Shown here in pieces: positions 1 to 64,000 of a DNA stretch of 64,000 bases (its first letter is position 1; each line of letters opens with the position of its first letter). The notes under the pieces were generated by a model that was given only the letters and a program-made list of their open reading frames with translations, searched no databases and was not told where the DNA came from. Source of the stretch: Cruoricaptor ignavus (GTDB lineage: Bacteria > Bacteroidota > Bacteroidia > Flavobacteriales > Weeksellaceae); the NCBI RefSeq assembly GCF_900141665.1, contig NZ_FQYI01000001.1, forward strand, positions 124,001 to 188,000, in the 5' to 3' direction. Made by a program: the position numbers and the translations under genes.

Positions 1-1
1 A

Positions 2-538
2 GGAAATCTCCGCGAAAGCCGCCGCGGCGCGAAGCGGGCGGATATCATTATGGTCTCCAAATGCCCCGCCGGGCTTACGGAAGAGGTGAAGCAGGAATTC
101 ATCTCAAAGATAGCCCCCCAGCCGCATCAGCAGATCTTTTTTTCGTCAATCGATTATGATGAAAATATTTATTCTAAAACCAAAAGCCTTCCAGACAATA
201 ATTTAGCCTACTACGACATCCTTCTGATTACCGGCATCGCCAACCCGAAACCCCTCCTGCGGCATCTGGAAAAATTTGCAAAAAAGGTAAAACACCTCAA
301 ATTCCGCGATCACCACGATTTCACAGAGGAGGACATAAAAAAAATTTTTGAAGAATACCGCCGCCTCGGGGATTACAAACTGATCCTGACCACGGAAAAG
401 GACTATGTAAGGCTGAAAACCTACGACCAGATCAGGGATTTGGTGTATTTTTGGCCTATTAATGTAAACATTGACCGCGAGCCTGAATTTAAAAAAATAA
501 TTTTGGAATATGTTCGGAAAAATCAAAGAAACTTCTGA
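2..538 (+). CDS. lpxK: Tetraacyldisaccharide 4'-kinase, C-terminal part (5' end outside window)
   Basis: LpxK phosphorylates the 4' position of the lipid A disaccharide precursor at the inner membrane, late in the Raetz pathway. The frame is open from base 2, with no start codon before the methionine at 50. The residues before that methionine (a Gly-Ala-Lys-Arg-Ala-Asp-Ile-Ile stretch) match the family, so the gene begins to the left of the window. About 178 residues are visible. The C-terminal half carries the family's HHDF motif and a TTEKDYVRL segment. The 3' end overlaps the purine nucleoside phosphorylase start by 29 bases, which suggests cotranscription. Confidence 0.9.
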   Translation, partial: GNLRESRRGAKRADIIMVSKCPAGLTEEVKQEFISKIAPQPHQQIFFSSIDYDENIYSKTKSLPDNNLAYYDILLITGIANPKPLLRHLEKFAKKVKHLKFRDHHDFTEEDIKKIFEEYRRLGDYKLILTTEKDYVRLKTYDQIRDLVYFWPINVNIDREPEFKKIILEYVRKNQRNF

Positions 539-1322
539 CTTCATCTTGAACGAAATCGGCGAAACACCAGATTTTGCCATCGTTCTTGGCTCTGGGCTTG
601 GCGCCCTGAAAAATGAGGTAGAAGCCATTAAAACCCTGAAATACATCGACATACCGAACTTCCCGCAAACTACGGTGGCAGGGCATTCCGGGAAATTAAT
701 CTACGGAAGGCTGGAAGGGAAAAAGGTGCTGATGATGAGCGGAAGGTTCCACTATTACGAAGGGCACGATATGCAGACCATCACTTTTCCGTTCCGCGTT
801 TTTCATTTGCTGGGCATCAAAAATCTCATCGTTTCCAATGCTTCTGGCGGCGTTCATCCGGATTTCCAGGTGGCGGATATTATGATCATCAAAGACCACA
901 TCAATATGATGCCGGAGCATCCTTTGCGCGGAAAAAACCTGGATGAGCTTGGGCCGCGCTTTGTGGATATGAGTGAGCCGTACAGCCGGAGGATGATTGC
1001 GCTGGCGAAGGAAGTGGCGGCGGAAGAAGGCATAGATGCGAAGGAAGGCGTGTATGTGGCGCTGCAAGGCCCCACATTTGAAACGCCTGCGGAATACGGT
1101 ATGGTGCGGGCAATTGGCGGCGATGCGGTGGGAATGAGCACCGTTCCGGAAGTTATCGTGGCGAAACATCAGGGGATAGATGTTTTCGGGATTTCGATAA
1201 TTACGGATTTGGGCGGGCCGGAAATTGCGTTCGCCGTATCGCACGAAGAGGTACTTGCAGCGGCAGATAAAGCGATGCCAAATGTTATCAAGCTGGTAAA
1301 AGGCCTGCTGAGAAAGAGCTAA
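510..1322 (+). CDS. punA: Purine-nucleoside phosphorylase (trimeric PNP family)
   Basis: It cleaves purine nucleosides with phosphate to free base and (deoxy)ribose 1-phosphate in cytoplasmic purine salvage. The 270-residue length fits the trimeric PNP family. Visible motifs are the N-terminal VLGSGLG phosphate loop, VAGHSG, the SGRFHYYEGH segment, SNASGG and GMSTVPE. The start lies inside the end of lpxK; it gives full-length homology from the first residue. The gene is followed at once by a strong bidirectional terminator. Family assignment is secure, but substrate range (inosine/guanosine against adenosine) cannot be read from sequence alone. Confidence 0.93.
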   Translation: MFGKIKETSDFILNEIGETPDFAIVLGSGLGALKNEVEAIKTLKYIDIPNFPQTTVAGHSGKLIYGRLEGKKVLMMSGRFHYYEGHDMQTITFPFRVFHLLGIKNLIVSNASGGVHPDFQVADIMIIKDHINMMPEHPLRGKNLDELGPRFVDMSEPYSRRMIALAKEVAAEEGIDAKEGVYVALQGPTFETPAEYGMVRAIGGDAVGMSTVPEVIVAKHQGIDVFGISIITDLGGPEIAFAVSHEEVLAAADKAMPNVIKLVKGLLRKS

Positions 1323-1364
1323 AAAAACTCGCCGACTGAAATTTCAATCGGCGAGAGTTTTTTT
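1321..1364. terminator. Bidirectional intrinsic terminator between pnp and the T9SS gene
   Basis: The arms CTCGCCGA (1328-1335) and TCGGCGAG (1348-1355) pair perfectly. There is an A-run on the left and a T-run on the right, so the element can stop transcription from both convergent genes. The loop contains the smaller palindrome TGAAATTTCA. Confidence 0.85.
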
Positions 1365-1378
1365 GTTGTGAGATTAAA

Positions 1379-2290
1379 TTAGTTTTTAATCACCTGTTTT
1401 GATTCGGTGGTTCCGTCGGCATATTTCACTTTCAGGATGTAAACGCCTTTAGGGCTTGCCGTGATGTCCACATTCTCTGCCGCGGTTTTCACAAGTTTTC
1501 CGTCAACAGAATAAACTTCCGTGGAAAGCACCTTCTTATCAGACTTCACTGTGAAAAGGCCTTTGGATGGATTTGGGTAAACCGCAGCCTTCGCCTTTCC
1601 GGTTTCAGAAGTTCCTAGCGTCTGGGTAGTCACCTTCAAATCATCTACCAGCATCATATAAACATCGGCAGAGATATAGTTGATAGCAAGGTAAACCGGC
1701 TTCTCATCGTAGGTTGCAGGGATATCCACCGTTACTTCCGTCCAGGTTGTAGGTGCCTGGCGCGTTCCGCCAACTGCCACGAAACCTTTGGAGGTAGTAG
1801 GCGCAGCGCCGCTGCCATCCATAATCGCGACGCGGTATTTTTCCAAACCGAAATCCGAAGCCAGAGACTTCACCCAGAAAGAAAACTTGTTGCCAGTGCC
1901 AAGCGTGATTTTCGGAAGAACCAACCAGTCATCATTCTTCAGAACTCCGGCAGCAGGCTGCGGAACGCCTCCCCAAAATGCGAAATACTTATCGCCGCTA
2001 TGCGGATCAAAGTTAGATTGCTCGTTACCGTGACCATTCACAACGCCGGCAATATTCGGGTTGAAAACCTGCGCTACCATCGGCTTGCCAACATTCGGCC
2101 AGCTGGCCGTATTATTGTCAACGCCGCCGTAATAGGTGTTCATCTTGTCATTATCAATCAGCGTATATTTGCCGATGTTGGCAATGATGAAATCCTCGTG
2201 GCCTTCCACATTATCTTCAAAAAGCGTAACCTGTGCGGTAGCTTTCGCGCCGAATACTAACATTGCGGCAGCCAATAAATTTTTTTTCAT
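1379..2290 (-). CDS. Secreted protein with T9SS type A C-terminal sorting domain
   Basis: This 303-residue protein starts with a typical signal peptide (MKKNLLAAAMLVFGAKATAQ). The central part, about residues 25-205, looks like the jelly-roll 'choice-of-anchor J' domain, with the repeated DNDK/SGDKYFAF/DDWLVLP-type segments. The last ~75 residues are a type IX secretion sorting domain: a YPNPSKG start, a VYSVDGKLV core, a GVYILKV strand and a basic end. By family knowledge it would be exported by Sec, then cross the outer membrane through the T9SS and be surface-anchored or released. No catalytic residues are recognisable, so the cargo's role is unknown. It is a single-gene unit, convergent with pnp. 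Confidence 0.85.
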   Translation of the reverse strand: MKKNLLAAAMLVFGAKATAQVTLFEDNVEGHEDFIIANIGKYTLIDNDKMNTYYGGVDNNTASWPNVGKPMVAQVFNPNIAGVVNGHGNEQSNFDPHSGDKYFAFWGGVPQPAAGVLKNDDWLVLPKITLGTGNKFSFWVKSLASDFGLEKYRVAIMDGSGAAPTTSKGFVAVGGTRQAPTTWTEVTVDIPATYDEKPVYLAINYISADVYMMLVDDLKVTTQTLGTSETGKAKAAVYPNPSKGLFTVKSDKKVLSTEVYSVDGKLVKTAAENVDITASPKGVYILKVKYADGTTESKQVIKN

Positions 2291-2422
2291 AATCGTTAAG
2301 TTTTAGTTTGAATGGTAAAATTAAAAGTTTTTTTCCAAAGAAGTGCAACTTTATTTCAAAAAATTTTATTCCGAAAGGAAATTTACCTAAAAATTAAAAA
2401 ATTCCACCAAAGGAAATTTTAC

Positions 2423-2430
2423 TAAATTTG
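2423..2430 (+). promoter_or_regulatory. Bacteroidota -7 box (TAAATTTG) for the amylase gene
   Basis: An exact TAnnTTTG core lies 20 bases before the amylase ATG. No good TTTG -33 element is seen at the usual spacing, so this rests on the -7 core alone. Confidence 0.5.
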
Positions 2431-2450
2431 GCGACATCAAACAAGCGTTT

Positions 2451-3920
2451 ATGAACGGAACAATGCTGCAGGCATTCCACTGGTACACACCTGGTGACAG
2501 CACTTTTTATGATGATATTGCAGGAAAGGCGCCCTACCTTTCCAAACTGGGAATTACGGCGGCCTGGCTTCCGCCGGCTTACAAGGCTGCTGGCGGCGGT
2601 TTTTCCGTGGGCTACGATCCGTACGACCTTTATGATTTGGGCGAATTTGACCAGAAGGGAACAATACCCACCAAATACGGCACAAAGGATCAGTACCTGA
2701 ACGCCTGCAAAACCTTGCAGAAAAACAACATATCAGTAATTGCCGACATCGTGCTGAACCATAAGGCTGGAGGAGATGAAAAGGAAAAATTCCGCGTGGT
2801 ACAGGTGGACGAGAACAACCGCAACCTGGATGTGTCGCAGGTTATCGAGATTGAATCTTACACGAAATTCAATTTTCCGCGCGGCGAAAAGTATTCTGAT
2901 TTTCAATGGAATTTCAACTGCTTTACCGGTGTGGATTTTGCGGAAGGCAGGGAGGGCGGCATCTACCGAATCATCCACGATCATGGCGAAGGCTGGGAAG
3001 ATGTGATAGATGATGAGCTGGGCAACTACGATTTCCTGATGTACAATGACATTGAGCACCGCAACCCTTTCGTTCGGGAAGAGCTGAACAAATGGGCGGA
3101 ATGGTACGAATCTCAAATCCATTTTGATGGTGTGAGGCTGGATGCCGTGAAGCACATTTCGCCGGATTTCTACAAGGAATGGCTCACGCTTTTGCGCGCC
3201 AACACAGGCAAGGACATCTTTGCAGTGGGCGAATATTGGGCACCAGGATTGGTGGAGCTTCTCCTGAAATACATTGATGCTACAGAAGGCTGTATGAGCC
3301 TCTTCGATTCATCCCTGCAACACAATTTCCACATTGCTTCCAACAAGGGCAGCGATTATGATTTGCGGAAAATCTTCGACGAAACTTTGGTTCAGGCAAG
3401 GCCAGACTTAGCCGTAACCTTGGTGGATAACCACGATACCCAGCCACTACAACAATTGGAAGCACCGGTGGAACACTGGTTCAAGCCGATAGCCTACGCG
3501 ATAATTCTACTTCGGAAGGATGGCTATCCGTGTATTTTTGAACCGGATTTGTTCGGTGCCAATTACAAAGACCACGGAAGCGACGGCGGTGAATACGAGA
3601 TATTTCTGAACAAGGTGGACGGCATAGAGGAGCTGATAAAAGCCCGCAAGGAAAATGCCTACGGAGAGCAGAGAGATTATTTCGAGGATGCCAACTGCCT
3701 TGGCTGGGTGCGTACAGGCGATGGCTACCACAAAGGCTGTGCAGTGGTGCTCAGCAATAAGGAGGAGTATGCAAAGCCGATGGAAATGGGTGCGCAGTAT
3801 GCCGGGCAAAAGTTTTTCGACAGGCTGGGAAGGTTTCAGGAAAAAATTACCATCGATGAAAATGGCTGGGCGAATTTCCCTGTGCCCGCAGGAAATGTGA
3901 GCGTGTGGATTCCGGAATAA
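2451..3920 (+). CDS. amyS: Cytoplasmic alpha-amylase, GH13 subfamily 5 type
   Basis: It hydrolyses alpha-1,4-glucan bonds. The 489 residues begin directly with the (beta/alpha)8 barrel (MLQAFHWYTPGD) and have no signal peptide, so an intracellular enzyme acting on glycogen or maltodextrins is likely. The four GH13 conserved regions are present: DIVLNH near residues 99-104, GVRLDAVKH with nucleophile Asp231, GEYW with acid/base Glu261, and VDNHDTQ with Asp329. Order and spacing match the bacterial liquefying amylase family of B. licheniformis and E. coli AmyA. It stands alone between a T9SS gene and DUF4290-murA. Exact product specificity is not determinable here. Confidence 0.92.
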   Translation: MNGTMLQAFHWYTPGDSTFYDDIAGKAPYLSKLGITAAWLPPAYKAAGGGFSVGYDPYDLYDLGEFDQKGTIPTKYGTKDQYLNACKTLQKNNISVIADIVLNHKAGGDEKEKFRVVQVDENNRNLDVSQVIEIESYTKFNFPRGEKYSDFQWNFNCFTGVDFAEGREGGIYRIIHDHGEGWEDVIDDELGNYDFLMYNDIEHRNPFVREELNKWAEWYESQIHFDGVRLDAVKHISPDFYKEWLTLLRANTGKDIFAVGEYWAPGLVELLLKYIDATEGCMSLFDSSLQHNFHIASNKGSDYDLRKIFDETLVQARPDLAVTLVDNHDTQPLQQLEAPVEHWFKPIAYAIILLRKDGYPCIFEPDLFGANYKDHGSDGGEYEIFLNKVDGIEELIKARKENAYGEQRDYFEDANCLGWVRTGDGYHKGCAVVLSNKEEYAKPMEMGAQYAGQKFFDRLGRFQEKITIDENGWANFPVPAGNVSVWIPE

Positions 3921-3940
3921 TTTGCAAAATTCTCAATTAT

Positions 3941-3948
3941 TATCTTTG
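3941..3948 (+). promoter_or_regulatory. -7 box (TATCTTTG) abutting the DUF4290 start codon
   Basis: An exact TAnnTTTG core ends only 5 bases before the ATG at 3954. A TTTG at 3921-3924 lies 16 bases upstream of it. Transcription from this core would start at or next to the start codon, giving a nearly leaderless mRNA. Confidence 0.6.
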
Positions 3949-3953
3949 CAAAT

Positions 3954-4592
3954 ATGGAATACAATACTTCGCGAAATGCGCTTCGCCTCCCGGAATACGG
4001 CAGAACCGTTCAGGAACTTGTGGAACGGCTGAAGCAGCTGCCTACAAAGGAAGAGCGCAACGAAATGGCGGAAGGCATCGTGGAATTTCTCGGGCAGAGA
4101 AACCCGCAACTTCGTGATGAGGAGAACTACCGCCACAAGCTTTGGGACCACCTTTTCATCCTGGCAGATTATGATTTGGATGTGGATGCCCCCTACCCTG
4201 CGCCATCGAAAGAGCAGCTGCTGGAAAAGCCGAAAAGAATGGAATATCCTAAGCTGGAAGGCGAGTATAAATTTTACGGCAAAAGCATCGGGCAGCTGAT
4301 TGACAAGGCAATTGCGCTAGAAAACGGCGAAGAGAAGGAAGCGCTGATACAGGTGATTGCCAATAATATGAAGAAATCTTACAACATCTACAACAAAGAG
4401 CATGTAACGGATGAGGTGATTTTCCGGCACCTGAAAGACCTTTCTGGCAACCGCCTGGATTTGGACGGCATTGAGACTTTGGATAAAAGCAAAATTTACC
4501 ACAGCCAAAACCGCAACAACAGGAAAAATCAAAATAATCCGCAGAATAGGCGGCGCAACTTTAACCCAAATAAAAACCGCAACAACGGATGA
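3954..4592 (+). CDS. DUF4290 domain protein
   Basis: This 212-residue cytoplasmic protein belongs to a Bacteroidota-restricted family of unknown function. The conserved N-terminal part includes MEYNTSRNAL, LPEYGR and the LWDHLF/ADYDLDVD segment. After about residue 180 the protein changes to a low-complexity Asn/Arg-rich tail (NRNNRKNQNN-like), which is typical of nucleic-acid-binding or disordered tails. The stop codon overlaps the murA start in an ATGA, so translation is probably coupled to murA. The DUF4290-murA pairing hints at a link to cell-wall synthesis or division, but that is inference. No enzymatic motif is visible. Confidence 0.85.
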   Translation: MEYNTSRNALRLPEYGRTVQELVERLKQLPTKEERNEMAEGIVEFLGQRNPQLRDEENYRHKLWDHLFILADYDLDVDAPYPAPSKEQLLEKPKRMEYPKLEGEYKFYGKSIGQLIDKAIALENGEEKEALIQVIANNMKKSYNIYNKEHVTDEVIFRHLKDLSGNRLDLDGIETLDKSKIYHSQNRNNRKNQNNPQNRRRNFNPNKNRNNG

Positions 4593-5896
4593 GCACGGCG
4601 TTCCGCATAAAGGGCGGCCAAAGGCTGCAGGGCGAAATAATACCACAGGGCGCGAAAAACGAAGCGCTGCAAATTTTGTGCGCAGTTCTGCTGACTGATG
4701 AAGAGGTGCGCATCCAGAACATTCCGGACATACACGATGTGAACCGGCTCATCGACATACTGAGCGATCTGGGTGTGGCAGTGCGCAGAAACGGCAAGGG
4801 CGATTTCACTTTCTGTGCGAAAAACATTAATCTGGATTACATCAAATCCGAAGAATTCCGGAAGGAAGGTGCGAAACTGCGCGGTTCGGTAATGCTGCTC
4901 GGTCCGCTTTTAGCGCGTTTCGGCGAGGCCTATATGCCTACGCCAGGCGGCGATAAAATCGGCAGAAGGCGGCTGGATACGCACTTTCAGGGCTTTGCGG
5001 ATTTGGGCGCGGAATTTAATTTTGATGAAAAATCTCACATCTACTCCGTGAAAGCCAAAGAGCTGCACGGTAAATTTATTTTGCTGGAAGAAGCTTCCGT
5101 CACAGGAACTGCGAACATCCTGATGGCAGCGGTTTTGGCGAAGGGTACCACGCAAATTTACAATGCGGCTTGCGAACCATATTTACAGCAGCTTTGCAAA
5201 ATGCTGAACAGAATGGGCGCGAAAATTTCCGGCATCGGTTCCAATCTTCTGACGATTGAAGGGGTTTCTGAACTGAGCGGAACAGAGCATACGATGCTGC
5301 CCGATATGGTGGAAATAGGCTCGTGGATTGGGCTGGCAGCTATGACGAAATCGGAACTTACGATTAAGGATGTTAGCTGGGAAAACCTGGGCATCATCCC
5401 TGCCACCTTCAGAAAATTAGGCATTCAGCTGGAAAAATCGGGCGATGATATTTTCATTCCAAGCCAGGAAAATTATAGGATTCACAAATTTATCGACGGC
5501 TCCATCCTCAGCATTGCGGATGCGCCGTGGCCAGGCTTCACGCCGGATTTGCTGTCGATAGTTTTGGTAGTGGCTACGCAGGCGAAAGGCACGGTTTTAA
5601 TTCACCAAAAAATGTTTGAAAGCCGCCTGTTTTTCGTGGATAAGCTGATCGATATGGGTGCGCAGATTATTCTTTGCGATCCGCACAGAGCTACAGTGGT
5701 AGGGCTCAACCACGAATCGCCGCTTCGCGCCACTACTATGACTTCGCCGGATATCCGTGCTGGAAACGCCCTGCTGATTGCGGCGCTTTCTGCGGAAGGC
5801 ACTTCCACGATTTACAACATTGAGCAGATAGACCGCGGCTACGAAAATATTGATGGCAGGCTGAAAGCGATTGGCGCGAAGATTGAGCGGGTTTAA
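4589..5896 (+). CDS. murA: UDP-N-acetylglucosamine 1-carboxyvinyltransferase (Asp-type active site)
   Basis: MurA transfers enolpyruvate from PEP to UDP-GlcNAc, the first committed step of peptidoglycan synthesis. The 435 residues align over the whole EPSP-synthase-like fold; the Lys-Asn of the substrate site is in GAKNEAL (about residue 23). In the catalytic loop the usual PGGC is PGGD: residue 122 is Asp (codon GAT at 4952-4954) where E. coli has Cys115. MurA enzymes with this Cys-to-Asp replacement (Mycobacterium, Chlamydia, Borrelia) are active and insensitive to fosfomycin, so intrinsic resistance is expected. The gene is coupled to DUF4290 upstream and is convergent with DUF2207, three bases away. 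Confidence 0.95.
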   Translation: MSTAFRIKGGQRLQGEIIPQGAKNEALQILCAVLLTDEEVRIQNIPDIHDVNRLIDILSDLGVAVRRNGKGDFTFCAKNINLDYIKSEEFRKEGAKLRGSVMLLGPLLARFGEAYMPTPGGDKIGRRRLDTHFQGFADLGAEFNFDEKSHIYSVKAKELHGKFILLEEASVTGTANILMAAVLAKGTTQIYNAACEPYLQQLCKMLNRMGAKISGIGSNLLTIEGVSELSGTEHTMLPDMVEIGSWIGLAAMTKSELTIKDVSWENLGIIPATFRKLGIQLEKSGDDIFIPSQENYRIHKFIDGSILSIADAPWPGFTPDLLSIVLVVATQAKGTVLIHQKMFESRLFFVDKLIDMGAQIILCDPHRATVVGLNHESPLRATTMTSPDIRAGNALLIAALSAEGTSTIYNIEQIDRGYENIDGRLKAIGAKIERV

Positions 5897-5899
5897 GCA

Positions 5900-7801
5900 T
5901 TACCAGCCGCCGCCGCCACCGCCACCGCCACCGCCGCCGGAAAACCCGCCGCCGCTGCTACCAGAAGAAGAGGATGAAGGCTGTGTAGAAGCAGAGCTCA
6001 GCGTGTTGGCCAGCGAAGAATTCAGCGTGTTGCCAAAGCTACTTGCGCTGAAAGTATTCGGGCTGACATACCAGTCGCTTTCATAGCTCGTGGCGCTGCG
6101 CACCAGCATATTTTCAAACTTTTGCCCCCAGATTTTATCCACGCCCAAAACCATTGCATACGGCAGAAGTTTCTCAAAAACTTCCGGCGTCATTTGTGGC
6201 GGATTGTGGAACTGCAGAAGCTGATTTTCCGCCGCACCCATATACATCCTGAATCCATTGATGAGCGAGCGTGCCTCCAGTTTCTGCTCAGATGGCCGCT
6301 TGATAAGCCAAGAGTAAATGGCTATCATTATCATCGAAAGTATTGAGAAAATATTGACTGGCAGCATATTTTTATCCATGAAAAGCGAAACCAGAGTTCC
6401 GACAGCACCCACCGATCCAAAAATCAGGATGGTCACAATTCCAATAAAACTTCCTTTTCTGTTTTTGAAAAATAACCAAAATACCACCACGAAAATTACC
6501 TGCACGAAAACCACCCCAAAGTTTCCGAGCACTGATTCAAAACCGTAAATTGTACCAAGAATTGCCATCGCAATGCCGTAAACCACTATGGTGATGATGA
6601 TGGGCAAAATCAGGAAATTACGATTATTGCCCTCATCCAAAAATTTTTGATGCTGAGTTTTCAGGCTTGAGTGGAAATCCTTCACGATGCTCTCGATTTT
6701 GCTATCGTAGCTGCCGTCGATTGTCAGCGTATCACCTTTGGAGAAAAACCTGTTCATCAGCAGAGTTTCTTCGGCAGGCAGGCTGTCGTCATCGTTTTTT
6801 ATTTTTTTTAATGTAAAACTTTTCCGACTGAAAAATCCCGATTTCCCGCTTTCTTCAATTTTAATAAAACCTTTCGTGGCAAGGCTTACGATGGCAGCAG
6901 AAAGCAAATCCTTGCTCAGTTTGCCGTCATCAATATAGCCCATTGTAGCAGGCGAAAAATTATTGGGCGGATTGAACTGCGGATAAACCGTTGGTTTCTG
7001 CGGATCCTTGCCGTATTTTAGCCAAGTAAAAATGTAGTAGAGCGAGAGCGCGCCCAAAGTGAGCAGCAGCAGAATAGGAACGCCGTATTTCTCGAAAAAA
7101 GTAGGTGGAGGCGGCGGCTGAACCTGCCCTTTGGTAAAGCCTGCAGCTACAGTCAAACCTTCTCTGGCGCCAAGATTCAGAGCCTGCCAGGAAATTGAAT
7201 TTTCGCCGATTTTCCTCGAGGTACAGTTTTGCGCATTACTGCCGTATCTGCCTGTATAGCAGGCGTTTTGCAAAATTTCCACACCTTCCGGAAGATGCAG
7301 GGTGGTTTTCGCAAAATCTATCGGAAACTGCCATTTATCACCGGTGGCATTCCAGTAAAATTCATCGAAATCATCGAAGAAACCCACCTGATTGGTAATG
7401 GTGTATTTCAGCTCATACTCGTAAATTCCACGAGTAAGATACACGCTTTTGCTGCCAATGTAAACAACCCTGTTGCCGTCCTCAAACTCCGTATGGTAAG
7501 ATTCTGTGGCACCATCTTTTTTCACAGAAATCAGATTGAAATTCGGCGGACGGTGCTGACCTTTGGCTTCCTTAAACGGCGGAAAAGTCCGGAAAATACC
7601 GTGCTCGATGGCATCGCCTTCCGATTTCACCTTTATTTTTTCGGTGATGGTAGCCAGGCCGTTTCGGTCGATATCCACATCCACCTCGTAACGCAAAATG
7701 CGCTCACCATAGCGTGACTTAGCGCTGTCACGGCCGCTGTAATCCTGACCGAACGCCTGAAAACACAGCATCAGGCAAAGAAATCTGAGCACCGCCTTCA
7801 T
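5900..7801 (-). CDS. DUF2207 domain membrane protein
   Basis: This 633-residue envelope protein has a signal peptide (cleavage near FQAFGQ), then the extracytoplasmic DUF2207 beta domain (about residues 25-230, with an EHGIFRTFPP motif). After that come a transmembrane helix near 240-260, a cytoplasmic part, two to four more helices around 400-500, and a Ser/Gly tail ending in an oligo-glycine run and Trp. Such Gly-rich tails are also seen in TPM-domain proteins. The gene follows lemA with 21 bases between them, and LemA-DUF2207 or LemA-TPM pairs are common in bacteria. Function is unproven; a role in envelope homeostasis is only inferred from the pairing. Confidence 0.85.
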   Translation of the reverse strand: MKAVLRFLCLMLCFQAFGQDYSGRDSAKSRYGERILRYEVDVDIDRNGLATITEKIKVKSEGDAIEHGIFRTFPPFKEAKGQHRPPNFNLISVKKDGATESYHTEFEDGNRVVYIGSKSVYLTRGIYEYELKYTITNQVGFFDDFDEFYWNATGDKWQFPIDFAKTTLHLPEGVEILQNACYTGRYGSNAQNCTSRKIGENSISWQALNLGAREGLTVAAGFTKGQVQPPPPPTFFEKYGVPILLLLTLGALSLYYIFTWLKYGKDPQKPTVYPQFNPPNNFSPATMGYIDDGKLSKDLLSAAIVSLATKGFIKIEESGKSGFFSRKSFTLKKIKNDDDSLPAEETLLMNRFFSKGDTLTIDGSYDSKIESIVKDFHSSLKTQHQKFLDEGNNRNFLILPIIITIVVYGIAMAILGTIYGFESVLGNFGVVFVQVIFVVVFWLFFKNRKGSFIGIVTILIFGSVGAVGTLVSLFMDKNMLPVNIFSILSMIMIAIYSWLIKRPSEQKLEARSLINGFRMYMGAAENQLLQFHNPPQMTPEVFEKLLPYAMVLGVDKIWGQKFENMLVRSATSYESDWYVSPNTFSASSFGNTLNSSLANTLSSASTQPSSSSSGSSGGGFSGGGGGGGGGGGW

Positions 7802-7822
7802 TACGGGAAATCTGAAGAAAAC

Positions 7823-8383
7823 TTAAAACTGAACTTTCGGCGTTGCTCTTTCCGCCGTATTCTCCAGCTCGAAGAACTGCTCCTTTTGGAAGTTGCCCAT
7901 ATTTGCAACAATGCTGCTCGGGAAAGATTCCACAGTGATGTTGTAATCGCGCACCGTACCGTTATAATACCTTCTCGCTTTCTCGATATCACCTTCCAGA
8001 TTGGAAAGTTCGCCCTGAAGTTCGCGGAAGTTCGCATCAGCCTTCAGATTTGGATATTGTTCCGCCACTGCGTTCAGGCGCATCATCGCATTGCTCAGCT
8101 CGGTTTCCGCCGCCTCTTTTTCCTGCATCGTATTGGCACCCATCGCTTTCGCTCTTGCCTGCGTCACGCTGTCCAGCGTCGCTCTTTCGTGCGTCGCGTA
8201 GCCCTTCACTGTTTCCACAAGGTTCGGTATCAGGTCGTGGCGTTTTTTCAGCATCACATCGATACTGCTGAAGCCTTCGCGCACCATATTGCGAAGCCTC
8301 ACCAGCTTATTGTAAATAGCAATTCCGTAGAAAGCCAATAGAAGAATGAGGAGGAGGAACACGCCTAAAACAGTAATAATCAT
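7823..8383 (-). CDS. lemA: LemA family protein
   Basis: The 186 residues have one N-terminal membrane helix (about 2-24) followed by the long LemA alpha-helical domain, with the conserved YNKLVRLRN, GFSSIDVMLKKRHDLIPNLV and YNTLVR-like (YNITVES) segments. LemA proteins are anchored in the inner membrane with a helical bundle outside; their biochemical role is unknown. It is first gene of the lemA-DUF2207 unit. The minus-strand sequence TATCTTTA about 15 bases upstream differs from the -7 consensus at one base and may be its promoter. Confidence 0.92.
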   Translation of the reverse strand: MIITVLGVFLLLILLLAFYGIAIYNKLVRLRNMVREGFSSIDVMLKKRHDLIPNLVETVKGYATHERATLDSVTQARAKAMGANTMQEKEAAETELSNAMMRLNAVAEQYPNLKADANFRELQGELSNLEGDIEKARRYYNGTVRDYNITVESFPSSIVANMGNFQKEQFFELENTAERATPKVQF

Positions 8384-8461
8384 AGCTTTATAATTTTCGC
8401 TAAAGATAAATATTTTTTGAAATGAAGTGCTGTTAATTGAAAATTAATTTTTTGAAGCCAA

Positions 8462-9106
8462 TCAAAACTCCAGCACACGCACAAAAAATATCTTCTCAGA
8501 ATTTGCCATACCGTTCGGGTTGCAGCCCGGCTCCCCTTCCGGAACGGGGATGCCCAGCCTGTCGTAGAATTTTTTCCAGTAATCGTCTGTTTTTCCAGTT
8601 TTTGGGTTGATGAAGGTCATCGGCTGAAGCTCGAAAATCCCGTTTCCGCGGAAGGCCCTTTCCACAAAATCCGAGCAGTAGTAGGATTCCTCGTTCAGAA
8701 CATAGCTGAAGTTGTAGGGCTTGCCAAGCATCGCCTTTGCATTTTCCAAAGCCTGCGGTATCGCGTGCTGGTATTGCGGTTTCAGGCGGTAAATTACAAG
8801 CTGCTGCCGCTCTTTTCCCGCCTCATCTACAAAATCTTTCAGCGGCTGCCTTTGCGAGCCCCCTTTCGGCGCAGCGTGGTACACGAAGTATTCCCTGCCG
8901 CTTTTCTCAATTAGGCCCAGATGGTCGTAGGAGAATTTCGCGCCGGTTTTGGTCACGCGGCTTATCGCGCCGGAAAGGTTTTCCGCATTTGCCGTTACAA
9001 AAATTAAATCTCCGTTTTTTAGACCGCGGAATTTTCCCGAGGCGCAGCTGTGGAGCAGGATTAAAAAAAGCACGAGGCAGAGTAATTTTTTCATTCTTAT
9101 TTTCAT
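8462..9106 (-). CDS. YiiX/YebB-like permuted papain-fold hydrolase, lipoprotein
   Basis: The 214-residue protein has a lipoprotein signal with lipobox LHSC, so it is probably anchored on the outer membrane or periplasmic side. The rest matches permuted NlpC/P60-like (YiiX, DUF830) cysteine hydrolases. These have GDLIFV at the domain start, the catalytic His in YDHLGLI and the catalytic Cys in YYCSDFVERAF. The family is thought to cleave amide bonds in peptides or lipids, but the substrate here is unknown. An alternative start at 9094 (MKKLL) would also leave a good signal peptide. It is a single-gene unit, divergent from the aminotransferase. Confidence 0.8.
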   Translation of the reverse strand: MKIRMKKLLCLVLFLILLHSCASGKFRGLKNGDLIFVTANAENLSGAISRVTKTGAKFSYDHLGLIEKSGREYFVYHAAPKGGSQRQPLKDFVDEAGKERQQLVIYRLKPQYQHAIPQALENAKAMLGKPYNFSYVLNEESYYCSDFVERAFRGNGIFELQPMTFINPKTGKTDDYWKKFYDRLGIPVPEGEPGCNPNGMANSEKIFFVRVLEF

Positions 9107-9170
9107 AGTGTAAAAATGGGACTTTTTTGTAAATTAGCCCTAAATTTTTTAACGGTAAAACACTACTGCC

Positions 9171-10376
9171 ATGCCAAAAATATCCCGACGCGCGCAGGAA
9201 ATGCCCGCCTCCCCAGTAAGAAAATTAGTGCCCTATGCCCTGCTCGCCAAGCAGCGCGGAACTAAAGTTTATCACCTGAACATCGGCCAGCCGGATATCG
9301 ACACGATTCCCGCGGCGATTGAAGCTATAAAAAATATCGATATGAAAGTGCTGGATTACGCACTTTCCGAAGGCAATATAGAATACCGCACCGCTCTGAT
9401 GAACTATTACCACAGGCTGGGCTTTGCCGACCTTACGACTGATAATTTCATTGTGACCAACGGCGGCTCGGAAGCGCTGAATTTCGCCATTTCGCTGGTT
9501 TGCGATCCTGAGGATGAGATCATCATCCCCGAGCCTTACTATGCCAACTACAACGGCTTCGCACAGGCCTTCAATGCAAGGGTAATTTCCGTTCCAAGCA
9601 GCATTGAAACTGGTTTCTCCCTGCCGCCGATTTCTGATTTTGAGAAGAAAATTACCTCCAACACACGCGCCATCCTAATCTGCAACCCGGGCAACCCTAC
9701 CGGCTATCTCTACTCCCGCGAAGAGCTGGAGCAGCTCGCGCGCATCGCTATAAAGCACAACATCGTCATCATCTCGGATGAGGTATATCGTGAGTATGTC
9801 TATGACGGTAAGGAGCAGGTTTCCATGCTGTCTTTCCCAGAATTGAAAGATCACTGCATCGTAATAGATTCAGAATCAAAGAGATACTCAATGTGCGGGG
9901 TGAGGATCGGCACCTTTGTGACAAGATCCAAGGAACTGCACGATGCGGCTATGAGATTCGCACAGGCGAGGCTTTCCCCGGTTCTCATCGGCCAGATCGC
10001 GGCAGCTGCGGCACACAGCGATGATTTTGAATACATTAATAATGTGCGGCAGGAATACACGAAGCGCCGAAACCTACTGGTAGATTTGCTGAATGCGATC
10101 CCAGGAGTGATCTGCCCGAAACCGCAGGGCGCATTCTACTGCGGCGTAGAGCTGCCGGTGGATGACTCCGACAAATTCTGCCAATGGATGCTGGAGCATT
10201 ACTCCAACAACGGCGAAACGGTGATGATGGCACCTATGGGCGGCTTCTACAGCAACCCTGAGCTAGGGAAAAAGCAGGTGCGCATGGCGTATGTCCTTAA
10301 TGAGCAGGATCTGAAACGCTCGGCAGAAATTTTGGAGGATGCCCTTCTGAAATACAGGGAGGAGTTTAATATTTAA
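9171..10376 (+). CDS. Pyridoxal-phosphate-dependent class I/II aminotransferase
   Basis: This 401-residue fold-type I enzyme is close to aspartate/tyrosine-type aminotransferases. It shows the NIGQPD substrate loop, GGSEAL at about 98-103, NPGNPTG around 172-178, Asp203 and Tyr206 for PLP, and the Schiff-base lysine Lys237 in SESKRYSMCGVRIG with Arg at the end for substrate carboxylate binding. It should be cytoplasmic and catalyse amino-acid/2-oxo-acid transamination; the exact amino acid is not deducible. The small vapX-like ORF starts 11 bases after its stop, so the downstream toxin-antitoxin genes and murB may be read from this transcript. Confidence 0.9.
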   Translation: MPKISRRAQEMPASPVRKLVPYALLAKQRGTKVYHLNIGQPDIDTIPAAIEAIKNIDMKVLDYALSEGNIEYRTALMNYYHRLGFADLTTDNFIVTNGGSEALNFAISLVCDPEDEIIIPEPYYANYNGFAQAFNARVISVPSSIETGFSLPPISDFEKKITSNTRAILICNPGNPTGYLYSREELEQLARIAIKHNIVIISDEVYREYVYDGKEQVSMLSFPELKDHCIVIDSESKRYSMCGVRIGTFVTRSKELHDAAMRFAQARLSPVLIGQIAAAAAHSDDFEYINNVRQEYTKRRNLLVDLLNAIPGVICPKPQGAFYCGVELPVDDSDKFCQWMLEHYSNNGETVMMAPMGGFYSNPELGKKQVRMAYVLNEQDLKRSAEILEDALLKYREEFNI

Positions 10377-10387
10377 TTTAAACAAAA

Positions 10388-10561
10388 ATGAAAATCGGAG
10401 AAAAAGCCCAGGCTTCGCCTCAAATCACCGGTCTAGATGAATGGATTGAAGGCATCATCATCCGCATTCGCAACAATCCTTTTATCGGTGTGGAGATTGC
10501 GATAAAGGACAACTTGGGACGGATTTTTTTTGGAGCGGAAAAATACTTCAAAGCATTATAA
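10388..10561 (+). CDS. Small protein upstream of vapD, candidate antitoxin (VapX-like position)
   Basis: This 57-residue ORF starts MKIGEKAQAS and ends FGAEKYFKAL. It is acidic to neutral, and alternating hydrophobic strands (IEGIIIRIR, VEIAIKD, GRIFF) suggest a small beta-barrel fold. It sits two bases upstream of vapD. In Haemophilus influenzae and Xylella, VapD toxins are encoded next to a small antitoxin called VapX. The antitoxin assignment here rests on this position and on size; I do not claim sequence homology to VapX. It could instead be an unrelated small Bacteroidota conserved protein. Confidence 0.6.
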   Translation: MKIGEKAQASPQITGLDEWIEGIIIRIRNNPFIGVEIAIKDNLGRIFFGAEKYFKAL

Positions 10562-10563
10562 TA

Positions 10564-10866
10564 ATGTTCGCAATTAGTTTTGATATGGTTGTTGCAGAAT
10601 TGAAAAAATACTACAATGATCCATACAATAATGCCTATTATGAAATTAGTTCCATCCTGGATAAATACGGATTTTTCGGTGTTCAGGGAAGTTTGTACTT
10701 GAGCAACAACAACGATATGTCCAATCTTGTTGATGCAATTGATGCGTTAAATGAGAAGGAATGGTTTGTAAATTCGGTAAGGGATATCAGAGCTTTTCGG
10801 GTGGAGGATTGGAGTAATTTTACTGCGAGAGCAAAACGAAAAGCCACAAACACTGACAGAGAATGA
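10564..10866 (+). CDS. vapD: VapD family endoribonuclease toxin (Cas2-like fold)
   Basis: VapD proteins are small ferredoxin-fold RNases related to Cas2; the H. pylori enzyme cuts RNA, and in H. influenzae VapD is the toxin of the VapXD pair. This 100-residue copy has the family signature: FAISFDMVV with Asp7, GVQGSLY with Ser43, and SVRDIRAFRVEDWS with Asp74, in positions like the active residues described for H. pylori VapD. It starts two bases after the small ORF. Its stop overlaps the murB start in ATGA, so murB translation may depend on vapD translation. No loss of key residues is seen, so it is probably functional. Confidence 0.9.
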   Translation: MFAISFDMVVAELKKYYNDPYNNAYYEISSILDKYGFFGVQGSLYLSNNNDMSNLVDAIDALNEKEWFVNSVRDIRAFRVEDWSNFTARAKRKATNTDRE

Positions 10867-11891
10867 TTCAGGAAAATTTTTCATTGAAGGCGCACAATAC
10901 CTTTGGTGTGGATGTTTCGGCGAAGTACTTTGCGGAAGCGTCTTCCGAAGGCGAACTGCTGGAGGTTTTGCAGGAATTTAAACAGAGAAATGCCGGCGGA
11001 AGCCTGCCGATGATGATTCTTGGCGGCGGAAGCAACATCCTTTTCACCAAGGATTTTGAAGGCCTGGTGCTGAAGCTCCACCTATTGGGAATTTCGGAAG
11101 AAATGATAAATGATGAGGAAGTTTTGGTGACGGCAAAATCAAGCGAGAATTGGCACAATTTCGTGATGCACTGCGTTGGGAAGAATATCGGCGGGCTGGA
11201 AAATCTTGCGCTGATTCCTGGGAATGTGGGCACTTCGCCGATGCAGAACATCGGAGCTTACGGCGTGGAAATCAAGGATGTCTTCCATTCCTGCAAAGCC
11301 CTGAACCTGGAAACTTTGGAGATTGAGAAGTTTGACAAAGCGCGTTGCCAATTCGGTTACCGCGATTCTTTTTTCAAAAACGAGGGCAAGGGCAAATACA
11401 TCATCCTGGAAGTTACTTTTAAACTCAAAACCAAAAACCACGAAATTCACGCCGGTTATGCAGCGCTGCACAGCGAACTTGAAAGGCGGAAAATTGAGCA
11501 CCCCACCATTCAGGATATCGCAGAAATCGTGATTACGATTCGTGAAAGCAAATTGCCAGACCCTTCCGAAATCGGCAATGCTGGTAGTTTTTTCAAAAAC
11601 CCAATAATTTCGCAGGAAAATTTCGAAATCCTCAAACATCAGCATCCGGAAATTCCGGCCTATGGAGATGGAGAAAATATAAAAGTTCCTGCAGCGTTTT
11701 TAATTGAAAAGGCAGGCTGGAAAGGCAGGCAAATCGGCAATGTGGCCACGCACGAAAAGCAGGCACTGGTAATTGTTAACAAAACCGGGGCAGCAACTGG
11801 AAAAGAAATTTTTGAATTTTCTCGCCAAATTATTGAAGATGTTGAAAAGCAGTTTGGCGTCAGATTAGAAAGGGAGGTGAATATTTATTAA
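10863..11891 (+). CDS. murB: UDP-N-acetylmuramate dehydrogenase
   Basis: MurB is the FAD enzyme that reduces UDP-GlcNAc-enolpyruvate with NADPH to UDP-MurNAc, the step after MurA. Landmarks over the 342 residues are NTFGVDV near the start, the FAD loop GGGSNILF, IPGNVGTSPMQNIGAYGVE, YRDSFFK, and the proton-donor serine in NAGSFFKNP. The ATGA overlap with vapD supports the start at 10863 and makes murB the last gene of the aminotransferase-vapX-like-vapD-murB row. The length and full domain set match type I MurB proteins with the additional C-terminal lobe. Confidence 0.95.
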   Translation: MIQENFSLKAHNTFGVDVSAKYFAEASSEGELLEVLQEFKQRNAGGSLPMMILGGGSNILFTKDFEGLVLKLHLLGISEEMINDEEVLVTAKSSENWHNFVMHCVGKNIGGLENLALIPGNVGTSPMQNIGAYGVEIKDVFHSCKALNLETLEIEKFDKARCQFGYRDSFFKNEGKGKYIILEVTFKLKTKNHEIHAGYAALHSELERRKIEHPTIQDIAEIVITIRESKLPDPSEIGNAGSFFKNPIISQENFEILKHQHPEIPAYGDGENIKVPAAFLIEKAGWKGRQIGNVATHEKQALVIVNKTGAATGKEIFEFSRQIIEDVEKQFGVRLEREVNIY

Positions 11892-11982
11892 ATTTAAAAT
11901 AGTTTAAGCTGGTCATTACATCAGATAAATCTAAATTTACAACGCCTAATTTCAGGCATAGCATTAAACACAAAACTTATTT

Positions 11983-13701
11983 ATGGCTAAGACTACCATC
12001 GGAAAATATCTGGCTTCCAGGCTGGAAGAGATCGGACTGAAATATTATTTTACAGTTCCAGGAGATTATAATTTAACCTTGCTGGACGAGCTTATCAGCA
12101 ATAAAAATATGCAATATGTGGGCAACTGCAACGAACTGAATTCCGCCTACGCCGCCGAAGGCTATGCCCGTGCCAATGGCGCCGGCGCAATGATTACCAC
12201 CTTTAATGTTGGGGCATTTTCAGCATTGAATGGTATCGTGAGTGCCTATGCAGAGCGGCTGCCGGTGATTTTTGTCTGCTCCGCGCCCAACAGCAACGAC
12301 ATTTTTTCAAACCGATTTGTTCATCACAGCATCGCCACTCACGATTTCAGCTATCAATTTGAGATGATAAAGCGGGTGACTTGTGTGGCGGAGAGAATTT
12401 TGCACGCGGAAAACGCGCCGAGACAAATTGACAATGCCATCCGCACCGCAATCCGGGAAAGGAAGCCAGCATATATTGAAATCCCTGCTAATCTCTCCAC
12501 GGCTGAATGTTCAGTACCGCAACCGCTGCTCTTGGATGCCCCTGTTGGCGGCAATACAGCGATGGCAGTGAATGAGGAAGCGCTTAATGCTGCAGTAAAA
12601 TCAATAGCGGAACAACTCAACAAAGCCGAAAAACCGGTTTTGCTTGCAGGCCCTCATCTACGATCTTTCGGAGCTGTGGACGCATTTCGCCATTTAGCCG
12701 AAGCGCTAGGTTGCGCTGTAGCTGTGCTACCAAATGCCAAAAGCTTTTTCCCTGAAGATCACCCCCAATTCATCGGGGTATATCTAGGCAAAGTCAGCAG
12801 CCCAGGTTGTGATGCGATTATGGAATGGTCGGATATGATTTTAGCAGCTGGCGCAGTCTTCACCGATTATTCAACTGTTGGGTGGACTATGGCACTGCCA
12901 GAGAGGGAGAAAATGATCGATGTGCGCGCTTGGGATGTGCAGCTGCCGGAAGATGATTTTACCAATGTCCCGATAGCAAAAGTATTGGAAGGCTTGGCTA
13001 ATTATGTGAACAGTAACAAAACTTCGCTCGAGCAGTTCAATCGAGAAAGCCAGCAAGGTAAAATGGTTGATTATGATTCACAGGCTGCAGATGAACGGCT
13101 TAGCCGAGCTGAAATGGTAAATCAAATTGAGCACAACCTCATCGATGCCAATACCACGCTGATTGTGGAAACAGGCGATTCCTGGTTTAATGGAATGTAC
13201 ATGAAATTGCCAAACGGTGCCGGTTTCGAAATGGAGATGCAATATGGCTCCATCGGCTGGTCTTTGCCAGCGAGCCTCGGTTACGCGCTGGGCGCCGAGC
13301 CCGGCCGCCGCACCGTGCTTCTCATCGGCGATGGCTCCTTCCAGCTGACCGCTCAGGAAATCTCCAAGATGATTGAATTGAAACAGGAAATCATTATGGT
13401 GCTAGTGAACAACTATGGCTATGTCATTGAATCGGCAATTCACGAAGGGCCTTATAATTATTACCAAAACTGGGATTATGCCGCATTAATGAAGGCATTT
13501 AACGGCAACGATGGTAATGGCCTTGGCCTCACCGCAGCCACTGCTGGAGAGCTAGCCGATGCCATCGCCCAGGCGAAATCTCATAAAGGCGGCCCGGTGC
13601 TCATCGAATGCCAGATAGAGCACGATGATTACACGAAGGAACTCATCACCTGGGGAAGCGCTGCCGCTGAAGCCAATGCACGCGAGCCGAAGGAGATTTA
13701 G
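11983..13701 (+). CDS. pdc: Thiamine-diphosphate-dependent pyruvate decarboxylase
   Basis: It is predicted to decarboxylate pyruvate, non-oxidatively, to acetaldehyde. The 572 residues follow Zymomonas Pdc closely from end to end. Catalytic residues are present: Asp28 in PGDYN, Glu51 in CNELN, the His114-His115 pair in VHHS, the ThDP-binding GDGSFQLTAQE from 449 to Asn476-Asn477, and Glu483 in YVIES. The ETGDSWFN and KLPNGA motifs are also Pdc-like, and GDGSFQLTAQ differs from the usual indolepyruvate decarboxylase motif. No alcohol dehydrogenase is adjacent in this window. Bacterial Pdc is uncommon, so acquisition by transfer is plausible. Other 2-oxo acids as substrate cannot be excluded. 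Confidence 0.85.
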   Translation: MAKTTIGKYLASRLEEIGLKYYFTVPGDYNLTLLDELISNKNMQYVGNCNELNSAYAAEGYARANGAGAMITTFNVGAFSALNGIVSAYAERLPVIFVCSAPNSNDIFSNRFVHHSIATHDFSYQFEMIKRVTCVAERILHAENAPRQIDNAIRTAIRERKPAYIEIPANLSTAECSVPQPLLLDAPVGGNTAMAVNEEALNAAVKSIAEQLNKAEKPVLLAGPHLRSFGAVDAFRHLAEALGCAVAVLPNAKSFFPEDHPQFIGVYLGKVSSPGCDAIMEWSDMILAAGAVFTDYSTVGWTMALPEREKMIDVRAWDVQLPEDDFTNVPIAKVLEGLANYVNSNKTSLEQFNRESQQGKMVDYDSQAADERLSRAEMVNQIEHNLIDANTTLIVETGDSWFNGMYMKLPNGAGFEMEMQYGSIGWSLPASLGYALGAEPGRRTVLLIGDGSFQLTAQEISKMIELKQEIIMVLVNNYGYVIESAIHEGPYNYYQNWDYAALMKAFNGNDGNGLGLTAATAGELADAIAQAKSHKGGPVLIECQIEHDDYTKELITWGSAAAEANAREPKEI

Positions 13702-13746
13702 AAACAAAGATCTTCTGGCAAAGACCTAATTTGACATTTTTTAATC

Positions 13747-13754
13747 TATTTTTG
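13747..13754 (+). promoter_or_regulatory. -7 box (TATTTTTG) for yceI
   Basis: An exact TAnnTTTG core, 27 bases before the chosen ATG at 13782. A TTTGACA lies upstream at 13730, but at 13 bases it is too close for the usual -33 spacing. Confidence 0.45.
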
Positions 13755-13781
13755 TTACCTTTAACCCAAAATTTTATCATT

Positions 13782-14351
13782 ATGAAAAAAATCCTCTCGA
13801 TCCTCACAGTGCTGATGTTCAGCCTGAACGCGTTCGCTCAGAAACATTACGAAAGCGACGCGGCACACTCCAGAATCGGCTTCAGCATCATCCACATGGG
13901 CATCAATGACATTTCAGGCAACTTCGATAAGTCGAATGTTATGATCGATGGCGACATTAACGCCCTGCAAAATGCGAAAATCAATTTCAACGCAGAAACA
14001 GCGAGCATTAACACACAAGTGGAAAAACGCGATGAACACCTTAGAAATGCTGATTTCTTCGATGCTGCCACTTACCCGAAAATTGCCTTCAGCTCTACCT
14101 CGATAAAACCGACAAAGAAAAATTACTACGAGATGAAGGGCAACCTGCTGATGCACGGGGTTACAAAGCCTGTGACGCTGGTGCTGGTATACCGCGGTAG
14201 CAGCAAAAATATGAGCGGTAAAACAGTGCACGGCCTGCAGGTGCTGGGCACGCTGAAGCGCTCCGATTTTGGAATTGGCGGAAAATTCCCAGAAGCGATG
14301 CTTAGCGACAATGTGCGCATCAAAGGGGATTTTGAAATCATCGAGAAGTAA
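13782..14351 (+). CDS. YceI family periplasmic protein
   Basis: The 189-residue protein begins with a signal peptide (MKKILSILTVLMFSLNAFAQ) and is then a single YceI lipocalin-like domain. It has DAAHSRIGFSI, the GNFDK strand, HLRNADFFDAATYPKIAF and the closing KGDFEI. YceI proteins bind polyisoprenoid or other amphiphilic lipids in the periplasm. The longer in-frame extension to 13731 lacks a signal-like start and lies over the promoter core, so the MKK start was chosen. A second YceI gene, a lipoprotein, lies at 55632-56303. A strong terminator follows. Confidence 0.9.
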   Translation: MKKILSILTVLMFSLNAFAQKHYESDAAHSRIGFSIIHMGINDISGNFDKSNVMIDGDINALQNAKINFNAETASINTQVEKRDEHLRNADFFDAATYPKIAFSSTSIKPTKKNYYEMKGNLLMHGVTKPVTLVLVYRGSSKNMSGKTVHGLQVLGTLKRSDFGIGGKFPEAMLSDNVRIKGDFEIIEK

Positions 14352-14374
14352 TTTCCAATTATAAAATTAACGCT

Positions 14375-14400
14375 GCGGACTTAATAGTCCGCTTTTTTTT
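14375..14400 (+). terminator. Intrinsic terminator after yceI
   Basis: The seven-base stem GCGGACT/AGTCCGC has loop TAAT and is followed by eight T. It ends yceI and separates it from lnt. Confidence 0.9.
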
Positions 14401-14414
14401 GCAAAACAAATCCT

Positions 14415-14422
14415 TAATTTTG
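14415..14422 (+). promoter_or_regulatory. -7 box (TAATTTTG) for lnt
   Basis: An exact TAnnTTTG core just after the yceI terminator and 18 bases before the GTG at 14441. Its position argues against an lnt start at the TTG at 14399, which would lie upstream of the promoter. Confidence 0.5.
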
Positions 14423-14440
14423 GTGTTAAATTCCCCATCG

Positions 14441-16078
14441 GTGAAACATATCATAATCTCGCTGATTTCCGCGGCATTGCTGTCGATTTCGTGGCCAACC
14501 TACGGCATTCCGTTTTTTATTTTCGTGGCGCTCGTTCCGCTGATGATGGCAGAGCACGACATTGCGAAATTTTCAAAAATAAAGCGGAAAGGCTGGCGAA
14601 TCTTCATTTTGGCATACCTTACATTTTTCATCTGGAATCTTGTGACAACAGGCTGGCTATACGGCTCAAGAAATCCGGACGGAAGCCATTCCATACCGGC
14701 TGTTGCGCTGCCCGTAATTCTCAATTCGCTGTTTTACGCGCTGGTTTTCCTATGCTACCACTGGTATAAAAAAACCCAGGGCACTTATTGGGGACTGGCT
14801 TTCCTCGTGGCAATCTGGATGGCTTTCGAAAAGCTGCATCTCTCTTGGGAACTCACCTGGCCTTGGCTAAATTTGGGCAATGTGTTTTCGGAATATCCGA
14901 AGTTCATCCAATGGTACGATACGGTGGGGGCAACCGGCGGAAGTTTTTGGATTTTGCTCGTAAATGTGTGGGTTTTCTACACTTTGCGGATTTGGCAGGC
15001 GGGCAGAAAGCGAAAGGCGTTAATCAAAAATTTATCGATTTTAGCACTCGGAATTCTGCTGCCAACAATCGTTTCCATTTACAAATACAACAATTTTAAC
15101 GAGAAACCGATAGGCGAAGTTTCTGTGCTGATGCTTCAGCCGGAACTCGATCCTTATGAGGAAAAATACCAGAAGGACAGCCTTCAGATTTTGCACGAAT
15201 TGCTGGATTTGGCGAAGGTTGACGGCAATGTAAAAGTGGATTATTTCCTGGCACCGGAAACCGCAGTTCCTGGCAGAGGTTCGATTTCTGAGACAGGATT
15301 TTCGCAAAGTTTACTTTTGCAAGAAATTCAAAAATTCCTGGAAAACAATCCGAATTCCGTATTTGCAAGCGGGATGTCCACACATCGTTTTTTCAAAGTT
15401 GGCGAAGTGTTGCCTTCTCAGGCTTACGAACTGGATTCTGGCAATTTCGTGGTAAGCTATAATTCAGCAGTTCAGTTGGCGAACGGAGAAAGTCCGGTGG
15501 TTTATCACAAAGCGAAATTGGTTCCCGGCGTGGAAATTTTCCCGTATATGAACATCCTTAAACCATTGATTGGCAATGCGATGCTGGATTTCGGCGGCAC
15601 TGTGGCTTCGCTGGGAATTGATGAGGAAAGGGCGGTTTTCGCCAACCCTTACAACCAGGGAAAAATGGCGCCGGTCATCTGCTACGAAAGCATTTACGGC
15701 GAATTTGTGACGGAATATATTCAAAAGGGCGCGAATTTCATCGGGATAATGACGAACGATAGCTGGTGGGGCGTTTCGGAAGGGCACCGGCAGCTGCTGT
15801 CTTACGCCAGACTTCGGGCGATAGAAACGCGACGCGAAATTGCGAGGTCGGCAAATTCCGGAATTTCGGCGCACATCAATGCTTTGGGCGAAATCGAGGC
15901 CGATACGCTTTATGGGGACAGAACGGCGCTTTTCGCAAAGGTGAAACTTTACGGCGGCACCACGCCCTACACAAGAGGCGGCGACCTTATTTCAAGGATT
16001 TGTATTTTCGCTTTCGGCTTTCTGATTTTTTACACTTTAATTAAAAAATGGCAGGCCAAGCGGCAGCGGAAAATTTAA
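14441..16078 (+). CDS. lnt: Apolipoprotein N-acyltransferase
   Basis: Lnt adds the third acyl chain to the N-terminal cysteine of lipoproteins in the inner membrane. The 545-residue form chosen here starts at GTG (VKHIIISLIS...), directly before the first membrane helix, and a promoter core lies just upstream. About six helices fill residues 1-215, then comes the nitrilase-like domain with its Glu (LAPETAVPGRG), Lys (YHKAKLVPG) and Cys (PVICYESIYG) triad, NDSWWG, and one last helix. The toxin-antitoxin genes follow 18 bases after its stop. Many lipoproteins in this window would be substrates. Confidence 0.92.
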   Translation: MKHIIISLISAALLSISWPTYGIPFFIFVALVPLMMAEHDIAKFSKIKRKGWRIFILAYLTFFIWNLVTTGWLYGSRNPDGSHSIPAVALPVILNSLFYALVFLCYHWYKKTQGTYWGLAFLVAIWMAFEKLHLSWELTWPWLNLGNVFSEYPKFIQWYDTVGATGGSFWILLVNVWVFYTLRIWQAGRKRKALIKNLSILALGILLPTIVSIYKYNNFNEKPIGEVSVLMLQPELDPYEEKYQKDSLQILHELLDLAKVDGNVKVDYFLAPETAVPGRGSISETGFSQSLLLQEIQKFLENNPNSVFASGMSTHRFFKVGEVLPSQAYELDSGNFVVSYNSAVQLANGESPVVYHKAKLVPGVEIFPYMNILKPLIGNAMLDFGGTVASLGIDEERAVFANPYNQGKMAPVICYESIYGEFVTEYIQKGANFIGIMTNDSWWGVSEGHRQLLSYARLRAIETRREIARSANSGISAHINALGEIEADTLYGDRTALFAKVKLYGGTTPYTRGGDLISRICIFAFGFLIFYTLIKKWQAKRQRKI

Positions 16079-16096
16079 ATTAACTTTACAGAAAAA

Positions 16097-16315
16097 ATGG
16101 AAACGATTACGATAAAGATTGACAGGCGCACAAAGCACGGCAAAGCTTTTAGGGATGTTCTGGAAGTTTACGCTCAGCAGGATGGGGTGGAAATTGTGAA
16201 AAAGAACGGCTACTCCAAAGAATTCATTGAAAAAATGAAAAGAGCTGAGGATGACATAAAGAATGGCAGGGGAATAAAAGTAGATATAAATGATGTATGG
16301 AAAAATATTCTGTAA
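16097..16315 (+). CDS. Antitoxin of a YoeB-type toxin-antitoxin pair
   Basis: The 72-residue protein has a short N-terminal strand region (METITIKID) that could serve as the DNA-binding or dimer part. Its charged helical C-terminus (YSKEFIEKMKRAEDDIKNG) is like Bacteroidota antitoxins of the DUF2683 type that wrap a RelE-fold toxin. Its 3' end overlaps the toxin start by 19 bases, the usual order antitoxin then toxin. It probably also represses its own transcription, as in related pairs, although no operator was identified. Family name is tentative; the role follows from the partner. Confidence 0.75.
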   Translation: METITIKIDRRTKHGKAFRDVLEVYAQQDGVEIVKKNGYSKEFIEKMKRAEDDIKNGRGIKVDINDVWKNIL

Positions 16316-16578
16316 TCATCCTGCCCGAAGCACAGAAAGACATCAGAAAAATAAGCAAATCTGGTGATAAAAGCAGCTTGTTGAAAATCGAAAAGATGAT
16401 TGTGGAATTAGCATTTCATCCCTACGAAGGCACAGGAAAACCCGAAAAGCTCAAGCACAATTATTCCGGATATTGGTCAAGAAGAATTAATAAAAAGGAT
16501 AGGCTCGTTTACAAGGTGGAAGAAGAAATCGTAACCGTTTTCGTAGTTTCTGCACTTGGTCATTATGAAGAAAGATAA
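16297..16578 (+). CDS. yoeB: Txe/YoeB family ribosome-dependent mRNA interferase toxin
   Basis: YoeB toxins bind the ribosomal A site and cut mRNA. The 93 residues align with E. coli YoeB throughout the second half: HPYEGTGKPEKLKHN, SGYWSRRI, KDRLVYKV and the closing GHY. Catalytic counterparts are Glu44 (E46 in E. coli), Arg69 (R65) and His89-Tyr90 (H83-Y84). Three additional residues (EER) follow the normally terminal HY pair. The toxin overlaps its antitoxin by 19 bases, and the TauE gene begins only two bases after its stop, so the pair is embedded in the lnt-tauE run. Confidence 0.9.
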   Translation: MEKYSVIILPEAQKDIRKISKSGDKSSLLKIEKMIVELAFHPYEGTGKPEKLKHNYSGYWSRRINKKDRLVYKVEEEIVTVFVVSALGHYEER

Positions 16579-16580
16579 TT

Positions 16581-17411
16581 ATGCTTGATATTCTCATCCT
16601 GCTTTTCGGGGCTGCAGCGGCAGGGCTCCTGGGCTCGCTTACCGGGCTGGGCGGCGGCGTTGTGATCATCCCGCTGCTTACGCTGGGCTTTGGCGTGCCG
16701 ATGCACTATGCTGTGGGCGCTTCGCTGATTTCCGTCATCGGAACTTCCTCAGGCTCAGCGATTTCCTATGTGAAGGAAGGCTTCAGCAATATGAGAATCG
16801 GGATGTTCCTGGAAATTGCAACTACGCTGGGCGCCATCATCGGTGCGATAGTTGCCGGGATGCTGAATGCCAATGCCATCGCCATCGTATTTTCGCTGGT
16901 GATGCTCTTCACGGTGATTTCAAATTTGTTCGGAAAGCCGGATCACCAGGAAGCATTGATTCCAGGAAGCATCGAGCAAAAGCTGAAACTCTACGGCACA
17001 GTTCCGGACAATGGTGTGATGAGGGAGTACAGCGCGCGAAACACGGTGCCCGGTTTTTTGATGATGATTTTTGCGGGGGCAATGTCGGGACTTTTAGGCA
17101 TAGGTTCCGGTTCGCTGAAAGTGATTGCTATGGATAACCTGATGCGGTTGCCCTTCAAGGTTTCCACCACTACGAGCAATTTTATGATTGGCTTAACGGC
17201 TGTTGCAAGCGCGCTGATTTATTTTCAGCGCGGCGAAATTTTGGCGGAAATTGCGGCGCCTGTTTTAATAGGCGTGGTGGTGGGAAGCTTCATCGGCTCG
17301 AAAACTTTAATGCGGAGCAAAACGAAAACCCTGAAGATAATCTTCGCCGTCCTGGTAGGCTCAATGTCTTTATATATGATGTACAACGCGATTTTTGGCG
17401 GCTTTAAATAA
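16581..17411 (+). CDS. TauE/SafE family sulfite exporter-like membrane protein
   Basis: The 276-residue inner-membrane protein has about seven to eight helices with two homologous halves. GxxxGxGGGxxxIPxL occurs near the N-terminus (SLTGLGGGVVIIPLL) and a matching GLLGIGSGSLKV appears in the second half. The TauE/SafE family includes exporters of sulfite and organosulfonates, but substrates vary and cannot be called here. It overlaps the DUF1634 gene by one base (TAATG). TauE-DUF1634 pairs are recurrent, so the two may form one complex. Confidence 0.88.
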   Translation: MLDILILLFGAAAAGLLGSLTGLGGGVVIIPLLTLGFGVPMHYAVGASLISVIGTSSGSAISYVKEGFSNMRIGMFLEIATTLGAIIGAIVAGMLNANAIAIVFSLVMLFTVISNLFGKPDHQEALIPGSIEQKLKLYGTVPDNGVMREYSARNTVPGFLMMIFAGAMSGLLGIGSGSLKVIAMDNLMRLPFKVSTTTSNFMIGLTAVASALIYFQRGEILAEIAAPVLIGVVVGSFIGSKTLMRSKTKTLKIIFAVLVGSMSLYMMYNAIFGGFK

Positions 17412-17791
17412 TGGAAATCAAAACGGAAAATACCGACCAGAAGCTGCGCGAAACCGTGGGCAACCTGCTGAGAACAGGCGTGGTTTCTTCGGTGGTGCTG
17501 GCGGTTTTTGGCATTGTAAAATTATTCTTGGAAGGCTTTGAAATGCCGAAGAATTACGACGAAATCAGCCAAAGTTCAGAAAATATCTGGCGAGATTTCT
17601 GGCAATCCCTGCTGAATTTTGAGGGGCAAGGCATTATTTTACTGTCCATTCTAATATTGATTTCCACGCCGGTTCTTCGGGTGGTTTTCTCATTAATCGG
17701 GTACTACAAAGAGCGGGATTTCCTATATGTGGCCATCTCTCTAATCGTGCTGTGCATCATCGCTTTCAGCTTTTTCACGGGATACGGCTAA
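17411..17791 (+). CDS. DUF1634 domain membrane protein
   Basis: The 126-residue protein has three predicted membrane helices (about 25-45, 75-95 and 105-125) and a short cytoplasmic N-terminus containing LRETVGNLLRTGV, the family start. Function is unknown. The TAATG junction with the TauE-like exporter implies translational coupling and points to an accessory role in that transporter, which is inference from context. Confidence 0.85.
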   Translation: MEIKTENTDQKLRETVGNLLRTGVVSSVVLAVFGIVKLFLEGFEMPKNYDEISQSSENIWRDFWQSLLNFEGQGIILLSILILISTPVLRVVFSLIGYYKERDFLYVAISLIVLCIIAFSFFTGYG

Positions 17792-17820
17792 GGATTTTTT
17801 CGGGAAATTTCTGATAAAAT

Positions 17821-17851
17821 TTTGCCATTCTAAAAATTGTATGTAATTTTG
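17821..17851 (+). promoter_or_regulatory. Full Bacteroidota promoter for rpmB-rpmG-DUF4295
   Basis: A -33 TTTG at 17821-17824 and a -7 TAATTTTG at 17844-17851, separated by 19 bases, the expected spacing for the Bacteroidota primary sigma factor. Transcription should start near 17857, leaving a leader of about 33 bases. Confidence 0.75.
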
Positions 17852-17889
17852 CCGTCTCAAATATTTACAACGGAAAAGTACATCGGGAT

Positions 17890-18135
17890 ATGTCAAGAAT
17901 TTGCCAAATAACAGGAAAGCGTGCGATGGTGGGGCACAATGTATCTCACGCGAACAACAAAACGAAGCGCCGTTTTGAAATCAACCTATTGGAAAAGAAA
18001 TTTTACCTTCCGGAAACAGATGAAAACATCACGCTGAAAGTATCTGCACACGGATTGAGAGTTATCAATAAAATTGGTATCGAGGAAGCTGTAGAGCGCG
18101 GAAGAAGAAACGGATACATCAAAAAAACTAAGTAA
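17890..18135 (+). CDS. rpmB: Large-subunit ribosomal protein bL28
   Basis: The 81-residue basic protein has the L28 signature: [10 protein letters not shown] at the start, [15 protein letters not shown], and a C-terminal [10 protein letters not shown] segment. The shortened form without the zinc-binding cysteines is the common one in this group. It is first gene of a three-gene ribosomal operon; its stop shares one base with the rpmG start. Confidence 0.96.
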
Positions 18136-18317
18136 TGGCTAAGAAAGGCAACAGAGTACAGGTGATTTTGGAATGCACAGAGCATAAGGAAAGCGGTATG
18201 CCTGGAATGAGCAGATACATCACCACGAAAAATAAGAAGAACACCACGGAAAGACTGGAGCTGAAGAAATTCAACCCGGTTTTGAAGAAATATACCGTGC
18301 ACAAGGAAATTAAGTAA
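18135..18317 (+). CDS. rpmG: Large-subunit ribosomal protein bL33
   Basis: The 60-residue protein matches bL33: [29 protein letters not shown] and the end [11 protein letters not shown]. Only one cysteine remains, so this is the zinc-independent (C-minus) form. It overlaps rpmB by one base and lies 19 bases before the DUF4295 gene. Confidence 0.96.
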
Positions 18318-18336
18318 TCTCTAAAGATTTTCAACA

Positions 18337-18489
18337 ATGGCAAAGAAAGTAGTAGCAACGCTGCAAAGCGGCCAATCTAAGAAAATGACTAAGGTGGTGA
18401 AGATGGTGAAATCACCAAAAACCGGAGCCTATGTTTTTGAAGAACAAGTGATGAACGCAGACGATGTGGACGCGTTCCTGAAGAAATAA
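18337..18489 (+). CDS. DUF4295 small basic protein
   Basis: This 50-residue basic protein starts MAKKVVATLQ and ends DVDAFLKK. It belongs to DUF4295, a Bacteroidota family that follows rpmB-rpmG. The size, charge and placement in a ribosomal protein operon suggest a ribosome-associated protein. That is inference from context, not a demonstrated role. The operon terminator follows 24 bases after its stop. Confidence 0.88.
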   Translation: MAKKVVATLQSGQSKKMTKVVKMVKSPKTGAYVFEEQVMNADDVDAFLKK

Positions 18490-18513
18490 TTGCGGTTTCG
18501 CAGCAGAGTTTTG

Positions 18514-18541
18514 AAACTATCCAATTTTTGGGTAGTTTTTT
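18514..18541 (+). terminator. Intrinsic terminator of the rpmB operon
   Basis: Eleven-base stem AAACTATCCAA/TTGGGTAGTTT (one T-G pair) with loop TTT, then more T. The ftsY promoter core starts only three bases later. Confidence 0.88.
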
Positions 18542-18544
18542 GTT

Positions 18545-18552
18545 TATATTTG
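18545..18552 (+). promoter_or_regulatory. -7 box (TATATTTG) for ftsY
   Basis: An exact TAnnTTTG core between the rpmB-operon terminator and the ftsY ATG at 18571. The nearest upstream TTTG sits inside the terminator stem at 14 bases, shorter than usual. Confidence 0.55.
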
Positions 18553-18570
18553 TATTTCAAGCAATTGCCA

Positions 18571-19542
18571 ATGAGTTGGTTTAAGAAAATTTTTAAGCAG
18601 GAAGAAAAGGAAAGCCTGGACAAAGGCTTAGAAAAAAGCAGCCAAGGTTTTTTCGAGAAAATGACTAAGGCAGTAGTCGGGAAAAGCAAGGTGGATGACG
18701 AAGTGCTGGACGACCTGGAGGAAATCCTGATAGCATCGGATGTGGGTGCAGAAACCACAATAAAAATCATCAGGCGGATAGAAGACCGCGTGGCGCGTGA
18801 TAAATATGTGAACACAGATGAGCTGGACAGAATCCTGCGGGAGGAAATTTCGGCTCTGCTGCTGGAAAACCCACATTCTGGTTCAGGGAATATCGACGAA
18901 AACAAGAAGCCTTATGTGATAATGGTGGTGGGCGTGAACGGTGTGGGGAAAACCACGACGATCGGCAAACTGGCTTACCAATTCAATTCTCAGGGTAAAA
19001 AGGTGGTCCTTGGTGCGGCCGATACTTTCCGCGCTGCAGCGGTGGATCAGCTCACGATTTGGTCTGAAAGAGTGGGCGTCCCTATTGTGAAGCAGAATAT
19101 GGGCTCAGACCCTGCGTCCGTAGCCTTTGACACGGTGCAGAGTGCGGTGGCGCAAGATGCTGATGTAGCGATAATCGATACTGCGGGAAGGCTTCACAAT
19201 AAAGTAAACCTGATGAACGAGCTGAGCAAGATAAAGCGCGTGATGCAGAAGGTAATTCCGGATGCACCGCACGAAATTCTGCTGGTTCTTGATGGTTCTA
19301 CCGGGCAAAATGCCTTCGAACAGGCGAAGCAATTTACGGCGGCAACCGAAGTGAATGCACTGGCTGTTACGAAACTGGACGGCACGGCGAAAGGCGGCGT
19401 GGTGATAGGCATTTCGGATCAGTTTCAGATTCCGGTGAAGTATATTGGGGTGGGCGAAAAGATGACGGATTTGCAGCTTTTCAACGGTGAGGAATTTGTG
19501 GACTCTTTCTTCTCGGTGAGAAAAAACCTAAACAATGCATAG
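18571..19542 (+). CDS. ftsY: Signal recognition particle receptor FtsY
   Basis: FtsY is the SRP receptor GTPase that docks ribosome-nascent-chain complexes at the inner membrane for SecYEG. The 323-residue form starting MSWFKKIFKQ has a short charged N-terminus, the helical N domain, and the G domain with GVNGVGKTTTIGKLA, DTFRAAAVDQL, DTAGR and TKLDGTAKGG. The upstream in-frame extension to 18490 runs through the terminator and promoter, so it was rejected. The short acidic A domain is usual for Bacteroidota. Confidence 0.96.
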   Translation: MSWFKKIFKQEEKESLDKGLEKSSQGFFEKMTKAVVGKSKVDDEVLDDLEEILIASDVGAETTIKIIRRIEDRVARDKYVNTDELDRILREEISALLLENPHSGSGNIDENKKPYVIMVVGVNGVGKTTTIGKLAYQFNSQGKKVVLGAADTFRAAAVDQLTIWSERVGVPIVKQNMGSDPASVAFDTVQSAVAQDADVAIIDTAGRLHNKVNLMNELSKIKRVMQKVIPDAPHEILLVLDGSTGQNAFEQAKQFTAATEVNALAVTKLDGTAKGGVVIGISDQFQIPVKYIGVGEKMTDLQLFNGEEFVDSFFSVRKNLNNA

Positions 19543-19623
19543 CATTAATTAAAAAATATTCTGATTTTTATCATTTCGGAACAATTTTAGCTATCATTAA
19601 AATAACATTAAAAAATTATTATT

Positions 19624-19896
19624 ATGATTGGAGGAATTCTTTCGTGGATCATTTTCGGAGCAATTATTGGTGCTCTTGCTAAAATGATAATGCCGGGCAA
19701 CCAGGCTATGGGCTGGCCAATGACCATTATTCTTGGTATCGTAGGATCTATGGTTGGCGGCTGGATTGGTGATTTGTTATTTGGAGGCGGTGGTGCCAAC
19801 GACTATTCCAAATACAATATTGGTTCGATAGTTCTGTCTATCGTTGGAGCGCTTATTGTACTATGGGCTGTAGGTGCAGCTACTAGAAGGAGATAA
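19624..19896 (+). CDS. GlsB/YeaQ/YmgE family stress-response membrane protein
   Basis: This 90-residue Gly-rich protein has three predicted helices (about 4-22, 34-52 and 66-84). It carries the family motifs GAIIGALAKMIMPG and GIVGSMVGGWIGD. Related 'transglycosylase-associated' proteins are induced by stress and sit in the inner membrane; their mechanism is unknown. It is monocistronic, between ftsY and a bidirectional terminator shared with sppA. No clear promoter core was found in the 81-base gap upstream. Confidence 0.9.
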   Translation: MIGGILSWIIFGAIIGALAKMIMPGNQAMGWPMTIILGIVGSMVGGWIGDLLFGGGGANDYSKYNIGSIVLSIVGALIVLWAVGAATRRR

Positions 19897-19908
19897 GTTT
19901 AAAAAAAA

Positions 19909-19946
19909 TAAAAAACCGGCCTCGAAAGAAGCCGGTTTTTTTTTTT
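19909..19946. terminator. Bidirectional terminator between glsB-like gene and sppA
   Basis: Perfect ten-base stem AAAAACCGGC/GCCGGTTTTT, loop of ten bases, with A-run and T-run flanks. It serves two convergent genes and touches the sppA stop. Confidence 0.9.
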
Positions 19947-21693
19947 AGAATTTAAGCCTGATTGGGCATTGCATAAATATCGTGGATTTATTATCTGCCT
20001 CGCTCATCTGCTTTAAAATTTTATAATTTTCTTTACCTATTTTATTTTCTATCAGCTTCGTTGCAAAGCCATTATCACTTTCTTCCGTATCCATTAATTG
20101 TTCGAAGAAATTTAGCTGTTTAGGATAGCTTTCCACTTTGTATTTTTTCAAGTTAGCTTTAGCAGCTGCGAAATTTACCGCATCCATAAGGCTCCCGGTT
20201 TCATCGGCAAGGCCAAGTTCTTTAGCTCTTATCCCGCTCCATACCCTGCCTCCGCCCAGGGCATCTACCTGTTCAAAACTTTTTTTCCTGTTCTGCATCA
20301 CAAATCCTGCAAATCGCCTGTAGGTTTGCTCCACACTTTTCTCAATCACGGAGCGTGTGCCAGGCGAGAGGCCATTAATGATCGAAAATCCGTCCGCATT
20401 GGCATTGGTTTTCACACTCTCTGCGTGGATGCCGTTTCTGTTGGCAACCTGTTTTACATTGGGGATCACTCCAAAAACACCGATAGACCCAGTGATCGTA
20501 TTGGGCTGTGTGTAAATTTTGTCGGCAGCCATGGAGATATAGTACCCGCCAGAGGCCGCATAATCACCGAAAGAAACAATTAATGGTTTTTTCGCTTTGA
20601 GTTTTTTTAGTTCAAACAAAATTTCATCGGAAGCGTTGGCAGACCCTCCTGGAGAATTTACGCGGAACACCACTGCCTTCACTTTATCATTCTCGGCAAG
20701 TTTCTGAATTTCCTTCACATATTTCCTCGCGCTGATGCCCTGATACTGGTATCCATTCACAATATCTCCGGAGGCATACAAAATTGCCACCGCATCCCCG
20801 CCTCCATCTGCCTTCGTGCTTTCTGCATACTCCGCGAAGGAAATCTTACCAAGTTTGTCTTTGGTTTTTAAACCGATTCTTGTTTTGATAAAATCTTCAT
20901 ACTCAGATTTTTGTATAAGCTTATCCACCAATTTTTTGCTCAGCGCGGTTTCAGGAATGTAGCCGTCCAGGCTGTCCGTCGATTTCTGAAATTCAGCCAC
21001 ACTTAGCTTTCGGGATGCCGCCATTTTTCCTGCTAAATTATTCCAGACATCATTAAGCAATGTGGAAAGCTGCTCGCGATTCTCTGCAGACATATCGTCT
21101 CGGAGGAATGGCTCCACCGCAGCTTTGTAATCGCCGTGCCGTATTACTTCCATCCCGATGCCGAATTTATCGAGCATCTGCTTCAGGTAGGGAACTTCCG
21201 TACTCATTCCCCGGAGCTCAATGCTGCCGGCAGGGTGCAGGAAATACTGCTGCGCGGCAGTCCCGAGGTAGTAGGCAGACTGCTGGACATTATTTCCGTA
21301 GGCATAGACGAACTTTCCGGATTTTTTGAAGTCTTCTAGCGCCGCCCGTACATCGTCAATCTGGGTAGTGCCTGCGCTCAGGTTGTCCGCCTCAATGCTG
21401 ATGCCGCTGATTCTGTCATCCGTCTTAGCGCGGCGGATCGCTTCCAGCATATCGTAAAGCAACACGGGCTGGTCTTCCACATTCAGGCTGGAAAATGTTT
21501 CATTATAGTCGGTCGGGCTGTCGTTTAGCACCATCTTATCATCTATCACTAGCACGGAATTCTTCCCGAACGAAGGCGAACTCCCCCTGAATATGCCTGC
21601 TATAGCAAAGATGAGCAACAGCAGAATTGGCAATATAAACACTATAATAATAGCCGTTATATTTGCAAGAACATTTTTAAAAAAATCTTTCAT
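19945..21693 (-). CDS. sppA: Signal peptide peptidase SppA (67K type)
   Basis: SppA degrades cleaved signal peptides in the membrane. The 582 residues from MKDFFKNVLA have one N-terminal membrane helix (about 10-35), then two ClpP-like halves. The catalytic lysine is in HGDYKAAVEPF of the first half, and the catalytic serine in AASGGYYISM of the second, as in E. coli SppA. The in-frame extension to 21894 runs antisense through folK and lacks a signal anchor at its start, so it was rejected. The start is only ten bases from the divergent folK start. Confidence 0.93.
   Translation of the reverse strand: MKDFFKNVLANITAIIIVFILPILLLLIFAIAGIFRGSSPSFGKNSVLVIDDKMVLNDSPTDYNETFSSLNVEDQPVLLYDMLEAIRRAKTDDRISGISIEADNLSAGTTQIDDVRAALEDFKKSGKFVYAYGNNVQQSAYYLGTAAQQYFLHPAGSIELRGMSTEVPYLKQMLDKFGIGMEVIRHGDYKAAVEPFLRDDMSAENREQLSTLLNDVWNNLAGKMAASRKLSVAEFQKSTDSLDGYIPETALSKKLVDKLIQKSEYEDFIKTRIGLKTKDKLGKISFAEYAESTKADGGGDAVAILYASGDIVNGYQYQGISARKYVKEIQKLAENDKVKAVVFRVNSPGGSANASDEILFELKKLKAKKPLIVSFGDYAASGGYYISMAADKIYTQPNTITGSIGVFGVIPNVKQVANRNGIHAESVKTNANADGFSIINGLSPGTRSVIEKSVEQTYRRFAGFVMQNRKKSFEQVDALGGGRVWSGIRAKELGLADETGSLMDAVNFAAAKANLKKYKVESYPKQLNFFEQLMDTEESDNGFATKLIENKIGKENYKILKQMSEADNKSTIFMQCPIRLKF
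21658..21665 (+). promoter_or_regulatory. -7 box (TATATTTG) for folK, inside sppA
   Basis: An exact TAnnTTTG core on the plus strand within the first codons of the divergent sppA gene, 38 bases before the folK ATG. Confidence 0.5.
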
Positions 21694-21703
21694 AATAAAA
21701 AGT

Positions 21704-22129
21704 ATGTCTGGGTACAAAGTTATATTAATCTTGGGAAGTAACTTAGGAAATACCAAAAAAAATATTGAAGATGCAATTTTAGAACTTGAAAAATCGGCAG
21801 GTGCAATATTAAATAAAAGTGAATTTTTATACTCAGAACCCGTAGAATATTGCAGTAACAATATTTTTTGTAATATTGCACTGAAAATTCTCACCAGACT
21901 CTCTCCGTGGCAGCTTTTACAGGCTGCAAAACGGATAGAAATAAAGATGGGAAGAATGATGGACAGTGCAGCAGCAGGCCATTACCAAGATCGCATAATC
22001 GACATTGATATCGTGCAGTTTGGTAATATTAAATTTGAAAGCAAAAGGCTGAAACTGCCGCACCAGAAACATCTTTATGAGCGTGAGTTTTCAAGAAAAT
22101 TGTTAGAAGATAAACACTTAATAGAATGA
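21704..22129 (+). CDS. folK: 2-amino-4-hydroxy-6-hydroxymethyldihydropteridine diphosphokinase
   Basis: HPPK transfers pyrophosphate from ATP to 6-hydroxymethyl-dihydropterin in folate synthesis. The 141-residue protein shows LGSNLGNTKKNI near the start, the SEPVEY segment, and the metal- and ATP-binding RIIDIDIVQFG preceded by HYQDR. The start MSGYKV was chosen because the upstream extension overlaps sppA in antisense. The stop overlaps the first OmpA gene in ATGA, an unusual partner for a folate gene. Confidence 0.93.
   Translation: MSGYKVILILGSNLGNTKKNIEDAILELEKSAGAILNKSEFLYSEPVEYCSNNIFCNIALKILTRLSPWQLLQAAKRIEIKMGRMMDSAAAGHYQDRIIDIDIVQFGNIKFESKRLKLPHQKHLYEREFSRKLLEDKHLIE
21715..21722 (-). 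promoter_or_regulatory. -7 box (TAACTTTG) for sppA, inside folK
   Basis: An exact TAnnTTTG core on the minus strand within the first codons of folK, 21 bases before the sppA start. Together with the folK core it predicts overlapping divergent transcripts. Confidence 0.5.
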
Positions 22130-23661
22130 GAATTACTTTCCTTCTTCTTACTCTCCCGGTGGCTGCTGCCTATGCGCAAAGTGCTACGGAGACTAATGAC
22201 CGCCGCATCTACGACGGGTACCCGAATACATTTTCGTCCGAAGTGCCTTATGTGGAAAAATTCCGCAGGGATAGCAAGCTCTTCCGCGACTGGACTGTCA
22301 CAATAGGCGGCGGCGGTGCCTTTATGCACTCTGCCGACCTACATTCTTTTTATGACGACAAAATTGAGTGGGGATACTCTGCTTTTGTAAATTTGGAAAA
22401 ACATCTGAGCCACACCTTCGGGCTCGCTCTTCAATATCAGCACGGGGAGACCAACCAAAAGGGCCAGGCAGACTGGAATTCCTGGGCCGCAGCCGTTCAA
22501 AAACACAATGGCCGCACACCAAAATATGAAGACTGGGGCGTAGGTACTGCTTCAACGAAGTTTGACCAGGTAAGTTTATTGGGAGACATAAATTTCAGCT
22601 CCCTTATGCGCCGTGTGGACAGCCGAAATAATTATCGCTGGGCGCTTCACGGATACGCAGGAATCGGTATACAGCATTATGAGACGCTCCTTACCGACAA
22701 CTCTACCCGATGGAACAATCCGCTGGAGATTGATCAAAAAATGGATCAGGCTTCCTTTTTCTCGCAATTCGGCTTGGGGCTAAACTATAATGTAAACAAA
22801 CTTATCGACCTTGAATTGCGTGGAATGTACTACATCACCGGGGATGATGAATTTGATGGTGGTGGATGGGAATCTTCTTCTGCACCAAAGGATAACAGGT
22901 ATTCAGCTCCGAGGGAGGTGAACTACCCTTATAACTTTATCAAAAAAAATAATTCCGATAATTTCTTCACTGTCTCGCTTGGCCTTTCGTTCAAACTTGG
23001 TAAGCACGACCAGCACCTTAAATGGGCAGCTCCACTGAAGGAAATTGATCAAAGACTCGCTCTTATCGCGGTAGAGCAGCAGCCATTGGAGGTTTGTAAA
23101 AAAGGGGACGGTGATAATGACGGCGTTTGCGATGATTGGGACAGGCAGCTTGACACGCCTGCCGGCGCAAGAGTGGATGGTGCAGGTGTAGCACTGGATA
23201 TGGATCTGGATGGAGTAATCGATCTCTATGACAAGTGCCCAACTGTCCCGGGACCTTTGGAAAACAACGGCTGCCCTACTACCACGGCGGATATAATGCA
23301 CGAAATTAATAGAAGTCTTGATGGTATAGAATTTGAATTAAACAGCGATATCATTAGACCTTCCTCTTATGCGAAGCTGGACCAGGCTGCCAGCCTCTTA
23401 CTTAGCGGTGGTGAAGTATCTGGTTATAAAGTAATCGGGGCTACTGACAGCAGAGGAAAGGCTGCATATAACCTCAATCTTTCTCAAAGAAGAGCAAATG
23501 CAGTTGTACAATATCTGGTTCAGAAAGGTGTTCCCAGAGATATTCTTCAAGCCGAAGGACGCGGAATGTCTGACCTGAAATATCCGGAATGTGTACCTGC
23601 AACAAAATGTCCGGAGTGGAAGAATGAAGCTAACCGAAGAGTGTTTTTTGAAAGAAAATAA
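22126..23661 (+). CDS. OmpA family outer-membrane protein, copy 1
   Basis: The 511-residue protein has a signal peptide ending near YAQSA, then an N-terminal beta-barrel (about 45-300) with alternating strands. Next is a Cys-bounded Asp-rich linker (about 325-385) of thrombospondin type 3-like form, with DGDNDGVCDDWD and DMDLDGVIDLYDKCP, which should bind calcium. The C-terminal OmpA domain (about 395-511) has SNDIIRPS-type and LSQRRANAVVQYL segments that bind peptidoglycan. It starts in an ATGA overlap with folK and is followed 17 bases later by a paralogue. Confidence 0.9.
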   Translation: MRITFLLLTLPVAAAYAQSATETNDRRIYDGYPNTFSSEVPYVEKFRRDSKLFRDWTVTIGGGGAFMHSADLHSFYDDKIEWGYSAFVNLEKHLSHTFGLALQYQHGETNQKGQADWNSWAAAVQKHNGRTPKYEDWGVGTASTKFDQVSLLGDINFSSLMRRVDSRNNYRWALHGYAGIGIQHYETLLTDNSTRWNNPLEIDQKMDQASFFSQFGLGLNYNVNKLIDLELRGMYYITGDDEFDGGGWESSSAPKDNRYSAPREVNYPYNFIKKNNSDNFFTVSLGLSFKLGKHDQHLKWAAPLKEIDQRLALIAVEQQPLEVCKKGDGDNDGVCDDWDRQLDTPAGARVDGAGVALDMDLDGVIDLYDKCPTVPGPLENNGCPTTTADIMHEINRSLDGIEFELNSDIIRPSSYAKLDQAASLLLSGGEVSGYKVIGATDSRGKAAYNLNLSQRRANAVVQYLVQKGVPRDILQAEGRGMSDLKYPECVPATKCPEWKNEANRRVFFERK

Positions 23662-23678
23662 ATTAAAACTATATTAGG

Positions 23679-25139
23679 ATGAAAAAAAATTTAGCAACTT
23701 TATTTCTCGCTGGGATTCCGGCGGTAGTGCTTGCTCAAACAACTGACACCCTCTCGGTGAACAGAAACTACTACCCCAATAATGGAGAGTATCCGAATAC
23801 ATACACTTCCGGATCTACCCAAATAGCTCCGCAAAGAGAGACCAAGAGATTTAATGATTGGGCTATCTCCATCGGTGGAGGTGTTCCGCTGGTACAAAGT
23901 GCGGATCTTACTTCACTTAAGAATGGGAACGGTAAAAATCTTGTTGGGTACTCCGCTTACTTCAGTGTTGATAAAGCTTTGACGCATGCTGTTGGCATTA
24001 ACCTTCAATATGACAGAGGTGAGACCCGCCAAGGTTTCTTTAATACTAAAAATAGGGATGCTTCACCGGCTGAGCCGTTTGGTGCAAGAACCCAATACGA
24101 TGCTATTTCACTTCTTGGGGATGTAAATTTCTCCAACCTATTAAGAAGAGTTGATAATAAATCTCCTTACAGGTTTGCACTTCACGGGTATGCCGGTGCT
24201 GGTACATTAGCTTATAGAGCATATCTGGAAGATCAGAACGGACAAAGAAAGACTTGGGAAGTTAAGCCATTTAAAGGTACATCCTTGTTCGGTCAGGCTG
24301 GTGCTGGTTTAAAGTATAAACTGGGCAAGGCTGCTGATCTAGAGCTTCGCGCAATGTATGTAATCACTGGTGATGATGAATTCGATGGCGGCGGTGAGCA
24401 ATATAGTGCAGTAAATATGCGCGAAGATAACACATCCGATAACTTCTTTAATGTAACTCTCGGTGTAAGCTTTAAACTTGGAAAGCACGAGTCTCATGTA
24501 ATGTGGCATGATCCATTACAAGAGGTTTATTACAAGCTTGATGTCCTTGCTAACCAAACTCAGGATGTTGAGGTATGTAAGAAAGGGGATGCCGATAACG
24601 ATGGTGTATGTGATGATTGGGATCGTGAGCTTGACACTCCTGCAGGCGCGAGGGTTGATGGAGCTGGTGTAGCTTTAGATACAGATCTTGACGGTGTAAT
24701 TGACCTTTATGATAAGTGTGTAACTGTTCCCGGTCCTGCTGAAAATCAAGGATGCCCTACAGGAGTAACTATGGGTGTAGTAGGAGATCAAACAAGATCT
24801 TTGGAAGGTATCGAGTTTGATTTTGATTCAGACAGAATTCTCCCATCCAATCAGCCTATCCTGAATAATGCTGTTAACTATATCAATTCTTCTGGAAGCA
24901 ACTATAATGTAGTAGGCGGCACGGATACAAGAGGATCTGATGCTTATAATCAAAAACTTTCTGAAAGACGCGCGAACAATGTTAAAAATTACCTTATCCA
25001 AAACGGGGTAAGTGGTTCTAAACTTAAGGCAATCGGGCGTGGCGAGAAAGATCTTAAGTATCCAGAATGTAATCCTGCAACTAAATGTCCGGAATGGAAA
25101 AACCGGGCTAACAGAAGGGTTTACTTCGAAACTAGATAA
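23679..25139 (+). CDS. OmpA family outer-membrane protein, copy 2
   Basis: The 486-residue paralogue of the preceding gene has the same layout: signal peptide (cleavage near VLAQ), barrel, the calcium-binding linker with DADNDGVCDDWD and DTDLDGVIDLYDKC, and an OmpA C-terminal domain with LSERRANNVKNYL. The linker is nearly identical in the two copies while the barrel loops differ, which fits tandem duplication followed by surface divergence. The codons of this copy look more biased to A/T-ending forms than its neighbour, as expected of a highly expressed major porin, though I did not compute this. It ends at a terminator. Confidence 0.92.
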   Translation: MKKNLATLFLAGIPAVVLAQTTDTLSVNRNYYPNNGEYPNTYTSGSTQIAPQRETKRFNDWAISIGGGVPLVQSADLTSLKNGNGKNLVGYSAYFSVDKALTHAVGINLQYDRGETRQGFFNTKNRDASPAEPFGARTQYDAISLLGDVNFSNLLRRVDNKSPYRFALHGYAGAGTLAYRAYLEDQNGQRKTWEVKPFKGTSLFGQAGAGLKYKLGKAADLELRAMYVITGDDEFDGGGEQYSAVNMREDNTSDNFFNVTLGVSFKLGKHESHVMWHDPLQEVYYKLDVLANQTQDVEVCKKGDADNDGVCDDWDRELDTPAGARVDGAGVALDTDLDGVIDLYDKCVTVPGPAENQGCPTGVTMGVVGDQTRSLEGIEFDFDSDRILPSNQPILNNAVNYINSSGSNYNVVGGTDTRGSDAYNQKLSERRANNVKNYLIQNGVSGSKLKAIGRGEKDLKYPECNPATKCPEWKNRANRRVYFETR

Positions 25140-25160
25140 TTTGAGTTTGCTATTAATTAA

Positions 25161-25190
25161 AATGCTGCATAAATGTGCAGCATTTTTTAT
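25161..25190 (+). terminator. Intrinsic terminator after the OmpA pair
   Basis: Nine-base perfect stem AATGCTGCA/TGCAGCATT, loop of six, then a T-run. It lies over the first in-frame ATG of the recQ frame, which argues for a later recQ start. Confidence 0.9.
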
Positions 25191-25211
25191 TTTTACAAAA
25201 AACTATTAAGC

Positions 25212-27092
25212 TTGTCTGCCAAATCTCATATATTAAAAACTTTCTGGGGGTATGAACATTTCAGGGAGCCGCAGGATAAAATTATAGACGCTGTAATCTC
25301 CGGCAAGGACACCCTGGCCATTTTACCGACGGGCGGCGGAAAATCTCTCTGCTACCAAGTTCCTGCTTTAATGCTGAGTGGCTGCTGCATCGTAATATCT
25401 CCCCTGCTCGCTCTTATGAAAGATCAGGTGATCCAGCTTCAAAGCTTGGGTATAGAAGCGCAATTACTCTCAGCGGAAACGGATAGCTTGAAGCAGGACT
25501 TGATTTACAGCAGCTGCAAAAACAGACAGACAAAATTGCTATACATCTCCCCGGAACGGCTCGGAGATAAGAAGTTTTTAGCTAATGCGGCAGAAATTCC
25601 CATATCCTTTCTTGCAGTGGATGAAGCTCATTGCATCTCCGAATGGGGGCAAGATTTTCGGCCGGCTTATCTTCGGATCAAAAATTTTCGGGAGGTATAT
25701 GCAAATGTGCCAATAATTGCACTGACGGCTACTGCCACGAAAAAAGTTTCTCACGATATAGTCTCTCAATTGGGGCTGAGAAGCCCAATAATATTTAACC
25801 AAAACCCTGAAAGGAAAAACCTAAATATTTATCATAAAAAAAGTGCGGATAAGTATCAGGAAATTCTTAATTTCTTAAAATACACATCCAAATCCGGAAT
25901 CATATATGTTCGCACCAGGGGCGAAGCTGAAAATTTATTTAATTTTCTAAAAACCAACAAAATTCCCGAAATAAACTTTTATCACGCAGGCCTCCCCTAT
26001 CGAGAAAGAACCGAACGGCAAACTGAGTGGCAAAACTCCGAGACAGCCGTAATAGTGGCAACAAACGCCTTTGGGATGGGCATTGATAAAGAAAATGTAG
26101 GTTTCGTAATCCACCACACTCCTCCGCATTCCATTGAAAATTATTACCAGGAAATTGGCCGAGCTGGCCGCGGGAAACAGGATGCGGATACCATCCTTTT
26201 TTGGAACGAAGAAGATTTGAAGCAGAGAGATGAGATTTTCGCAGGGCAGATTGCTCAGCGCGGTCAATTTGCGAAGATTTTAAAAAGTCTCTATTCCACT
26301 TACCAAATCGCTGAACACGAACTGCCCGATGCCACCTTCGAGTTCAATTATAATAAAATTCAAACACAAACTGGTGAAAAGAGAGCGATTATTAAAAACA
26401 TTCTTGCCTTTCTTCACCGTCAGGAAGTTATTTTTTTTGATGAAAGTTCATCGAAATCCTGCATCCAACTGTCATTTGACCCTCAACAATTACACCTGCT
26501 GGCGCCAAAGGATGCCTGGTTTGCGGAGCAACTGCTGCGGAGCCTCCCGGGAATCCAATCCGGGGATGCATATTTTAACGAAGATTTTCTAGTTCAAAAA
26601 CTTAACACGGAAAAAAAAATTCTCAAGTCCAGGCTAAGAGAATTGGAGCTAAAAAATCTCCTAAAATACACGGACGGAAACAATGCAACCATCAAGTTTC
26701 TCAGCCCGAGGGAAGATCGTTTTTTTGAAGGCAAGTACTGGAAAATTTACAAGGAAACGCAGCGCAATAAACTGCAGAAATGGGAGGAAATGAAATATTT
26801 TATACTTGAAAATCATTTTTGCAAAATGCAGATGATACTGAAATATTTCGGCGGTAAATCACAAAAAAAATGCGGAAGATGCTCAGTCTGCTTAAGGAAT
26901 TCTTACAAAATATTTTCCAGCTCAGTAAAGGATGATTTACTGAGATTTTTAAAGCAGAAACCTGCTTCTGCAGAGGAAATTTTCGCAGCGTTAAGCAGGC
27001 ACCAAAGGCAGGACATCCTGGAAAACCTCATCCTGCTGCTGAACAGCGAACAGATCTTTATGGTAGATCACCGTACATATGCACTGACATAG
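25212..27092 (+). CDS. recQ: RecQ family ATP-dependent DNA helicase, short form
   Basis: This 3'-5' DNA helicase acts in recombination and repair. From the TTG start chosen here it has 626 residues. It shows the Walker A loop TGGGKSLC (Lys near 44), DEAH near 137-140, the SEWGQDFRP loop, motif VI QEIGRAGRG, and a zinc site KKCGRCSVC, followed by a short winged-helix part. No HRDC domain follows, so it is the short RecQ type common in this phylum. The first ATG (25173) lies in the preceding terminator hairpin, so TTG 25212 (SAKSHILKTFWG) is preferred. Confidence 0.9.
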   Translation: MSAKSHILKTFWGYEHFREPQDKIIDAVISGKDTLAILPTGGGKSLCYQVPALMLSGCCIVISPLLALMKDQVIQLQSLGIEAQLLSAETDSLKQDLIYSSCKNRQTKLLYISPERLGDKKFLANAAEIPISFLAVDEAHCISEWGQDFRPAYLRIKNFREVYANVPIIALTATATKKVSHDIVSQLGLRSPIIFNQNPERKNLNIYHKKSADKYQEILNFLKYTSKSGIIYVRTRGEAENLFNFLKTNKIPEINFYHAGLPYRERTERQTEWQNSETAVIVATNAFGMGIDKENVGFVIHHTPPHSIENYYQEIGRAGRGKQDADTILFWNEEDLKQRDEIFAGQIAQRGQFAKILKSLYSTYQIAEHELPDATFEFNYNKIQTQTGEKRAIIKNILAFLHRQEVIFFDESSSKSCIQLSFDPQQLHLLAPKDAWFAEQLLRSLPGIQSGDAYFNEDFLVQKLNTEKKILKSRLRELELKNLLKYTDGNNATIKFLSPREDRFFEGKYWKIYKETQRNKLQKWEEMKYFILENHFCKMQMILKYFGGKSQKKCGRCSVCLRNSYKIFSSSVKDDLLRFLKQKPASAEEIFAALSRHQRQDILENLILLLNSEQIFMVDHRTYALT

Positions 27093-27094
27093 GC

Positions 27095-27102
27095 TATCTT
27101 TG
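27095..27102 (+). promoter_or_regulatory. -7 box (TATCTTTG) abutting the fmt start codon
   Basis: An exact TAnnTTTG core starting three bases after the recQ stop and ending four bases before the fmt ATG. It predicts a leaderless or nearly leaderless fmt transcript. Confidence 0.6.
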
Positions 27103-27106
27103 CAAG

Positions 27107-28057
27107 ATGAAAAGTTTAAAAATTGTCTTTTTCGGAACGCCAGAATTCGCAAAAACCTGTTTGCAGCGCATCTACGAATCGCCACACGAAATCGTGGGCG
27201 TTGTCACAGTGCCCGATAAATTGAGCGGCAGAGGTTTAAAACTTAATGCTTCCGCCGTGAAAATTTTTGCAGAACAAAATAATTTGCCGCTTTTCCAACC
27301 GGAAAAATTGCGCGATGAAAACTTCCTGCAGGAAATGAATAATCGGGGTGCCGATGTTTTCGTGGTGGTAGCCTTCCGGATGATGCCCAAAATGCTCTAC
27401 ACCATACCACCGCTTGGAACCTTCAACCTGCACGCATCGCTTTTGCCGGATTATCGCGGCGCAGCGCCCATCAATTTTGCCATCATCAATGGCGAAGAAA
27501 AAACCGGCGTTACCACATTTTTCATCAATGAAAAAATTGACGAAGGCCACATCCTGCTTCAGCGCAAAACGGAAATTTTCCCGGATGAAACAGCCGGCGA
27601 ACTTCACGACAGACTGATGGAAATAGGCGCCGATTTAATTGTGGAAACCTTGGACGGTTTATCGGAAAACGACATTCAGGAAAAGCCGCAGCCTTTCGTG
27701 GAACAGCCGAAAAACGCATTCAAAATTTTCAAGGACGATACGAGGATTGACTGGCGGAAAAATTCTGCGGAGGTTCACAATTTCATCCGTGGTATGTCTC
27801 CGTATCCTGCGGCTTTCACGGAAATTCTGATTGGAAATTCTAAAAAAAGCCTGAAGATATTTGCAGGAAAATTTGAAATTACTGACCACCAAAAAACGCC
27901 GGGCGAAATTGAAATTTCGAAGGATTCTCTTAAATTTTTCACAGCGGACGGAATTTATTTCCCTACTGAAATACAGCCGGAAGGCAAAAAACGGATGGAC
28001 GCTAAAAGTTTCCTGAACGGCATCCAAGATTTTTCGGAAATAAAAAGCGCAAATTAA
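27107..28057 (+). CDS. fmt: Methionyl-tRNA formyltransferase
   Basis: Fmt formylates initiator Met-tRNA with 10-formyl-THF. The 316 residues include FFGTPEFA at the start, the DKLSGRG loop, the family motif NLHASLLPDYRGAAPI with the catalytic Asn-His, and a C-terminal OB-like domain from about 205. Its stop overlaps that of ribB by four bases on the opposite strand (convergent), and no terminator hairpin is visible between them, so the two transcripts must run into each other. Confidence 0.95.
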   Translation: MKSLKIVFFGTPEFAKTCLQRIYESPHEIVGVVTVPDKLSGRGLKLNASAVKIFAEQNNLPLFQPEKLRDENFLQEMNNRGADVFVVVAFRMMPKMLYTIPPLGTFNLHASLLPDYRGAAPINFAIINGEEKTGVTTFFINEKIDEGHILLQRKTEIFPDETAGELHDRLMEIGADLIVETLDGLSENDIQEKPQPFVEQPKNAFKIFKDDTRIDWRKNSAEVHNFIRGMSPYPAAFTEILIGNSKKSLKIFAGKFEITDHQKTPGEIEISKDSLKFFTADGIYFPTEIQPEGKKRMDAKSFLNGIQDFSEIKSAN

Positions 28058-29175
28058 AGCTTCACCATTCCCACAGCTTCCACATCGTAGCCTGCGGTTT
28101 GCGGTTTTATTTCAGGATGCTGGGTAAGCACTTTAAATTTACGAATTCCTAAATTTTTCAGGATTTGATTACCAATTCCATAATCTCTAAAATTAGTGGT
28201 TAAATTAGAATCCAACTCCTTACCTTCCTGAAAATCAAGGAATTGCTGAAGCTTGCGCATCGTGTTTTCCGCCGTCGAAACATTGTTGATGAAAATCAGC
28301 GCACCCTTCCCTTCCGCTTCAATCATTTCCACCGTTTTGCCTAGCAAAGGCTTCTCGCCTTTCACCATTCTGCTCAGAACATCGAAATATGAATTGGAAG
28401 ACTGCACCCTTACCAAAACCGCTTCATCATCGTTCCAGTGGCCTTTCGTGAAGGCAAAGTGAATCTGATCTGTGCTGGTTTCACGGAAAGCGTGGAAATC
28501 AAATTCGCCGAATTTCGTACGAACTTTGCGCTGTTCAATCTTCTCAATCAGGTCGCCTTTTTTCAGTTGGTAATGAATTAAATCTTCAATGGAAACAATT
28601 TTCAGGTCGTGCTTTTTCGCCAATTCGATTAATTGTGGAAGTCGTGCCATTGTGCCGTCTTCATTCATAATTTCGCAAATCACGCCTCCTGGTTTCAATC
28701 CTGCCAAAACTGTCAAATCAATCGCAGCCTCTGTGTGCCCTGCCCTTTTCAGAACGCCGCCGTTTCTTGCACGAAGCGGAAAAATGTGGCCTGGTCGCAT
28801 AAAATCGGACGGCTTGGAATTTTCGTCCATTAATGCCAAAATCGTTTTGGAACGGTCGCTCGCTGAAATTCCCGTGGAAACGCCGTTGCCAAGCAAATCG
28901 ACGGAAACCGTAAACGCAGTTTCCTTCGGATCGCTGCTTCTGGACACCATTATATCGAGGCCTAATTCTTCGCAGCGCTTTTCGGTAAGCGGAGTGCAGA
29001 TCAAGCCACGGCCGTGAATCGTCATAAAATTGATGATTTCCGGCGTTGTGAGTTCTGCGGCGGAAAGGAAATCGCCTTCGTTTTCGCGGTTTTCATCATC
29101 TACCACAATGATGATTTTCCCGTTCCGCAAATCTTCGATGGCTTCCGGAATGGAATTCAGCGTAAAATCGTGCAT
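28054..29175 (-). CDS. ribB: 3,4-dihydroxy-2-butanone-4-phosphate synthase with degenerate GTP cyclohydrolase II domain (RibBX-like)
   Basis: The N-terminal ~205 residues are a full RibB domain, which makes the four-carbon riboflavin precursor from ribulose 5-phosphate: [10 protein letters not shown], the TIHGRGLIC segment, TAFTVSVD and GHTEAAIDL are all present. The C-terminal ~160 residues keep the RibA fold outline ([31 protein letters not shown]) but lack the three zinc cysteines and the catalytic region, so GTP cyclohydrolase II activity is not expected. This resembles RibBX proteins. A separate RibA must exist elsewhere. The start at [11 protein letters not shown] was preferred to a 12-residue extension because a promoter core lies upstream. 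Confidence 0.88.
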
Positions 29176-29197
29176 TGTTTTTTTGAAGAAATTTCGG

Positions 29198-29205
29198 CAA
29201 AGATA
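29198..29205 (-). promoter_or_regulatory. -7 box (TATCTTTG) for ribB
   Basis: An exact TAnnTTTG core on the minus strand, 22 bases before the chosen ribB start. It supports that start over the one at 29211. Confidence 0.6.
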
Positions 29206-29242
29206 CGACAAAGCACAGGTTTCGCAATTCCGGAAAATATAT

Positions 29243-29250
29243 TATATTTG
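29243..29250 (+). promoter_or_regulatory. -7 box (TATATTTG) for tRNA-Cys
   Basis: An exact TAnnTTTG core 12 bases before the first base of the mature tRNA, in line with transcription starting within a few bases of the 5' end. Confidence 0.6.
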
Positions 29251-29262
29251 CAATCCCAAACT

Positions 29263-29333
29263 GGTACTTTGGCCGAGGGGCTAGGCAATGGTCTGCAACA
29301 CCATCTACAGCGGTTCGAATCCGCTAGGTACCT
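29263..29333 (+). tRNA. tRNA-Cys (anticodon GCA)
   Basis: A full cloverleaf folds. The acceptor stem is GGTACTT/AGGTACC with one T-G pair, the D stem GCC/GGC, the anticodon stem ATGGT/ACCAT holding loop CTGCAAC, a four-base variable loop, and the T stem AGCGG/CCGCT with loop TTCGAAT. The anticodon GCA reads Cys codons. CCA is not encoded and must be added after transcription. It is a single-gene unit with its own promoter and terminator. Confidence 0.96.
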
Positions 29334-29338
29334 CTGAA

Positions 29339-29368
29339 AATCCTGAGTGAAAGCTCGGGATTTTTTTT
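29339..29368 (+). terminator. Intrinsic terminator of tRNA-Cys
   Basis: Nine-base stem AATCCTGAG/CTCGGGATT with one wobble pair, loop of six, followed by a T-run. Confidence 0.85.
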
Positions 29369-29418
29369 GCCTTTATTTATCCCACTGATTTTTATCACAA
29401 ATTTTTTTTAAATTTTTA

Positions 29419-29449
29419 TTTGTACTTATTCTAAATTAAATTAAATTTG
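29419..29449 (+). promoter_or_regulatory. Full Bacteroidota promoter for the siderophore receptor
   Basis: A -33 TTTG at 29419-29422 and a -7 TAAATTTG at 29442-29449, with 19 bases between, the expected spacing. Transcription should start near 29455, a dozen bases before the ATG at 29468. No Fur-box palindrome was recognised with confidence in the AT-rich surroundings. Confidence 0.7.
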
Positions 29450-29467
29450 CAGCGTTAAATCATTGTA

Positions 29468-31681
29468 ATGAAGAAAACTTTTTTCGCCGCAGCCCTGATT
29501 GCAAGCTACTTTGCCTCAGCGCAAATAGTAAAGACAGATACCATTGATTCCAAGAAAATTGAACCGGTGGAACTTTTCGGCGTGAAAAATCGTCAGCCGG
29601 AAGGCCTGGAAATTATCACAAGAATGCCACTGAAAACGAGAGATCAAATTCAGTCGATCTCTGTGCTTTCCACAAAAGTAATTGAAGATTTGGGCGGCCT
29701 AACGCTAACCGATGTGGTGAAGAATGTGCCTGGCGTTACGCAGTTTTCATCGTATGGTGGCACTAAGGAAAGTATGACGCTCCGCGGTTTTCGCGGCGTT
29801 CCGGTCTTAAAAAACGGTGTGAAGATGGAAACGGATTTCCGCCGCTCTGGGATGCTTACCGATATGCAGGGCGTGGAAACGATACAGGTAATAAAAGGCT
29901 CTGCAGCGATTACGCAGGGCATTGGCAACGGACTTGGTGATGCTGGAGGCGTTATCAACATCGTCACGAAAAAACCGCATTTCATCAACGCTGGCAGCGT
30001 AGGTTTCCGTGCAGGAAGTTGGGACAATTACCGCCCGTTCTTCGATGTTCAGCGCGTTCTGGATTCTCAGGGCAGGGTGGCTTTCCGCCTAAATGGTGCA
30101 TATCAGAAGGGGAACAGCTTCCGCCATTTGGTGGAGAAGGAAAGTTTTTACATTAACCCCTCAATCGCTTTTAGGCCGGATGACAAAACAGAAATCGTGG
30201 CGGAAATGGATTATTTCAACGGCGATAATACGCCAGACCAAGGTACGAGGAATATTGCGCCGGAAAGCATTTATGCCCTCTACACGATGCCGAAGGACAA
30301 GTTTATGGGCTTTAAGGATGACAATAATCACACGGAAAATTTCAACTATGCGATTACTGTGAACCGCAAGCTGAACGACAATTTTAAACTTCGAGCGGCT
30401 TACTTCAACAATGATTATTACCAAGATCTGGTGATGGCAAGCATCATCACGCCAAAAGGCACAAGGACGGATTATGCCAAGTTTTTAAGGAACCGCACAA
30501 GAACTGAGAAGCATGACAGAAACCAAACCTTCCAGATGGACTTCATCGGGAAGGATGTGAAAACCGGCCCGCTGAAACACACCTTCCAAATTGGTGGAGA
30601 TTTCTCGCAAGTTGCTCTAAATCAGTGGAGTTACGATTATCCAACGCTGAAAAAGGCGGGCAATGTTGTTTATATCGACGAAATTAATCTGCTGGAAAAC
30701 ATCAGCAATGAACTTCCTGCACCACCGCAAGGAAAGCAGTGGGAGTTTACCAACAGAAAGGAATCCAAAACGCCTATTGCGCCAACTTTCGGTTTTATGG
30801 CGCAGGATGTGATGACCATTAACAAATATGTGAAAACTTCGCTGGGGATACGCTACAGCAGGCTGAACGGTGCGATTAACAAAGAGAACAACGATGCCTG
30901 GAATCCTTCCTTCGGCATCCTGGTTTCGCCGGTTGAAAATGTGAGTGTGTTCGGCTCTTATACCAACACTACAAGCCTTCGAGGCGCGAACAATAAAAAG
31001 CAGGACGGCTCTCTGATTGGCCCGCAGAAAACCAATCAATTTGAAGCCGGCATAAAATCCGACTGGTTTAATGAAAGGCTAAGATTTAATGTGACATATT
31101 TCAACATCAACACAGCGAACCTTTCCTACGAAGTGCTGAACCAGAATTTCCAATCCTACAACCCGAGAATTTACGAGCTTGCCGGAAATCTGAAGAGAAG
31201 CGGCGTGGAAATCGAAGCCATCGGCCGCATTTTGCCAAATCTTCAGGTGATGGCTGGATGGGCTTACCTGGATGCACGCTACCAAAACAGCCCGGCTTAC
31301 ATCGATAATTCGAGGCCGAGCAACGCACCGTGGAACACGGCAAACGGCTGGTTGAATTATAAGTTTAGCCAGGGGGCACTTCGCGGACTTGACCTTGGTT
31401 TCGGCGCGTACTACATTGGCGCAAGACCAACGAATGAATGGACGAAAAGAACCGTGATACAGGGGCATGCCAACCAAATTCAAGCAGGCGTAAAGCCGCT
31501 GGAAATGAAGGCCTATACTACCCTGGATGCCCAGATTGGCTATGAATTTAAAAATTTTGCGGTACGCATTTTCGCGAACAACCTGACCAACGAAGTGAAC
31601 TACACATCCTATTATCGTGGCGGCTACATCGACCAGATTGCGCCGCGCAATTATTCAGGCCAGGTCATTTTCAAGTTTTAA
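29468..31681 (+). CDS. TonB-dependent siderophore receptor
   Basis: The 737-residue outer-membrane receptor is expected to take up ferric siderophores. It has a signal peptide (cleavage after YFASAQ) and a plug domain from about residue 55 to 175, with the family strings IQVIKGSAAITQG and GGVINIVTKKP. A 22-strand barrel follows, ending in the typical C-terminal aromatic strand (YSGQVIFKF). The FhuE/FpvA-type plug supports the siderophore label, but the ligand is unknown. It has a complete promoter and its own terminator, with no linked esterase or ABC importer in the window. Energy would come from the TonB/ExbBD system near 41-44 kb. Confidence 0.9.
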   Translation: MKKTFFAAALIASYFASAQIVKTDTIDSKKIEPVELFGVKNRQPEGLEIITRMPLKTRDQIQSISVLSTKVIEDLGGLTLTDVVKNVPGVTQFSSYGGTKESMTLRGFRGVPVLKNGVKMETDFRRSGMLTDMQGVETIQVIKGSAAITQGIGNGLGDAGGVINIVTKKPHFINAGSVGFRAGSWDNYRPFFDVQRVLDSQGRVAFRLNGAYQKGNSFRHLVEKESFYINPSIAFRPDDKTEIVAEMDYFNGDNTPDQGTRNIAPESIYALYTMPKDKFMGFKDDNNHTENFNYAITVNRKLNDNFKLRAAYFNNDYYQDLVMASIITPKGTRTDYAKFLRNRTRTEKHDRNQTFQMDFIGKDVKTGPLKHTFQIGGDFSQVALNQWSYDYPTLKKAGNVVYIDEINLLENISNELPAPPQGKQWEFTNRKESKTPIAPTFGFMAQDVMTINKYVKTSLGIRYSRLNGAINKENNDAWNPSFGILVSPVENVSVFGSYTNTTSLRGANNKKQDGSLIGPQKTNQFEAGIKSDWFNERLRFNVTYFNINTANLSYEVLNQNFQSYNPRIYELAGNLKRSGVEIEAIGRILPNLQVMAGWAYLDARYQNSPAYIDNSRPSNAPWNTANGWLNYKFSQGALRGLDLGFGAYYIGARPTNEWTKRTVIQGHANQIQAGVKPLEMKAYTTLDAQIGYEFKNFAVRIFANNLTNEVNYTSYYRGGYIDQIAPRNYSGQVIFKF

Positions 31682-31718
31682 AACACGCTTTCATTCATAT
31701 TATTTGGTTTTTACAGAG

Positions 31719-31745
31719 CTGTCGGCAAATGCCGGCAGTTTTTTA
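31719..31745 (+). terminator. Intrinsic terminator after the siderophore receptor
   Basis: Stem CTGTCGGC/GCCGGCAG with one wobble pair, loop AAAT, then a T-run. Confidence 0.85.
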
Positions 31746-31754
31746 TTTTTGAAG

Positions 31755-33416
31755 ATGCTTTCCATTTTTTGCACGCTCATCGTTTTGCTTGCCGCAATTT
31801 CCGGCTTCGGAACGCTGTTTCTAAAAATCTTCAGCATTTCTGAAGATGGTTTGGCTGAAAAATTAATCGGCGGAATTTTTTCCATTACGATGATTTTCAC
31901 TTTGCTGACCTTCTTTCTTCCGCTAAATTTTTGGGTAGAAATACTAACAGTAATTACAGGAATTTCTGCGTTTTTCTTTTTTATGATTTACGAAAATTTT
32001 ATTGATTTCTCTAAGGATAATGCAAAATCAGCAATCCTAATTCTGATTGCAGTTTTTGCGGTGTCTTTTCCGCCGTTCATCCTGGATCATTTCGGCTACT
32101 ATGTGCCGAGCATTTTATGGCTGAGAGAAATCGGTTTGGTGAAGGGTATTTCCAATCTGGATTTAGTATTAGGGCAAATGTCTTTCTGGCATATCTTTCA
32201 GGCTGGCTTCTCCAATTTTACTGATACAGCATTGAAAATCAATATTTTACCTTTAGTTATTTTCATAATTTACTGCTACGAAAAGCGGCAATTTCTTCCG
32301 TTAATTTTCCTGCCGATACTCTTTTTGTTTTCACAATCGCCAAGCCCAGATTTAGCGGTTTTAGCATTTTCAATCATCCTACTCCTCGAAATCTTAAACG
32401 GCAGCAAAAATCTGAAATGGTTGTTCGCGCTCTCAGTTTTCATTTTTGCAATAAAGCCCACGATGATTTGGCCACCTATCTTTGTAATGCTTTACGGAAT
32501 TACCATTTTGAAAAATTTCCGCATCGGTTCTCTGGGAATTTTCGTGATGATAATTTTCATTACTAAAAATATTTACTGCTTCGGTTACCCGATTTTTCCC
32601 CTGACATATTTCGATTTAAACCTTCCGTGGAAACCCAATTCTGAAGTGATGAAAATTTCCGCAAACATCGCTGTACAAAAGACTTACGATATGCAATACA
32701 GCGGAGAAGAAATTGCAAACTTCACTTTCGGAGAGAGAATTTCCAACTGGTTTTTTCTGCCAGGAATCAAAGCTGTAATTCACTGGCTGTTTACAATTTC
32801 ACTTTTTTTCTTCACGATTTTTACTTTCAGGAAAAATAACACACTCATCAAAATCATCTACTTTTCGCTCATCATCAAATGCATTTTAGTGCTGATAACT
32901 TCGGCACAGTATCGTTTTTTTATCGATGTGTTTTTCGTAATAATCACCGTTATTTTCTACGAAAAATCAAAACTGAAAATTTGGAATAAATTGGCTTTTG
33001 GCGGAAGTTTGGTCGTGCTATTTTTTCTCAGCTACCCGAAAATTCTCAATCAAATGGTGCCAAGTTTCCGACTTTCTGCGATGATGCGTGGTTTCAAAAC
33101 CGAACAGCTCTGGATACCAAAGGTTTACAACGCAGTTCAGTTTGAAACTCATCAAATCGGCAACCTAAAATTCAACTTCTCTACCAATTATCCTTTATCT
33201 TACAGCACGCCGGTTCCAGCAATTTCACCGGATCGTTTTATCGAATACCGTGACGCAAAAATATTCCCACAACTTATTGACAATCAAAATATTAGAAGTG
33301 GTTTCCATCACGAAAAACTTAGTGAAAAAGATTTGGAAAAATTAAACCAAATCATTTCCCAACAAATGGAAAAATTGCAAAAAAATTCCCGACAAAACGC
33401 CGGGAACAATCAGTAG
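31755..33416 (+). CDS. Polytopic membrane protein, LIC_10190-like (possible glycosyltransferase or polymerase)
   Basis: This 553-residue protein has roughly a dozen hydrophobic helices up to about residue 440, then a soluble C-terminal part with many charged residues. The loop FGYYVPSILWLREIGLVKG and the following LGQMSFWHIFQ resemble the LIC_10190 family of Bacteroidota and Leptospira membrane proteins, which look like GT-C-fold glycosyltransferases or O-antigen polymerases. The start MLSIFCTLIV was chosen because the upstream extension overlaps the receptor gene and terminator. Function is inferred only loosely. Base composition is visibly more A/T-rich than in its neighbours, which may mark a variable surface-polysaccharide gene. 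Confidence 0.65.
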   Translation: MLSIFCTLIVLLAAISGFGTLFLKIFSISEDGLAEKLIGGIFSITMIFTLLTFFLPLNFWVEILTVITGISAFFFFMIYENFIDFSKDNAKSAILILIAVFAVSFPPFILDHFGYYVPSILWLREIGLVKGISNLDLVLGQMSFWHIFQAGFSNFTDTALKINILPLVIFIIYCYEKRQFLPLIFLPILFLFSQSPSPDLAVLAFSIILLLEILNGSKNLKWLFALSVFIFAIKPTMIWPPIFVMLYGITILKNFRIGSLGIFVMIIFITKNIYCFGYPIFPLTYFDLNLPWKPNSEVMKISANIAVQKTYDMQYSGEEIANFTFGERISNWFFLPGIKAVIHWLFTISLFFFTIFTFRKNNTLIKIIYFSLIIKCILVLITSAQYRFFIDVFFVIITVIFYEKSKLKIWNKLAFGGSLVVLFFLSYPKILNQMVPSFRLSAMMRGFKTEQLWIPKVYNAVQFETHQIGNLKFNFSTNYPLSYSTPVPAISPDRFIEYRDAKIFPQLIDNQNIRSGFHHEKLSEKDLEKLNQIISQQMEKLQKNSRQNAGNNQ

Positions 33417-33430
33417 GTATTTCTTTGCAA

Positions 33431-33763
33431 TTATTTCTTTTCGCCTTCAGGCAATGCATCAGGAAACCTTGCCGCCGTAAATTCCCGGGAAACCGCTGCC
33501 TTCTCAAATTTCAGCTTTCCGGAAAGCGTTTCGATGATGAAGCCATCATCCTGAATTTGCGCAATTCTGCCGTGAAGTCCGGAAGTCAGCACCACTCTGC
33601 TTCCCACTTTCAGCGAGTCCTGAAAGTTCTTTTCCTTCTTCTGCCTTTGCATTTGTGGGCGTATCATCAGGAAGTAAAACGCGGCGAACATTATTGCCAT
33701 CATCAGCATCGTAGGCAACATTGAATCCTGCGGCGCTGCCTGTAAAAAAGTTGTGAGCATCAT
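33431..33763 (-). CDS. yajC: Preprotein translocase subunit YajC
   Basis: YajC is the small inner-membrane partner of SecDF in protein export. The 110 residues have one helix (about 15-34) followed by IRPQMQRQKKEKNFQDSLKVGSR-like family sequence and the VVLTSGLHGRIAQI strand region. It is the third gene of nusB-DUF1573-yajC, all closely packed on the minus strand, an arrangement frequent in Bacteroidota. It faces the LIC_10190-like gene tail-to-tail. Confidence 0.94.
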   Translation of the reverse strand: MMLTTFLQAAPQDSMLPTMLMMAIMFAAFYFLMIRPQMQRQKKEKNFQDSLKVGSRVVLTSGLHGRIAQIQDDGFIIETLSGKLKFEKAAVSREFTAARFPDALPEGEKK

Positions 33764-33770
33764 TTAAAAT

Positions 33771-34253
33771 TTAGGGTTGAACATCTGCTGAAAACGACAG
33801 AGTAATCGGTGATTTTTCCGTATTGGTAAAGACTTCGGCGGTTTTCTGCACGGCGCCGTCAAAATTCGTCGGGTCAAATGCCAAGGTCACTTTTCCCTTT
33901 TGGCCGGGCATTATCGGTTCCTTCGTGTATTCCGGCGCTGTGCATCCACAGGCAGGCTTCACAGCAGAGATGATGAGCGGTTTATCGCCGGTGTTCGTCA
34001 GTTCGTAATCGTGCGTTACGCTTTGCGCCTTGCCGATTTTCCCGAAATCGTGGTGGTTGCTGCTCAGCGCTACGGTTGTCAGCGGCTTGCTTTGGGCTTC
34101 AGCAGCTAGTTCTTCCGCAGATTTTTCGGCAGAAATTTCTGCAGAATTGTCCACAATCTCCGTTTCATTGGTTACCAAAGCATCGGCTTTTTCATTTTTT
34201 TGGCAGGCAAGCAAAGAAATTGCAGCGGCTGCCGTCAGAAAATATTTTTTCAT
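33771..34253 (-). CDS. DUF1573 domain lipoprotein
   Basis: The 160-residue protein has a lipoprotein signal with lipobox LLAC (Cys at about 17), an acidic Ala/Glu-rich spacer, then the DUF1573 immunoglobulin-like domain. That domain has HDFGKIG, the CGCTAPEY motif with two cysteines, and a closing beta sandwich. The family is common in Bacteroidota and its function is unknown; MSP/ASH-like folds of this kind usually mediate protein contacts. It lies five bases after nusB and seven before yajC, so it shares their transcript. Confidence 0.88.
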   Translation of the reverse strand: MKKYFLTAAAAISLLACQKNEKADALVTNETEIVDNSAEISAEKSAEELAAEAQSKPLTTVALSSNHHDFGKIGKAQSVTHDYELTNTGDKPLIISAVKPACGCTAPEYTKEPIMPGQKGKVTLAFDPTNFDGAVQKTAEVFTNTEKSPITLSFSADVQP

Positions 34254-34258
34254 AAGAA

Positions 34259-35164
34259 TTAATTTATTCGGTTTTGGTCTTTAGCGTAGCGGTCCAGAAT
34301 TCCGTTGATGAAGATGTTGGATTTCTCGCCGGAATATACCTTCGCAATTTCCACATATTCATTGATGATGATGCGTGAAGCGGTGAACGGGAAATTGTCC
34401 AGCTCAGAAATTGCTGCCAGCATTATGATTTTATCCATCAGGGAAATTCTCTCGAAATCCCAGTTTTGCAGGCGTTCCTGAATTTTCTTCTCATTCGGCT
34501 CAAAATCTTTCACGGCGGAGCGAAGCAGCTTCACGGCGAAATCCCTATCACCATCATCCTTGAAAACTTTTGCCAAGCTAATGTGCTCATCGGGCTTCAG
34601 GAAGCCGATGGTTTTCTGCGTCATCGAATTGGCGATGTGGAAATCATCCGCCCAGCTTATTTCCAGCTCTTCCAGGTGAGAGTGGAAATCTTCGTTTTCC
34701 GCCACATATTTCAGGAAAAGCTTGCCGAGAAATTTCTGATCTTCTTCAAAGGAAAAGCTCTCTTCCTTCATAAAATCCTGATAGCGCTTCCCTGCCAAAA
34801 TCCTGCGGAAAGTCTTGAGAACCAGCTCGTTATTCACATCCCATTTCAGCTCCTGATGCTTCGTGGTAAAAGCCAGCCTATCGGGATTTTCCTCCAGCAT
34901 TATCAGCGCTCTGTTGTTGATGAATTTTTGGTTCGGGTTCAGGTTTTCCTCCGTTTTCAGGAACTTATTCTTCCCGATTTCTATTTGCTGCTCGGCAAGC
35001 TGTTTCTGCGCCACCAAAAAATTCAGCTGATAGATGTAAAGATGATAAACCTTTTCGATTTCCGCTAAAAAATTCTTTTCCACAACCTCGATATCTAAAG
35101 GATTCTGCGAAAAGGAATACAGGTTTTCCACCACTTTCTCACGGATTTGTCTTCTTCCAAGCAT
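34259..35164 (-). CDS. nusB: Transcription antitermination factor NusB (long Bacteroidota form)
   Basis: NusB with S10 binds boxA RNA in rRNA antitermination. The 301-residue protein begins LGRRQIREKVVENLYS, the usual NusB start, and ends with a typical NusB C-terminal half: ERISLMDKIIMLAAISELDNFPFTA-like helices, INEYVEIAKVYSGEKSNIFINGILD. The middle ~150 residues are an insertion absent from the ~140-residue E. coli protein, as known for Bacteroidota. It is the first gene of nusB-DUF1573-yajC. Confidence 0.93.
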   Translation of the reverse strand: MLGRRQIREKVVENLYSFSQNPLDIEVVEKNFLAEIEKVYHLYIYQLNFLVAQKQLAEQQIEIGKNKFLKTEENLNPNQKFINNRALIMLEENPDRLAFTTKHQELKWDVNNELVLKTFRRILAGKRYQDFMKEESFSFEEDQKFLGKLFLKYVAENEDFHSHLEELEISWADDFHIANSMTQKTIGFLKPDEHISLAKVFKDDGDRDFAVKLLRSAVKDFEPNEKKIQERLQNWDFERISLMDKIIMLAAISELDNFPFTASRIIINEYVEIAKVYSGEKSNIFINGILDRYAKDQNRIN

Positions 35165-35179
35165 TCAAGGAACTTTGCG

Positions 35180-35187
35180 CAAAGATA
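35180..35187 (-). promoter_or_regulatory. -7 box (TATCTTTG) for nusB
   Basis: An exact TAnnTTTG core on the minus strand, 15 bases before the nusB ATG. The divergent ABC transporter core lies 35 bases away. Confidence 0.6.
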
Positions 35188-35222
35188 AGGCTTTCGGCAA
35201 AAATCATCTCATCCGAAAAGTT

Positions 35223-35230
35223 TACTTTTG
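35223..35230 (+). promoter_or_regulatory. -7 box (TACTTTTG) close to the ABC exporter start
   Basis: An exact TAnnTTTG core ending seven bases before the GTG at 35238. It places the transcription start at or just before that codon. Confidence 0.5.
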
Positions 35231-35237
35231 CAAAATC

Positions 35238-36878
35238 GTGCAGGCCCTGAAAACCCTTAACCCTTATTTTTGGAAGCACCGGAAACTTCTTTTCTTCGGG
35301 CTGCTGTTCATCATCGCCAGCAATTTTTTTAACATTTTCAAGGTTCAGTTCGTAGGGAAATCCGTGGACGAACTGGCGCAGAATCTTGGCACGGGCTTCA
35401 ATCCGCAGGTTCTGAAATATGTGGGCATCATCGTAGGTTCCTCCCTGCTTACCGGCTTTTTCACCTTTATGATGCGGCAGACCATCATCGTAGCCTCCCG
35501 GAAGATCGAGTATGAGCTTAAGAATAAAATCTACCGACAATATCAGGAGCTGTCGCTCACTGAATACAAGCAAACCACCACCGGCGACCTGCTGAACCGG
35601 CTGAGCGAGGATGTAACCGCCGTGCGTATGTACCTGGGCCCCGGCGTGATGTATCTGGCAAATCTTTCTATTCTGCTGATTATCACCACGGTGTATATGC
35701 TGCGCACCGATCCTTCTATGACGCTCTGGACGCTGATACCGCTGCCGCTGCTTTCGTTCGTGATTTATAAAGTGAGCAGTATTATCAACAAGAAATCGAA
35801 AATAAAGCAAAAAAGTCAGTCGGAAATCTCCACATTCGTGCAAGACAGCTTCTCCGGCGTCCGCGTCATTAAATTTTTTGCTAAAGAACCTCTCTTCCAC
35901 AAAATTTACCAGAAAAAAGTAGCCGATTATCAGGATAAATCCCTTGATCTGGCGCGCACGGAGGCTTACTTCTACACCATTATCCTCTTCGTCATCGGTA
36001 TGCTCAATGTTATCATTCTCTACATCGGCGGCTCGAAATATATCGCGGGAGAAATTTCTGTGGGGAAAATCGCGGACTTCTTTATGTACATCAACATTTT
36101 GATCTGGCCGTTTTCTATGGTGGGCTGGGTAGTTTCTGTAAATCAGCGGGCAGATGCTTCTATGTTCCGCATTAATGAATTTCTGAAGAAAAAATCCGAA
36201 ATAAGGAACACGGGAACTATCAAGGACGCAATCAGCGGAGATATAGAATTCCGCAATGTTTCCTACACCTATCCAAACACCGGCATTACGGCGCTGAAGA
36301 ATTTAAGCTTCAAAGTAAAAGCCGGCGAAAGCCTTGCCATAATGGGAAAAACCGGCAGCGGAAAAACCACGGTGGCACTGCTTTTGGCAAGGCTGATAGA
36401 CCCTACCGAAGGCGAAATCTTAATCGATGGGAAAAACCTGAAAGCACATCACCTCGGAAATTACCGCGAGCAGATAGGCTACATTCCGCAGGAAAGCTTC
36501 CTGTTTTCCGACACGATTGAGAACAACATAGGCTTCGGTTTGGACGAGCCTTCCCACGAAAAAGTGGTGGAAAATGCGAAGAAAGCCGATGTGCACAAGA
36601 ACATCATCGGCTTCCGTGAGCAATATGAAACGATGGTGGGCGAGCGCGGTGTAACGCTTTCCGGCGGGCAAAAGCAGCGGGTATGCATTGCAAGAGCCTT
36701 AATCATTGAGCCGAAAATTTTAATTTTTGATGATTCACTTTCTGCGCTGGATACGGAAACGGAAAAAAATATTCTGGACAACATCCGTGGGGATCTGAAG
36801 CGCACCACATCCATCATCATTACCCACCGGGACAGCACCGCTGCGCAGGCGGACCGGCTCCTGATACTGGAGGCATAA
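35238..36878 (+). CDS. ABC exporter, fused permease and ATPase (MsbA/MdlB-like)
   Basis: The 546-residue half-transporter has six membrane helices (about 15-300) followed by an ATPase domain. It shows Walker A GKTGSGKTT, Q-loop IPQESFLFSD, signature LSGGQKQR, Walker B ILIFDDSLSALD and the switch His in ITHRDS. It must dimerise. Substrate is unknown; lipid or drug export is usual for this type. The start is placed at a GTG (VQALKTLNPYF) because family members begin with that segment. The upstream extension to a TTG at 35175 covers the promoter region shared with nusB. Confidence 0.9.
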   Translation: MQALKTLNPYFWKHRKLLFFGLLFIIASNFFNIFKVQFVGKSVDELAQNLGTGFNPQVLKYVGIIVGSSLLTGFFTFMMRQTIIVASRKIEYELKNKIYRQYQELSLTEYKQTTTGDLLNRLSEDVTAVRMYLGPGVMYLANLSILLIITTVYMLRTDPSMTLWTLIPLPLLSFVIYKVSSIINKKSKIKQKSQSEISTFVQDSFSGVRVIKFFAKEPLFHKIYQKKVADYQDKSLDLARTEAYFYTIILFVIGMLNVIILYIGGSKYIAGEISVGKIADFFMYINILIWPFSMVGWVVSVNQRADASMFRINEFLKKKSEIRNTGTIKDAISGDIEFRNVSYTYPNTGITALKNLSFKVKAGESLAIMGKTGSGKTTVALLLARLIDPTEGEILIDGKNLKAHHLGNYREQIGYIPQESFLFSDTIENNIGFGLDEPSHEKVVENAKKADVHKNIIGFREQYETMVGERGVTLSGGQKQRVCIARALIIEPKILIFDDSLSALDTETEKNILDNIRGDLKRTTSIIITHRDSTAAQADRLLILEA

Positions 36879-36930
36879 TTAAAAAAACATTATAACCGCA
36901 ATTTGGTAGTGCTGAATTAAAGAATTCTGT

Positions 36931-36938
36931 TATATTTG
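36931..36938 (+). promoter_or_regulatory. -7 box (TATATTTG) for the DUF3276 gene
   Basis: An exact TAnnTTTG core 29 bases before the ATG at 36968. A TTTG upstream at 36902 is at 25 bases, somewhat long. Confidence 0.55.
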
Positions 36939-36967
36939 TTAAAAAAAATCAAATAACCATTTAAGTA

Positions 36968-37303
36968 ATGAGCGAGTACAGAGAGCGTCAGGAAAATGAG
37001 ATTTTCACCAGGGTGCTGAAGGCAGGCAGGAGGACCTATTATTTCGATGTGAGGGAGACCAGGGCAGGCGACTATTACCTCACCATCACCGAGAGTAAGA
37101 AAAACTATTCCGAAAGCGGCGAAGCCACAGTAGAAAAGCATAAAATCTACCTCTACAAAGAAGATTTTAAGGCTTTTAAGGAAATGTTTGAGGAAAGTAC
37201 TGCATTTATCCTTGACGAAAAAGGTGAAGATGTGATTTCTGAGCGGCACGAAAAGGATTACCACTCCAGAAATTTTACTATTAATTCGGACGAAGAAATC
37301 TAA
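36968..37303 (+). CDS. DUF3276 / PUR-domain nucleic-acid-binding protein
   Basis: The 111-residue protein has the PUR repeat fold seen in Pur-alpha and in the Borrelia regulator BpuR. Marks are EIFTRVLKAGRRTYYFDVRE, the DYYLTITESKK strand and KHKIYLYKEDFKAF, followed by an acidic tail. Members bind single-stranded nucleic acids; in Bacteroidota the family is widespread and its targets are unknown. It is monocistronic, with a promoter core upstream and a perfect terminator downstream. A role in RNA or DNA binding is inferred from the fold. Confidence 0.88.
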   Translation: MSEYRERQENEIFTRVLKAGRRTYYFDVRETRAGDYYLTITESKKNYSESGEATVEKHKIYLYKEDFKAFKEMFEESTAFILDEKGEDVISERHEKDYHSRNFTINSDEEI

Positions 37304-37326
37304 AAATCTTCTGAAAATAGGGAAAG

Positions 37327-37357
37327 AAAAAAGCACCTGAAAATCAGGTGCTTTTTT
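37327..37357. terminator. Bidirectional terminator between DUF3276 gene and tRNA-His
   Basis: Fourteen-base perfect stem with arms AAAAAAGCACCTGA and TCAGGTGCTTTTTT around loop AAA. It ends both DUF3276 (plus strand) and tRNA-His (minus strand), only two bases from the tRNA 3' end. Confidence 0.92.
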
Positions 37358-37358
37358 G

Positions 37359-37432
<74 letters not shown>

Positions 37433-37444
37433 CGTTTTGGATTG

Positions 37445-37452
37445 CAAAGATA
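37445..37452 (-). promoter_or_regulatory. -7 box (TATCTTTG) for tRNA-His
   Basis: An exact TAnnTTTG core on the minus strand, about 12 bases before the tRNA 5' end, between bshB1 and the tRNA. Confidence 0.6.
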
Positions 37453-37467
37453 ATAATTTCCCCCGAA

Positions 37468-38190
37468 TTACAAAACTATGGAATCGAAATTTTTGATGGC
37501 CATCAGTTTTTCCGTGGTAAAGCCTTCAGCAAATCCCACGCCGGAAAGCCTCCCTAAATTTTGCGCACGGTAGGTCAGGCTTTCTTTAAAATCCTTCGTG
37601 GCAATCGGTGTTTCAGGCTCTTTGGAATCTGGGTCGAAAAACTGGGTTTTGTAAGCAAGGGAGGCTTCCAGCTTTTTATCCAGAAAATCCGAAATATCCA
37701 CCACAAAATCCGGCTGAATTTCCTTCCACTGAATGTAATGGTAAACCTGCTTTGGCCGCCAGGCTTCCTGTTCATCGCCGTTCAGCTGGGTTTTAATCTT
37801 CACCAGGCCTGAAAGAAAGCACGCATCAGAAATCAGTTTTGAAGCTTTGGCGTGGTCAGGGTGCCGGTCATCAGTTGCATTGGCAAACACAATTTCCGGG
37901 CGGTATTTCCTGATCACCTTCACCAGCTTCATTTGGTTCTCTTCGCTGTTCAGGATGAAGCCGTCCTTCATTTCCAAATTTTCTCGGTGAGAGACGCCGA
38001 GAATTTCTGCAGCATCTGCCGCTTCTTTTGCACGGGTAATTTCGGTTCCGCGAGTTCCCAGTTCACCTTTCGTCAAATCTACAACCGCCACGGATTTTCC
38101 CTGAGCAATCAGCAACGCCAAAGTTCCGCCGCATCCTAATTCCACATCGTCTGGATGAGCACCGATGGCTAAAATATCAACTTTCATCAT
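37468..38190 (-). CDS. bshB1: Bacillithiol biosynthesis deacetylase BshB1
   Basis: BshB1 deacetylates GlcNAc-malate to GlcN-malate in the synthesis of bacillithiol, the low-molecular-weight thiol of many Bacteroidota and Firmicutes. The 240-residue LmbE-like zinc hydrolase shows the metal and catalytic motif GAHPDDVELGCGG (His12, Asp14, Asp15), DLTKGELGTRGT, and the third zinc histidine in DRHPDH. It starts MMKVDILAIG; the second Met is an equally good start. It stands alone between the TPR gene terminator and tRNA-His. The other bsh genes are not in this window. Confidence 0.92.
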   Translation of the reverse strand: MMKVDILAIGAHPDDVELGCGGTLALLIAQGKSVAVVDLTKGELGTRGTEITRAKEAADAAEILGVSHRENLEMKDGFILNSEENQMKLVKVIRKYRPEIVFANATDDRHPDHAKASKLISDACFLSGLVKIKTQLNGDEQEAWRPKQVYHYIQWKEIQPDFVVDISDFLDKKLEASLAYKTQFFDPDSKEPETPIATKDFKESLTYRAQNLGRLSGVGFAEGFTTEKLMAIKNFDSIVL

Positions 38191-38194
38191 TCGA

Positions 38195-38228
38195 AAACGA
38201 AAAATCCCTGCCGAAAAAGGCAGGGATT
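38195..38228 (-). terminator. Intrinsic terminator after the TPR gene
   Basis: Ten-base perfect stem AATCCCTGCC/GGCAGGGATT, loop of six. On the minus strand it is followed by a T-rich but interrupted tract, and it sits between the TPR stop and the bshB1 start. Confidence 0.75.
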
Positions 38229-38238
38229 GAGATTAAAA

Positions 38239-39903
38239 TTATTTATTCAGCGCCTTGTTCAGCTTCACAGCATCTTCATAGCCAGGGTTCAGGTCCACGG
38301 CTTTTTGTGCATATTCCTTAGCTTTGGCAGGATCGCTCTGCTGAGAGAAATAAGCGGTAAGGTAGTAGGCGTAGGAAAGCGTCGTTTTGTTCGCTTCCTG
38401 CTCTGCCGCAGGCTTTTTCGTCAGCGTATCGATGTATTTTTGGTAAGACTGCTTAGCCATTTCTTCGTTGTTCAGCTGCTGATAAGCCACACCCTGACCA
38501 TAGTAGGAATATTCCCAATCCGGTACCAACTGAGCCATTTTTTGCCAAGTGCTGAGGGCGCCTTTCCAGTTATTTGCTTCCTGATACGCCGTGCCCAGCT
38601 CTACCAACAGATTACTGTCGTTAGGGTTCGCGGCTACTTTTTTCTTTAGCGATTCTATTTTAGGATTCGTAGGCCCGGCAACCTCACCGGAGGAGGCTGT
38701 AGCCTCTGCTCCGACGCTACCCGACTGAAATGCAAACTCCCTATTCCAGTCGAGGGTTTCATCCTGAGCGTTTTTCGCGATGTCCACTTTTTGCCTTGCT
38801 TGCTGCATAAGTGATGATTTTTTTGCTGAATCTTTTTCATCCTTAGCTAATGCAGCAATTAGCAATCCTTCCAGACCGCGGTCCGCAGGCTGTATTCTAG
38901 ATTTGTCTTTTACCGTGGTCATAAATGTATCCAAGTTCTGCTTTGCAGAAGAGTAATCGCGGTCTGCGCTGTACTGAATGTATGCTCTTAGTTTATATTT
39001 TATAGGATCGTCAACTTTATCAAATACCTTATCCAAAGTTTGTTTTGCATTGGAATAATCAGCGTTGGAGAAATAAAGTTTAGCTATTTCCAGAGTGGTA
39101 TACGGATCCTCGTCGGCGTATTTTGTATAATTGAGCAAATCCTGCGTCATCGCATCCGGCTTTTGGAATTTGTAATTATAATTAGCCTGCGCCATATACG
39201 CGGGAGCGTAAGTAGGGTCCGCTTGAATTGCTTTTTTAATATTCGCTTCTGCCTGCTGATACTGCTGCGCCGCCATCCATAGAGTTGCCATCCTGGTGTA
39301 GACCGACGCCTTATTCTTAGCAAGTGGCAAGGCTTTATCATAGGCAGTCATCGCCTGTCCCGGATCTTTTTTCAGACGGTAAGCGTCACCAAGACTGTAG
39401 TAATAATAAGCCGGTACACCGCTTTTGCCCGATCTTTCAATGGCTCTGTTCAGAAGATCTATCGCGGCATCGGGAGCGTTATTTTTTTCAAAGAGCGTTA
39501 GTGCCTGTGCAGCACGGTACAGCTCCTCGGAGTCCTTAGATTTAGCTACAAGGTTGGTAATTTCTGATACAGCAGATTTATCTCCGTTCCCCAATTTTAC
39601 AGTAGCAAGGCCGATTTTGTTCAGAGTGCTTCTTGAATCTACCGCTAAGCCTTCGTTAAAATATTTTGAAGCCTCTTCGAAATTAGGATCCGTCTGGAGT
39701 AGGAAGATATTACCAAGGTAAAAGTAATTCGAGCCGTCCTTCGGGTTTTGCTGGATCATAGCTTTATAATTTTCCTTGGCAGCTGCATATTTATGGCTGT
39801 CTGCACTTGCAATACCCTGCTGCAGGTTTTGGGCATTCGCTGTACCAGCAAGGATGAATGTTGCAGCAGCAACTGAAATTCTGTTCAAAAAAATTCTCTC
39901 CAT
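38239..39903 (-). CDS. Tetratricopeptide-repeat protein, exported
   Basis: The 554-residue protein begins with a signal peptide (cleavage after GTANAQ). It then carries perhaps ten TPR units along its length, for example around residues 40-75, 165-230 and 430-530, rich in YY/AxxxYxxA helices. TPR arrays act as protein-binding scaffolds; this one should be periplasmic. It lies 52 bases downstream of the PstS-like lipoprotein, in the run that follows the TonB operon. That order (Ton genes, PstS-like, TPR) recurs in Bacteroidota, so a link to the Ton machinery or the envelope is plausible but unproven. Confidence 0.88.
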   Translation of the reverse strand: MERIFLNRISVAAATFILAGTANAQNLQQGIASADSHKYAAAKENYKAMIQQNPKDGSNYFYLGNIFLLQTDPNFEEASKYFNEGLAVDSRSTLNKIGLATVKLGNGDKSAVSEITNLVAKSKDSEELYRAAQALTLFEKNNAPDAAIDLLNRAIERSGKSGVPAYYYYSLGDAYRLKKDPGQAMTAYDKALPLAKNKASVYTRMATLWMAAQQYQQAEANIKKAIQADPTYAPAYMAQANYNYKFQKPDAMTQDLLNYTKYADEDPYTTLEIAKLYFSNADYSNAKQTLDKVFDKVDDPIKYKLRAYIQYSADRDYSSAKQNLDTFMTTVKDKSRIQPADRGLEGLLIAALAKDEKDSAKKSSLMQQARQKVDIAKNAQDETLDWNREFAFQSGSVGAEATASSGEVAGPTNPKIESLKKKVAANPNDSNLLVELGTAYQEANNWKGALSTWQKMAQLVPDWEYSYYGQGVAYQQLNNEEMAKQSYQKYIDTLTKKPAAEQEANKTTLSYAYYLTAYFSQQSDPAKAKEYAQKAVDLNPGYEDAVKLNKALNK

Positions 39904-39955
39904 TTTTATAATTTAGTTTTAAATGTAAATAAAACTGACAATAATCATTCCAATT

Positions 39956-40831
39956 TTACCTCATCTGGACTTCTCGCTTATACAAATTGTACGGCTGAAG
40001 GCCTTCTTTCTGTACCACCTTTTGTCCCACATGTGTACAGGAAAACCTTACAAAGCCATTGGCAAGAAGGAAACTTCCTTCATTTTCAAGAAAATACACT
40101 ACCCTGGTAAAAGGATATTTCATAGAACGAAGACTTTGCATATCCGGGAGATAGCTGTCTTTTCCGTCATAAACTTTTAATATTTTAATCCCGCTCATCA
40201 ACTCATTAGTCTTGGGGTCATATTGCCTGCTAAGCGAATTTAAACTGACTGCGCCTATCTTGCCTGGAAACTTTGAAATATTCATTAGAATCTCCTTATT
40301 GCCCGGGAGCACAGAATATTTGAGCGAATTTGCTTTTTTGCCAAGCCGTTGAGCAATGAAATTAAGGTTGCTGGCGTTGGCACCATCAAAAATAATAGGT
40401 TTCTCATCGGAACTCAGAAGTTTTTCAATTTCACTAACAGAGACCGAGTCCCGTGAGTCGTTTTTGGGTACAATAAATACCAAAGCGTCAGCGGCAAAAG
40501 GTGCTGGAGTAAACTTTAAGCCTGTAATTCTCTTATATTCTTCCTGTTCTTTTTCTGTTAAGCACCGGGAAAGCACTATCAGTCTTGCTTCCTTTTTCAA
40601 AAGTCTTAAGAAAGATAGATCTTCTTTCTCAGTTTCTACAGAAATTTTCGCTTCTGGATAGGCAATGGCATAGGCGTCTGCAAGAGCCTGCACTACGCTG
40701 ACAAATGATTCATCAGTGTAAACAGTAAGGTTCCCTCTATAATAAGTTTCAGCGTCTTCCTTCTTCTTTTTGCAAGCCGACAAAAATAATAAAGGGAAAA
40801 TAACATAAAAAAAAGAACGGAATTTATTCAT
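39956..40831 (-). CDS. PstS-like substrate-binding lipoprotein
   Basis: The 291 residues start with a lipoprotein signal (lipobox LSAC) followed by a two-lobed periplasmic-binding-protein fold of the PstS type: LTVYTDESF, RLIVLSRCLTEKE, APAPFAADALVFIV and IGAVSLNSLS segments. Classical PstS binds phosphate, but no pstCAB genes are near, and the gene belongs to the unit next to tonB. Phosphate binding is therefore uncertain. It overlaps the small membrane protein gene by eight bases, implying translational coupling. A role in envelope sensing rather than import is a guess from context. Confidence 0.8.
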   Translation of the reverse strand: MNKFRSFFYVIFPLLFLSACKKKKEDAETYYRGNLTVYTDESFVSVVQALADAYAIAYPEAKISVETEKEDLSFLRLLKKEARLIVLSRCLTEKEQEEYKRITGLKFTPAPFAADALVFIVPKNDSRDSVSVSEIEKLLSSDEKPIIFDGANASNLNFIAQRLGKKANSLKYSVLPGNKEILMNISKFPGKIGAVSLNSLSRQYDPKTNELMSGIKILKVYDGKDSYLPDMQSLRSMKYPFTRVVYFLENEGSFLLANGFVRFSCTHVGQKVVQKEGLQPYNLYKREVQMR

Positions 40832-41021
40832 CCTCCTTCATCTTTTTCAGTCGAATAACCGCTCGGCCAATCCTGAAAATTCCATAGCTGATCATTAAGA
40901 TACCAAGTATCCAAACCACGCTGAGATCTGTAAGCGGTACAAAAAAAAATTTATAGTAAATAATTGCAATGCCCAGAACAATATAGCCGAGGCCGGCGAC
41001 AACCGAAAACCACTGAATCAT
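40824..41021 (-). CDS. Small two-helix membrane protein
   Basis: The 65 residues contain two hydrophobic helices (about 4-24 and 33-50) and end in a basic/acidic tail (IRLKKMKEDE). I recognise no functional motif. It opens the unit small protein - PstS-like - TPR. A TATATTTG promoter core ends five bases before its ATG, directly after the tonB terminator. Its eight-base overlap with the PstS-like gene suggests that the two products work together. Confidence 0.75.
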   Translation of the reverse strand: MIQWFSVVAGLGYIVLGIAIIYYKFFFVPLTDLSVVWILGILMISYGIFRIGRAVIRLKKMKEDE

Positions 41022-41026
41022 ACTGG

Positions 41027-41034
41027 CAAATATA
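41027..41034 (-). promoter_or_regulatory. -7 box (TATATTTG) abutting the small membrane protein start
   Basis: An exact TAnnTTTG core on the minus strand, ending five bases before the ATG at 41021 and directly adjoining the tonB terminator. It predicts a leaderless transcript for the small protein-PstS-TPR unit. Confidence 0.6.
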
Positions 41035-41061
41035 TAAAAAATGGGGAAGTTTCACTTCCCC
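41034..41061 (-). terminator. Intrinsic terminator after tonB
   Basis: Eight-base stem GGGGAAGT/ACTTCCCC with a three-base loop; on the minus strand a T-run follows and merges with the next promoter core. Confidence 0.88.
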
Positions 41062-41086
41062 CTATTTTAAAACAATTTTTCAAAAA

Positions 41087-41950
41087 TTACTCGAAATTCA
41101 TCGTTACCGGCAGTCGGAATCTTGAACGAACAGGCTCTCCATTCAGCTTGCCAGGAGTCCACTTAGTTTTGATGGCTTTAATAGCGCGCTCAGCTTCTTT
41201 ATTGAAAGTGGAATTTTTACCGTTAACCTTAATTTGGCTAATGGAACCATCAGGCTCTACTACGAATGTTATTTCTGCTTTTAGCGTTCCTTCGTCCCCG
41301 CTCATTACGCTGGTATCGAAGTTATCAACAAACTTTTGACGGAATCCGTTAATACCCCCACTCGGGAAATCTGCCGCTTGGTCTACACGATCATAGATCT
41401 CTGTCTTACTTACGGTAGGAGCTGGCGGAGCTTTTACTTCTGCTGTACCGGCCCTTGTACCTGTAGAAGGTGGTGGCGGTGGCGGTGTATAGCTCGGAGT
41501 TTTCACACCTTCCTGGTTTACCAAACCAGTAGTTGTTTCCAGCTGCTTGGAAATTGGTGGTGGTGGGGTTTCTACCTTCGGAGCTTTTTTAGGTTCAGGA
41601 ACAACATTCTGAATAACTTCCTGCTGAACCGGTTCCTCCTTCGGCGGTGGTGGCGGTGGTGGCGGTTCTTCTTCTTCTTTCGGTTGTTCCAGAATTACAT
41701 CTTCTTGCTGGATTTCTACAAGATTTGCATCAATTTCCGTTTTCTCTCTTTCCTGCATTTGTTTCAGTTTTACAATGATAAACGGCGTTAAAGCAGCTAT
41801 AAGAAACAATGCAGTACCTATTAGGAAAGCCCTAGTAAGATATTTCGGATAATTCGTGCGAAGCGCGTAAGCTCCGTACTCTTTATTCCTATTTTCAAAT
41901 ACAATGTCGTCCAAATCTGGTACGGCATTGTAAACTGTATCATTTGCCAT
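41087..41950 (-). CDS. tonB: Energy transducer TonB
   Basis: TonB carries proton-motive energy from ExbB/ExbD to outer-membrane receptors. The 287-residue protein has the Bacteroidota N-terminus (NRNKEYGAYALR), one membrane helix (about 38-60), and a long Glu/Pro-rich periplasmic linker with runs of seven to eight prolines (about 90-175). The C-terminal TonB domain (about 205-287) has PDGSISQIKV and ending KWTPGKLNGEPVRSRF. It is the last gene of exbB-exbD-exbD-tonB and ends at a terminator. It would serve receptors such as the one at 29.5-31.7 kb. Confidence 0.95.
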   Translation of the reverse strand: MANDTVYNAVPDLDDIVFENRNKEYGAYALRTNYPKYLTRAFLIGTALFLIAALTPFIIVKLKQMQEREKTEIDANLVEIQQEDVILEQPKEEEEPPPPPPPPKEEPVQQEVIQNVVPEPKKAPKVETPPPPISKQLETTTGLVNQEGVKTPSYTPPPPPPSTGTRAGTAEVKAPPAPTVSKTEIYDRVDQAADFPSGGINGFRQKFVDNFDTSVMSGDEGTLKAEITFVVEPDGSISQIKVNGKNSTFNKEAERAIKAIKTKWTPGKLNGEPVRSRFRLPVTMNFE

Positions 41951-41975
41951 AATTAAACCAATTCTTTAACAGCAA

Positions 41976-42512
41976 TTACTTGCCAATTTTTTTATTGTAA
42001 ATTGCTTGCTCCCAAGGCTTCACATCTGTAACACCATACTGTTCAGACTTTGTAATCTCCATTTCATCAAGAATATCGACGAAATTCTTATACACAGCGT
42101 CGTCAGTTGGTTTTATGATCACTGTAAATTTGGACTGATCTGCAGCATTTGCCTTGGCCTGCTGGATAACTTTTCGGATTCCCTCCCTGTCATAAGTGGT
42201 TTCATTAAGGTTAGCATCTGTCAAGGAGGTATTATCCTGCTGGTGCCAGAAAATCCTGTTGTCTTTACCCAGAAGCAGAGATATGGAATTTGAAAGCTTA
42301 ATTTCCGTATCGGGTGCCTTTTGATCCTTTTTAGGTTTTGCCGGGAGACCCAAGTCCATTACATTTGGTTTGGTAAACGTGGTGGTAAACATAAAGAACA
42401 TCAGCATCAAAAAGTTGAGGTCTACCATCGGCGTCATATCTACCCTGGGGTTGTGTTTTTTGGCGCGCACTTTACCGTCGCCGCCTTTCTCCTGTACTTG
42501 TACTTCAGCCAT
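41976..42512 (-). CDS. exbD: ExbD-type biopolymer transport protein, second copy
   Basis: ExbD forms with ExbB the proton-driven motor for TonB. The 178 residues have a basic cytoplasmic start and one helix containing the key Asp in DMTPMVDLNFLMLMFFMF, then a periplasmic domain ending DVKPWEQAIYNKKIGK. It lies five bases after the first exbD and 25 before tonB. The two ExbD proteins differ in sequence, so they could form mixed complexes with one ExbB. Confidence 0.93.
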   Translation of the reverse strand: MAEVQVQEKGGDGKVRAKKHNPRVDMTPMVDLNFLMLMFFMFTTTFTKPNVMDLGLPAKPKKDQKAPDTEIKLSNSISLLLGKDNRIFWHQQDNTSLTDANLNETTYDREGIRKVIQQAKANAADQSKFTVIIKPTDDAVYKNFVDILDEMEITKSEQYGVTDVKPWEQAIYNKKIGK

Positions 42513-42517
42513 GTTTA

Positions 42518-43123
42518 CTATTCTTGAGGTTTACCTTCCTGGGAGGTTATCAGCCAAAATTTAAGAAAATCAATATCTCTTAAACCTTCGAACAAATACT
42601 TTACCCGCGGATATTGTGTCTCTACATCCCCCTTAAGGGCCAGTTTATAATCCGGGTTTACAGCCAAGCTTTGCTGCACCCAGTCAATCAACTCCTTCTT
42701 AGTGCTGTCCATCGGGATCCCAGAACCCTTGTATTCCTTACGCTGTTCTTCAGGCAATGCCAGGAAGCCTTTCAATTGGGACATTGGCACACCGATAAAA
42801 TCTGTATTTACAAAGGCTTTCTTTTCCTGTGGAGTAAAAGTCAATCCGTATTTCTCCCCCATATAATCCAGGAGTTGAGATCTTTCGGATGAATTTTCCA
42901 CCGGCTGGAAGTAGAATCTTCCGTCTTTCGTAGCATTTATAGCCATCATGCTGGTTTCAGGAAGAAGCTTTTCTGAGATGGAAGATGGCGGCTGTATGCT
43001 CTCCACTTCCGGCTTGCGGAATTGCGTGGTCATGATAAAGAATGTAAGTAGCAGGAATGTAACATCACACATCGCTGTCATATCCGTAACTACTCCATGT
43101 CTTTTTGGTTTTATTCTCGCCAT
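42518..43123 (-). CDS. exbD: ExbD-type biopolymer transport protein, first copy
   Basis: This 201-residue ExbD paralogue has the short basic start RIKPKRHGVVTDMTAM and a helix with the conserved Asp (CDVTFLLLTFFIM), followed by a longer periplasmic domain than in the second copy. It is separated from exbB by 65 bases and from the second exbD by five. Two consecutive exbD genes are usual in Bacteroidota Ton operons, and the longer periplasmic part may give different contacts. Confidence 0.93.
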   Translation of the reverse strand: MARIKPKRHGVVTDMTAMCDVTFLLLTFFIMTTQFRKPEVESIQPPSSISEKLLPETSMMAINATKDGRFYFQPVENSSERSQLLDYMGEKYGLTFTPQEKKAFVNTDFIGVPMSQLKGFLALPEEQRKEYKGSGIPMDSTKKELIDWVQQSLAVNPDYKLALKGDVETQYPRVKYLFEGLRDIDFLKFWLITSQEGKPQE

Positions 43124-43188
43124 TTTACATTATTAAGTTTTAAATTACCATTAAGTTTTAAACAGATCAGATCTGCTTTGAAAACTAA

Positions 43189-44052
43189 TTAGTGGTATTC
43201 TGCAAAAGAAGATTGGATTGCCATCGCGATCTCATCAATTTTGAAGGTAAGCCCATCAATCTTCGAAGTAAAATAGTTGTAAAGAATGATCGCAATTGCA
43301 GAAGTACCGATACCAAGTGCAGTGTTAATAAGCGCCTCGGAAATACCTGTTGAGAGCGCAGCCGCATCCGGCGTACCGCCTCCAGCACCCAAAGCGAAGA
43401 ACGCACGGATCATACCAATTACGGTACCAAGGAGCGCCACGAGTGTAGCAACCGTACCCAAAGTGGAGAGGATGATCATGTTTCTTTCTAACATCGGCAT
43501 TTCAAGTGTAGTAGCCTCCTCGATAGTTTTATTTAGCGCAGCCATCTTTTGCTCCTTGTTCATTGTAGTGTCAGCGGAAAGAACCTTGTAGGTAGTAAGA
43601 CCTTCCTTTACTACATTACCAATAGAACCTCCCTGTCTGTCGCACTCTTCAAGAGCTTCATCGATTCTGTTTTGGTTGAGCAGCCCTCTCACTTTGTTTA
43701 CAAAAGCATCCACATTACCGTTGCCGGCTGCCTTGCCAAGTACGATTGCACGCTCAATGGAGAACACAATAACTGTAAGCATAAAGGTGATAAGGATAGG
43801 TACGATAATACCTCCTTTATAAATGATCCCCATGAAGGATTCCGGGTGAATGTGGTTTCCGTCTACACCGGAGAATGCAACGGAGCCGCTGCCAAGTTTT
43901 TCTGCATCTTTAAAGTTCGAAGGATTACCCAGAACGAAAAAATAAATGCAGAATCCAATCGCAAGGAGGATTGGGATGATGATCGCAGGATTCAGACCCG
44001 CCTTCTTTCTCGGTTGAACATCTAGATGCTCATTTGTAACATTCGTTTCCAT
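43189..44052 (-). CDS. exbB: MotA/TolQ/ExbB proton channel protein
   Basis: ExbB assembles the proton channel that powers TonB. The 287 residues have an N-terminal helix (about 20-42), a second at about 78-100, and the conserved two-helix channel region from about 195 to 265. That region has LSTLGTVATLVALLGTVIGMI and the GTSAIAIILYNYF segment. It is the first gene of the operon. Upstream is a 242-base AT-rich gap holding a perfect inverted repeat; no exact TAnnTTTG core was found close to the start. Confidence 0.94.
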   Translation of the reverse strand: METNVTNEHLDVQPRKKAGLNPAIIIPILLAIGFCIYFFVLGNPSNFKDAEKLGSGSVAFSGVDGNHIHPESFMGIIYKGGIIVPILITFMLTVIVFSIERAIVLGKAAGNGNVDAFVNKVRGLLNQNRIDEALEECDRQGGSIGNVVKEGLTTYKVLSADTTMNKEQKMAALNKTIEEATTLEMPMLERNMIILSTLGTVATLVALLGTVIGMIRAFFALGAGGGTPDAAALSTGISEALINTALGIGTSAIAIILYNYFTSKIDGLTFKIDEIAMAIQSSFAEYH

Positions 44053-44153
44053 TGTGATAAGTAATTAATAGTTGTTTTTTGTTTTTCGGGTGTAAAATAA
44101 AGTGAAAATTTTCAAAGCCACAAGAGTTTAGCCATCTGAAAGCGTTTTTTTTT

Positions 44154-44175
44154 AATATTAAACTTTGTTAATATT
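44154..44175. repeat. Perfect inverted repeat upstream of exbB, in a 242-base AT-rich gap
   Basis: Arms AATATTAA and TTAATATT flank six bases, about 100 bases upstream of the exbB start. It may be an operator or a weak hairpin. The rest of the gap 44053-44294 is A/T-rich with no ORF or RNA gene that I can recognise. Confidence 0.4.
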
Positions 44176-44294
44176 GAAAAATATCCAATTAATGCAATTT
44201 AAAGTAATTAAAATTAAAAAATATCACAATATTATTGAAAATTATAGCTATCGCCAGCTTAAAATAAAAAATTAATTAATTTCATTTTTTTCTG

Positions 44295-47138
44295 TCAGTG
44301 AACAATATTCACAATCTTATCCTTCACCACAATCACCTTTTTCGGCGTGTTTCCGGCAAGCTGCGCCAAAACTCTCTCGTCAGCAAGTGCCGCTTTCTCC
44401 ACATCTTGCGGTTCCATACCTGTAGGCAAAGCCAGTTTGAAACGCATCTTCCCGTTAAAACTTACCGGATATTCAAATTCATCTTCCACCAAGAAAGCTT
44501 CGTTCAGCTCAGGGAAAGCCGCAAAATCAACCGAAGTTTCGTGGCCTAATTTTTCCCACAGCTCTTCGCAAATGTGCGGTGCATACGGCGAAATCAAAAC
44601 CGCCAAAGGTTCCAGGATCTGCCGCTTGTTGCACTTCAGCTTCTGCAGCTCATTCACCGCAATCATAAACTGCGACACCGATGTATTGAACGAAAAATGC
44701 TCGATATCATAGGTGAACCTTTTGATTAAAGTGTGCAGCACTTTCAGTTCAGCCTTCGTAGGCGCTTCATCCGAAACCGAAAATTCATCACCATTATAAT
44801 ACAGGTTGTAGAATTTTTTCAGGAAACCGTAAACGCCCGACAAACCCTGCGTGTTCCACGGCTTGCTTTGTTCCAGCGGACCGAGGAACATTTCGTAAAG
44901 CCTCAAGCAATCGGCGCCGTATTCATCACAAATATCATCAGGGTTTACCACATTGTATTTGGATTTCGACATTTTTTCGACTTCCCGCTCTACCAGATAT
45001 TTTTCGTCATCCAAGATAAATTCCGCGTCGGCAAATTCAGGCCGCCAGTTTCTGAACAATTCAACATCCAGCTCATCCGTTGCACCTTTCAGCAGCGAAA
45101 CATCCGCGTGGATTTTCTGCGTCTGATAATCTTTGGCTAAATTTTTCGAGACAAATTTATTCGTTCCTTCAATCCGGAAGACAAACGCACTCATCCCCAA
45201 AATCATCCCCTGATTGATGAGCTTTTGGAAAGGCTCTTCCTGCGCTATGAAACCGCGGTCTTTCAGGAACATATTCCAGAATCGCGAATACAGCAGATGC
45301 CCTGTGGCGTGCTCACTTCCCCCGATGTACAAATCAACCTGCCCCCAATAATCCGATTTTTCCTTTTGGCAAAAATACCCATCATTCCGCGGATCCATAT
45401 ACCTCAGGAAATACCAGGAACTGCCTGCCCAGCCAGGCATCGTGGAAAGCTCAATCGGGAAAACCTTCTCATTATCAATCAGTTGAGATTCCACAACTTT
45501 CTCGTTGGCCTCATCCCAAGCCCAATTTTTCGCATTTCCAAGCGGTGGCTCGCCGTCTTCCGTCGGCAAGTATTTTTCAACTTCCGGCAATTCCAGCGGC
45601 AGTGCAGATTCCGGCAAAGTGTACGGCAAGCCGTCCTTGAAATACACCGGCACAGGCTCACCCCAGTATCTTTGGCGGGAAAATATCGCATCGCGCTGCC
45701 TATAGTTCGTCATCCCTTTTCCGATGCCTAGTGCTTCAATTTTCTCAAGGATTTTTATTTTCGCATCATTATAATTAAGGCCGTTCAGAAACTCAGAATT
45801 CACGCAAACAGAATCTTTGGAATCGTAGGACTCTTCCTGCACATCGCCATCGTGTTCAATGACATTTATAATTTCCAGTCCGAATTTCTTCGCAAAACGG
45901 TGGTCTCTTTCATCGTGGGCAGGCACCGCCATCACCGCTCCCGTTCCATAGCCCATCAGCACATAATCAGAGATGAAAATCGGCAAAGCCTTTCCTGTAA
46001 ATGGATGCACGGCATAGCTCCCCGTGAAGGCGCCCGAAACATTTTTCACATCGGCCATCCTTTCCCGCTCCGATTTTTTCGAGGTTTCTTCGGTGTAATT
46101 TTCCACTTCGGCTTTCTGGTCATCAGTCGTCAGTTCTTCCACCAAAGGATGCTCTGGCGCCAGCACCATAAATGTGGCACCGAAAATAGTATCAGGCCTT
46201 GTGGTGAAAATTTCTACCGTAGATTTTTCATTTTGGGAAACTTCAAACTTCGAATTTTGAATTTCAAATTTAATAGAAGCCCCCACGCTCTTTCCAATCC
46301 AGTACTCCTGAGAATCCTTCAAAGGCTGCGGCCAGTCGAGATTTTCAAGGCCGTTCAGAAGGCGTTCGGAATAGGCAGAAATCCGCATACTCCACTGCAT
46401 CATTTTCTTCTGGAAAACCGAATGGCCGCCGCGCTCAGATTTGCCATCCTTCACCTCATCGTTCGCCAAAACGGTTCCCAAGGCAGGGCACCAGTTCACG
46501 GTGGTTTCTGCCCGGTAAGCCAGGCGATAATTCAGCAGAATATCCTGCTGATCGGCTTCTGATGCGTTGTTCCATTCTTCCGCTGAAAAATTCAAGGCGT
46601 CGGTTTGCGCTGCATTTAGATTTTCAGTTCCAAATTTTTGAAAATGGTTAACGAGCGTAGAAATCGGCTCCGCTTTGTCGGTTTCAAAATCATACCACGA
46701 ATGAAACAACTGAACAAAAATCCACTGCGTCCATTTATAATAGGCAGGATCAGAAGTTTTCAGCTCACGGCTCCAATCAAAAGAAAAGCCGATTCTGCGA
46801 AGCTGCTCTTCGTATCTCGCCGCATTTTCTTCCGTCGTAATTGCAGGATGCTGCCCCGTCTGAATCGCATATTGCTCCGCCGGAAGCCCGAAGGAATCGT
46901 AGCCGATTGGGTGCAGCACATTATAACCCTGGTGCCTTTTGAAGCGGGCATAAATATCCGAGGCGATGTAGCCCAGAGGATGCCCTACATGCAGGCCTGC
47001 GCCCGATGGATAGGGGAACATATCCAGCGCATAGAACTTCGGTTTCTCTGTTTCGTTCGGCTCCGCAGCACGGAAAGTCTGCCGTTCATTCCAGATTTTC
47101 TGCCACTTTCGCTCAATCGCTTGATGGTCGTAAAACAT
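44295..47138 (-). CDS. leuS: Leucyl-tRNA synthetase
   Basis: LeuS charges tRNA-Leu. The 947 residues have the class I HIGH-type motif in [16 protein letters not shown], a CP1 editing domain with [20 protein letters not shown], the KMSKS motif near [16 protein letters not shown], and a C-terminal anticodon-binding part. The start [13 protein letters not shown] fits the family; a six-residue extension (MRKFSR) was rejected. A promoter core lies 22 bases upstream. Between KMSKS and the zinc-site region there is an insertion (about 650-720) with FNFRIEGT-like sequence, as in other Bacteroidota LeuS. Confidence 0.96.
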
Positions 47139-47160
47139 TCGTGAAAATTTTCGCAAAACG

Positions 47161-47168
47161 CAAATTTA
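47161..47168 (-). promoter_or_regulatory. -7 box (TAAATTTG) for leuS
   Basis: An exact TAnnTTTG core on the minus strand, 22 bases before the chosen leuS ATG. Confidence 0.55.
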
Positions 47169-47273
47169 ATGTTTTTGGAAATTTTAGGTTAAGGTTAAGA
47201 TTGAGATTAAATCGGTTTTATGCTGTGCTAAAATTTTTACTTGGTTCTTTTTACCTGGCACTTTAATTTCTAT

Positions 47274-47281
47274 TATTTTTG
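47274..47281 (+). promoter_or_regulatory. -7 box (TATTTTTG) abutting the glycosyltransferase start
   Basis: An exact TAnnTTTG core ending four bases before the first of two consecutive ATG codons (47286, 47289). The mRNA would start at or next to them. Confidence 0.55.
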
Positions 47282-47285
47282 CAAA

Positions 47286-48041
47286 ATGATGCCCGAAGTT
47301 TCCATCATCACGCCCTGCTACAATTCTGCGAAGTATTTGCAGGAAACGATACAATCGGTTAAAAATCAATCGTTTACAGATTGGGAATGGATTATTGCGG
47401 ATGATGCTTCTCAGGATAATTCTGCGGAAATTATCGGTCGGGAAAATGATGAGAGAATCATCCTGATAAAATCGGCGCAGAACGGTGGTGCAGGCCACGC
47501 AAGAAATCTGGCGCTGGAAAAGGCTTCCGGAAGGTTCATCACTTTTCTGGATGCCGATGATTTTTGGGAACCAAATTTTCTGGAAGAAATGGTGGGCTTT
47601 ATGAAGCGAGAAAATGCTGAGCTGGCGTACTCCAACTATGCACGGTGTGATGAAAATCTGAACCCTGTTCTCGAAGATTTCAAAGCGGATAAAACCGTGA
47701 CTTTCAATAACTTACTGAAAACCTGCAGGCTTTCTCTGCTGAGCTCGATGTACGATTCTGCGAGAGTTGGCAAGGAATTTTTCCCGGAAGGCAGCAAGCG
47801 TGAAGACCATGTGATGTGGCTGAATCTGCTGCGGAAAATTCCCGAGGGAAAACCGCTGCCGAAAACGATGGCGAAGTACAGGATGCATTCTGCAAGCGTT
47901 TCTCGTCGGAAATCGAAAATCGTGCGGGATCAGTATTTGGTTTACCGGGAACATATGAAATTTTCCGCGCTGAAATCGCTGTATTACACGGCAAATTGGG
48001 CGTTCAACGGTTTTTTGAAATATTCCAAGTTATTCAATTAG
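47286..48041 (+). CDS. Glycosyltransferase family 2
   Basis: This 251-residue GT-A enzyme probably adds a sugar to an envelope glycan. It starts PEVSIITPCYNSAKYLQETI and has the DDASQDNS metal-site region, FLDADDFWEPNFLEEM (DXD) and the EDHVMWLNLL segment. There is no membrane helix, so it should act on the cytoplasmic face. The start was set at the paired ATG codons after the promoter core. It runs convergently into waaA with an eight-base overlap. A function in lipooligosaccharide core synthesis fits the neighbour but is inference. Confidence 0.9.
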   Translation: MMPEVSIITPCYNSAKYLQETIQSVKNQSFTDWEWIIADDASQDNSAEIIGRENDERIILIKSAQNGGAGHARNLALEKASGRFITFLDADDFWEPNFLEEMVGFMKRENAELAYSNYARCDENLNPVLEDFKADKTVTFNNLLKTCRLSLLSSMYDSARVGKEFFPEGSKREDHVMWLNLLRKIPEGKPLPKTMAKYRMHSASVSRRKSKIVRDQYLVYREHMKFSALKSLYYTANWAFNGFLKYSKLFN

Positions 48042-49272
48042 GGCATATTTCTTCAATTTTCCCGATGACGATTTCCGTGGCATCTGGTTGATTTTCAACG
48101 AACTGCCTTGCTGCATATCCCATTTCTGAAATCTGCTGTGGATTTTTCAGTAATTCAAAAATAAATTCCGCCGCTGATTTTTCATCCGTGAAAGATTTCG
48201 CTCCATTTGCTAAAATCAGGGCATCGGCTTCCGGATTTTTTCGGTAATGATTGCCGAAAATTACAGGCACGCCAAACACCGCGGCTTCCAGAATATTGTG
48301 CAGGCCTTTGGAATGAAAACCGCCGCCAACCACCGCAATACCGGCATAGTTGTAAATTTTCGAAAGCAAACCGACGCTGTCAATTATCAAGGTTTGAAAA
48401 TCGAAACTATTAGTTTCATTTTGAAACTCTGAGTAAAGTTTGGCCGCTGGAAATTTCCTTTTGATTTCAGGAATTCTTTTCAAATCGTGCGGTGCCAAAA
48501 TGATTTTAACCTGCTGTTTTTCAGCTAAAAGCTCAGCAATATTCTCTTCAGCTTCCCACGAACTTCCGAAAACCACCAGTTTTGAATTACCTTTAAATTC
48601 ACCTATAAAATCCACAGAATTATCCCTCATCAAATTCTGCTTCACCCTGTCAAAACGCGTATCGCCGGAAACTGCGCCATTTTTTAAGCCCACAGTTTTT
48701 GAAAGTTTTAAGGATGAACTGTTTTGATGAAAAAAGAAACTCACCGTTTCATTGAGTTTCCGCACGAACCACTGCCCGTAAGGTTTGAAGAAAATTTGCT
48801 GCTCATAAAACAGCGCAGAAACCACGAAAACTTTAGCGCCGTTTTCTTTCAAAGTTTCGAGCAGATTGTACCAGAAATCATACTTTACCGTGAAGAAAAT
48901 TTCCGTCTGAAAATTTCCGCAAAACCTTTGCACATCGGCTTTTCTGTCGAAAGGCAAATAGCACACTGCATCAGCAATGTGATTTTTTTTGGCAACAATT
49001 TCATAGCCTGAAGGCGAGAAAAAAGTGATGAGAATTTTCCTGCCGGGAAATTTTTGTTTCAGCTGCTGCAAAACCGGCAATCCCTGTTCATACTCCCCCA
49101 AACTTGCGGCATGCATCCAGATTATTCTGTCGGTTTCACTGAATTTTCTGCGGATAATGGCTTCGCTTTTGCTTTTGCCTTCAACACTTTTTTTTGCTTT
49201 TTCGTTAAAAAAAGCAGCGAATTTCATCCCGAAAATCAGGAATTCCACAAAAATATTGTAGAGAATTTTCAT
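48034..49272 (-). CDS. waaA: 3-deoxy-D-manno-octulosonic acid (Kdo) transferase
   Basis: WaaA (KdtA) transfers Kdo from CMP-Kdo to lipid IVA. The 412-residue GT-B enzyme has an N-terminal hydrophobic anchor (about 1-20), then WMHAASLGEYEQGLPV, the SGYEIV region, and the second-half landmarks VFGSSWEAEE, GGGFHSKGLHNILEAAVFGVPVIFGNHY. These match KdtA over the full length. It overlaps the NlpC gene by four bases and forms one unit with NlpC and probably the methyltransferase upstream. With lpxK at the left edge it shows a normal lipid A-Kdo pathway. Confidence 0.94.
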   Translation of the reverse strand: MKILYNIFVEFLIFGMKFAAFFNEKAKKSVEGKSKSEAIIRRKFSETDRIIWMHAASLGEYEQGLPVLQQLKQKFPGRKILITFFSPSGYEIVAKKNHIADAVCYLPFDRKADVQRFCGNFQTEIFFTVKYDFWYNLLETLKENGAKVFVVSALFYEQQIFFKPYGQWFVRKLNETVSFFFHQNSSSLKLSKTVGLKNGAVSGDTRFDRVKQNLMRDNSVDFIGEFKGNSKLVVFGSSWEAEENIAELLAEKQQVKIILAPHDLKRIPEIKRKFPAAKLYSEFQNETNSFDFQTLIIDSVGLLSKIYNYAGIAVVGGGFHSKGLHNILEAAVFGVPVIFGNHYRKNPEADALILANGAKSFTDEKSAAEFIFELLKNPQQISEMGYAARQFVENQPDATEIVIGKIEEICPN

Positions 49273-49988
49273 TCTAAAATTCGTTTCAGGAAGCGCAGTC
49301 TGTGCGTGTATTTTTTCTGTTCGGCATTGTATATCCCCGTGGAATCCAGCATATCAATCCGCACTTTTCCGTGGGCGTGAATGATTTTCTGCTCCTCCAG
49401 CATTATGCCGATGTGAATGATTCTGCCTTCGCTGTTCTCGAAAAACGCCAAATCGCCGGGCTTTGCTTCGCCTACAAAATCCAGCAAAGTTCCTGCTTCA
49501 GCCTGCTGATAGGCATCTCTCGGCAATTGGATGCCGTGAATTTTAAATACCAGCTGCACAAAACCGCTGCAGTCGATCCCGAAAAACGATCTTCCGCCCC
49601 ACAAATACGGCACATTCAGAAATTCCCGTGCTGCTATGGCGATGCTTTCGCGCAAATTATCGCTGCGCTGTGGCACCGTGGTTTGGAAATCCACTTCAGA
49701 GCCCATTGATAAAAGGATTTTCCCGCTTTGCAAAACTGCGGAAGTGAAGGTTTCGCGCACCAGGTTTACCTTTCTACGCTGCCAATCTTCGTGGGAAACC
49801 GGCGTGATTTGCTTGGTATCCAGCCAGCCTTCGTAGCCGTCGAAATCCATCCGGATTTTCGTCCAGTTGTTCTGAACATCCAGTACATCGCAGCTTTCGC
49901 CGAAAAGCATTTGGGTTACCATTTCAGCGCGATCAGAATTTTCCGCACGGATTGGCGCCACAGAAACCGAGCAAACCGCTTTTTCCAT
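49269..49988 (-). CDS. NlpC/P60 family peptidase with N-terminal SH3 domains
   Basis: The 239-residue enzyme has SH3b-like N-terminal domains (about 1-115) and a C-terminal NlpC/P60 papain-fold domain. The latter has VPYLWGGRSFFGIDCSGF containing the catalytic Cys, IIHIGI with the catalytic His, and a third polar residue in HAHGKV. This is the layout of gamma-D-glutamyl-diamino acid endopeptidases (YkfC type) that cut peptidoglycan stem peptides. No signal peptide is visible, so it may recycle wall peptides in the cytoplasm. It overlaps waaA by four bases. Confidence 0.9.
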   Translation of the reverse strand: MEKAVCSVSVAPIRAENSDRAEMVTQMLFGESCDVLDVQNNWTKIRMDFDGYEGWLDTKQITPVSHEDWQRRKVNLVRETFTSAVLQSGKILLSMGSEVDFQTTVPQRSDNLRESIAIAAREFLNVPYLWGGRSFFGIDCSGFVQLVFKIHGIQLPRDAYQQAEAGTLLDFVGEAKPGDLAFFENSEGRIIHIGIMLEEQKIIHAHGKVRIDMLDSTGIYNAEQKKYTHRLRFLKRILE

Positions 49989-49991
49989 AAA

Positions 49992-50639
49992 TTATTTTTT
50001 TCTCAGCAAATGAACACCGTCACGAATTGGTAGTATAACATTCTCAAAATCAACATCTTGCGTGATTATTTCGTTCACTTCCTTTATTTTTAAAGTCTGC
50101 TTTGAAGCTGGGTTTTCCTGCAAAACTTTGCCGTACCAAAGCACATTGTCAAACAAAATTACCGAGCCGCTTTTCGTTTTTTCCTTTGCCAATCGGAAAT
50201 ATTCCGGGTAGTTCTGCTTATCGGCATCCACGAAAATCAGGTCGAAAATTTCATCCGTTTCATTTAAAAAATCAACTGCATTTTTCAGCCTGAAATCGAT
50301 TTTCTCGGCAAACTCACTTTCCGCAAAATATTTTTTGGGAAGATACGCCAAATCTTCGTTCACATCCAGCGTTATGATTTTCCCGTTTTCTGCCAGGCCT
50401 TCCGCCAAGCATAGCGTGGCATAGCCTGTGAAAGTCCCGATTTCCAGCACCTTCTCAGGCGAGAGCATTTTGGAAATCAGGCTCAGCAACCTGCCCTGAA
50501 GATATCCGGAAATCATATGTGGCTGCGTGGTTTTTTGGTAAGTTTCGCGGCGCAGCCTGCGAAGAATTTCCGGCTCCTGCGCTGCGTGTGCCTCCAGATA
50601 TCTGTCCATTTCAGGATGCTGCTCTTCAAAATAACTCAT
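49992..50639 (-). CDS. SAM-dependent O-methyltransferase (class I, catechol-type)
   Basis: The 215-residue enzyme carries the SAM-binding motif EIGTFTGYATLCLAEGL, the acidic DVNEDL end of the second strand, and the metal-binding segment DLIFVDADKQNY typical of divalent-cation-dependent O-methyltransferases such as catechol/caffeoyl-CoA types. The substrate is unknown. It lies three bases upstream of the NlpC gene and 23 downstream of fic, so it may share a transcript with both. Confidence 0.9.
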   Translation of the reverse strand: MSYFEEQHPEMDRYLEAHAAQEPEILRRLRRETYQKTTQPHMISGYLQGRLLSLISKMLSPEKVLEIGTFTGYATLCLAEGLAENGKIITLDVNEDLAYLPKKYFAESEFAEKIDFRLKNAVDFLNETDEIFDLIFVDADKQNYPEYFRLAKEKTKSGSVILFDNVLWYGKVLQENPASKQTLKIKEVNEIITQDVDFENVILPIRDGVHLLRKK

Positions 50640-50662
50640 CGCTCAAATTTAGAGAAATATTT

Positions 50663-51427
50663 CTAGCCCAGAGATTCCGGCAGCATCCGCAGAAACGGCA
50701 GCGCTTTGGAATAATCCACACTATAAAAATCGAAACCGAGACTGATGTTTTTGTAATAATCCGCACGGTTTTCCTTGTAAAACTTTTCGGAAGGCAGCTT
50801 CCAAAATTCCTTGCCGAGCTTTTCGGCGAGAAACCATTTCTCCATAAGCCTTGCCGCCCTTCCGTTACCATCCAGAAATGGGTGAATGTGCGCCATTCTG
50901 AGATGAATCAGCGAAGCGAAATAGAAGGCTTCCGCAGCATCCAGCCTCTCATTCAGCAAAGCGGAAATTTCCGTAAAAAACTCGGACATAATTTCTGGCA
51001 CCAGATGCTCTTCCACAGCCATATAAACCAGACCTTCACTGCCAAAAACGCCAACTTTGGAGTTGCGGTAATTGCCGCGCAAACTTTTTATGAGAAGCTC
51101 TTCGGAAAAAATGCGGTGCGCTTCCAGAAAACTTCCTTCGGTTAATGGGTTGTTCTGCGCGAAATTATAGGCTTTGCTCAGGTCATCTATTTCCTTTAAA
51201 TCCTTGGCTTCCCGATGGATTTCTTTTTGGAGGCGGAAATTCATAAAGGAATTTAGATCCACCGTGTTGCCTTCGATATTGGATGAATAAACCGCCGAAG
51301 CATCCGTCTGATACCCAAAATCCTGAGTTTCAGAATTAGCGCTGAAGCCGCTCACTTTTTGCAAAATTCTGCTACCAGCTTCTTCGATTAACTGATTAAA
51401 ACAAGGCCTGTCCGAAAGTTTCATCAT
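50663..51427 (-). CDS. Fic domain protein, class II (N-terminal inhibitory motif)
   Basis: Fic enzymes usually transfer AMP from ATP to a hydroxyl group on a protein. The 254 residues hold the complete active motif HPFLDGNGR at 182-190, with catalytic His182. The [S/T]xxxE[G/N] inhibitory motif is in SSNIEGN (Ser48, Glu52), placed N-terminal to the Fic core as in class II proteins, where the Glu blocks productive ATP binding. No separate antitoxin is next to it, which fits self-inhibition. The C-terminal ~60 residues are helical. The target is unknown. Confidence 0.92.
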   Translation of the reverse strand: MMKLSDRPCFNQLIEEAGSRILQKVSGFSANSETQDFGYQTDASAVYSSNIEGNTVDLNSFMNFRLQKEIHREAKDLKEIDDLSKAYNFAQNNPLTEGSFLEAHRIFSEELLIKSLRGNYRNSKVGVFGSEGLVYMAVEEHLVPEIMSEFFTEISALLNERLDAAEAFYFASLIHLRMAHIHPFLDGNGRAARLMEKWFLAEKLGKEFWKLPSEKFYKENRADYYKNISLGFDFYSVDYSKALPFLRMLPESLG

Positions 51428-51459
51428 ACCAAAAATAAGGAATATTCACCTTCCGCCAA

Positions 51460-51496
51460 AAACCAAAAATGCCAAAGCAAAAGGCCTTGGCATTTG
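51460..51496 (-). terminator. Intrinsic terminator after the OmpA lipoprotein gene
   Basis: Nine-base stem AAATGCCAA/TTGGCATTT, loop of eleven; on the minus strand a T-rich tract follows. Confidence 0.85.
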
Positions 51497-51514
51497 GGAT
51501 TGTTTTTGAAAAAA

Positions 51515-52360
51515 TTAACGCTTTTGGTTGGTAGGTGCTATGTCCATCAGCTTCATAAATTCATCAAGCTTCGGCATAATGATGATTTCCGTTCTGCGGT
51601 TTTCCGCCCTGCCGGAAACTGATGCGTTCGTAGTTTTCGGGTTGTATTCGCTTCGGCCGCCCGCCGTAATTCTCGAAGGATCTACACCGAATTCATTCTG
51701 CAGAACCTTAGCCACGGAAGTTCCGCGAAGTGCGGAAAGATCCCAGTTGTCACGCGGCAAATTGCTAGAGTTCAGCGGCACATTATCGGTATTACCTTCG
51801 ATGAGAACGGAATAAGTATCGTAATCGTTTATCACCGCTGCCACCTTTCCAAGAACCGCCTTGGCTGCCGGAAGAATACGGTAATCACCAGTGTTGTAGA
51901 GCATTTTGTCCGATAGCGAAATCATCACCACGCCTTTCAGAACCTTCACCTGAACATCATTATCCGCCACATCATCCAGCGAGCGTTTCAGCTTGTTGGA
52001 AAGCGCAAGGTTCAGGCTGTCGTTCCGTGCATTCGTGGAGATCAGCTGCTTGATGTACTTGTTGGAAGCGTTGATTTCGCCAATCAGTTTATCAATGTTC
52101 GCCGAGCCTTTCCCAGCATTGCTCAGGCAGGCATCCAGCGAAGATTTCAGCGCGTTGTTCTGATCTTTCAGCAGGCTGTTCTCGCTCATCAGTCCGCTGT
52201 TCTGCCCTTTCAGGTCTTGGATTTCCCTTTGGCGCTCGCCCAGGTTGTCAATCGCCGTTTTGTAGTTAGCGTTCAGCGCATCGTACTGCTTCTGGCTTAC
52301 GCAGCTTGCCAGCGCCAAAAGCATCATCGCCAATGCGAAAAACTTCGTGGTTTTCATCAT
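51515..52360 (-). CDS. OmpA family peptidoglycan-binding lipoprotein
   Basis: The 281-residue protein (start MMKTTKFFAL) has a lipoprotein signal with lipobox LASC, a long coiled coil (about 25-120) with heptad-like Leu/Asn pattern, and a C-terminal OmpA domain. That domain has DNVPLNSSNLPRDNWDLSALRG, the IEGNTD strand and GRAENRRTEI. It should anchor the outer membrane to the wall. The in-frame extension to 52411 crosses the divergent promoters and was rejected. It is a single-gene unit, divergent from tilS. Confidence 0.9.
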   Translation of the reverse strand: MMKTTKFFALAMMLLALASCVSQKQYDALNANYKTAIDNLGERQREIQDLKGQNSGLMSENSLLKDQNNALKSSLDACLSNAGKGSANIDKLIGEINASNKYIKQLISTNARNDSLNLALSNKLKRSLDDVADNDVQVKVLKGVVMISLSDKMLYNTGDYRILPAAKAVLGKVAAVINDYDTYSVLIEGNTDNVPLNSSNLPRDNWDLSALRGTSVAKVLQNEFGVDPSRITAGGRSEYNPKTTNASVSGRAENRRTEIIIMPKLDEFMKLMDIAPTNQKR

Positions 52361-52380
52361 ATTCACAGATTTTGTTTGGT

Positions 52381-52388
52381 CAAATTTA
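52381..52388 (-). promoter_or_regulatory. -7 box (TAAATTTG) for the OmpA lipoprotein
   Basis: An exact TAnnTTTG core on the minus strand, 20 bases before the chosen start. Confidence 0.55.
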
Positions 52389-52411
52389 CAAATTCCTTTT
52401 TTAAAAGCCAT

Positions 52412-52419
52412 TATCTTTG
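52412..52419 (+). promoter_or_regulatory. -7 box (TATCTTTG) for tilS
   Basis: An exact TAnnTTTG core 16 bases before the tilS ATG at 52436, arranged back-to-back with the OmpA core. Confidence 0.6.
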
Positions 52420-52435
52420 CCGGTGAAGATTGCCA

Positions 52436-53377
52436 ATGAAGCTTACGACCGATACTTTTTCCACCGAATTTTTGCGCCTGGCAGGAGATTTTGCCGAAAG
52501 GAAATTCCTTTTAGGAATCAGTGGCGGTGCGGATTCTATGGTGCTGGCAGACCTTTGCCTGAGGCTGAATTTTCGGTTCGAAATTGCGCACATCAACTAT
52601 AAACTTCGCGGAGAAGATTCCGAAAAGGATGAAGCATTGGTACGGCACTTCGCCGAAGAAAACGGGATTGCACACCATATATATAAGGTCTCGGCAAGTG
52701 ATGGTAAACCGCGGCATTCCGTCCAGATTTGGGCCAGAAACCTGCGCTATGATTTTTTCTTCAAACTTTTATCGGAAAGAAACCTGGCCGCCGTGCTTAC
52801 GGCGCACCATTTAGACGACCAGTTGGAAACCTTTCTCATCAATCTTTCCCGTGGATCTGGGATAAAAGGCCTGGGCGGAATTCCAGCGAAATCCGATAAA
52901 ATCCTGCGGCCGCTGCTGAATTTTACCAAGGATGAAATCTACGATTATGCTGAAGCGCACGGCGTAATTTTCCGTGAAGATTTGAGCAATTTTTCAGATG
53001 ATTATTTGCGGAACAGGGTGCGGCACGATGTTTCGCCGAAACTGAAGAAGGTTTTCCCGAATTTTCTTTCGGGCTTCGGCGAATCCATACAGCACCTGAA
53101 TTCTGCGAATGCCTTTATACAAAGGGAAATTGTCAAGGCTTTTTCCGAGATTTTTGTAGATGGTGATGATGAGAACTTCCGCCTGAACCGTGAAAAACTT
53201 CTGGGAAAAGATGAGTTTTTATCAAGGGAAATCATCCGCAGGTTAGGTTTCAGCGGCGAAGAAATCGCGAAGGTTTTATCGGCGGAAAGCGGCAAAATGC
53301 TCCGTAGCAGAACGCACGAAATCTGGATCACGCGCCAAGAAATAATATGCAGAACTCGAAGTAGAAACAAACAATAA
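52436..53377 (+). CDS. tilS: tRNA(Ile)-lysidine synthetase, short form
   Basis: TilS converts C34 of tRNA-Ile(CAU) to lysidine. The 313-residue protein has the PP-loop SGGADSMVL, AHINYKLRG, the HHLDDQLETFLINLSRGSG motif and the GLGGIPAK segment, so the catalytic N-terminal half and the linker are complete. It stops where many relatives of about 430 residues continue into a C-terminal tRNA-binding domain, and resembles the short Aquifex form. The stop is followed at once by the nusG terminator, so there is no room for a lost tail. The start MKLTTD was chosen over a TTG six bases upstream. Confidence 0.9.
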   Translation: MKLTTDTFSTEFLRLAGDFAERKFLLGISGGADSMVLADLCLRLNFRFEIAHINYKLRGEDSEKDEALVRHFAEENGIAHHIYKVSASDGKPRHSVQIWARNLRYDFFFKLLSERNLAAVLTAHHLDDQLETFLINLSRGSGIKGLGGIPAKSDKILRPLLNFTKDEIYDYAEAHGVIFREDLSNFSDDYLRNRVRHDVSPKLKKVFPNFLSGFGESIQHLNSANAFIQREIVKAFSEIFVDGDDENFRLNREKLLGKDEFLSREIIRRLGFSGEEIAKVLSAESGKMLRSRTHEIWITRQEIICRTRSRNKQ

Positions 53378-53400
53378 AAAAACCGCTAAATAAGCGGCTA
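53374..53400 (-). terminator. Intrinsic terminator after nusG
   Basis: Stem CCGCT/AGCGG with a five-base loop; on the minus strand seven T follow. It closes the tuf-tRNA-Trp-secE-nusG unit and also lies at the end of tilS. Confidence 0.8.
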
Positions 53401-53406
53401 TCATTA

Positions 53407-53955
53407 TTAAGTGATTTTTTCGACCTGCATAAAATTCAGCTCCATCGGGGTTTTTCTGCCAAAGATTGATACCGAGACTTCTATTTTCTTTTTATCTTCA
53501 ATAATTTTTTCTACAGTACCGGTAAAGCTGTTAAAAGGTCCGTCTATCACTTTTACACTTTCGCCTATCTCAAAAGGAATCGCTGCGTCTACAGGGAATT
53601 CGGAAAGCTCGTCCATTTTTCCAAGCATACGGTTTACCTCGCTCTTTCGCATTGGTACCGGATCTCCGCCCTTTGTTAAAGACAAAAAAGATACTACACC
53701 TGGAATGTTTTTGATGATATGTGGTATTTCGCCACTGAGATTGGCTTCAACCATTAAGTAGCCTGGATAGTACGGGCGTTCTTTCGGAACCTTTTTTCCG
53801 TTTTTCAGCTGGATTACCTTCTCCATAGGTATCACTACCTGGGTAACATAATCCTCCATACCAAGACGCTTCATTTCGTTCTCGATATAGTTTTTTACTT
53901 TATTTTCCTGACCGCTGACTGCCTTCAGCACATACCACTTCAGATCTTCACTCAT
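53407..53955 (-). CDS. nusG: Transcription termination/antitermination protein NusG
   Basis: NusG is the universal elongation factor that binds RNA polymerase. The 182 residues contain the NGN domain (KWYVLKAVSGQENKV, YYPGYLMV) and a C-terminal KOW domain (VKVIDGPFNSFTGTVEKI). It follows secE by nine bases. Unusually, the next element is a terminator and convergent tilS, not rplK. Confidence 0.96.
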   Translation of the reverse strand: MSEDLKWYVLKAVSGQENKVKNYIENEMKRLGMEDYVTQVVIPMEKVIQLKNGKKVPKERPYYPGYLMVEANLSGEIPHIIKNIPGVVSFLSLTKGGDPVPMRKSEVNRMLGKMDELSEFPVDAAIPFEIGESVKVIDGPFNSFTGTVEKIIEDKKKIEVSVSIFGRKTPMELNFMQVEKIT

Positions 53956-53964
53956 TGGAAAATA

Positions 53965-54168
53965 TTAGTTGAACAAATTGATGAGCAATGTTAAAATATT
54001 TCTGATTGCCTTGGCAAAGAGTTCATCAACTCCAAAGGTGAAAAGTGAAAGAAGTACGGTACTTACAGTAACCACTACGGCGGACTGCTGCAAGTCTGCC
54101 CACTTCGGCCACTCAACCTTATGACGGAATTCGTAGAAAGAATCTTTTATGTAATTTACTAAACTCAT
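53965..54168 (-). CDS. secE: Preprotein translocase subunit SecE
   Basis: SecE is the essential clamp subunit of SecYEG. The 67-residue single-helix form starts MSLVNYIKDSFYEF and has the HKVEWPKW motif and one membrane helix (about 35-58). A longer frame to 54192 would extend into the tRNA-Trp gene, so the start at 54168 was chosen. It sits between tRNA-Trp and nusG. Confidence 0.95.
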   Translation of the reverse strand: MSLVNYIKDSFYEFRHKVEWPKWADLQQSAVVVTVSTVLLSLFTFGVDELFAKAIRNILTLLINLFN

Positions 54169-54181
54169 TGCCTTACAAAAG

Positions 54182-54252
54182 CACGGGCACAAGGATTCGA
54201 ACCCTGATCAACGGTTTTGGAGACCGGTATCCTACCATTGGACGATGCCCGT
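54182..54252 (-). tRNA. tRNA-Trp (anticodon CCA)
   Basis: Cloverleaf on the minus strand: acceptor ACGGGCA/TGCCCGT, D stem GTCC/GGAT with one G-T pair, anticodon loop CTCCAAA with CCA, and T arm with loop TTCGAAT. The outermost anticodon-stem pair is C opposite T, a mismatch. The order tuf, tRNA-Trp, secE, nusG is the classical bacterial one. CCA is not encoded. Confidence 0.94.
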
Positions 54253-54257
54253 AGATT

Positions 54258-54293
54258 AAAAAAGTCCCGCAAGTTTCCTCACGGGAACTTTTT
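54258..54293 (-). terminator. Terminator-like hairpin after tuf
   Basis: Near-perfect stem AAAGTCCCG against CGGGAACTTT (one bulged base), loop of about twelve; on the minus strand a T-run follows. It lies between tuf and tRNA-Trp and no promoter core follows, so partial read-through or processing is likely. Confidence 0.7.
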
Positions 54294-54311
54294 ATTATTT
54301 AAACTAATCTT

Positions 54312-55499
54312 TTAGTCAAGGATTTCAGTAACCTGACCTGCACCTACAGTTCTGCCGCCTTCGCGGATAGCGAAACGAAGACCTACATTAAGTGCAATTG
54401 GCTGAAGAAGTTCAACAGTAATGGTAAGGTTGTCACCAGGCATTACCATCTCAGTTCCTTCAGGCAGGAAGATTTCACCTGTAACATCGGTAGTTCTCAC
54501 ATAGAACTGCGGACGGTACTTGTTGTGGAACGGCGTGTGGCGGCCACCCTCTTCCTTGGAAAGGATATAAACCTCTGCCTTGAATTTCTTGTGCGGAGTA
54601 ACGGAACCTTGCTTAGCGATTACCATACCTCTCTTGATGTCAGTTTTTTCAATACCTCTCAAAAGAAGACCAACATTATCACCAGCTTCACCTCTGTCAA
54701 GGATTTTGCGGAACATTTCCACACCAGTTACAGTAGAAGTAAGTTTCTCATCGCCCATACCTACGATGTCCACAGCATCACCAGTGTTGATAACACCGGA
54801 TTCGATACGGCCAGTTGCTACGGTACCACGACCAGTGATGGAGAATACATCTTCAATCGGCATCAGGAATGGCTTATCCTGGTCACGAACCGGCTGCTCA
54901 ATCCAAGTATCCACAGCATCCATAAGCTCTTCCACAGTTTTCACCCACTTGTCTTCACCGTTAAGTGCGCCAAGTGCAGAACCCTGGATTACAGGAGAAT
55001 TGTCACCATCATATTCATAAGTAGAAAGAAGGTCGCGAAGCTCAAGCTCTACAAGCTCAAGAAGCTCAGCATCATCCACCATATCCACTTTGTTCATAAA
55101 CACTACGATGCGCGGTACATTTACCTGGCGGCAAAGCAGGATATGCTCACGAGTTTGCGGCATAGGACCGTCCGTAGCAGCACACACAAGGATAGCACCG
55201 TCCATCTGAGCAGCACCAGTAACCATGTTCTTCACATAGTCGGCGTGTCCAGGGCAGTCCACGTGTGCATAGTGTCTGTTCTCAGTTTCGTACTCGATGT
55301 GCGCAGTGTTGATGGTGATACCTCTTTCTTTTTCTTCCGGAGCAGAGTCGATAGCGGAGAAGTCTCTTTTCTCAGCAAGACCTTTGTCAGAAAGCACTTT
55401 GGAGATTGCCGCAGTAAGAGTGGTTTTACCGTGGTCTACGTGACCGATGGTACCGATGTTCAAGTGCGGCTTGTTACGATTAAACGTTTCCTTTGCCAT
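54312..55499 (-). CDS. tuf: Elongation factor Tu
   Basis: EF-Tu delivers aminoacyl-tRNA to the ribosome. The 395 residues have [10 protein letters not shown] (P-loop), the switch [26 protein letters not shown] and the three-domain layout of EF-Tu. A TATATTTG core lies upstream and a terminator-like hairpin downstream. It probably heads the tuf-tRNA-Trp-secE-nusG unit. Confidence 0.98.
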
Positions 55500-55542
55500 G
55501 ATTTTAAATTATTGATTATTTTTTAGTTTCGTTTTCGGTTTG

Positions 55543-55550
55543 CAAATATA
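55543..55550 (-). promoter_or_regulatory. -7 box (TATATTTG) for tuf
   Basis: An exact TAnnTTTG core on the minus strand, 43 bases before the tuf ATG. No TTTG at the standard distance. Confidence 0.55.
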
Positions 55551-55580
55551 AGCAAATTTCATAATAAAAAAATTTTTTGC

Positions 55581-55612
55581 AAAAAAATCGCGCACCATTC
55601 TAAAGTGCGCGA
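55581..55612 (-). terminator. Intrinsic terminator after the YceI lipoprotein gene
   Basis: Eight-base perfect stem TCGCGCAC/GTGCGCGA, loop of nine; on the minus strand seven T follow. Confidence 0.88.
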
Positions 55613-55631
55613 CTCTGTATTGCGCGGAATT

Positions 55632-56303
55632 TTATTTTTTTGCTAAAATATTAAGATCCAGCTCCACATCCTGCGATATAGCCCAGTCGGCAGGGTTGCC
55701 CTCCGTTTTATAATTCAGTCCCCAGTCTTTCCTGTTGATAATGAATTTTGAAGCCAGCCTCAACTCATTTTCTGCCACATCAACTTTTGCCGGGAAGGTT
55801 ACATTCACCGTCTGACCTTTAATGCTCAGATTTCCGCTCACCAGCTTATTGGCACCCTCAAGTCTGGCTTCGGTTCCAGCAGCCAGATCCTCAACTTTTG
55901 TGATAGTAAAAACAACATTCGGGTGGCTTGCAACATCGAAGAAATCTTCGCTTTTCAGGTGCTCGTCCAGGTCGGTAGATTTCTTTCCTTCATTTGGGTT
56001 TACTGCAGCAGGATCTGTAAGCAGCGTGTTCATATCTGCGGTATACTCACCGGAAACGAGGTTGCCGTTATCGGCCGAAAGCGTGCCAGTGCCGGATACC
56101 GTGCCGTAGCGGGGATTGAGGCCGCCCTTGTGCGTCGCGTGCCACTTGATGGTGGAGGCGGACTGATCAATGGTGTAGGCATCGCCGGAGTGCGCCGCCG
56201 CGCTCTGCTCGGTACCGGTAGAAACGCTGTCTGCAGTTTTGTTGTCCTTGCATGCCGTAGCTGCCAATGCCGCAGCAAACATCATTACTGTAATTTTTTT
56301 CAT
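55632..56303 (-). CDS. YceI family lipoprotein
   Basis: The 223-residue protein has a lipoprotein signal (lipobox ATAC), a Thr/Ser/Ala-rich spacer, and a YceI lipocalin-like domain from about residue 45: QSASTIKWHATHKGG, HLKSEDFFDVASHPNVVF and the closing strands. YceI proteins bind isoprenoid-like lipids. It is a paralogue of the soluble YceI at 13782-14351, differing in being membrane-anchored. Its own promoter core sits in the 38-base gap to the efflux pump gene, so it seems separately expressed. Confidence 0.9.
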   Translation of the reverse strand: MKKITVMMFAAALAATACKDNKTADSVSTGTEQSAAAHSGDAYTIDQSASTIKWHATHKGGLNPRYGTVSGTGTLSADNGNLVSGEYTADMNTLLTDPAAVNPNEGKKSTDLDEHLKSEDFFDVASHPNVVFTITKVEDLAAGTEARLEGANKLVSGNLSIKGQTVNVTFPAKVDVAENELRLASKFIINRKDWGLNYKTEGNPADWAISQDVELDLNILAKK

Positions 56304-56326
56304 TAGAATAAATTTAGATTATCCGC

Positions 56327-56334
56327 AAATATAC
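56327..56334 (-). promoter_or_regulatory. -7 box (TATATTTG) for the YceI lipoprotein
   Basis: An exact TAnnTTTG core on the minus strand, 23 bases before the ATG, inside the gap after czcA. Confidence 0.6.
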
Positions 56335-56341
56335 ATTTTTT

Positions 56342-59300
56342 TTATATTGATCTGCGGCCAGGCCTTACGCCTCTACCTTCGTGGTTGAATATCCGAAAAA
56401 TCACAGGGAAGATCAGCAGGGTAAGCACCGTGGCCGTCTGCAGCCCGCCGATGATCACGATGGCAAGCGGCTTTTGCGACTCCGAGCCTATGCCCGTGGA
56501 AAGCGCAGCGGGTACCAGCCCTATGGTCGCCATCAGCGCCGTCATCACCACCGGCCGTGTGCGGTCGCGGATGCCTTTGGCAATGGCGGTATCCACATTC
56601 ATTCCTAATTTTATATTTTTATGAAATTCCGTGAGGAGAATCACGCCGTTCTGGATGCATATCCCAAACAGGGCAATGAACCCCACACCGGCAGAAATGC
56701 CGAAATTCATCCGGGTAAGGTGCAGCGCGATGATGCCTCCTATGAGCGAGAAGGGGACATTCGCCAATACCAGCAGCGCGTCCTTCATATTACCGAAAAG
56801 TATGAACAGGAGGAAAAATATCCCGAGCAAACTTATAGGAACCACCTGCCCCAGCCGCTTTGTGGCACGCTGCTGATTTTCAAACTGCCCCGTCCATCCA
56901 ACCCGGTACCCCTCCGGGATTTTGATTTCCGAGACCTTTTTCTGCGCCTCTGCGATGGTGCTGCCCAGGTCGCGGTCGCGGATGGAGAACTTGATACCGA
57001 TGTACCTTTTAATATCATCCCGATAGATAAAGGCAGCGCCATTCTGCCGGCGGATGTTGCAGATTTCCCTCAGGGGGATGAGGCCTCCCTCCTGCGTGGG
57101 CACCATCAGCTGGGCAATATCGTTTTCATCCTTCCGGTAATCCTTTTCGTAGCGGATGCGGATATCGAAGCGCCGCTCGCCCTCGTAAAGCGTGGATGCC
57201 GTGACGCCTCCGAAAGCCGCCTCCAGCACAGCCTGTGCATCGTCCAGCGACACGCCGTACTGCGCCATCTTCTGCCGGTTGAGAATTACCGACACCTCCG
57301 GCTGCCCGATGTTTTTAATAATGCCCGCATCCTCTATCCCTTTGATATCCTTTATTTTATCTAAAACCTCTTTGGCAATACGGTCCAGAGTGCGAAGATT
57401 ATCGCCATAAATCTTGATGCCGTTTTCTGCCTTAAAACCTGCCACCGCCTCTGCCACATTATCCGAGATCGGCTGTGAGTAGTTGTAGGTCACTCCCTGA
57501 TACTGCCGCAGCTTGCCGTCCATCTCCCCTATCAGTTCGTCGTAGGATATTTTGCGTTCCCATTTCTCTTTCGGTTTCAGGTTTACGGCAAATTGTATAA
57601 ATCCGAAGCCGTTGGGGTCGGTGCCGTCGTTGCTGCGCCCGGTTTGGGTAAGCACCCCGGTGACTTCCGGCAGGCTCAGGATTTCTTTTTTAAGTTTCTC
57701 GGTTGTTTTCAGGGATTCGTTGAGGCTCGTGCTCATTGGGAGCTCTGCAGTCACCCACAGGGCGCCCTCGTTCAGTGTCGGTAAAAATTCCGTCCCGAGA
57801 AATTTAGCCGAGAACAGCGTGATGACAAGGAATGCCAGCGCCGCGGCGAGGCTGCTTTTCTTGTGTTTAAAGGTATAAACGAATGCCTTTTCCACAATCC
57901 TGTCCCAGAATTGTACGAATTTATTATGCTTCTCGCGCACATTTTTGTTGAGCAAAATATGGCACAGCACCGGCACCAGCGTAAGCGTGAAGAGCAGCGC
58001 GCCCAGCAGTGCGAAGCCCAGCGTATACGCCAGCGGGGAGAACATCTTGCCCTCCACCTTCTGGAAGGAGAATATCGGCAGCAGCGAGGTGATGATGATG
58101 AGCTTTGAGAAAAAAATCGCCTTGCCAAGCCCCGCGCCGGTATTTTTTATCCAGCCGCCTTTCGCCATCCTGTTGAAGCGCTCCATCCCGTATTTTGATG
58201 CTTTATGATCCAGCATTACAAAGATTCCTTCCACCATTACCACAGCCCCGTCTATAATGATTCCGAAATCTATCGCGCCTAGGGAGAGGAGGTTGGCGCT
58301 CATACCAGCCAAATTAAGGCAGAAAAAGGCAAACAGCAGCGACAGCGGTATCACGAGGGCGACTATGAGCGTGGTACGCCAGTCCGCCATGAAGAGGAAG
58401 ACCACCACCGTCACCAGCACGATGCCTTCCAGGAGGTTGTGCTCCACGGTGCTCGTGGTGAAATCCATAAGGTCCTGCCTGTCGTAAAATGTTCTGAGTT
58501 TTACATCCGGCGGGAGGATCTTCGTGTTCAGCTCCTCTATTTTTTCTTTTACCGCCTTCAGTACTTCTTCAGGGTTTTCGCCTTTGCGCATCACCACGAT
58601 GCCTGCTACCACATCGTTTTTATCGTTAAGCCCTGCCTGTCCCACTCTGGGTAGGGAGCCTTCCTCCACCTTTGCTATGTTTTTTACGAGGATAGGGTTC
58701 CCGCGGTCGTTCCTTACGATTACATTTTCGATATCCTGAATGCTGCCCAGCAGCCCGATGCCGCGCACCACATAAGACTGGCCGCTTTTCTCAATCACAT
58801 CCCCGCCCACATTCAGGTTGCTGCGCGACACGGCCTCGTGGATCGCCGCCGAGGTAAGCCCGAAGGTTTCCAGCTTTCTCGGGTCTATGCTGATGAGGTA
58901 AATTTTTTCCTGACCGCCGAAGACATTGACATCTGCCACACCCGGTACGCCCCGCAGCGCCCTATCCACCACCCAGTTCTGAAGCGTCAGCAACTCCCGC
59001 GAATCGCGCTTTGGGCTCTCCAGCGTGTAGCGAAAAATCTCGCCCGTGGGCCCGTAGGGGGGCTGCACCTCCGGCTCGGCGCCGTCTGGGAGCTCCACGG
59101 TGCGGATGAGGTTATTCACCTGGTTTCTTGCAAAAGCATCCTCTACGCCATCATCAAACATTATTTTAATGATGGACAGGCCGAACATCGTGGTGCTGCG
59201 GATGTTTGTTTTCTTCTGCAGCGGGCTCATCGCCAATTCCACCGGGGTGGTCACGAAGCGCTCCACCTCCTCGGCGCTGCGGCCGTTCCACTGGGTGATG

Positions 59301-59455
59301 ATGGTTATTTGGGTATTGGTAACATCCGGAAACGCATCTATCGGCATCTGCCGGAAGCTGATGATGCCTGCTACCGTCAGTATTGTGACCCAAAAAAATG
59401 TAAAGCCCTTGTTCTTCAGCGAAAAGGCGATGATATTTTTTATTAATTTGTTCAT
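56342..59455 (-). CDS. czcA: Heavy-metal efflux RND pump, CzcA type
   Basis: The 1037-residue inner-membrane pump exports metal ions, driven by protons, with an adaptor and outer-membrane channel. It has twelve helices and two large periplasmic loops, as usual for RND proteins. The charged helix-4 signature is DFGIIIDGAVVMVEG at 396-410 (Asp396, Asp402), the form found in divalent-cation pumps (zinc, cobalt, cadmium, nickel) rather than the monovalent Cu/Ag pumps. The likely substrate is therefore a divalent ion, although annotation as CusA is common. It is the last gene of the five-gene operon. Confidence 0.9.
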   Translation of the reverse strand: MNKLIKNIIAFSLKNKGFTFFWVTILTVAGIISFRQMPIDAFPDVTNTQITIITQWNGRSAEEVERFVTTPVELAMSPLQKKTNIRSTTMFGLSIIKIMFDDGVEDAFARNQVNNLIRTVELPDGAEPEVQPPYGPTGEIFRYTLESPKRDSRELLTLQNWVVDRALRGVPGVADVNVFGGQEKIYLISIDPRKLETFGLTSAAIHEAVSRSNLNVGGDVIEKSGQSYVVRGIGLLGSIQDIENVIVRNDRGNPILVKNIAKVEEGSLPRVGQAGLNDKNDVVAGIVVMRKGENPEEVLKAVKEKIEELNTKILPPDVKLRTFYDRQDLMDFTTSTVEHNLLEGIVLVTVVVFLFMADWRTTLIVALVIPLSLLFAFFCLNLAGMSANLLSLGAIDFGIIIDGAVVMVEGIFVMLDHKASKYGMERFNRMAKGGWIKNTGAGLGKAIFFSKLIIITSLLPIFSFQKVEGKMFSPLAYTLGFALLGALLFTLTLVPVLCHILLNKNVREKHNKFVQFWDRIVEKAFVYTFKHKKSSLAAALAFLVITLFSAKFLGTEFLPTLNEGALWVTAELPMSTSLNESLKTTEKLKKEILSLPEVTGVLTQTGRSNDGTDPNGFGFIQFAVNLKPKEKWERKISYDELIGEMDGKLRQYQGVTYNYSQPISDNVAEAVAGFKAENGIKIYGDNLRTLDRIAKEVLDKIKDIKGIEDAGIIKNIGQPEVSVILNRQKMAQYGVSLDDAQAVLEAAFGGVTASTLYEGERRFDIRIRYEKDYRKDENDIAQLMVPTQEGGLIPLREICNIRRQNGAAFIYRDDIKRYIGIKFSIRDRDLGSTIAEAQKKVSEIKIPEGYRVGWTGQFENQQRATKRLGQVVPISLLGIFFLLFILFGNMKDALLVLANVPFSLIGGIIALHLTRMNFGISAGVGFIALFGICIQNGVILLTEFHKNIKLGMNVDTAIAKGIRDRTRPVVMTALMATIGLVPAALSTGIGSESQKPLAIVIIGGLQTATVLTLLIFPVIFRIFNHEGRGVRPGRRSI

Positions 59456-59467
59456 CTTTTTATCAAG

Positions 59468-60574
59468 TTAATATGAAAGTGCTTGGTAGATCATCAGCTG
59501 ATTGCCCGTAGCCACCCTTTCTCCCCTGGCTAGCCCCTCCGAGATGTAGGCGGTATCTTCCGTCTGGCTAAGGACCTGTACCTCCCTTACCTCCACATCC
59601 TTCTCGGAGCGGTACACCACCACGAAGTTTTTATTGTCATCAAAAATCAATGCTGCCGCAGGTATGGCGATAGCGGAGCTTGCGGTGGCGTTTCTCACGG
59701 TGATGGTCGCTTTACTCTCCGGTATCAGTTCGCCGGTGGTGTTTTCCAGATTTACCCTCGCCTGCATGGCATTGGTTTCCGGGTTGATGACTTTTATAAT
59801 CCGGTCTATCGTCCCGGGGTAGCTTTTCCCGGGGTTGGCAATGGTGGATACCTGCACCCTCATCCCTGTCGATATTTTGCTGATGTCGCTCTCATTCACA
59901 TTCACCAGCGCCCAGAGATTTTTCGTATTGGCGATATCGAAAATATTATCGCTGCGGTCGCTGCGGAGCTGCATATCTTTGTTGATGTTTTTATAAACCA
60001 CATATCCAGAGATTGGCGCGGTGACGGTGTAGATATTCCCGTTTTTAATGTTGTAAATCTGGCTGATTTGGCTGGCGCGGCGCAATTCATCCTGGGCGCG
60101 CTGCACACGGCTCTTCGCCTCGGCTACATCGCTGGAAGTATTCAGGCGGCTGTCGTACAGTTCCTTTTGCACCCTCAACTGATTTTGCGCCACAGCAAGT
60201 TCATTCTTGGCATCGCTTACATCCCGCTGGACATCAGAGAGCTCCGTAGAGCGGATGGTGGCGAGCGCCTGTCCTTTATGCACATAATCGCCGAGGCTTA
60301 CATAAACATTCAGCACATTGCCGCCCACCAGCGGATATACATCGATGTACTGATTCTGGTCTGTGGTAATTTTCCCAAAAAACCTGAGCTCTTCCTCCAC
60401 CGGGGCAGCCTGCGCGGTAGCGAGCGTCAGCCCGCTGAGCATGGTTTCGGTAAGGCTGAATTTCTGAGCTTCCGCCGGCTGGGGAGCTTGGTTTTGCGGC
60501 TCTTTTTGGCAGGAGCCCAGCACAAGGGAGGCAGTTGCCGTGAGGATTATTGATTGGATGAAACGGTTTTTCAT
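59468..60574 (-). CDS. czcB: RND efflux adaptor (membrane fusion) protein, CzcB type
   Basis: The 368-residue lipoprotein (lipobox LGSC) joins the RND pump to the TolC-like channel. It has the biotinyl-lipoyl half-motifs (GGNVLNVYVSLGDYVHKGQALATI and the PISGYV region), a helical hairpin about 105-175, and beta-barrel and membrane-proximal domains (GMRVQVSTIANPGKSYPGTI, EVREVQVL). It lies twelve bases before czcA and eleven after the channel gene. No N-terminal His-rich metal-binding domain is visible. Confidence 0.92.
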   Translation of the reverse strand: MKNRFIQSIILTATASLVLGSCQKEPQNQAPQPAEAQKFSLTETMLSGLTLATAQAAPVEEELRFFGKITTDQNQYIDVYPLVGGNVLNVYVSLGDYVHKGQALATIRSTELSDVQRDVSDAKNELAVAQNQLRVQKELYDSRLNTSSDVAEAKSRVQRAQDELRRASQISQIYNIKNGNIYTVTAPISGYVVYKNINKDMQLRSDRSDNIFDIANTKNLWALVNVNESDISKISTGMRVQVSTIANPGKSYPGTIDRIIKVINPETNAMQARVNLENTTGELIPESKATITVRNATASSAIAIPAAALIFDDNKNFVVVYRSEKDVEVREVQVLSQTEDTAYISEGLARGERVATGNQLMIYQALSY

Positions 60575-60585
60575 TTGAAAAGATT

Positions 60586-61827
60586 TTAATTAAAAGGAAC
60601 CTGAATCAGGCGGCTGATTTCTTCTGCATCGGTCAGCACCTGCAGCTGCATATCGCTCAGCTGCATCATCGTTTCATTGAAACTTTCGAGGAAATCGGTA
60701 AAGTCTATCAGGCTCACATTCCCCCGTCGGAAATTCTCCGTCATACCCCGAAATACCTTCTCGAGATCCTGCGTATCCCGCTCAGATACGGAATTTAGAA
60801 GTGCGCGGCTGCTCTGCCATTGCCGGTATGCTTTCGCTACTTCGGCTTGCAGCTCCTGCTTGCGGTATTCGGCGGTAGCTCGTTTCTGCTGCAGTGCCGC
60901 ATCTGCACCAGCAATGTTTCCGTTGTTCTTCTTCCACAGCGGGAGGGGTATGGCGATGCCGGCATTCACTTCATTTTTAAAGACGCCCCCGTCCTGGTTG
61001 TATTGCAGGTATCCGCTAATATCCACAGTGTTCAGGGACTTCTGCCACTCCAGATAGCGGCTGCCGGATTCGATGTCCTTCAGGGCATAGAGGTATTCCG
61101 CATTGTTTTTTTCAGCTTTTATTTTCAAATCTTCCAGGCTGAGGAGCGGCTCGTGCTGTAGTGCGTAGCGGATTTCCTCAGCGGGGAATTCCGGCAGCAG
61201 TTCCTCGGGCAGGCCCGTAAGTATGCGCAAATTCTTTTCTGCCTCGGTGATGGTGCTTATGATTTCCGCGCGCTGGGCTTTTAAATTAATAACTATGGCA
61301 TTCAGCCTTACCGCATCTTTCAGGGATACATTCCGGCGCTCCGCCTGCTGCCTGTACGCCTTTACCAGATCCGCGAGGTAGCCCAGCTGCAGGTCGATGT
61401 TTTCAATCTTCTTTTGGCTGAAGTATACCTCGTATGCCGACTGCCGGAGCCTGGCGAGCAGCTCTACCGCCAGCTGCCTGTACTGCAGCTGCGCCAGTTC
61501 TTTATTGGCGCGCCAGTATTCTACCTCTTTTCTGCGCTTTCCGCCGAGCAGAAACAACTGCGAAATTTGCAGGCTTTTGTAATTTCCTACATTGAAGAAG
61601 GAGGGCTTTTCAGGATTAAGGGCATTAACTTCTAGCTGCGCCTCGGGCAGGTCCCAGATTTTTGCCTGGATGACCTCTGCATCCGCCTGAGAGATATTGT
61701 ATTGCTCGGCGAGGAGCTGCAGATTATTCCTGCGGAATGCGGCTTCCATCTCGGGCAGCGTCAGCCGGGTTTGAGCGCCGGCAGCCGCTGAGACTGATAA
61801 AACTATTGCAGCAAAAACTTTTCTCAT
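60586..61827 (-). CDS. czcC: TolC-family outer-membrane efflux channel, CzcC type
   Basis: The 413-residue protein has a signal peptide (start MRKVFAAIVL, cleavage after AAGAQ) and the OEP repeat of long helices that form a periplasmic tunnel: LQLLAEQYNISQADAEV, YRQQAERRNVSLKDAVRLNA and QKRATAEYRKQELQAEVAKAYRQ. It ends in a short tail. The longer frame to 61848 only adds seven residues before the signal. It follows the sensor kinase by 70 bases and precedes czcB. Confidence 0.9.
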   Translation of the reverse strand: MRKVFAAIVLSVSAAAGAQTRLTLPEMEAAFRRNNLQLLAEQYNISQADAEVIQAKIWDLPEAQLEVNALNPEKPSFFNVGNYKSLQISQLFLLGGKRRKEVEYWRANKELAQLQYRQLAVELLARLRQSAYEVYFSQKKIENIDLQLGYLADLVKAYRQQAERRNVSLKDAVRLNAIVINLKAQRAEIISTITEAEKNLRILTGLPEELLPEFPAEEIRYALQHEPLLSLEDLKIKAEKNNAEYLYALKDIESGSRYLEWQKSLNTVDISGYLQYNQDGGVFKNEVNAGIAIPLPLWKKNNGNIAGADAALQQKRATAEYRKQELQAEVAKAYRQWQSSRALLNSVSERDTQDLEKVFRGMTENFRRGNVSLIDFTDFLESFNETMMQLSDMQLQVLTDAEEISRLIQVPFN

Positions 61828-61897
61828 AAAAGAAAATTGGAGCCGCAAAAATCAATTTACCCGATTAATTAACGCTTTAAAAAATCTTAAATTTCAA

Positions 61898-63256
61898 TTA
61901 AACTTTTGGTTCGCCAGGAAAGGCGATACAGAATACATTCCTGCCGCCCTGCTGCCGGTAGGAAATTTCAGCCTTGTGGTAATCCAAAATCCTCCGGGAA
62001 ATTCTCAGGCCAAGACCGGAGCCGGGTTTCCTGCCGGAATTCCCGCCACGGCTGAATGCCTGAAATATTCTCTCCCCGTCTCCAGGGGGAATAAGCTCGC
62101 CACTGTTGCTGATTTCTATGGTGATATTTTCCGATTGCGTGACGCTCACTTCCGCCTTTTTATCCTCAGAATAGAGGGCAGCATTCTTCAGCAGGTTATT
62201 AAACACTATCATCAGGAGGGACTTTGCGCCCATTACCGAAAAATCGGCGTCATCATTTTGGGAAGAGAGGGAAAAATCCATCTCGAACTCGGGGAAGTTT
62301 TTTTTAATTATTTCAAAAGAATCAAAAATCACCTCATCAATCCTGATCGGGCTGAGCTCAAGGTTCTGGCTTTCCTCGGTCTTTGCCAGCAGCAGCAGGG
62401 ACTCGAGTGTGTCGGAGAGCTGAAAAACATCCTCGCGTACCGACTGCACATAGCTGCCCACCTGCGCCTCTAATGGCAGCTCGGAGAGATTTTCCAGCCG
62501 GTAGGCTATCCTTGCCAGCGGCGTCTTCAGCTCGTGCGAGGCGCTGGAGGTAAATTCCTTCTGCGAAGAGTAGGCGCTGTCTATCCTTGCCAGCATCCTG
62601 TTAAAAACTTCCGCGAGGGTATTCAGCTCATCCCCGCTGCCAGAAACGGGCAGTTTCTCATCCAGATTCTGGGCAGAGATTTGGGTAATTTTTTTCTGAA
62701 AGATATCAAGCGGCAAAAGCATCCTATTCGTCACGAAATAGCTTAGCATCCATACGGAGGCAAGGCTGATGAGGTAGGAGAAAAGCAGGATGATCCTGAG
62801 ATAGCGGAGCTTTTCCCTGCCCCAGCTGTCATCCGCCTTGGTGAGGATGGTAAGCGGCTGCCCGGCTACCACCTCCCTGCGCGCAAAAATCTCCCACTGC
62901 CCCTCGCGGAAGAACTGCCTGTTTTTCCTGCGCACCTCTTCTAGTATCCGCCCATCCATCGCGGGCGCTGGGGCGTGCCGGTTGGCAAAAATAAGTTCGC
63001 CACTATCGTTATACACAAAGATTTCCTCGTTGAAGAGAGGGTCTTCCGTATCGATGGAAAGGATCTTCATCCCCGAATCCTCGATGGGAAGGGCCGAGAG
63101 GGCACGCATCGTGATTTCCGTACTCTGCTGCAGTCGAAGGTGGAATTCCTCCGTTCGGTAGTTGGAGAAAAGGAGATAAATTGCCAGCATCACCACGCTG
63201 AGCAGCACCGAAAAGGCGATGCTGAGCGCCAGGGATATCCGCTGCTTCAGATTCAT
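61898..63256 (-). CDS. Sensor histidine kinase of the metal-efflux operon
   Basis: The 452-residue inner-membrane kinase has helices at about 10-30 and 152-175, a periplasmic sensor domain between, and a HAMP segment from about 178. The HisKA phospho-acceptor is SASHELKTPLARI (His241), and the ATPase domain has NNLLKNAALY and GSGLGLRI. The periplasmic domain has few cysteines or histidines, so I cannot name the metal sensed. It overlaps the response regulator gene by four bases and is placed before czcCBA, which it should control. Confidence 0.92.
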   Translation of the reverse strand: MNLKQRISLALSIAFSVLLSVVMLAIYLLFSNYRTEEFHLRLQQSTEITMRALSALPIEDSGMKILSIDTEDPLFNEEIFVYNDSGELIFANRHAPAPAMDGRILEEVRRKNRQFFREGQWEIFARREVVAGQPLTILTKADDSWGREKLRYLRIILLFSYLISLASVWMLSYFVTNRMLLPLDIFQKKITQISAQNLDEKLPVSGSGDELNTLAEVFNRMLARIDSAYSSQKEFTSSASHELKTPLARIAYRLENLSELPLEAQVGSYVQSVREDVFQLSDTLESLLLLAKTEESQNLELSPIRIDEVIFDSFEIIKKNFPEFEMDFSLSSQNDDADFSVMGAKSLLMIVFNNLLKNAALYSEDKKAEVSVTQSENITIEISNSGELIPPGDGERIFQAFSRGGNSGRKPGSGLGLRISRRILDYHKAEISYRQQGGRNVFCIAFPGEPKV

Positions 63257-63933
63257 TGCTTCCCCTGTATGTAGTAGCCGAAGCCGGGGCGGGTGTGTAT
63301 CAGCTTAGGCTCAAACTCTTTGTCGATTTTCTTCCGGAGGAAGTTGATGTACACCTCTATGGTATTGGTATTCGTATTAAAATTAATATCCCAAACCGCC
63401 TCGGAAATCTGCTGCTTGGAAAATATCTGCCCGGGGCTCTCCGCCAGCAGCACCAGCAGCTGGTACTCCTTTACAGTCAGGGGGATCTCCTGCCCGTCGC
63501 GCCACACCTTCTTCTGCACCTTATCTATGCTGAGATTCTCCACCCGGATGATTTCTGCCGCATCCTCTGCCCTCTGCTGCCTCCTGCCCAGCGCCTCTAT
63601 CCTCATTATCAGCTCCTCAAACGCGAAAGGCTTTACCAGATAATCATCCGCCTGCCTGCCGAAGGCCTCCTTCTTATCCGAAATATCCCCGAAGGCAGAG
63701 ATCATCAGGATCGGCGTATCAGCATCCGTTTCCCGGATTTTCGCACAGACCTCCAGCCCATTTACTTTCGGCACATTGATGTCCAGCAGATATAGGCCGA
63801 AGCTATCCCTGCGTATTTCCTTCAGAAATGCCTCGCCATCGTACACCTGCACTACCCCGTAGCCTCGGTTCTCAAGAAATTTACTTAATTCAGAGGAGAG
63901 CGTAGCATCATCCTCCAGCAAAAGGATTTTCAT
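63253..63933 (-). CDS. OmpR-type response regulator of the metal-efflux operon
   Basis: The 226-residue regulator has a receiver domain with Asp8, Asp9, phospho-acceptor Asp51 in LLDINVPKVNG and Lys101, then a winged-helix DNA-binding domain (about 130-226) with LTVKEYQLLVLLAESPGQIFS and RKKIDKEFEPKLIHTRPGFGYYI. This is the CusR/CzcR type. It is the first gene of the operon regulator-kinase-czcC-czcB-czcA, so it may regulate its own expression. The nearby minus-strand TAATTTCG (63947-63954) differs from the -7 consensus by one base. Confidence 0.94.
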   Translation of the reverse strand: MKILLLEDDATLSSELSKFLENRGYGVVQVYDGEAFLKEIRRDSFGLYLLDINVPKVNGLEVCAKIRETDADTPILMISAFGDISDKKEAFGRQADDYLVKPFAFEELIMRIEALGRRQQRAEDAAEIIRVENLSIDKVQKKVWRDGQEIPLTVKEYQLLVLLAESPGQIFSKQQISEAVWDINFNTNTNTIEVYINFLRKKIDKEFEPKLIHTRPGFGYYIQGKQ

Positions 63934-63964
63934 TCTCGGCTTTTTGCGAAATTACGACATTCTG

Positions 63965-63996
63965 AAAAAAAAGCTCCCTCAGCAAGTGAAGGAACT
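63965..63996 (-). terminator. Intrinsic terminator of an upstream gene outside the window
   Basis: Stem AGCTCCCT/AAGGAACT with wobble pairs, loop of nine; on the minus strand eight T follow. It should end a minus-strand gene that lies beyond the right edge. Confidence 0.75.
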
Positions 63997-64000
63997 CCCG

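Follow-up and report, generated by a model that had tools for sequence, protein, structure and literature searches.

A deep-branching predicted pyruvate decarboxylase, very probably acquired by horizontal transfer, in the flavobacterium Cruoricaptor ignavus

Pyruvate decarboxylases (PDCs) are rare in bacteria according to a 2018 report (PMC5947705), which counts six bacterial enzymes described by that year, from acetic acid bacteria, Zymomonas, Zymobacter and Sarcina, assembles 25 PDC sequences with Ktedonobacter among their sources, and presents ANC27, a reconstructed ancestral bacterial PDC, as fully functional. Titles and abstract openings, which give a partial coverage of the literature, contained no description of a PDC for Weeksellaceae, Flavobacteriia, Bacteroidota or Moraxella. 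Here we describe a pdc gene in a stretch of 64,000 nucleotides of the Cruoricaptor ignavus contig NZ_FQYI01000001.1, subsequently called the window. An earlier sequence-only reading had proposed a Zymomonas-like PDC gene in this stretch; the open reading frame lies exactly where that reading had placed it and runs undamaged from an ATG start to a TAG stop. It is discussed together with the following neighbours:

9171–10376, plus strand: aminotransferase gene, native, upstream of murB (Pfam, synteny)
10863–11891, plus strand: murB, native core gene immediately upstream of pdc (Pfam; kept in relatives)
11983–13701, plus strand: pdc, predicted pyruvate decarboxylase of 572 aa (open reading frame, Pfam, PDB matches, tree clade, residues)
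13782–14351, plus strand: yceI-like gene, downstream of pdc (Pfam YceI)
14399–16078, plus strand: lnt, apolipoprotein N-acyltransferase, native, beyond pdc and yceI (Pfam; downstream of murB in relatives)

The window PDC resembles the described enzymes of Zymomonas mobilis, Zymobacter palmae and Acetobacter pasteurianus in clade, architecture and catalytic and pocket residues. It differs from them in sequence (47.5–48.6% identity), in having Y and S in place of the Zymomonas residues W412 and H414, and in its setting, as no zinc- or iron-type alcohol dehydrogenase was found in the host. The TPP_enzyme N, M and C domains all exceed their Pfam cut-offs, and this three-domain TPP decarboxylase architecture spans the full length of the protein. 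Bacterial PDC structures in the PDB match it end to end. The top match (E = 7.7e-193, 645 bits) is ANC27 (5npu), which is a laboratory reconstruction and not a natural gene; it is followed by nine chains named pyruvate decarboxylase with 538–555 bits. Scores then fall clearly, to ∼300 bits for alpha-keto acid and branched-chain decarboxylases, ∼264–272 bits for chains that we take to be yeast-type PDCs and ∼250 bits for indolepyruvate decarboxylases.

A different substrate would be expected if the protein were an indolepyruvate, phenylpyruvate or branched-chain 2-oxo acid decarboxylase with a role in the breakdown of amino acids or in a synthesis of auxin-like type. Among NCBIfam models, those closest to the protein are indeed of this kind, and a PDC model is absent among the 25 of 53 families listed for the protein. 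However, the scores are far below the respective cut-offs, with 342.2 bits against 946 for indolepyruvate decarboxylase (TIGR03393) and 200.9 bits against 554.5 for indolepyruvate/phenylpyruvate decarboxylase (TIGR03394), and the protein falls outside those clades in the tree that the earlier reading had called for. IpdC (TIGR03393) shares the TPP decarboxylase superfamily and the domain order with the window PDC, whereas two IpdC-like proteins (L156 and L157) are only 29–31% identical to it, carry other pocket residues and form a well-separated clade.

Residues were compared in an alignment of 14 PDC-clade proteins and nine other decarboxylases, with Zymomonas numbering taken from 5tma. The window PDC retains D27, E50, H113, H114, Y290, T388, D390, S391, W392, I415, D440, N467, G469, I472, E473 and I476. 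The set that we take to be catalytic (D27, E50, H113, H114, E473 and I415) is thus identical throughout, and the residues that presumably shape a small, pyruvate-sized pocket (Y290, T388, W392, I472 and I476) are the same as in all 13 other PDC rows. T388, I472 and I476 are also present in some of the nine non-PDC enzymes; Y290 or W392 occurs in none of them, and L156 and L157 have T, Q and A where the PDCs, including the window protein, have Y290, T388 and W392. On the basis of model scores, trees and residues together we reject an indolepyruvate or phenylpyruvate identity, and we regard the whole group of alternative 2-oxo acid substrates as very improbable. The window gene very probably encodes a true bacterial PDC (EC 4.1.1.1), as the earlier reading had claimed, with the activity predicted from clade and conserved catalytic residues; such a TPP- and Mg-dependent enzyme would split pyruvate into acetaldehyde and CO2. 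At 26 positions the twelve other PDCs agree while the window protein and its relative from Moraxella atlantae both differ; among these positions, Y and S replace W412 and H414 in the two proteins, next to the conserved I415. In the window protein the three residues are Y421, S423 and I424.

The first tree, calculated from 50 proteins with a mixture model, recovered a 14-row PDC clade including the window PDC at 100/100. Within this clade the window and Moraxella atlantae PDCs are sisters (100/100) and the remaining 12 PDCs group at 100/98. A pyruvate oxidase-like protein (row L127) forms a very long branch in this tree and sets the drawn root. For a second tree (LG+G4, 39 rows) L127, L069, L158, L041, L161, L043, L042, L067, L065, L064 and ANC27 were left out; the 13 PDC rows were again united at 100/100, the 11 without window and Moraxella grouped at 98/99 and the sister relationship reappeared. 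The window PDC branches outside the PDCs of Zymomonas, Zymobacter and the acetic acid bacteria, and also outside those of a Granulicella plasmid and of G417, another member of the Bacteroidota. In these topologies the window and Moraxella proteins most likely split off first among the PDCs sampled. This position is likely rather than certain because constraining window, Moraxella and G417 together, a grouping picked after the first tree, costs 23 log units and is not rejected (p-AU 0.081). Alignment identities to the window PDC are 89.0% for Moraxella atlantae, 53.0% for ANC27, 52.9% for G417, which belongs to the same clade, 51.1% for the Granulicella plasmid and 48.8% for a Gluconobacter plasmid. 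With 48.6% for the Zymomonas chain (47.7% for the Zymobacter chain) and a branch outside Zymomonas, the label ‘Zymomonas-like’ was an overstatement.

The gene is sporadically distributed. In the host family only one of 320 genomes has a match at E ≤ 1e-60, and this is the genome of the window itself; among 59 relatives 26 matched at E ≤ 0.001, with 21–33% identity among the matches listed apart from the genome's own PDC. A sample of the host phylum gave matches at E ≤ 1e-40 in seven of 395 genomes, and identities above 37% only in the own genome and G417. In the phylum of Moraxella atlantae, 20 of 398 sampled genomes matched at E ≤ 1e-60. Five of these are PDC-like, namely M. atlantae (89%) and G1090, G1022, G766 and G1044 (45–46%); in the remaining 15 genomes the top match reaches 30–36% identity. 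Its family yielded 137 of 299 genomes at the same threshold, with M. atlantae alone above 36% identity. A scan of named genomes by exact peptide patterns, which reaches close relatives only, had M. atlantae NBRC 14588 as its sole find. Relatives were also present in 133 records of a plasmid collection (E ≤ 1e-30) and in 39 phage records, all below 60% protein identity; the plasmid records include a conjugative Granulicella plasmid (51.3%) and Gluconobacter plasmids (47.6–47.8%). No relative was found in a viral collection; at the DNA level three plasmids only were matched, covering 4–10% of the window pdc. A Granulicella pdc of ∼51% identity sits on a conjugative plasmid (L154:3995–5677), so PDC genes can travel.

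The relatives of the host provide a view of the insertion site. A murB gene was detected in 39 of the 40 genomes that make up the relatives set, counting that of the window, and 30 murB loci were compared (29 relatives and the window's own). Of the 29 loci from relatives, 20 have the aminotransferase gene in the 1.5 kb flanking murB. Downstream of murB, pdc is absent in all 20 relatives for which the flank was taken, two of these flanks being shortened by a contig end. In three of the 20 (G021, G019 and G006) lnt is within reach: it follows murB at a distance of ∼30 bp in G021, behind a single open reading frame, proC (over cut-off), in G019, and behind three in G006. The downstream stretch taken from the remaining 17 showed no lnt and no yceI, and in the window the murB–lnt interval holds pdc and the yceI-like gene. 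As the contents vary in this way, the region appears to take different cargo in different genomes. No direct repeats of at least 14 were detected at the insertion borders (11700–14000). A sigma-70 scan returned 6 promoter-like sites against 3.1 expected, and a terminator scan 1 against 3.1. The start of the yceI-like gene was set at an ATG by judgement, the mechanical reading frame starting with TTG at 13731. Ahead of this gene, TATTTTTG at 13747 matches TAnnTTTG, which we take to be a Bacteroidota promoter motif, and yceI is perhaps a transcription unit of its own; with 39 occurrences of this motif on the plus strand of the window, the match is weak evidence for a promoter. Elsewhere in the window, the G+C content rises to ∼0.50–0.53 at 56000–63700 compared with 0.457 for the whole window.

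The earlier reading had suggested looking for flanking signs of transfer; both the distribution (one of 320 family genomes) and the murB–lnt site speak for a transfer. The closest counterpart is the PDC of M. atlantae NBRC 14588 (contig NZ_BCUL01000008.1), which is 89% identical over 572 residues across phyla. A blastn comparison of the two loci gave a match confined to the gene (11992–13683) with 76% DNA identity, in contrast to the flanks, where no match was found. Based on distribution and synteny, we consider it very probable that the window pdc was acquired by horizontal transfer. The nearest relative in another phylum could also arise if Moraxella or other DNA contaminated the assembly. 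However, pdc lies inside a 471-kb contig between the family-typical murB and lnt, the similarity to Moraxella ends with the gene at 76% DNA identity and the contamination value of the genome is 0.41; contamination is ruled out by the contig context and its probability is negligible. The host genome comprises 2.23 Mb in 29 contigs (completeness 99.98). The FtsY encoded in the window is 69–77% identical to its four best matches in the plasmid collection, all from Bacteroidota (the next six listed are at 48–50%), so the host itself belongs to the Bacteroidota.

The transfer was not recent. Between the window and Moraxella pdc genes dN is 0.069 and pS is 0.858, and 169 of 227 four-fold sites differ, approximately the value expected at saturation. 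Saturated synonymous sites combined with strong protein conservation indicate long and strong selection on the gene, and they rule out a recent direct transfer from Moraxella. M. atlantae carries this same uncommon PDC lineage, and the transfer may have run in either direction or involved a third donor. In a codon contrast of host against Moraxella the window pdc scores +0.065 log units per codon, closer to its own host, and lies below all 44 other long open reading frames of the window (0.109–0.240). The Moraxella pdc scores −0.086, which fits Moraxella and is near the weak end of the reference of 36 Moraxella open reading frames, picked by length and not checked as genes. One could argue that the gene is a passing neutral insertion without function: it is solitary, occurs in one genome of the family, has no recognized linked pathway genes and ranks lowest among the long window reading frames in the codon contrast. 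Against this, the frame is intact, the low dN next to saturated synonymous sites reflects long purifying selection and the codon usage is closer to that of the host than to that of Moraxella. A functionless insertion has only a slim chance of being correct.

Seven other PDC neighbourhoods were inspected for partners of the enzyme, and an alcohol dehydrogenase lies beside pdc in three of them (M. atlantae, G417 and G1044). At the M. atlantae locus, unlike that of the window, an iron-type alcohol dehydrogenase, presumably YqhD-like, converges on pdc (544.1 bits, cut-off 645); recA is ∼3 kb from pdc. At ∼3–5 kb from the same gene (L004:2628–4734) two transposase reading frames adjoin a gamma-glutamyltranspeptidase frame without its N-terminal part. 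In G417, also unlike the window, a zinc-type dehydrogenase (ADH_N over cut-off) directly precedes pdc on the same strand, separated from it by 18 bp (L128:8471–11284), an arrangement that is likely a PDC–ADH operon in a member of the Bacteroidota. In G1044 an AdhP gene is located downstream of pdc (551.4 bits, cut-off 344). No alcohol dehydrogenase was seen beside pdc in the other four, that is in G766 and G1090 (reading frame lists inspected by eye) and on the Granulicella and Gluconobacter plasmids (annotation); a pdc gene lacking such a neighbour is therefore nothing exceptional. The absence of a linked alcohol dehydrogenase in the window, noted in the earlier reading, was confirmed insofar as none was recognized among the nine neighbouring reading frames scanned.

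The whole host genome was searched for alcohol dehydrogenases of the zinc and iron types. No match to ADH_N (PF08240) and none over cut-off to the iron alcohol dehydrogenase family (PF00465) was obtained, although each family has matches in 13 of 14 control genomes; a zinc- or iron-type partner for a PDC–ADH ethanol pathway was thus not found. The sole weak iron-type match (19.5 bits, cut-off 31.3) belongs to a 3-dehydroquinate synthase (aroB model, 328.9 bits, cut-off 305). These results weigh against a genuine PDC whose acetaldehyde goes to ethanol by way of an alcohol dehydrogenase from a class beyond the two searched, such as the short-chain, aldo-keto or quinone-linked type. Given the alcohol dehydrogenases beside pdc in M. 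atlantae, G1044 and G417, we regard this route as a possibility, albeit an unlikely one. Of the two dehydrogenase activities that the earlier reading had proposed to look for, the alcohol dehydrogenase is thus missing from both families searched, and the aldehyde dehydrogenase family is represented by two proteins. One is an L-glutamate gamma-semialdehyde dehydrogenase of the proline pathway (773.5 bits, cut-off 613.6). For the other, models of succinate-semialdehyde dehydrogenase give the highest scores, but none of the 25 families listed is reached at its cut-off:

contig C24, 203535–204812, minus strand: candidate aldehyde dehydrogenase gene, the single candidate for the acetaldehyde step

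This gene converges on pyruvate kinase and is ∼66 kb away from pdc (L123:14015–16815).

Three proteins with a TPP_enzyme_N domain are encoded in the host genome: the PDC, MenD (350.3 bits, cut-off 244.2) and a protein resembling pyruvate oxidase or quinone-dependent pyruvate dehydrogenase (PoxB-like; 647.1 bits, under the cut-off of 893). The PoxB-like gene (L127:1146–2867, host contig C15) could also make acetate from pyruvate, without PDC. None of the three exceeds the cut-off for acetolactate synthase among the families listed, and the host may therefore lack the capacity for branched-chain amino acid synthesis. Among four E1_dh matches, pyruvate dehydrogenase E1 alpha (430.3 bits, cut-off 393.85) ranks first, followed by 2-oxoglutarate dehydrogenase E1 (1179.8 bits, cut-off 764). 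The presence of these two components agrees with the respiratory setting assumed in the sequence-only reading, which is shown in part by them.

The explanation that best covers these observations, and that we consider probable as a whole, is a true PDC that was acquired horizontally and would supply acetaldehyde for conversion to acetate in the host. PDC would convert pyruvate to acetaldehyde, which an aldehyde dehydrogenase, with the protein encoded on contig C24 as the candidate, would oxidize to acetate. As pyruvate dehydrogenase E1 alpha is present and the searches for alcohol dehydrogenases of zinc and iron type gave none over cut-off, oxidation to acetate is the most likely fate of acetaldehyde; its use by the candidate enzyme is a guess, since this protein fits succinate-semialdehyde models best and stays below the cut-offs of the families listed. 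Taken alone, this putative acetate step is held with rather less than even confidence; it would give a CoA-independent overflow or bypass route rather than an ethanol fermentation.

With the window PDC, a known enzyme family gains a deep-branching member from a host in which it was not expected. A more speculative picture, which we consider doubtful, is that respiring Gram-negative bacteria from different phyla exchange a deep PDC lineage of its own kind, and that in the window host this enzyme would work free of any alcohol dehydrogenase, bypassing pyruvate dehydrogenase from acetaldehyde to acetate instead of opening an ethanol fermentation. A natural deep-branching PDC in Bacteroidota and Moraxella widens the sequence range of an enzyme used in biotechnology, and a host with pyruvate dehydrogenase E1 alpha, in which no zinc- or iron-type alcohol dehydrogenase was found, offers a setting to test the role of PDC outside ethanol fermentation.
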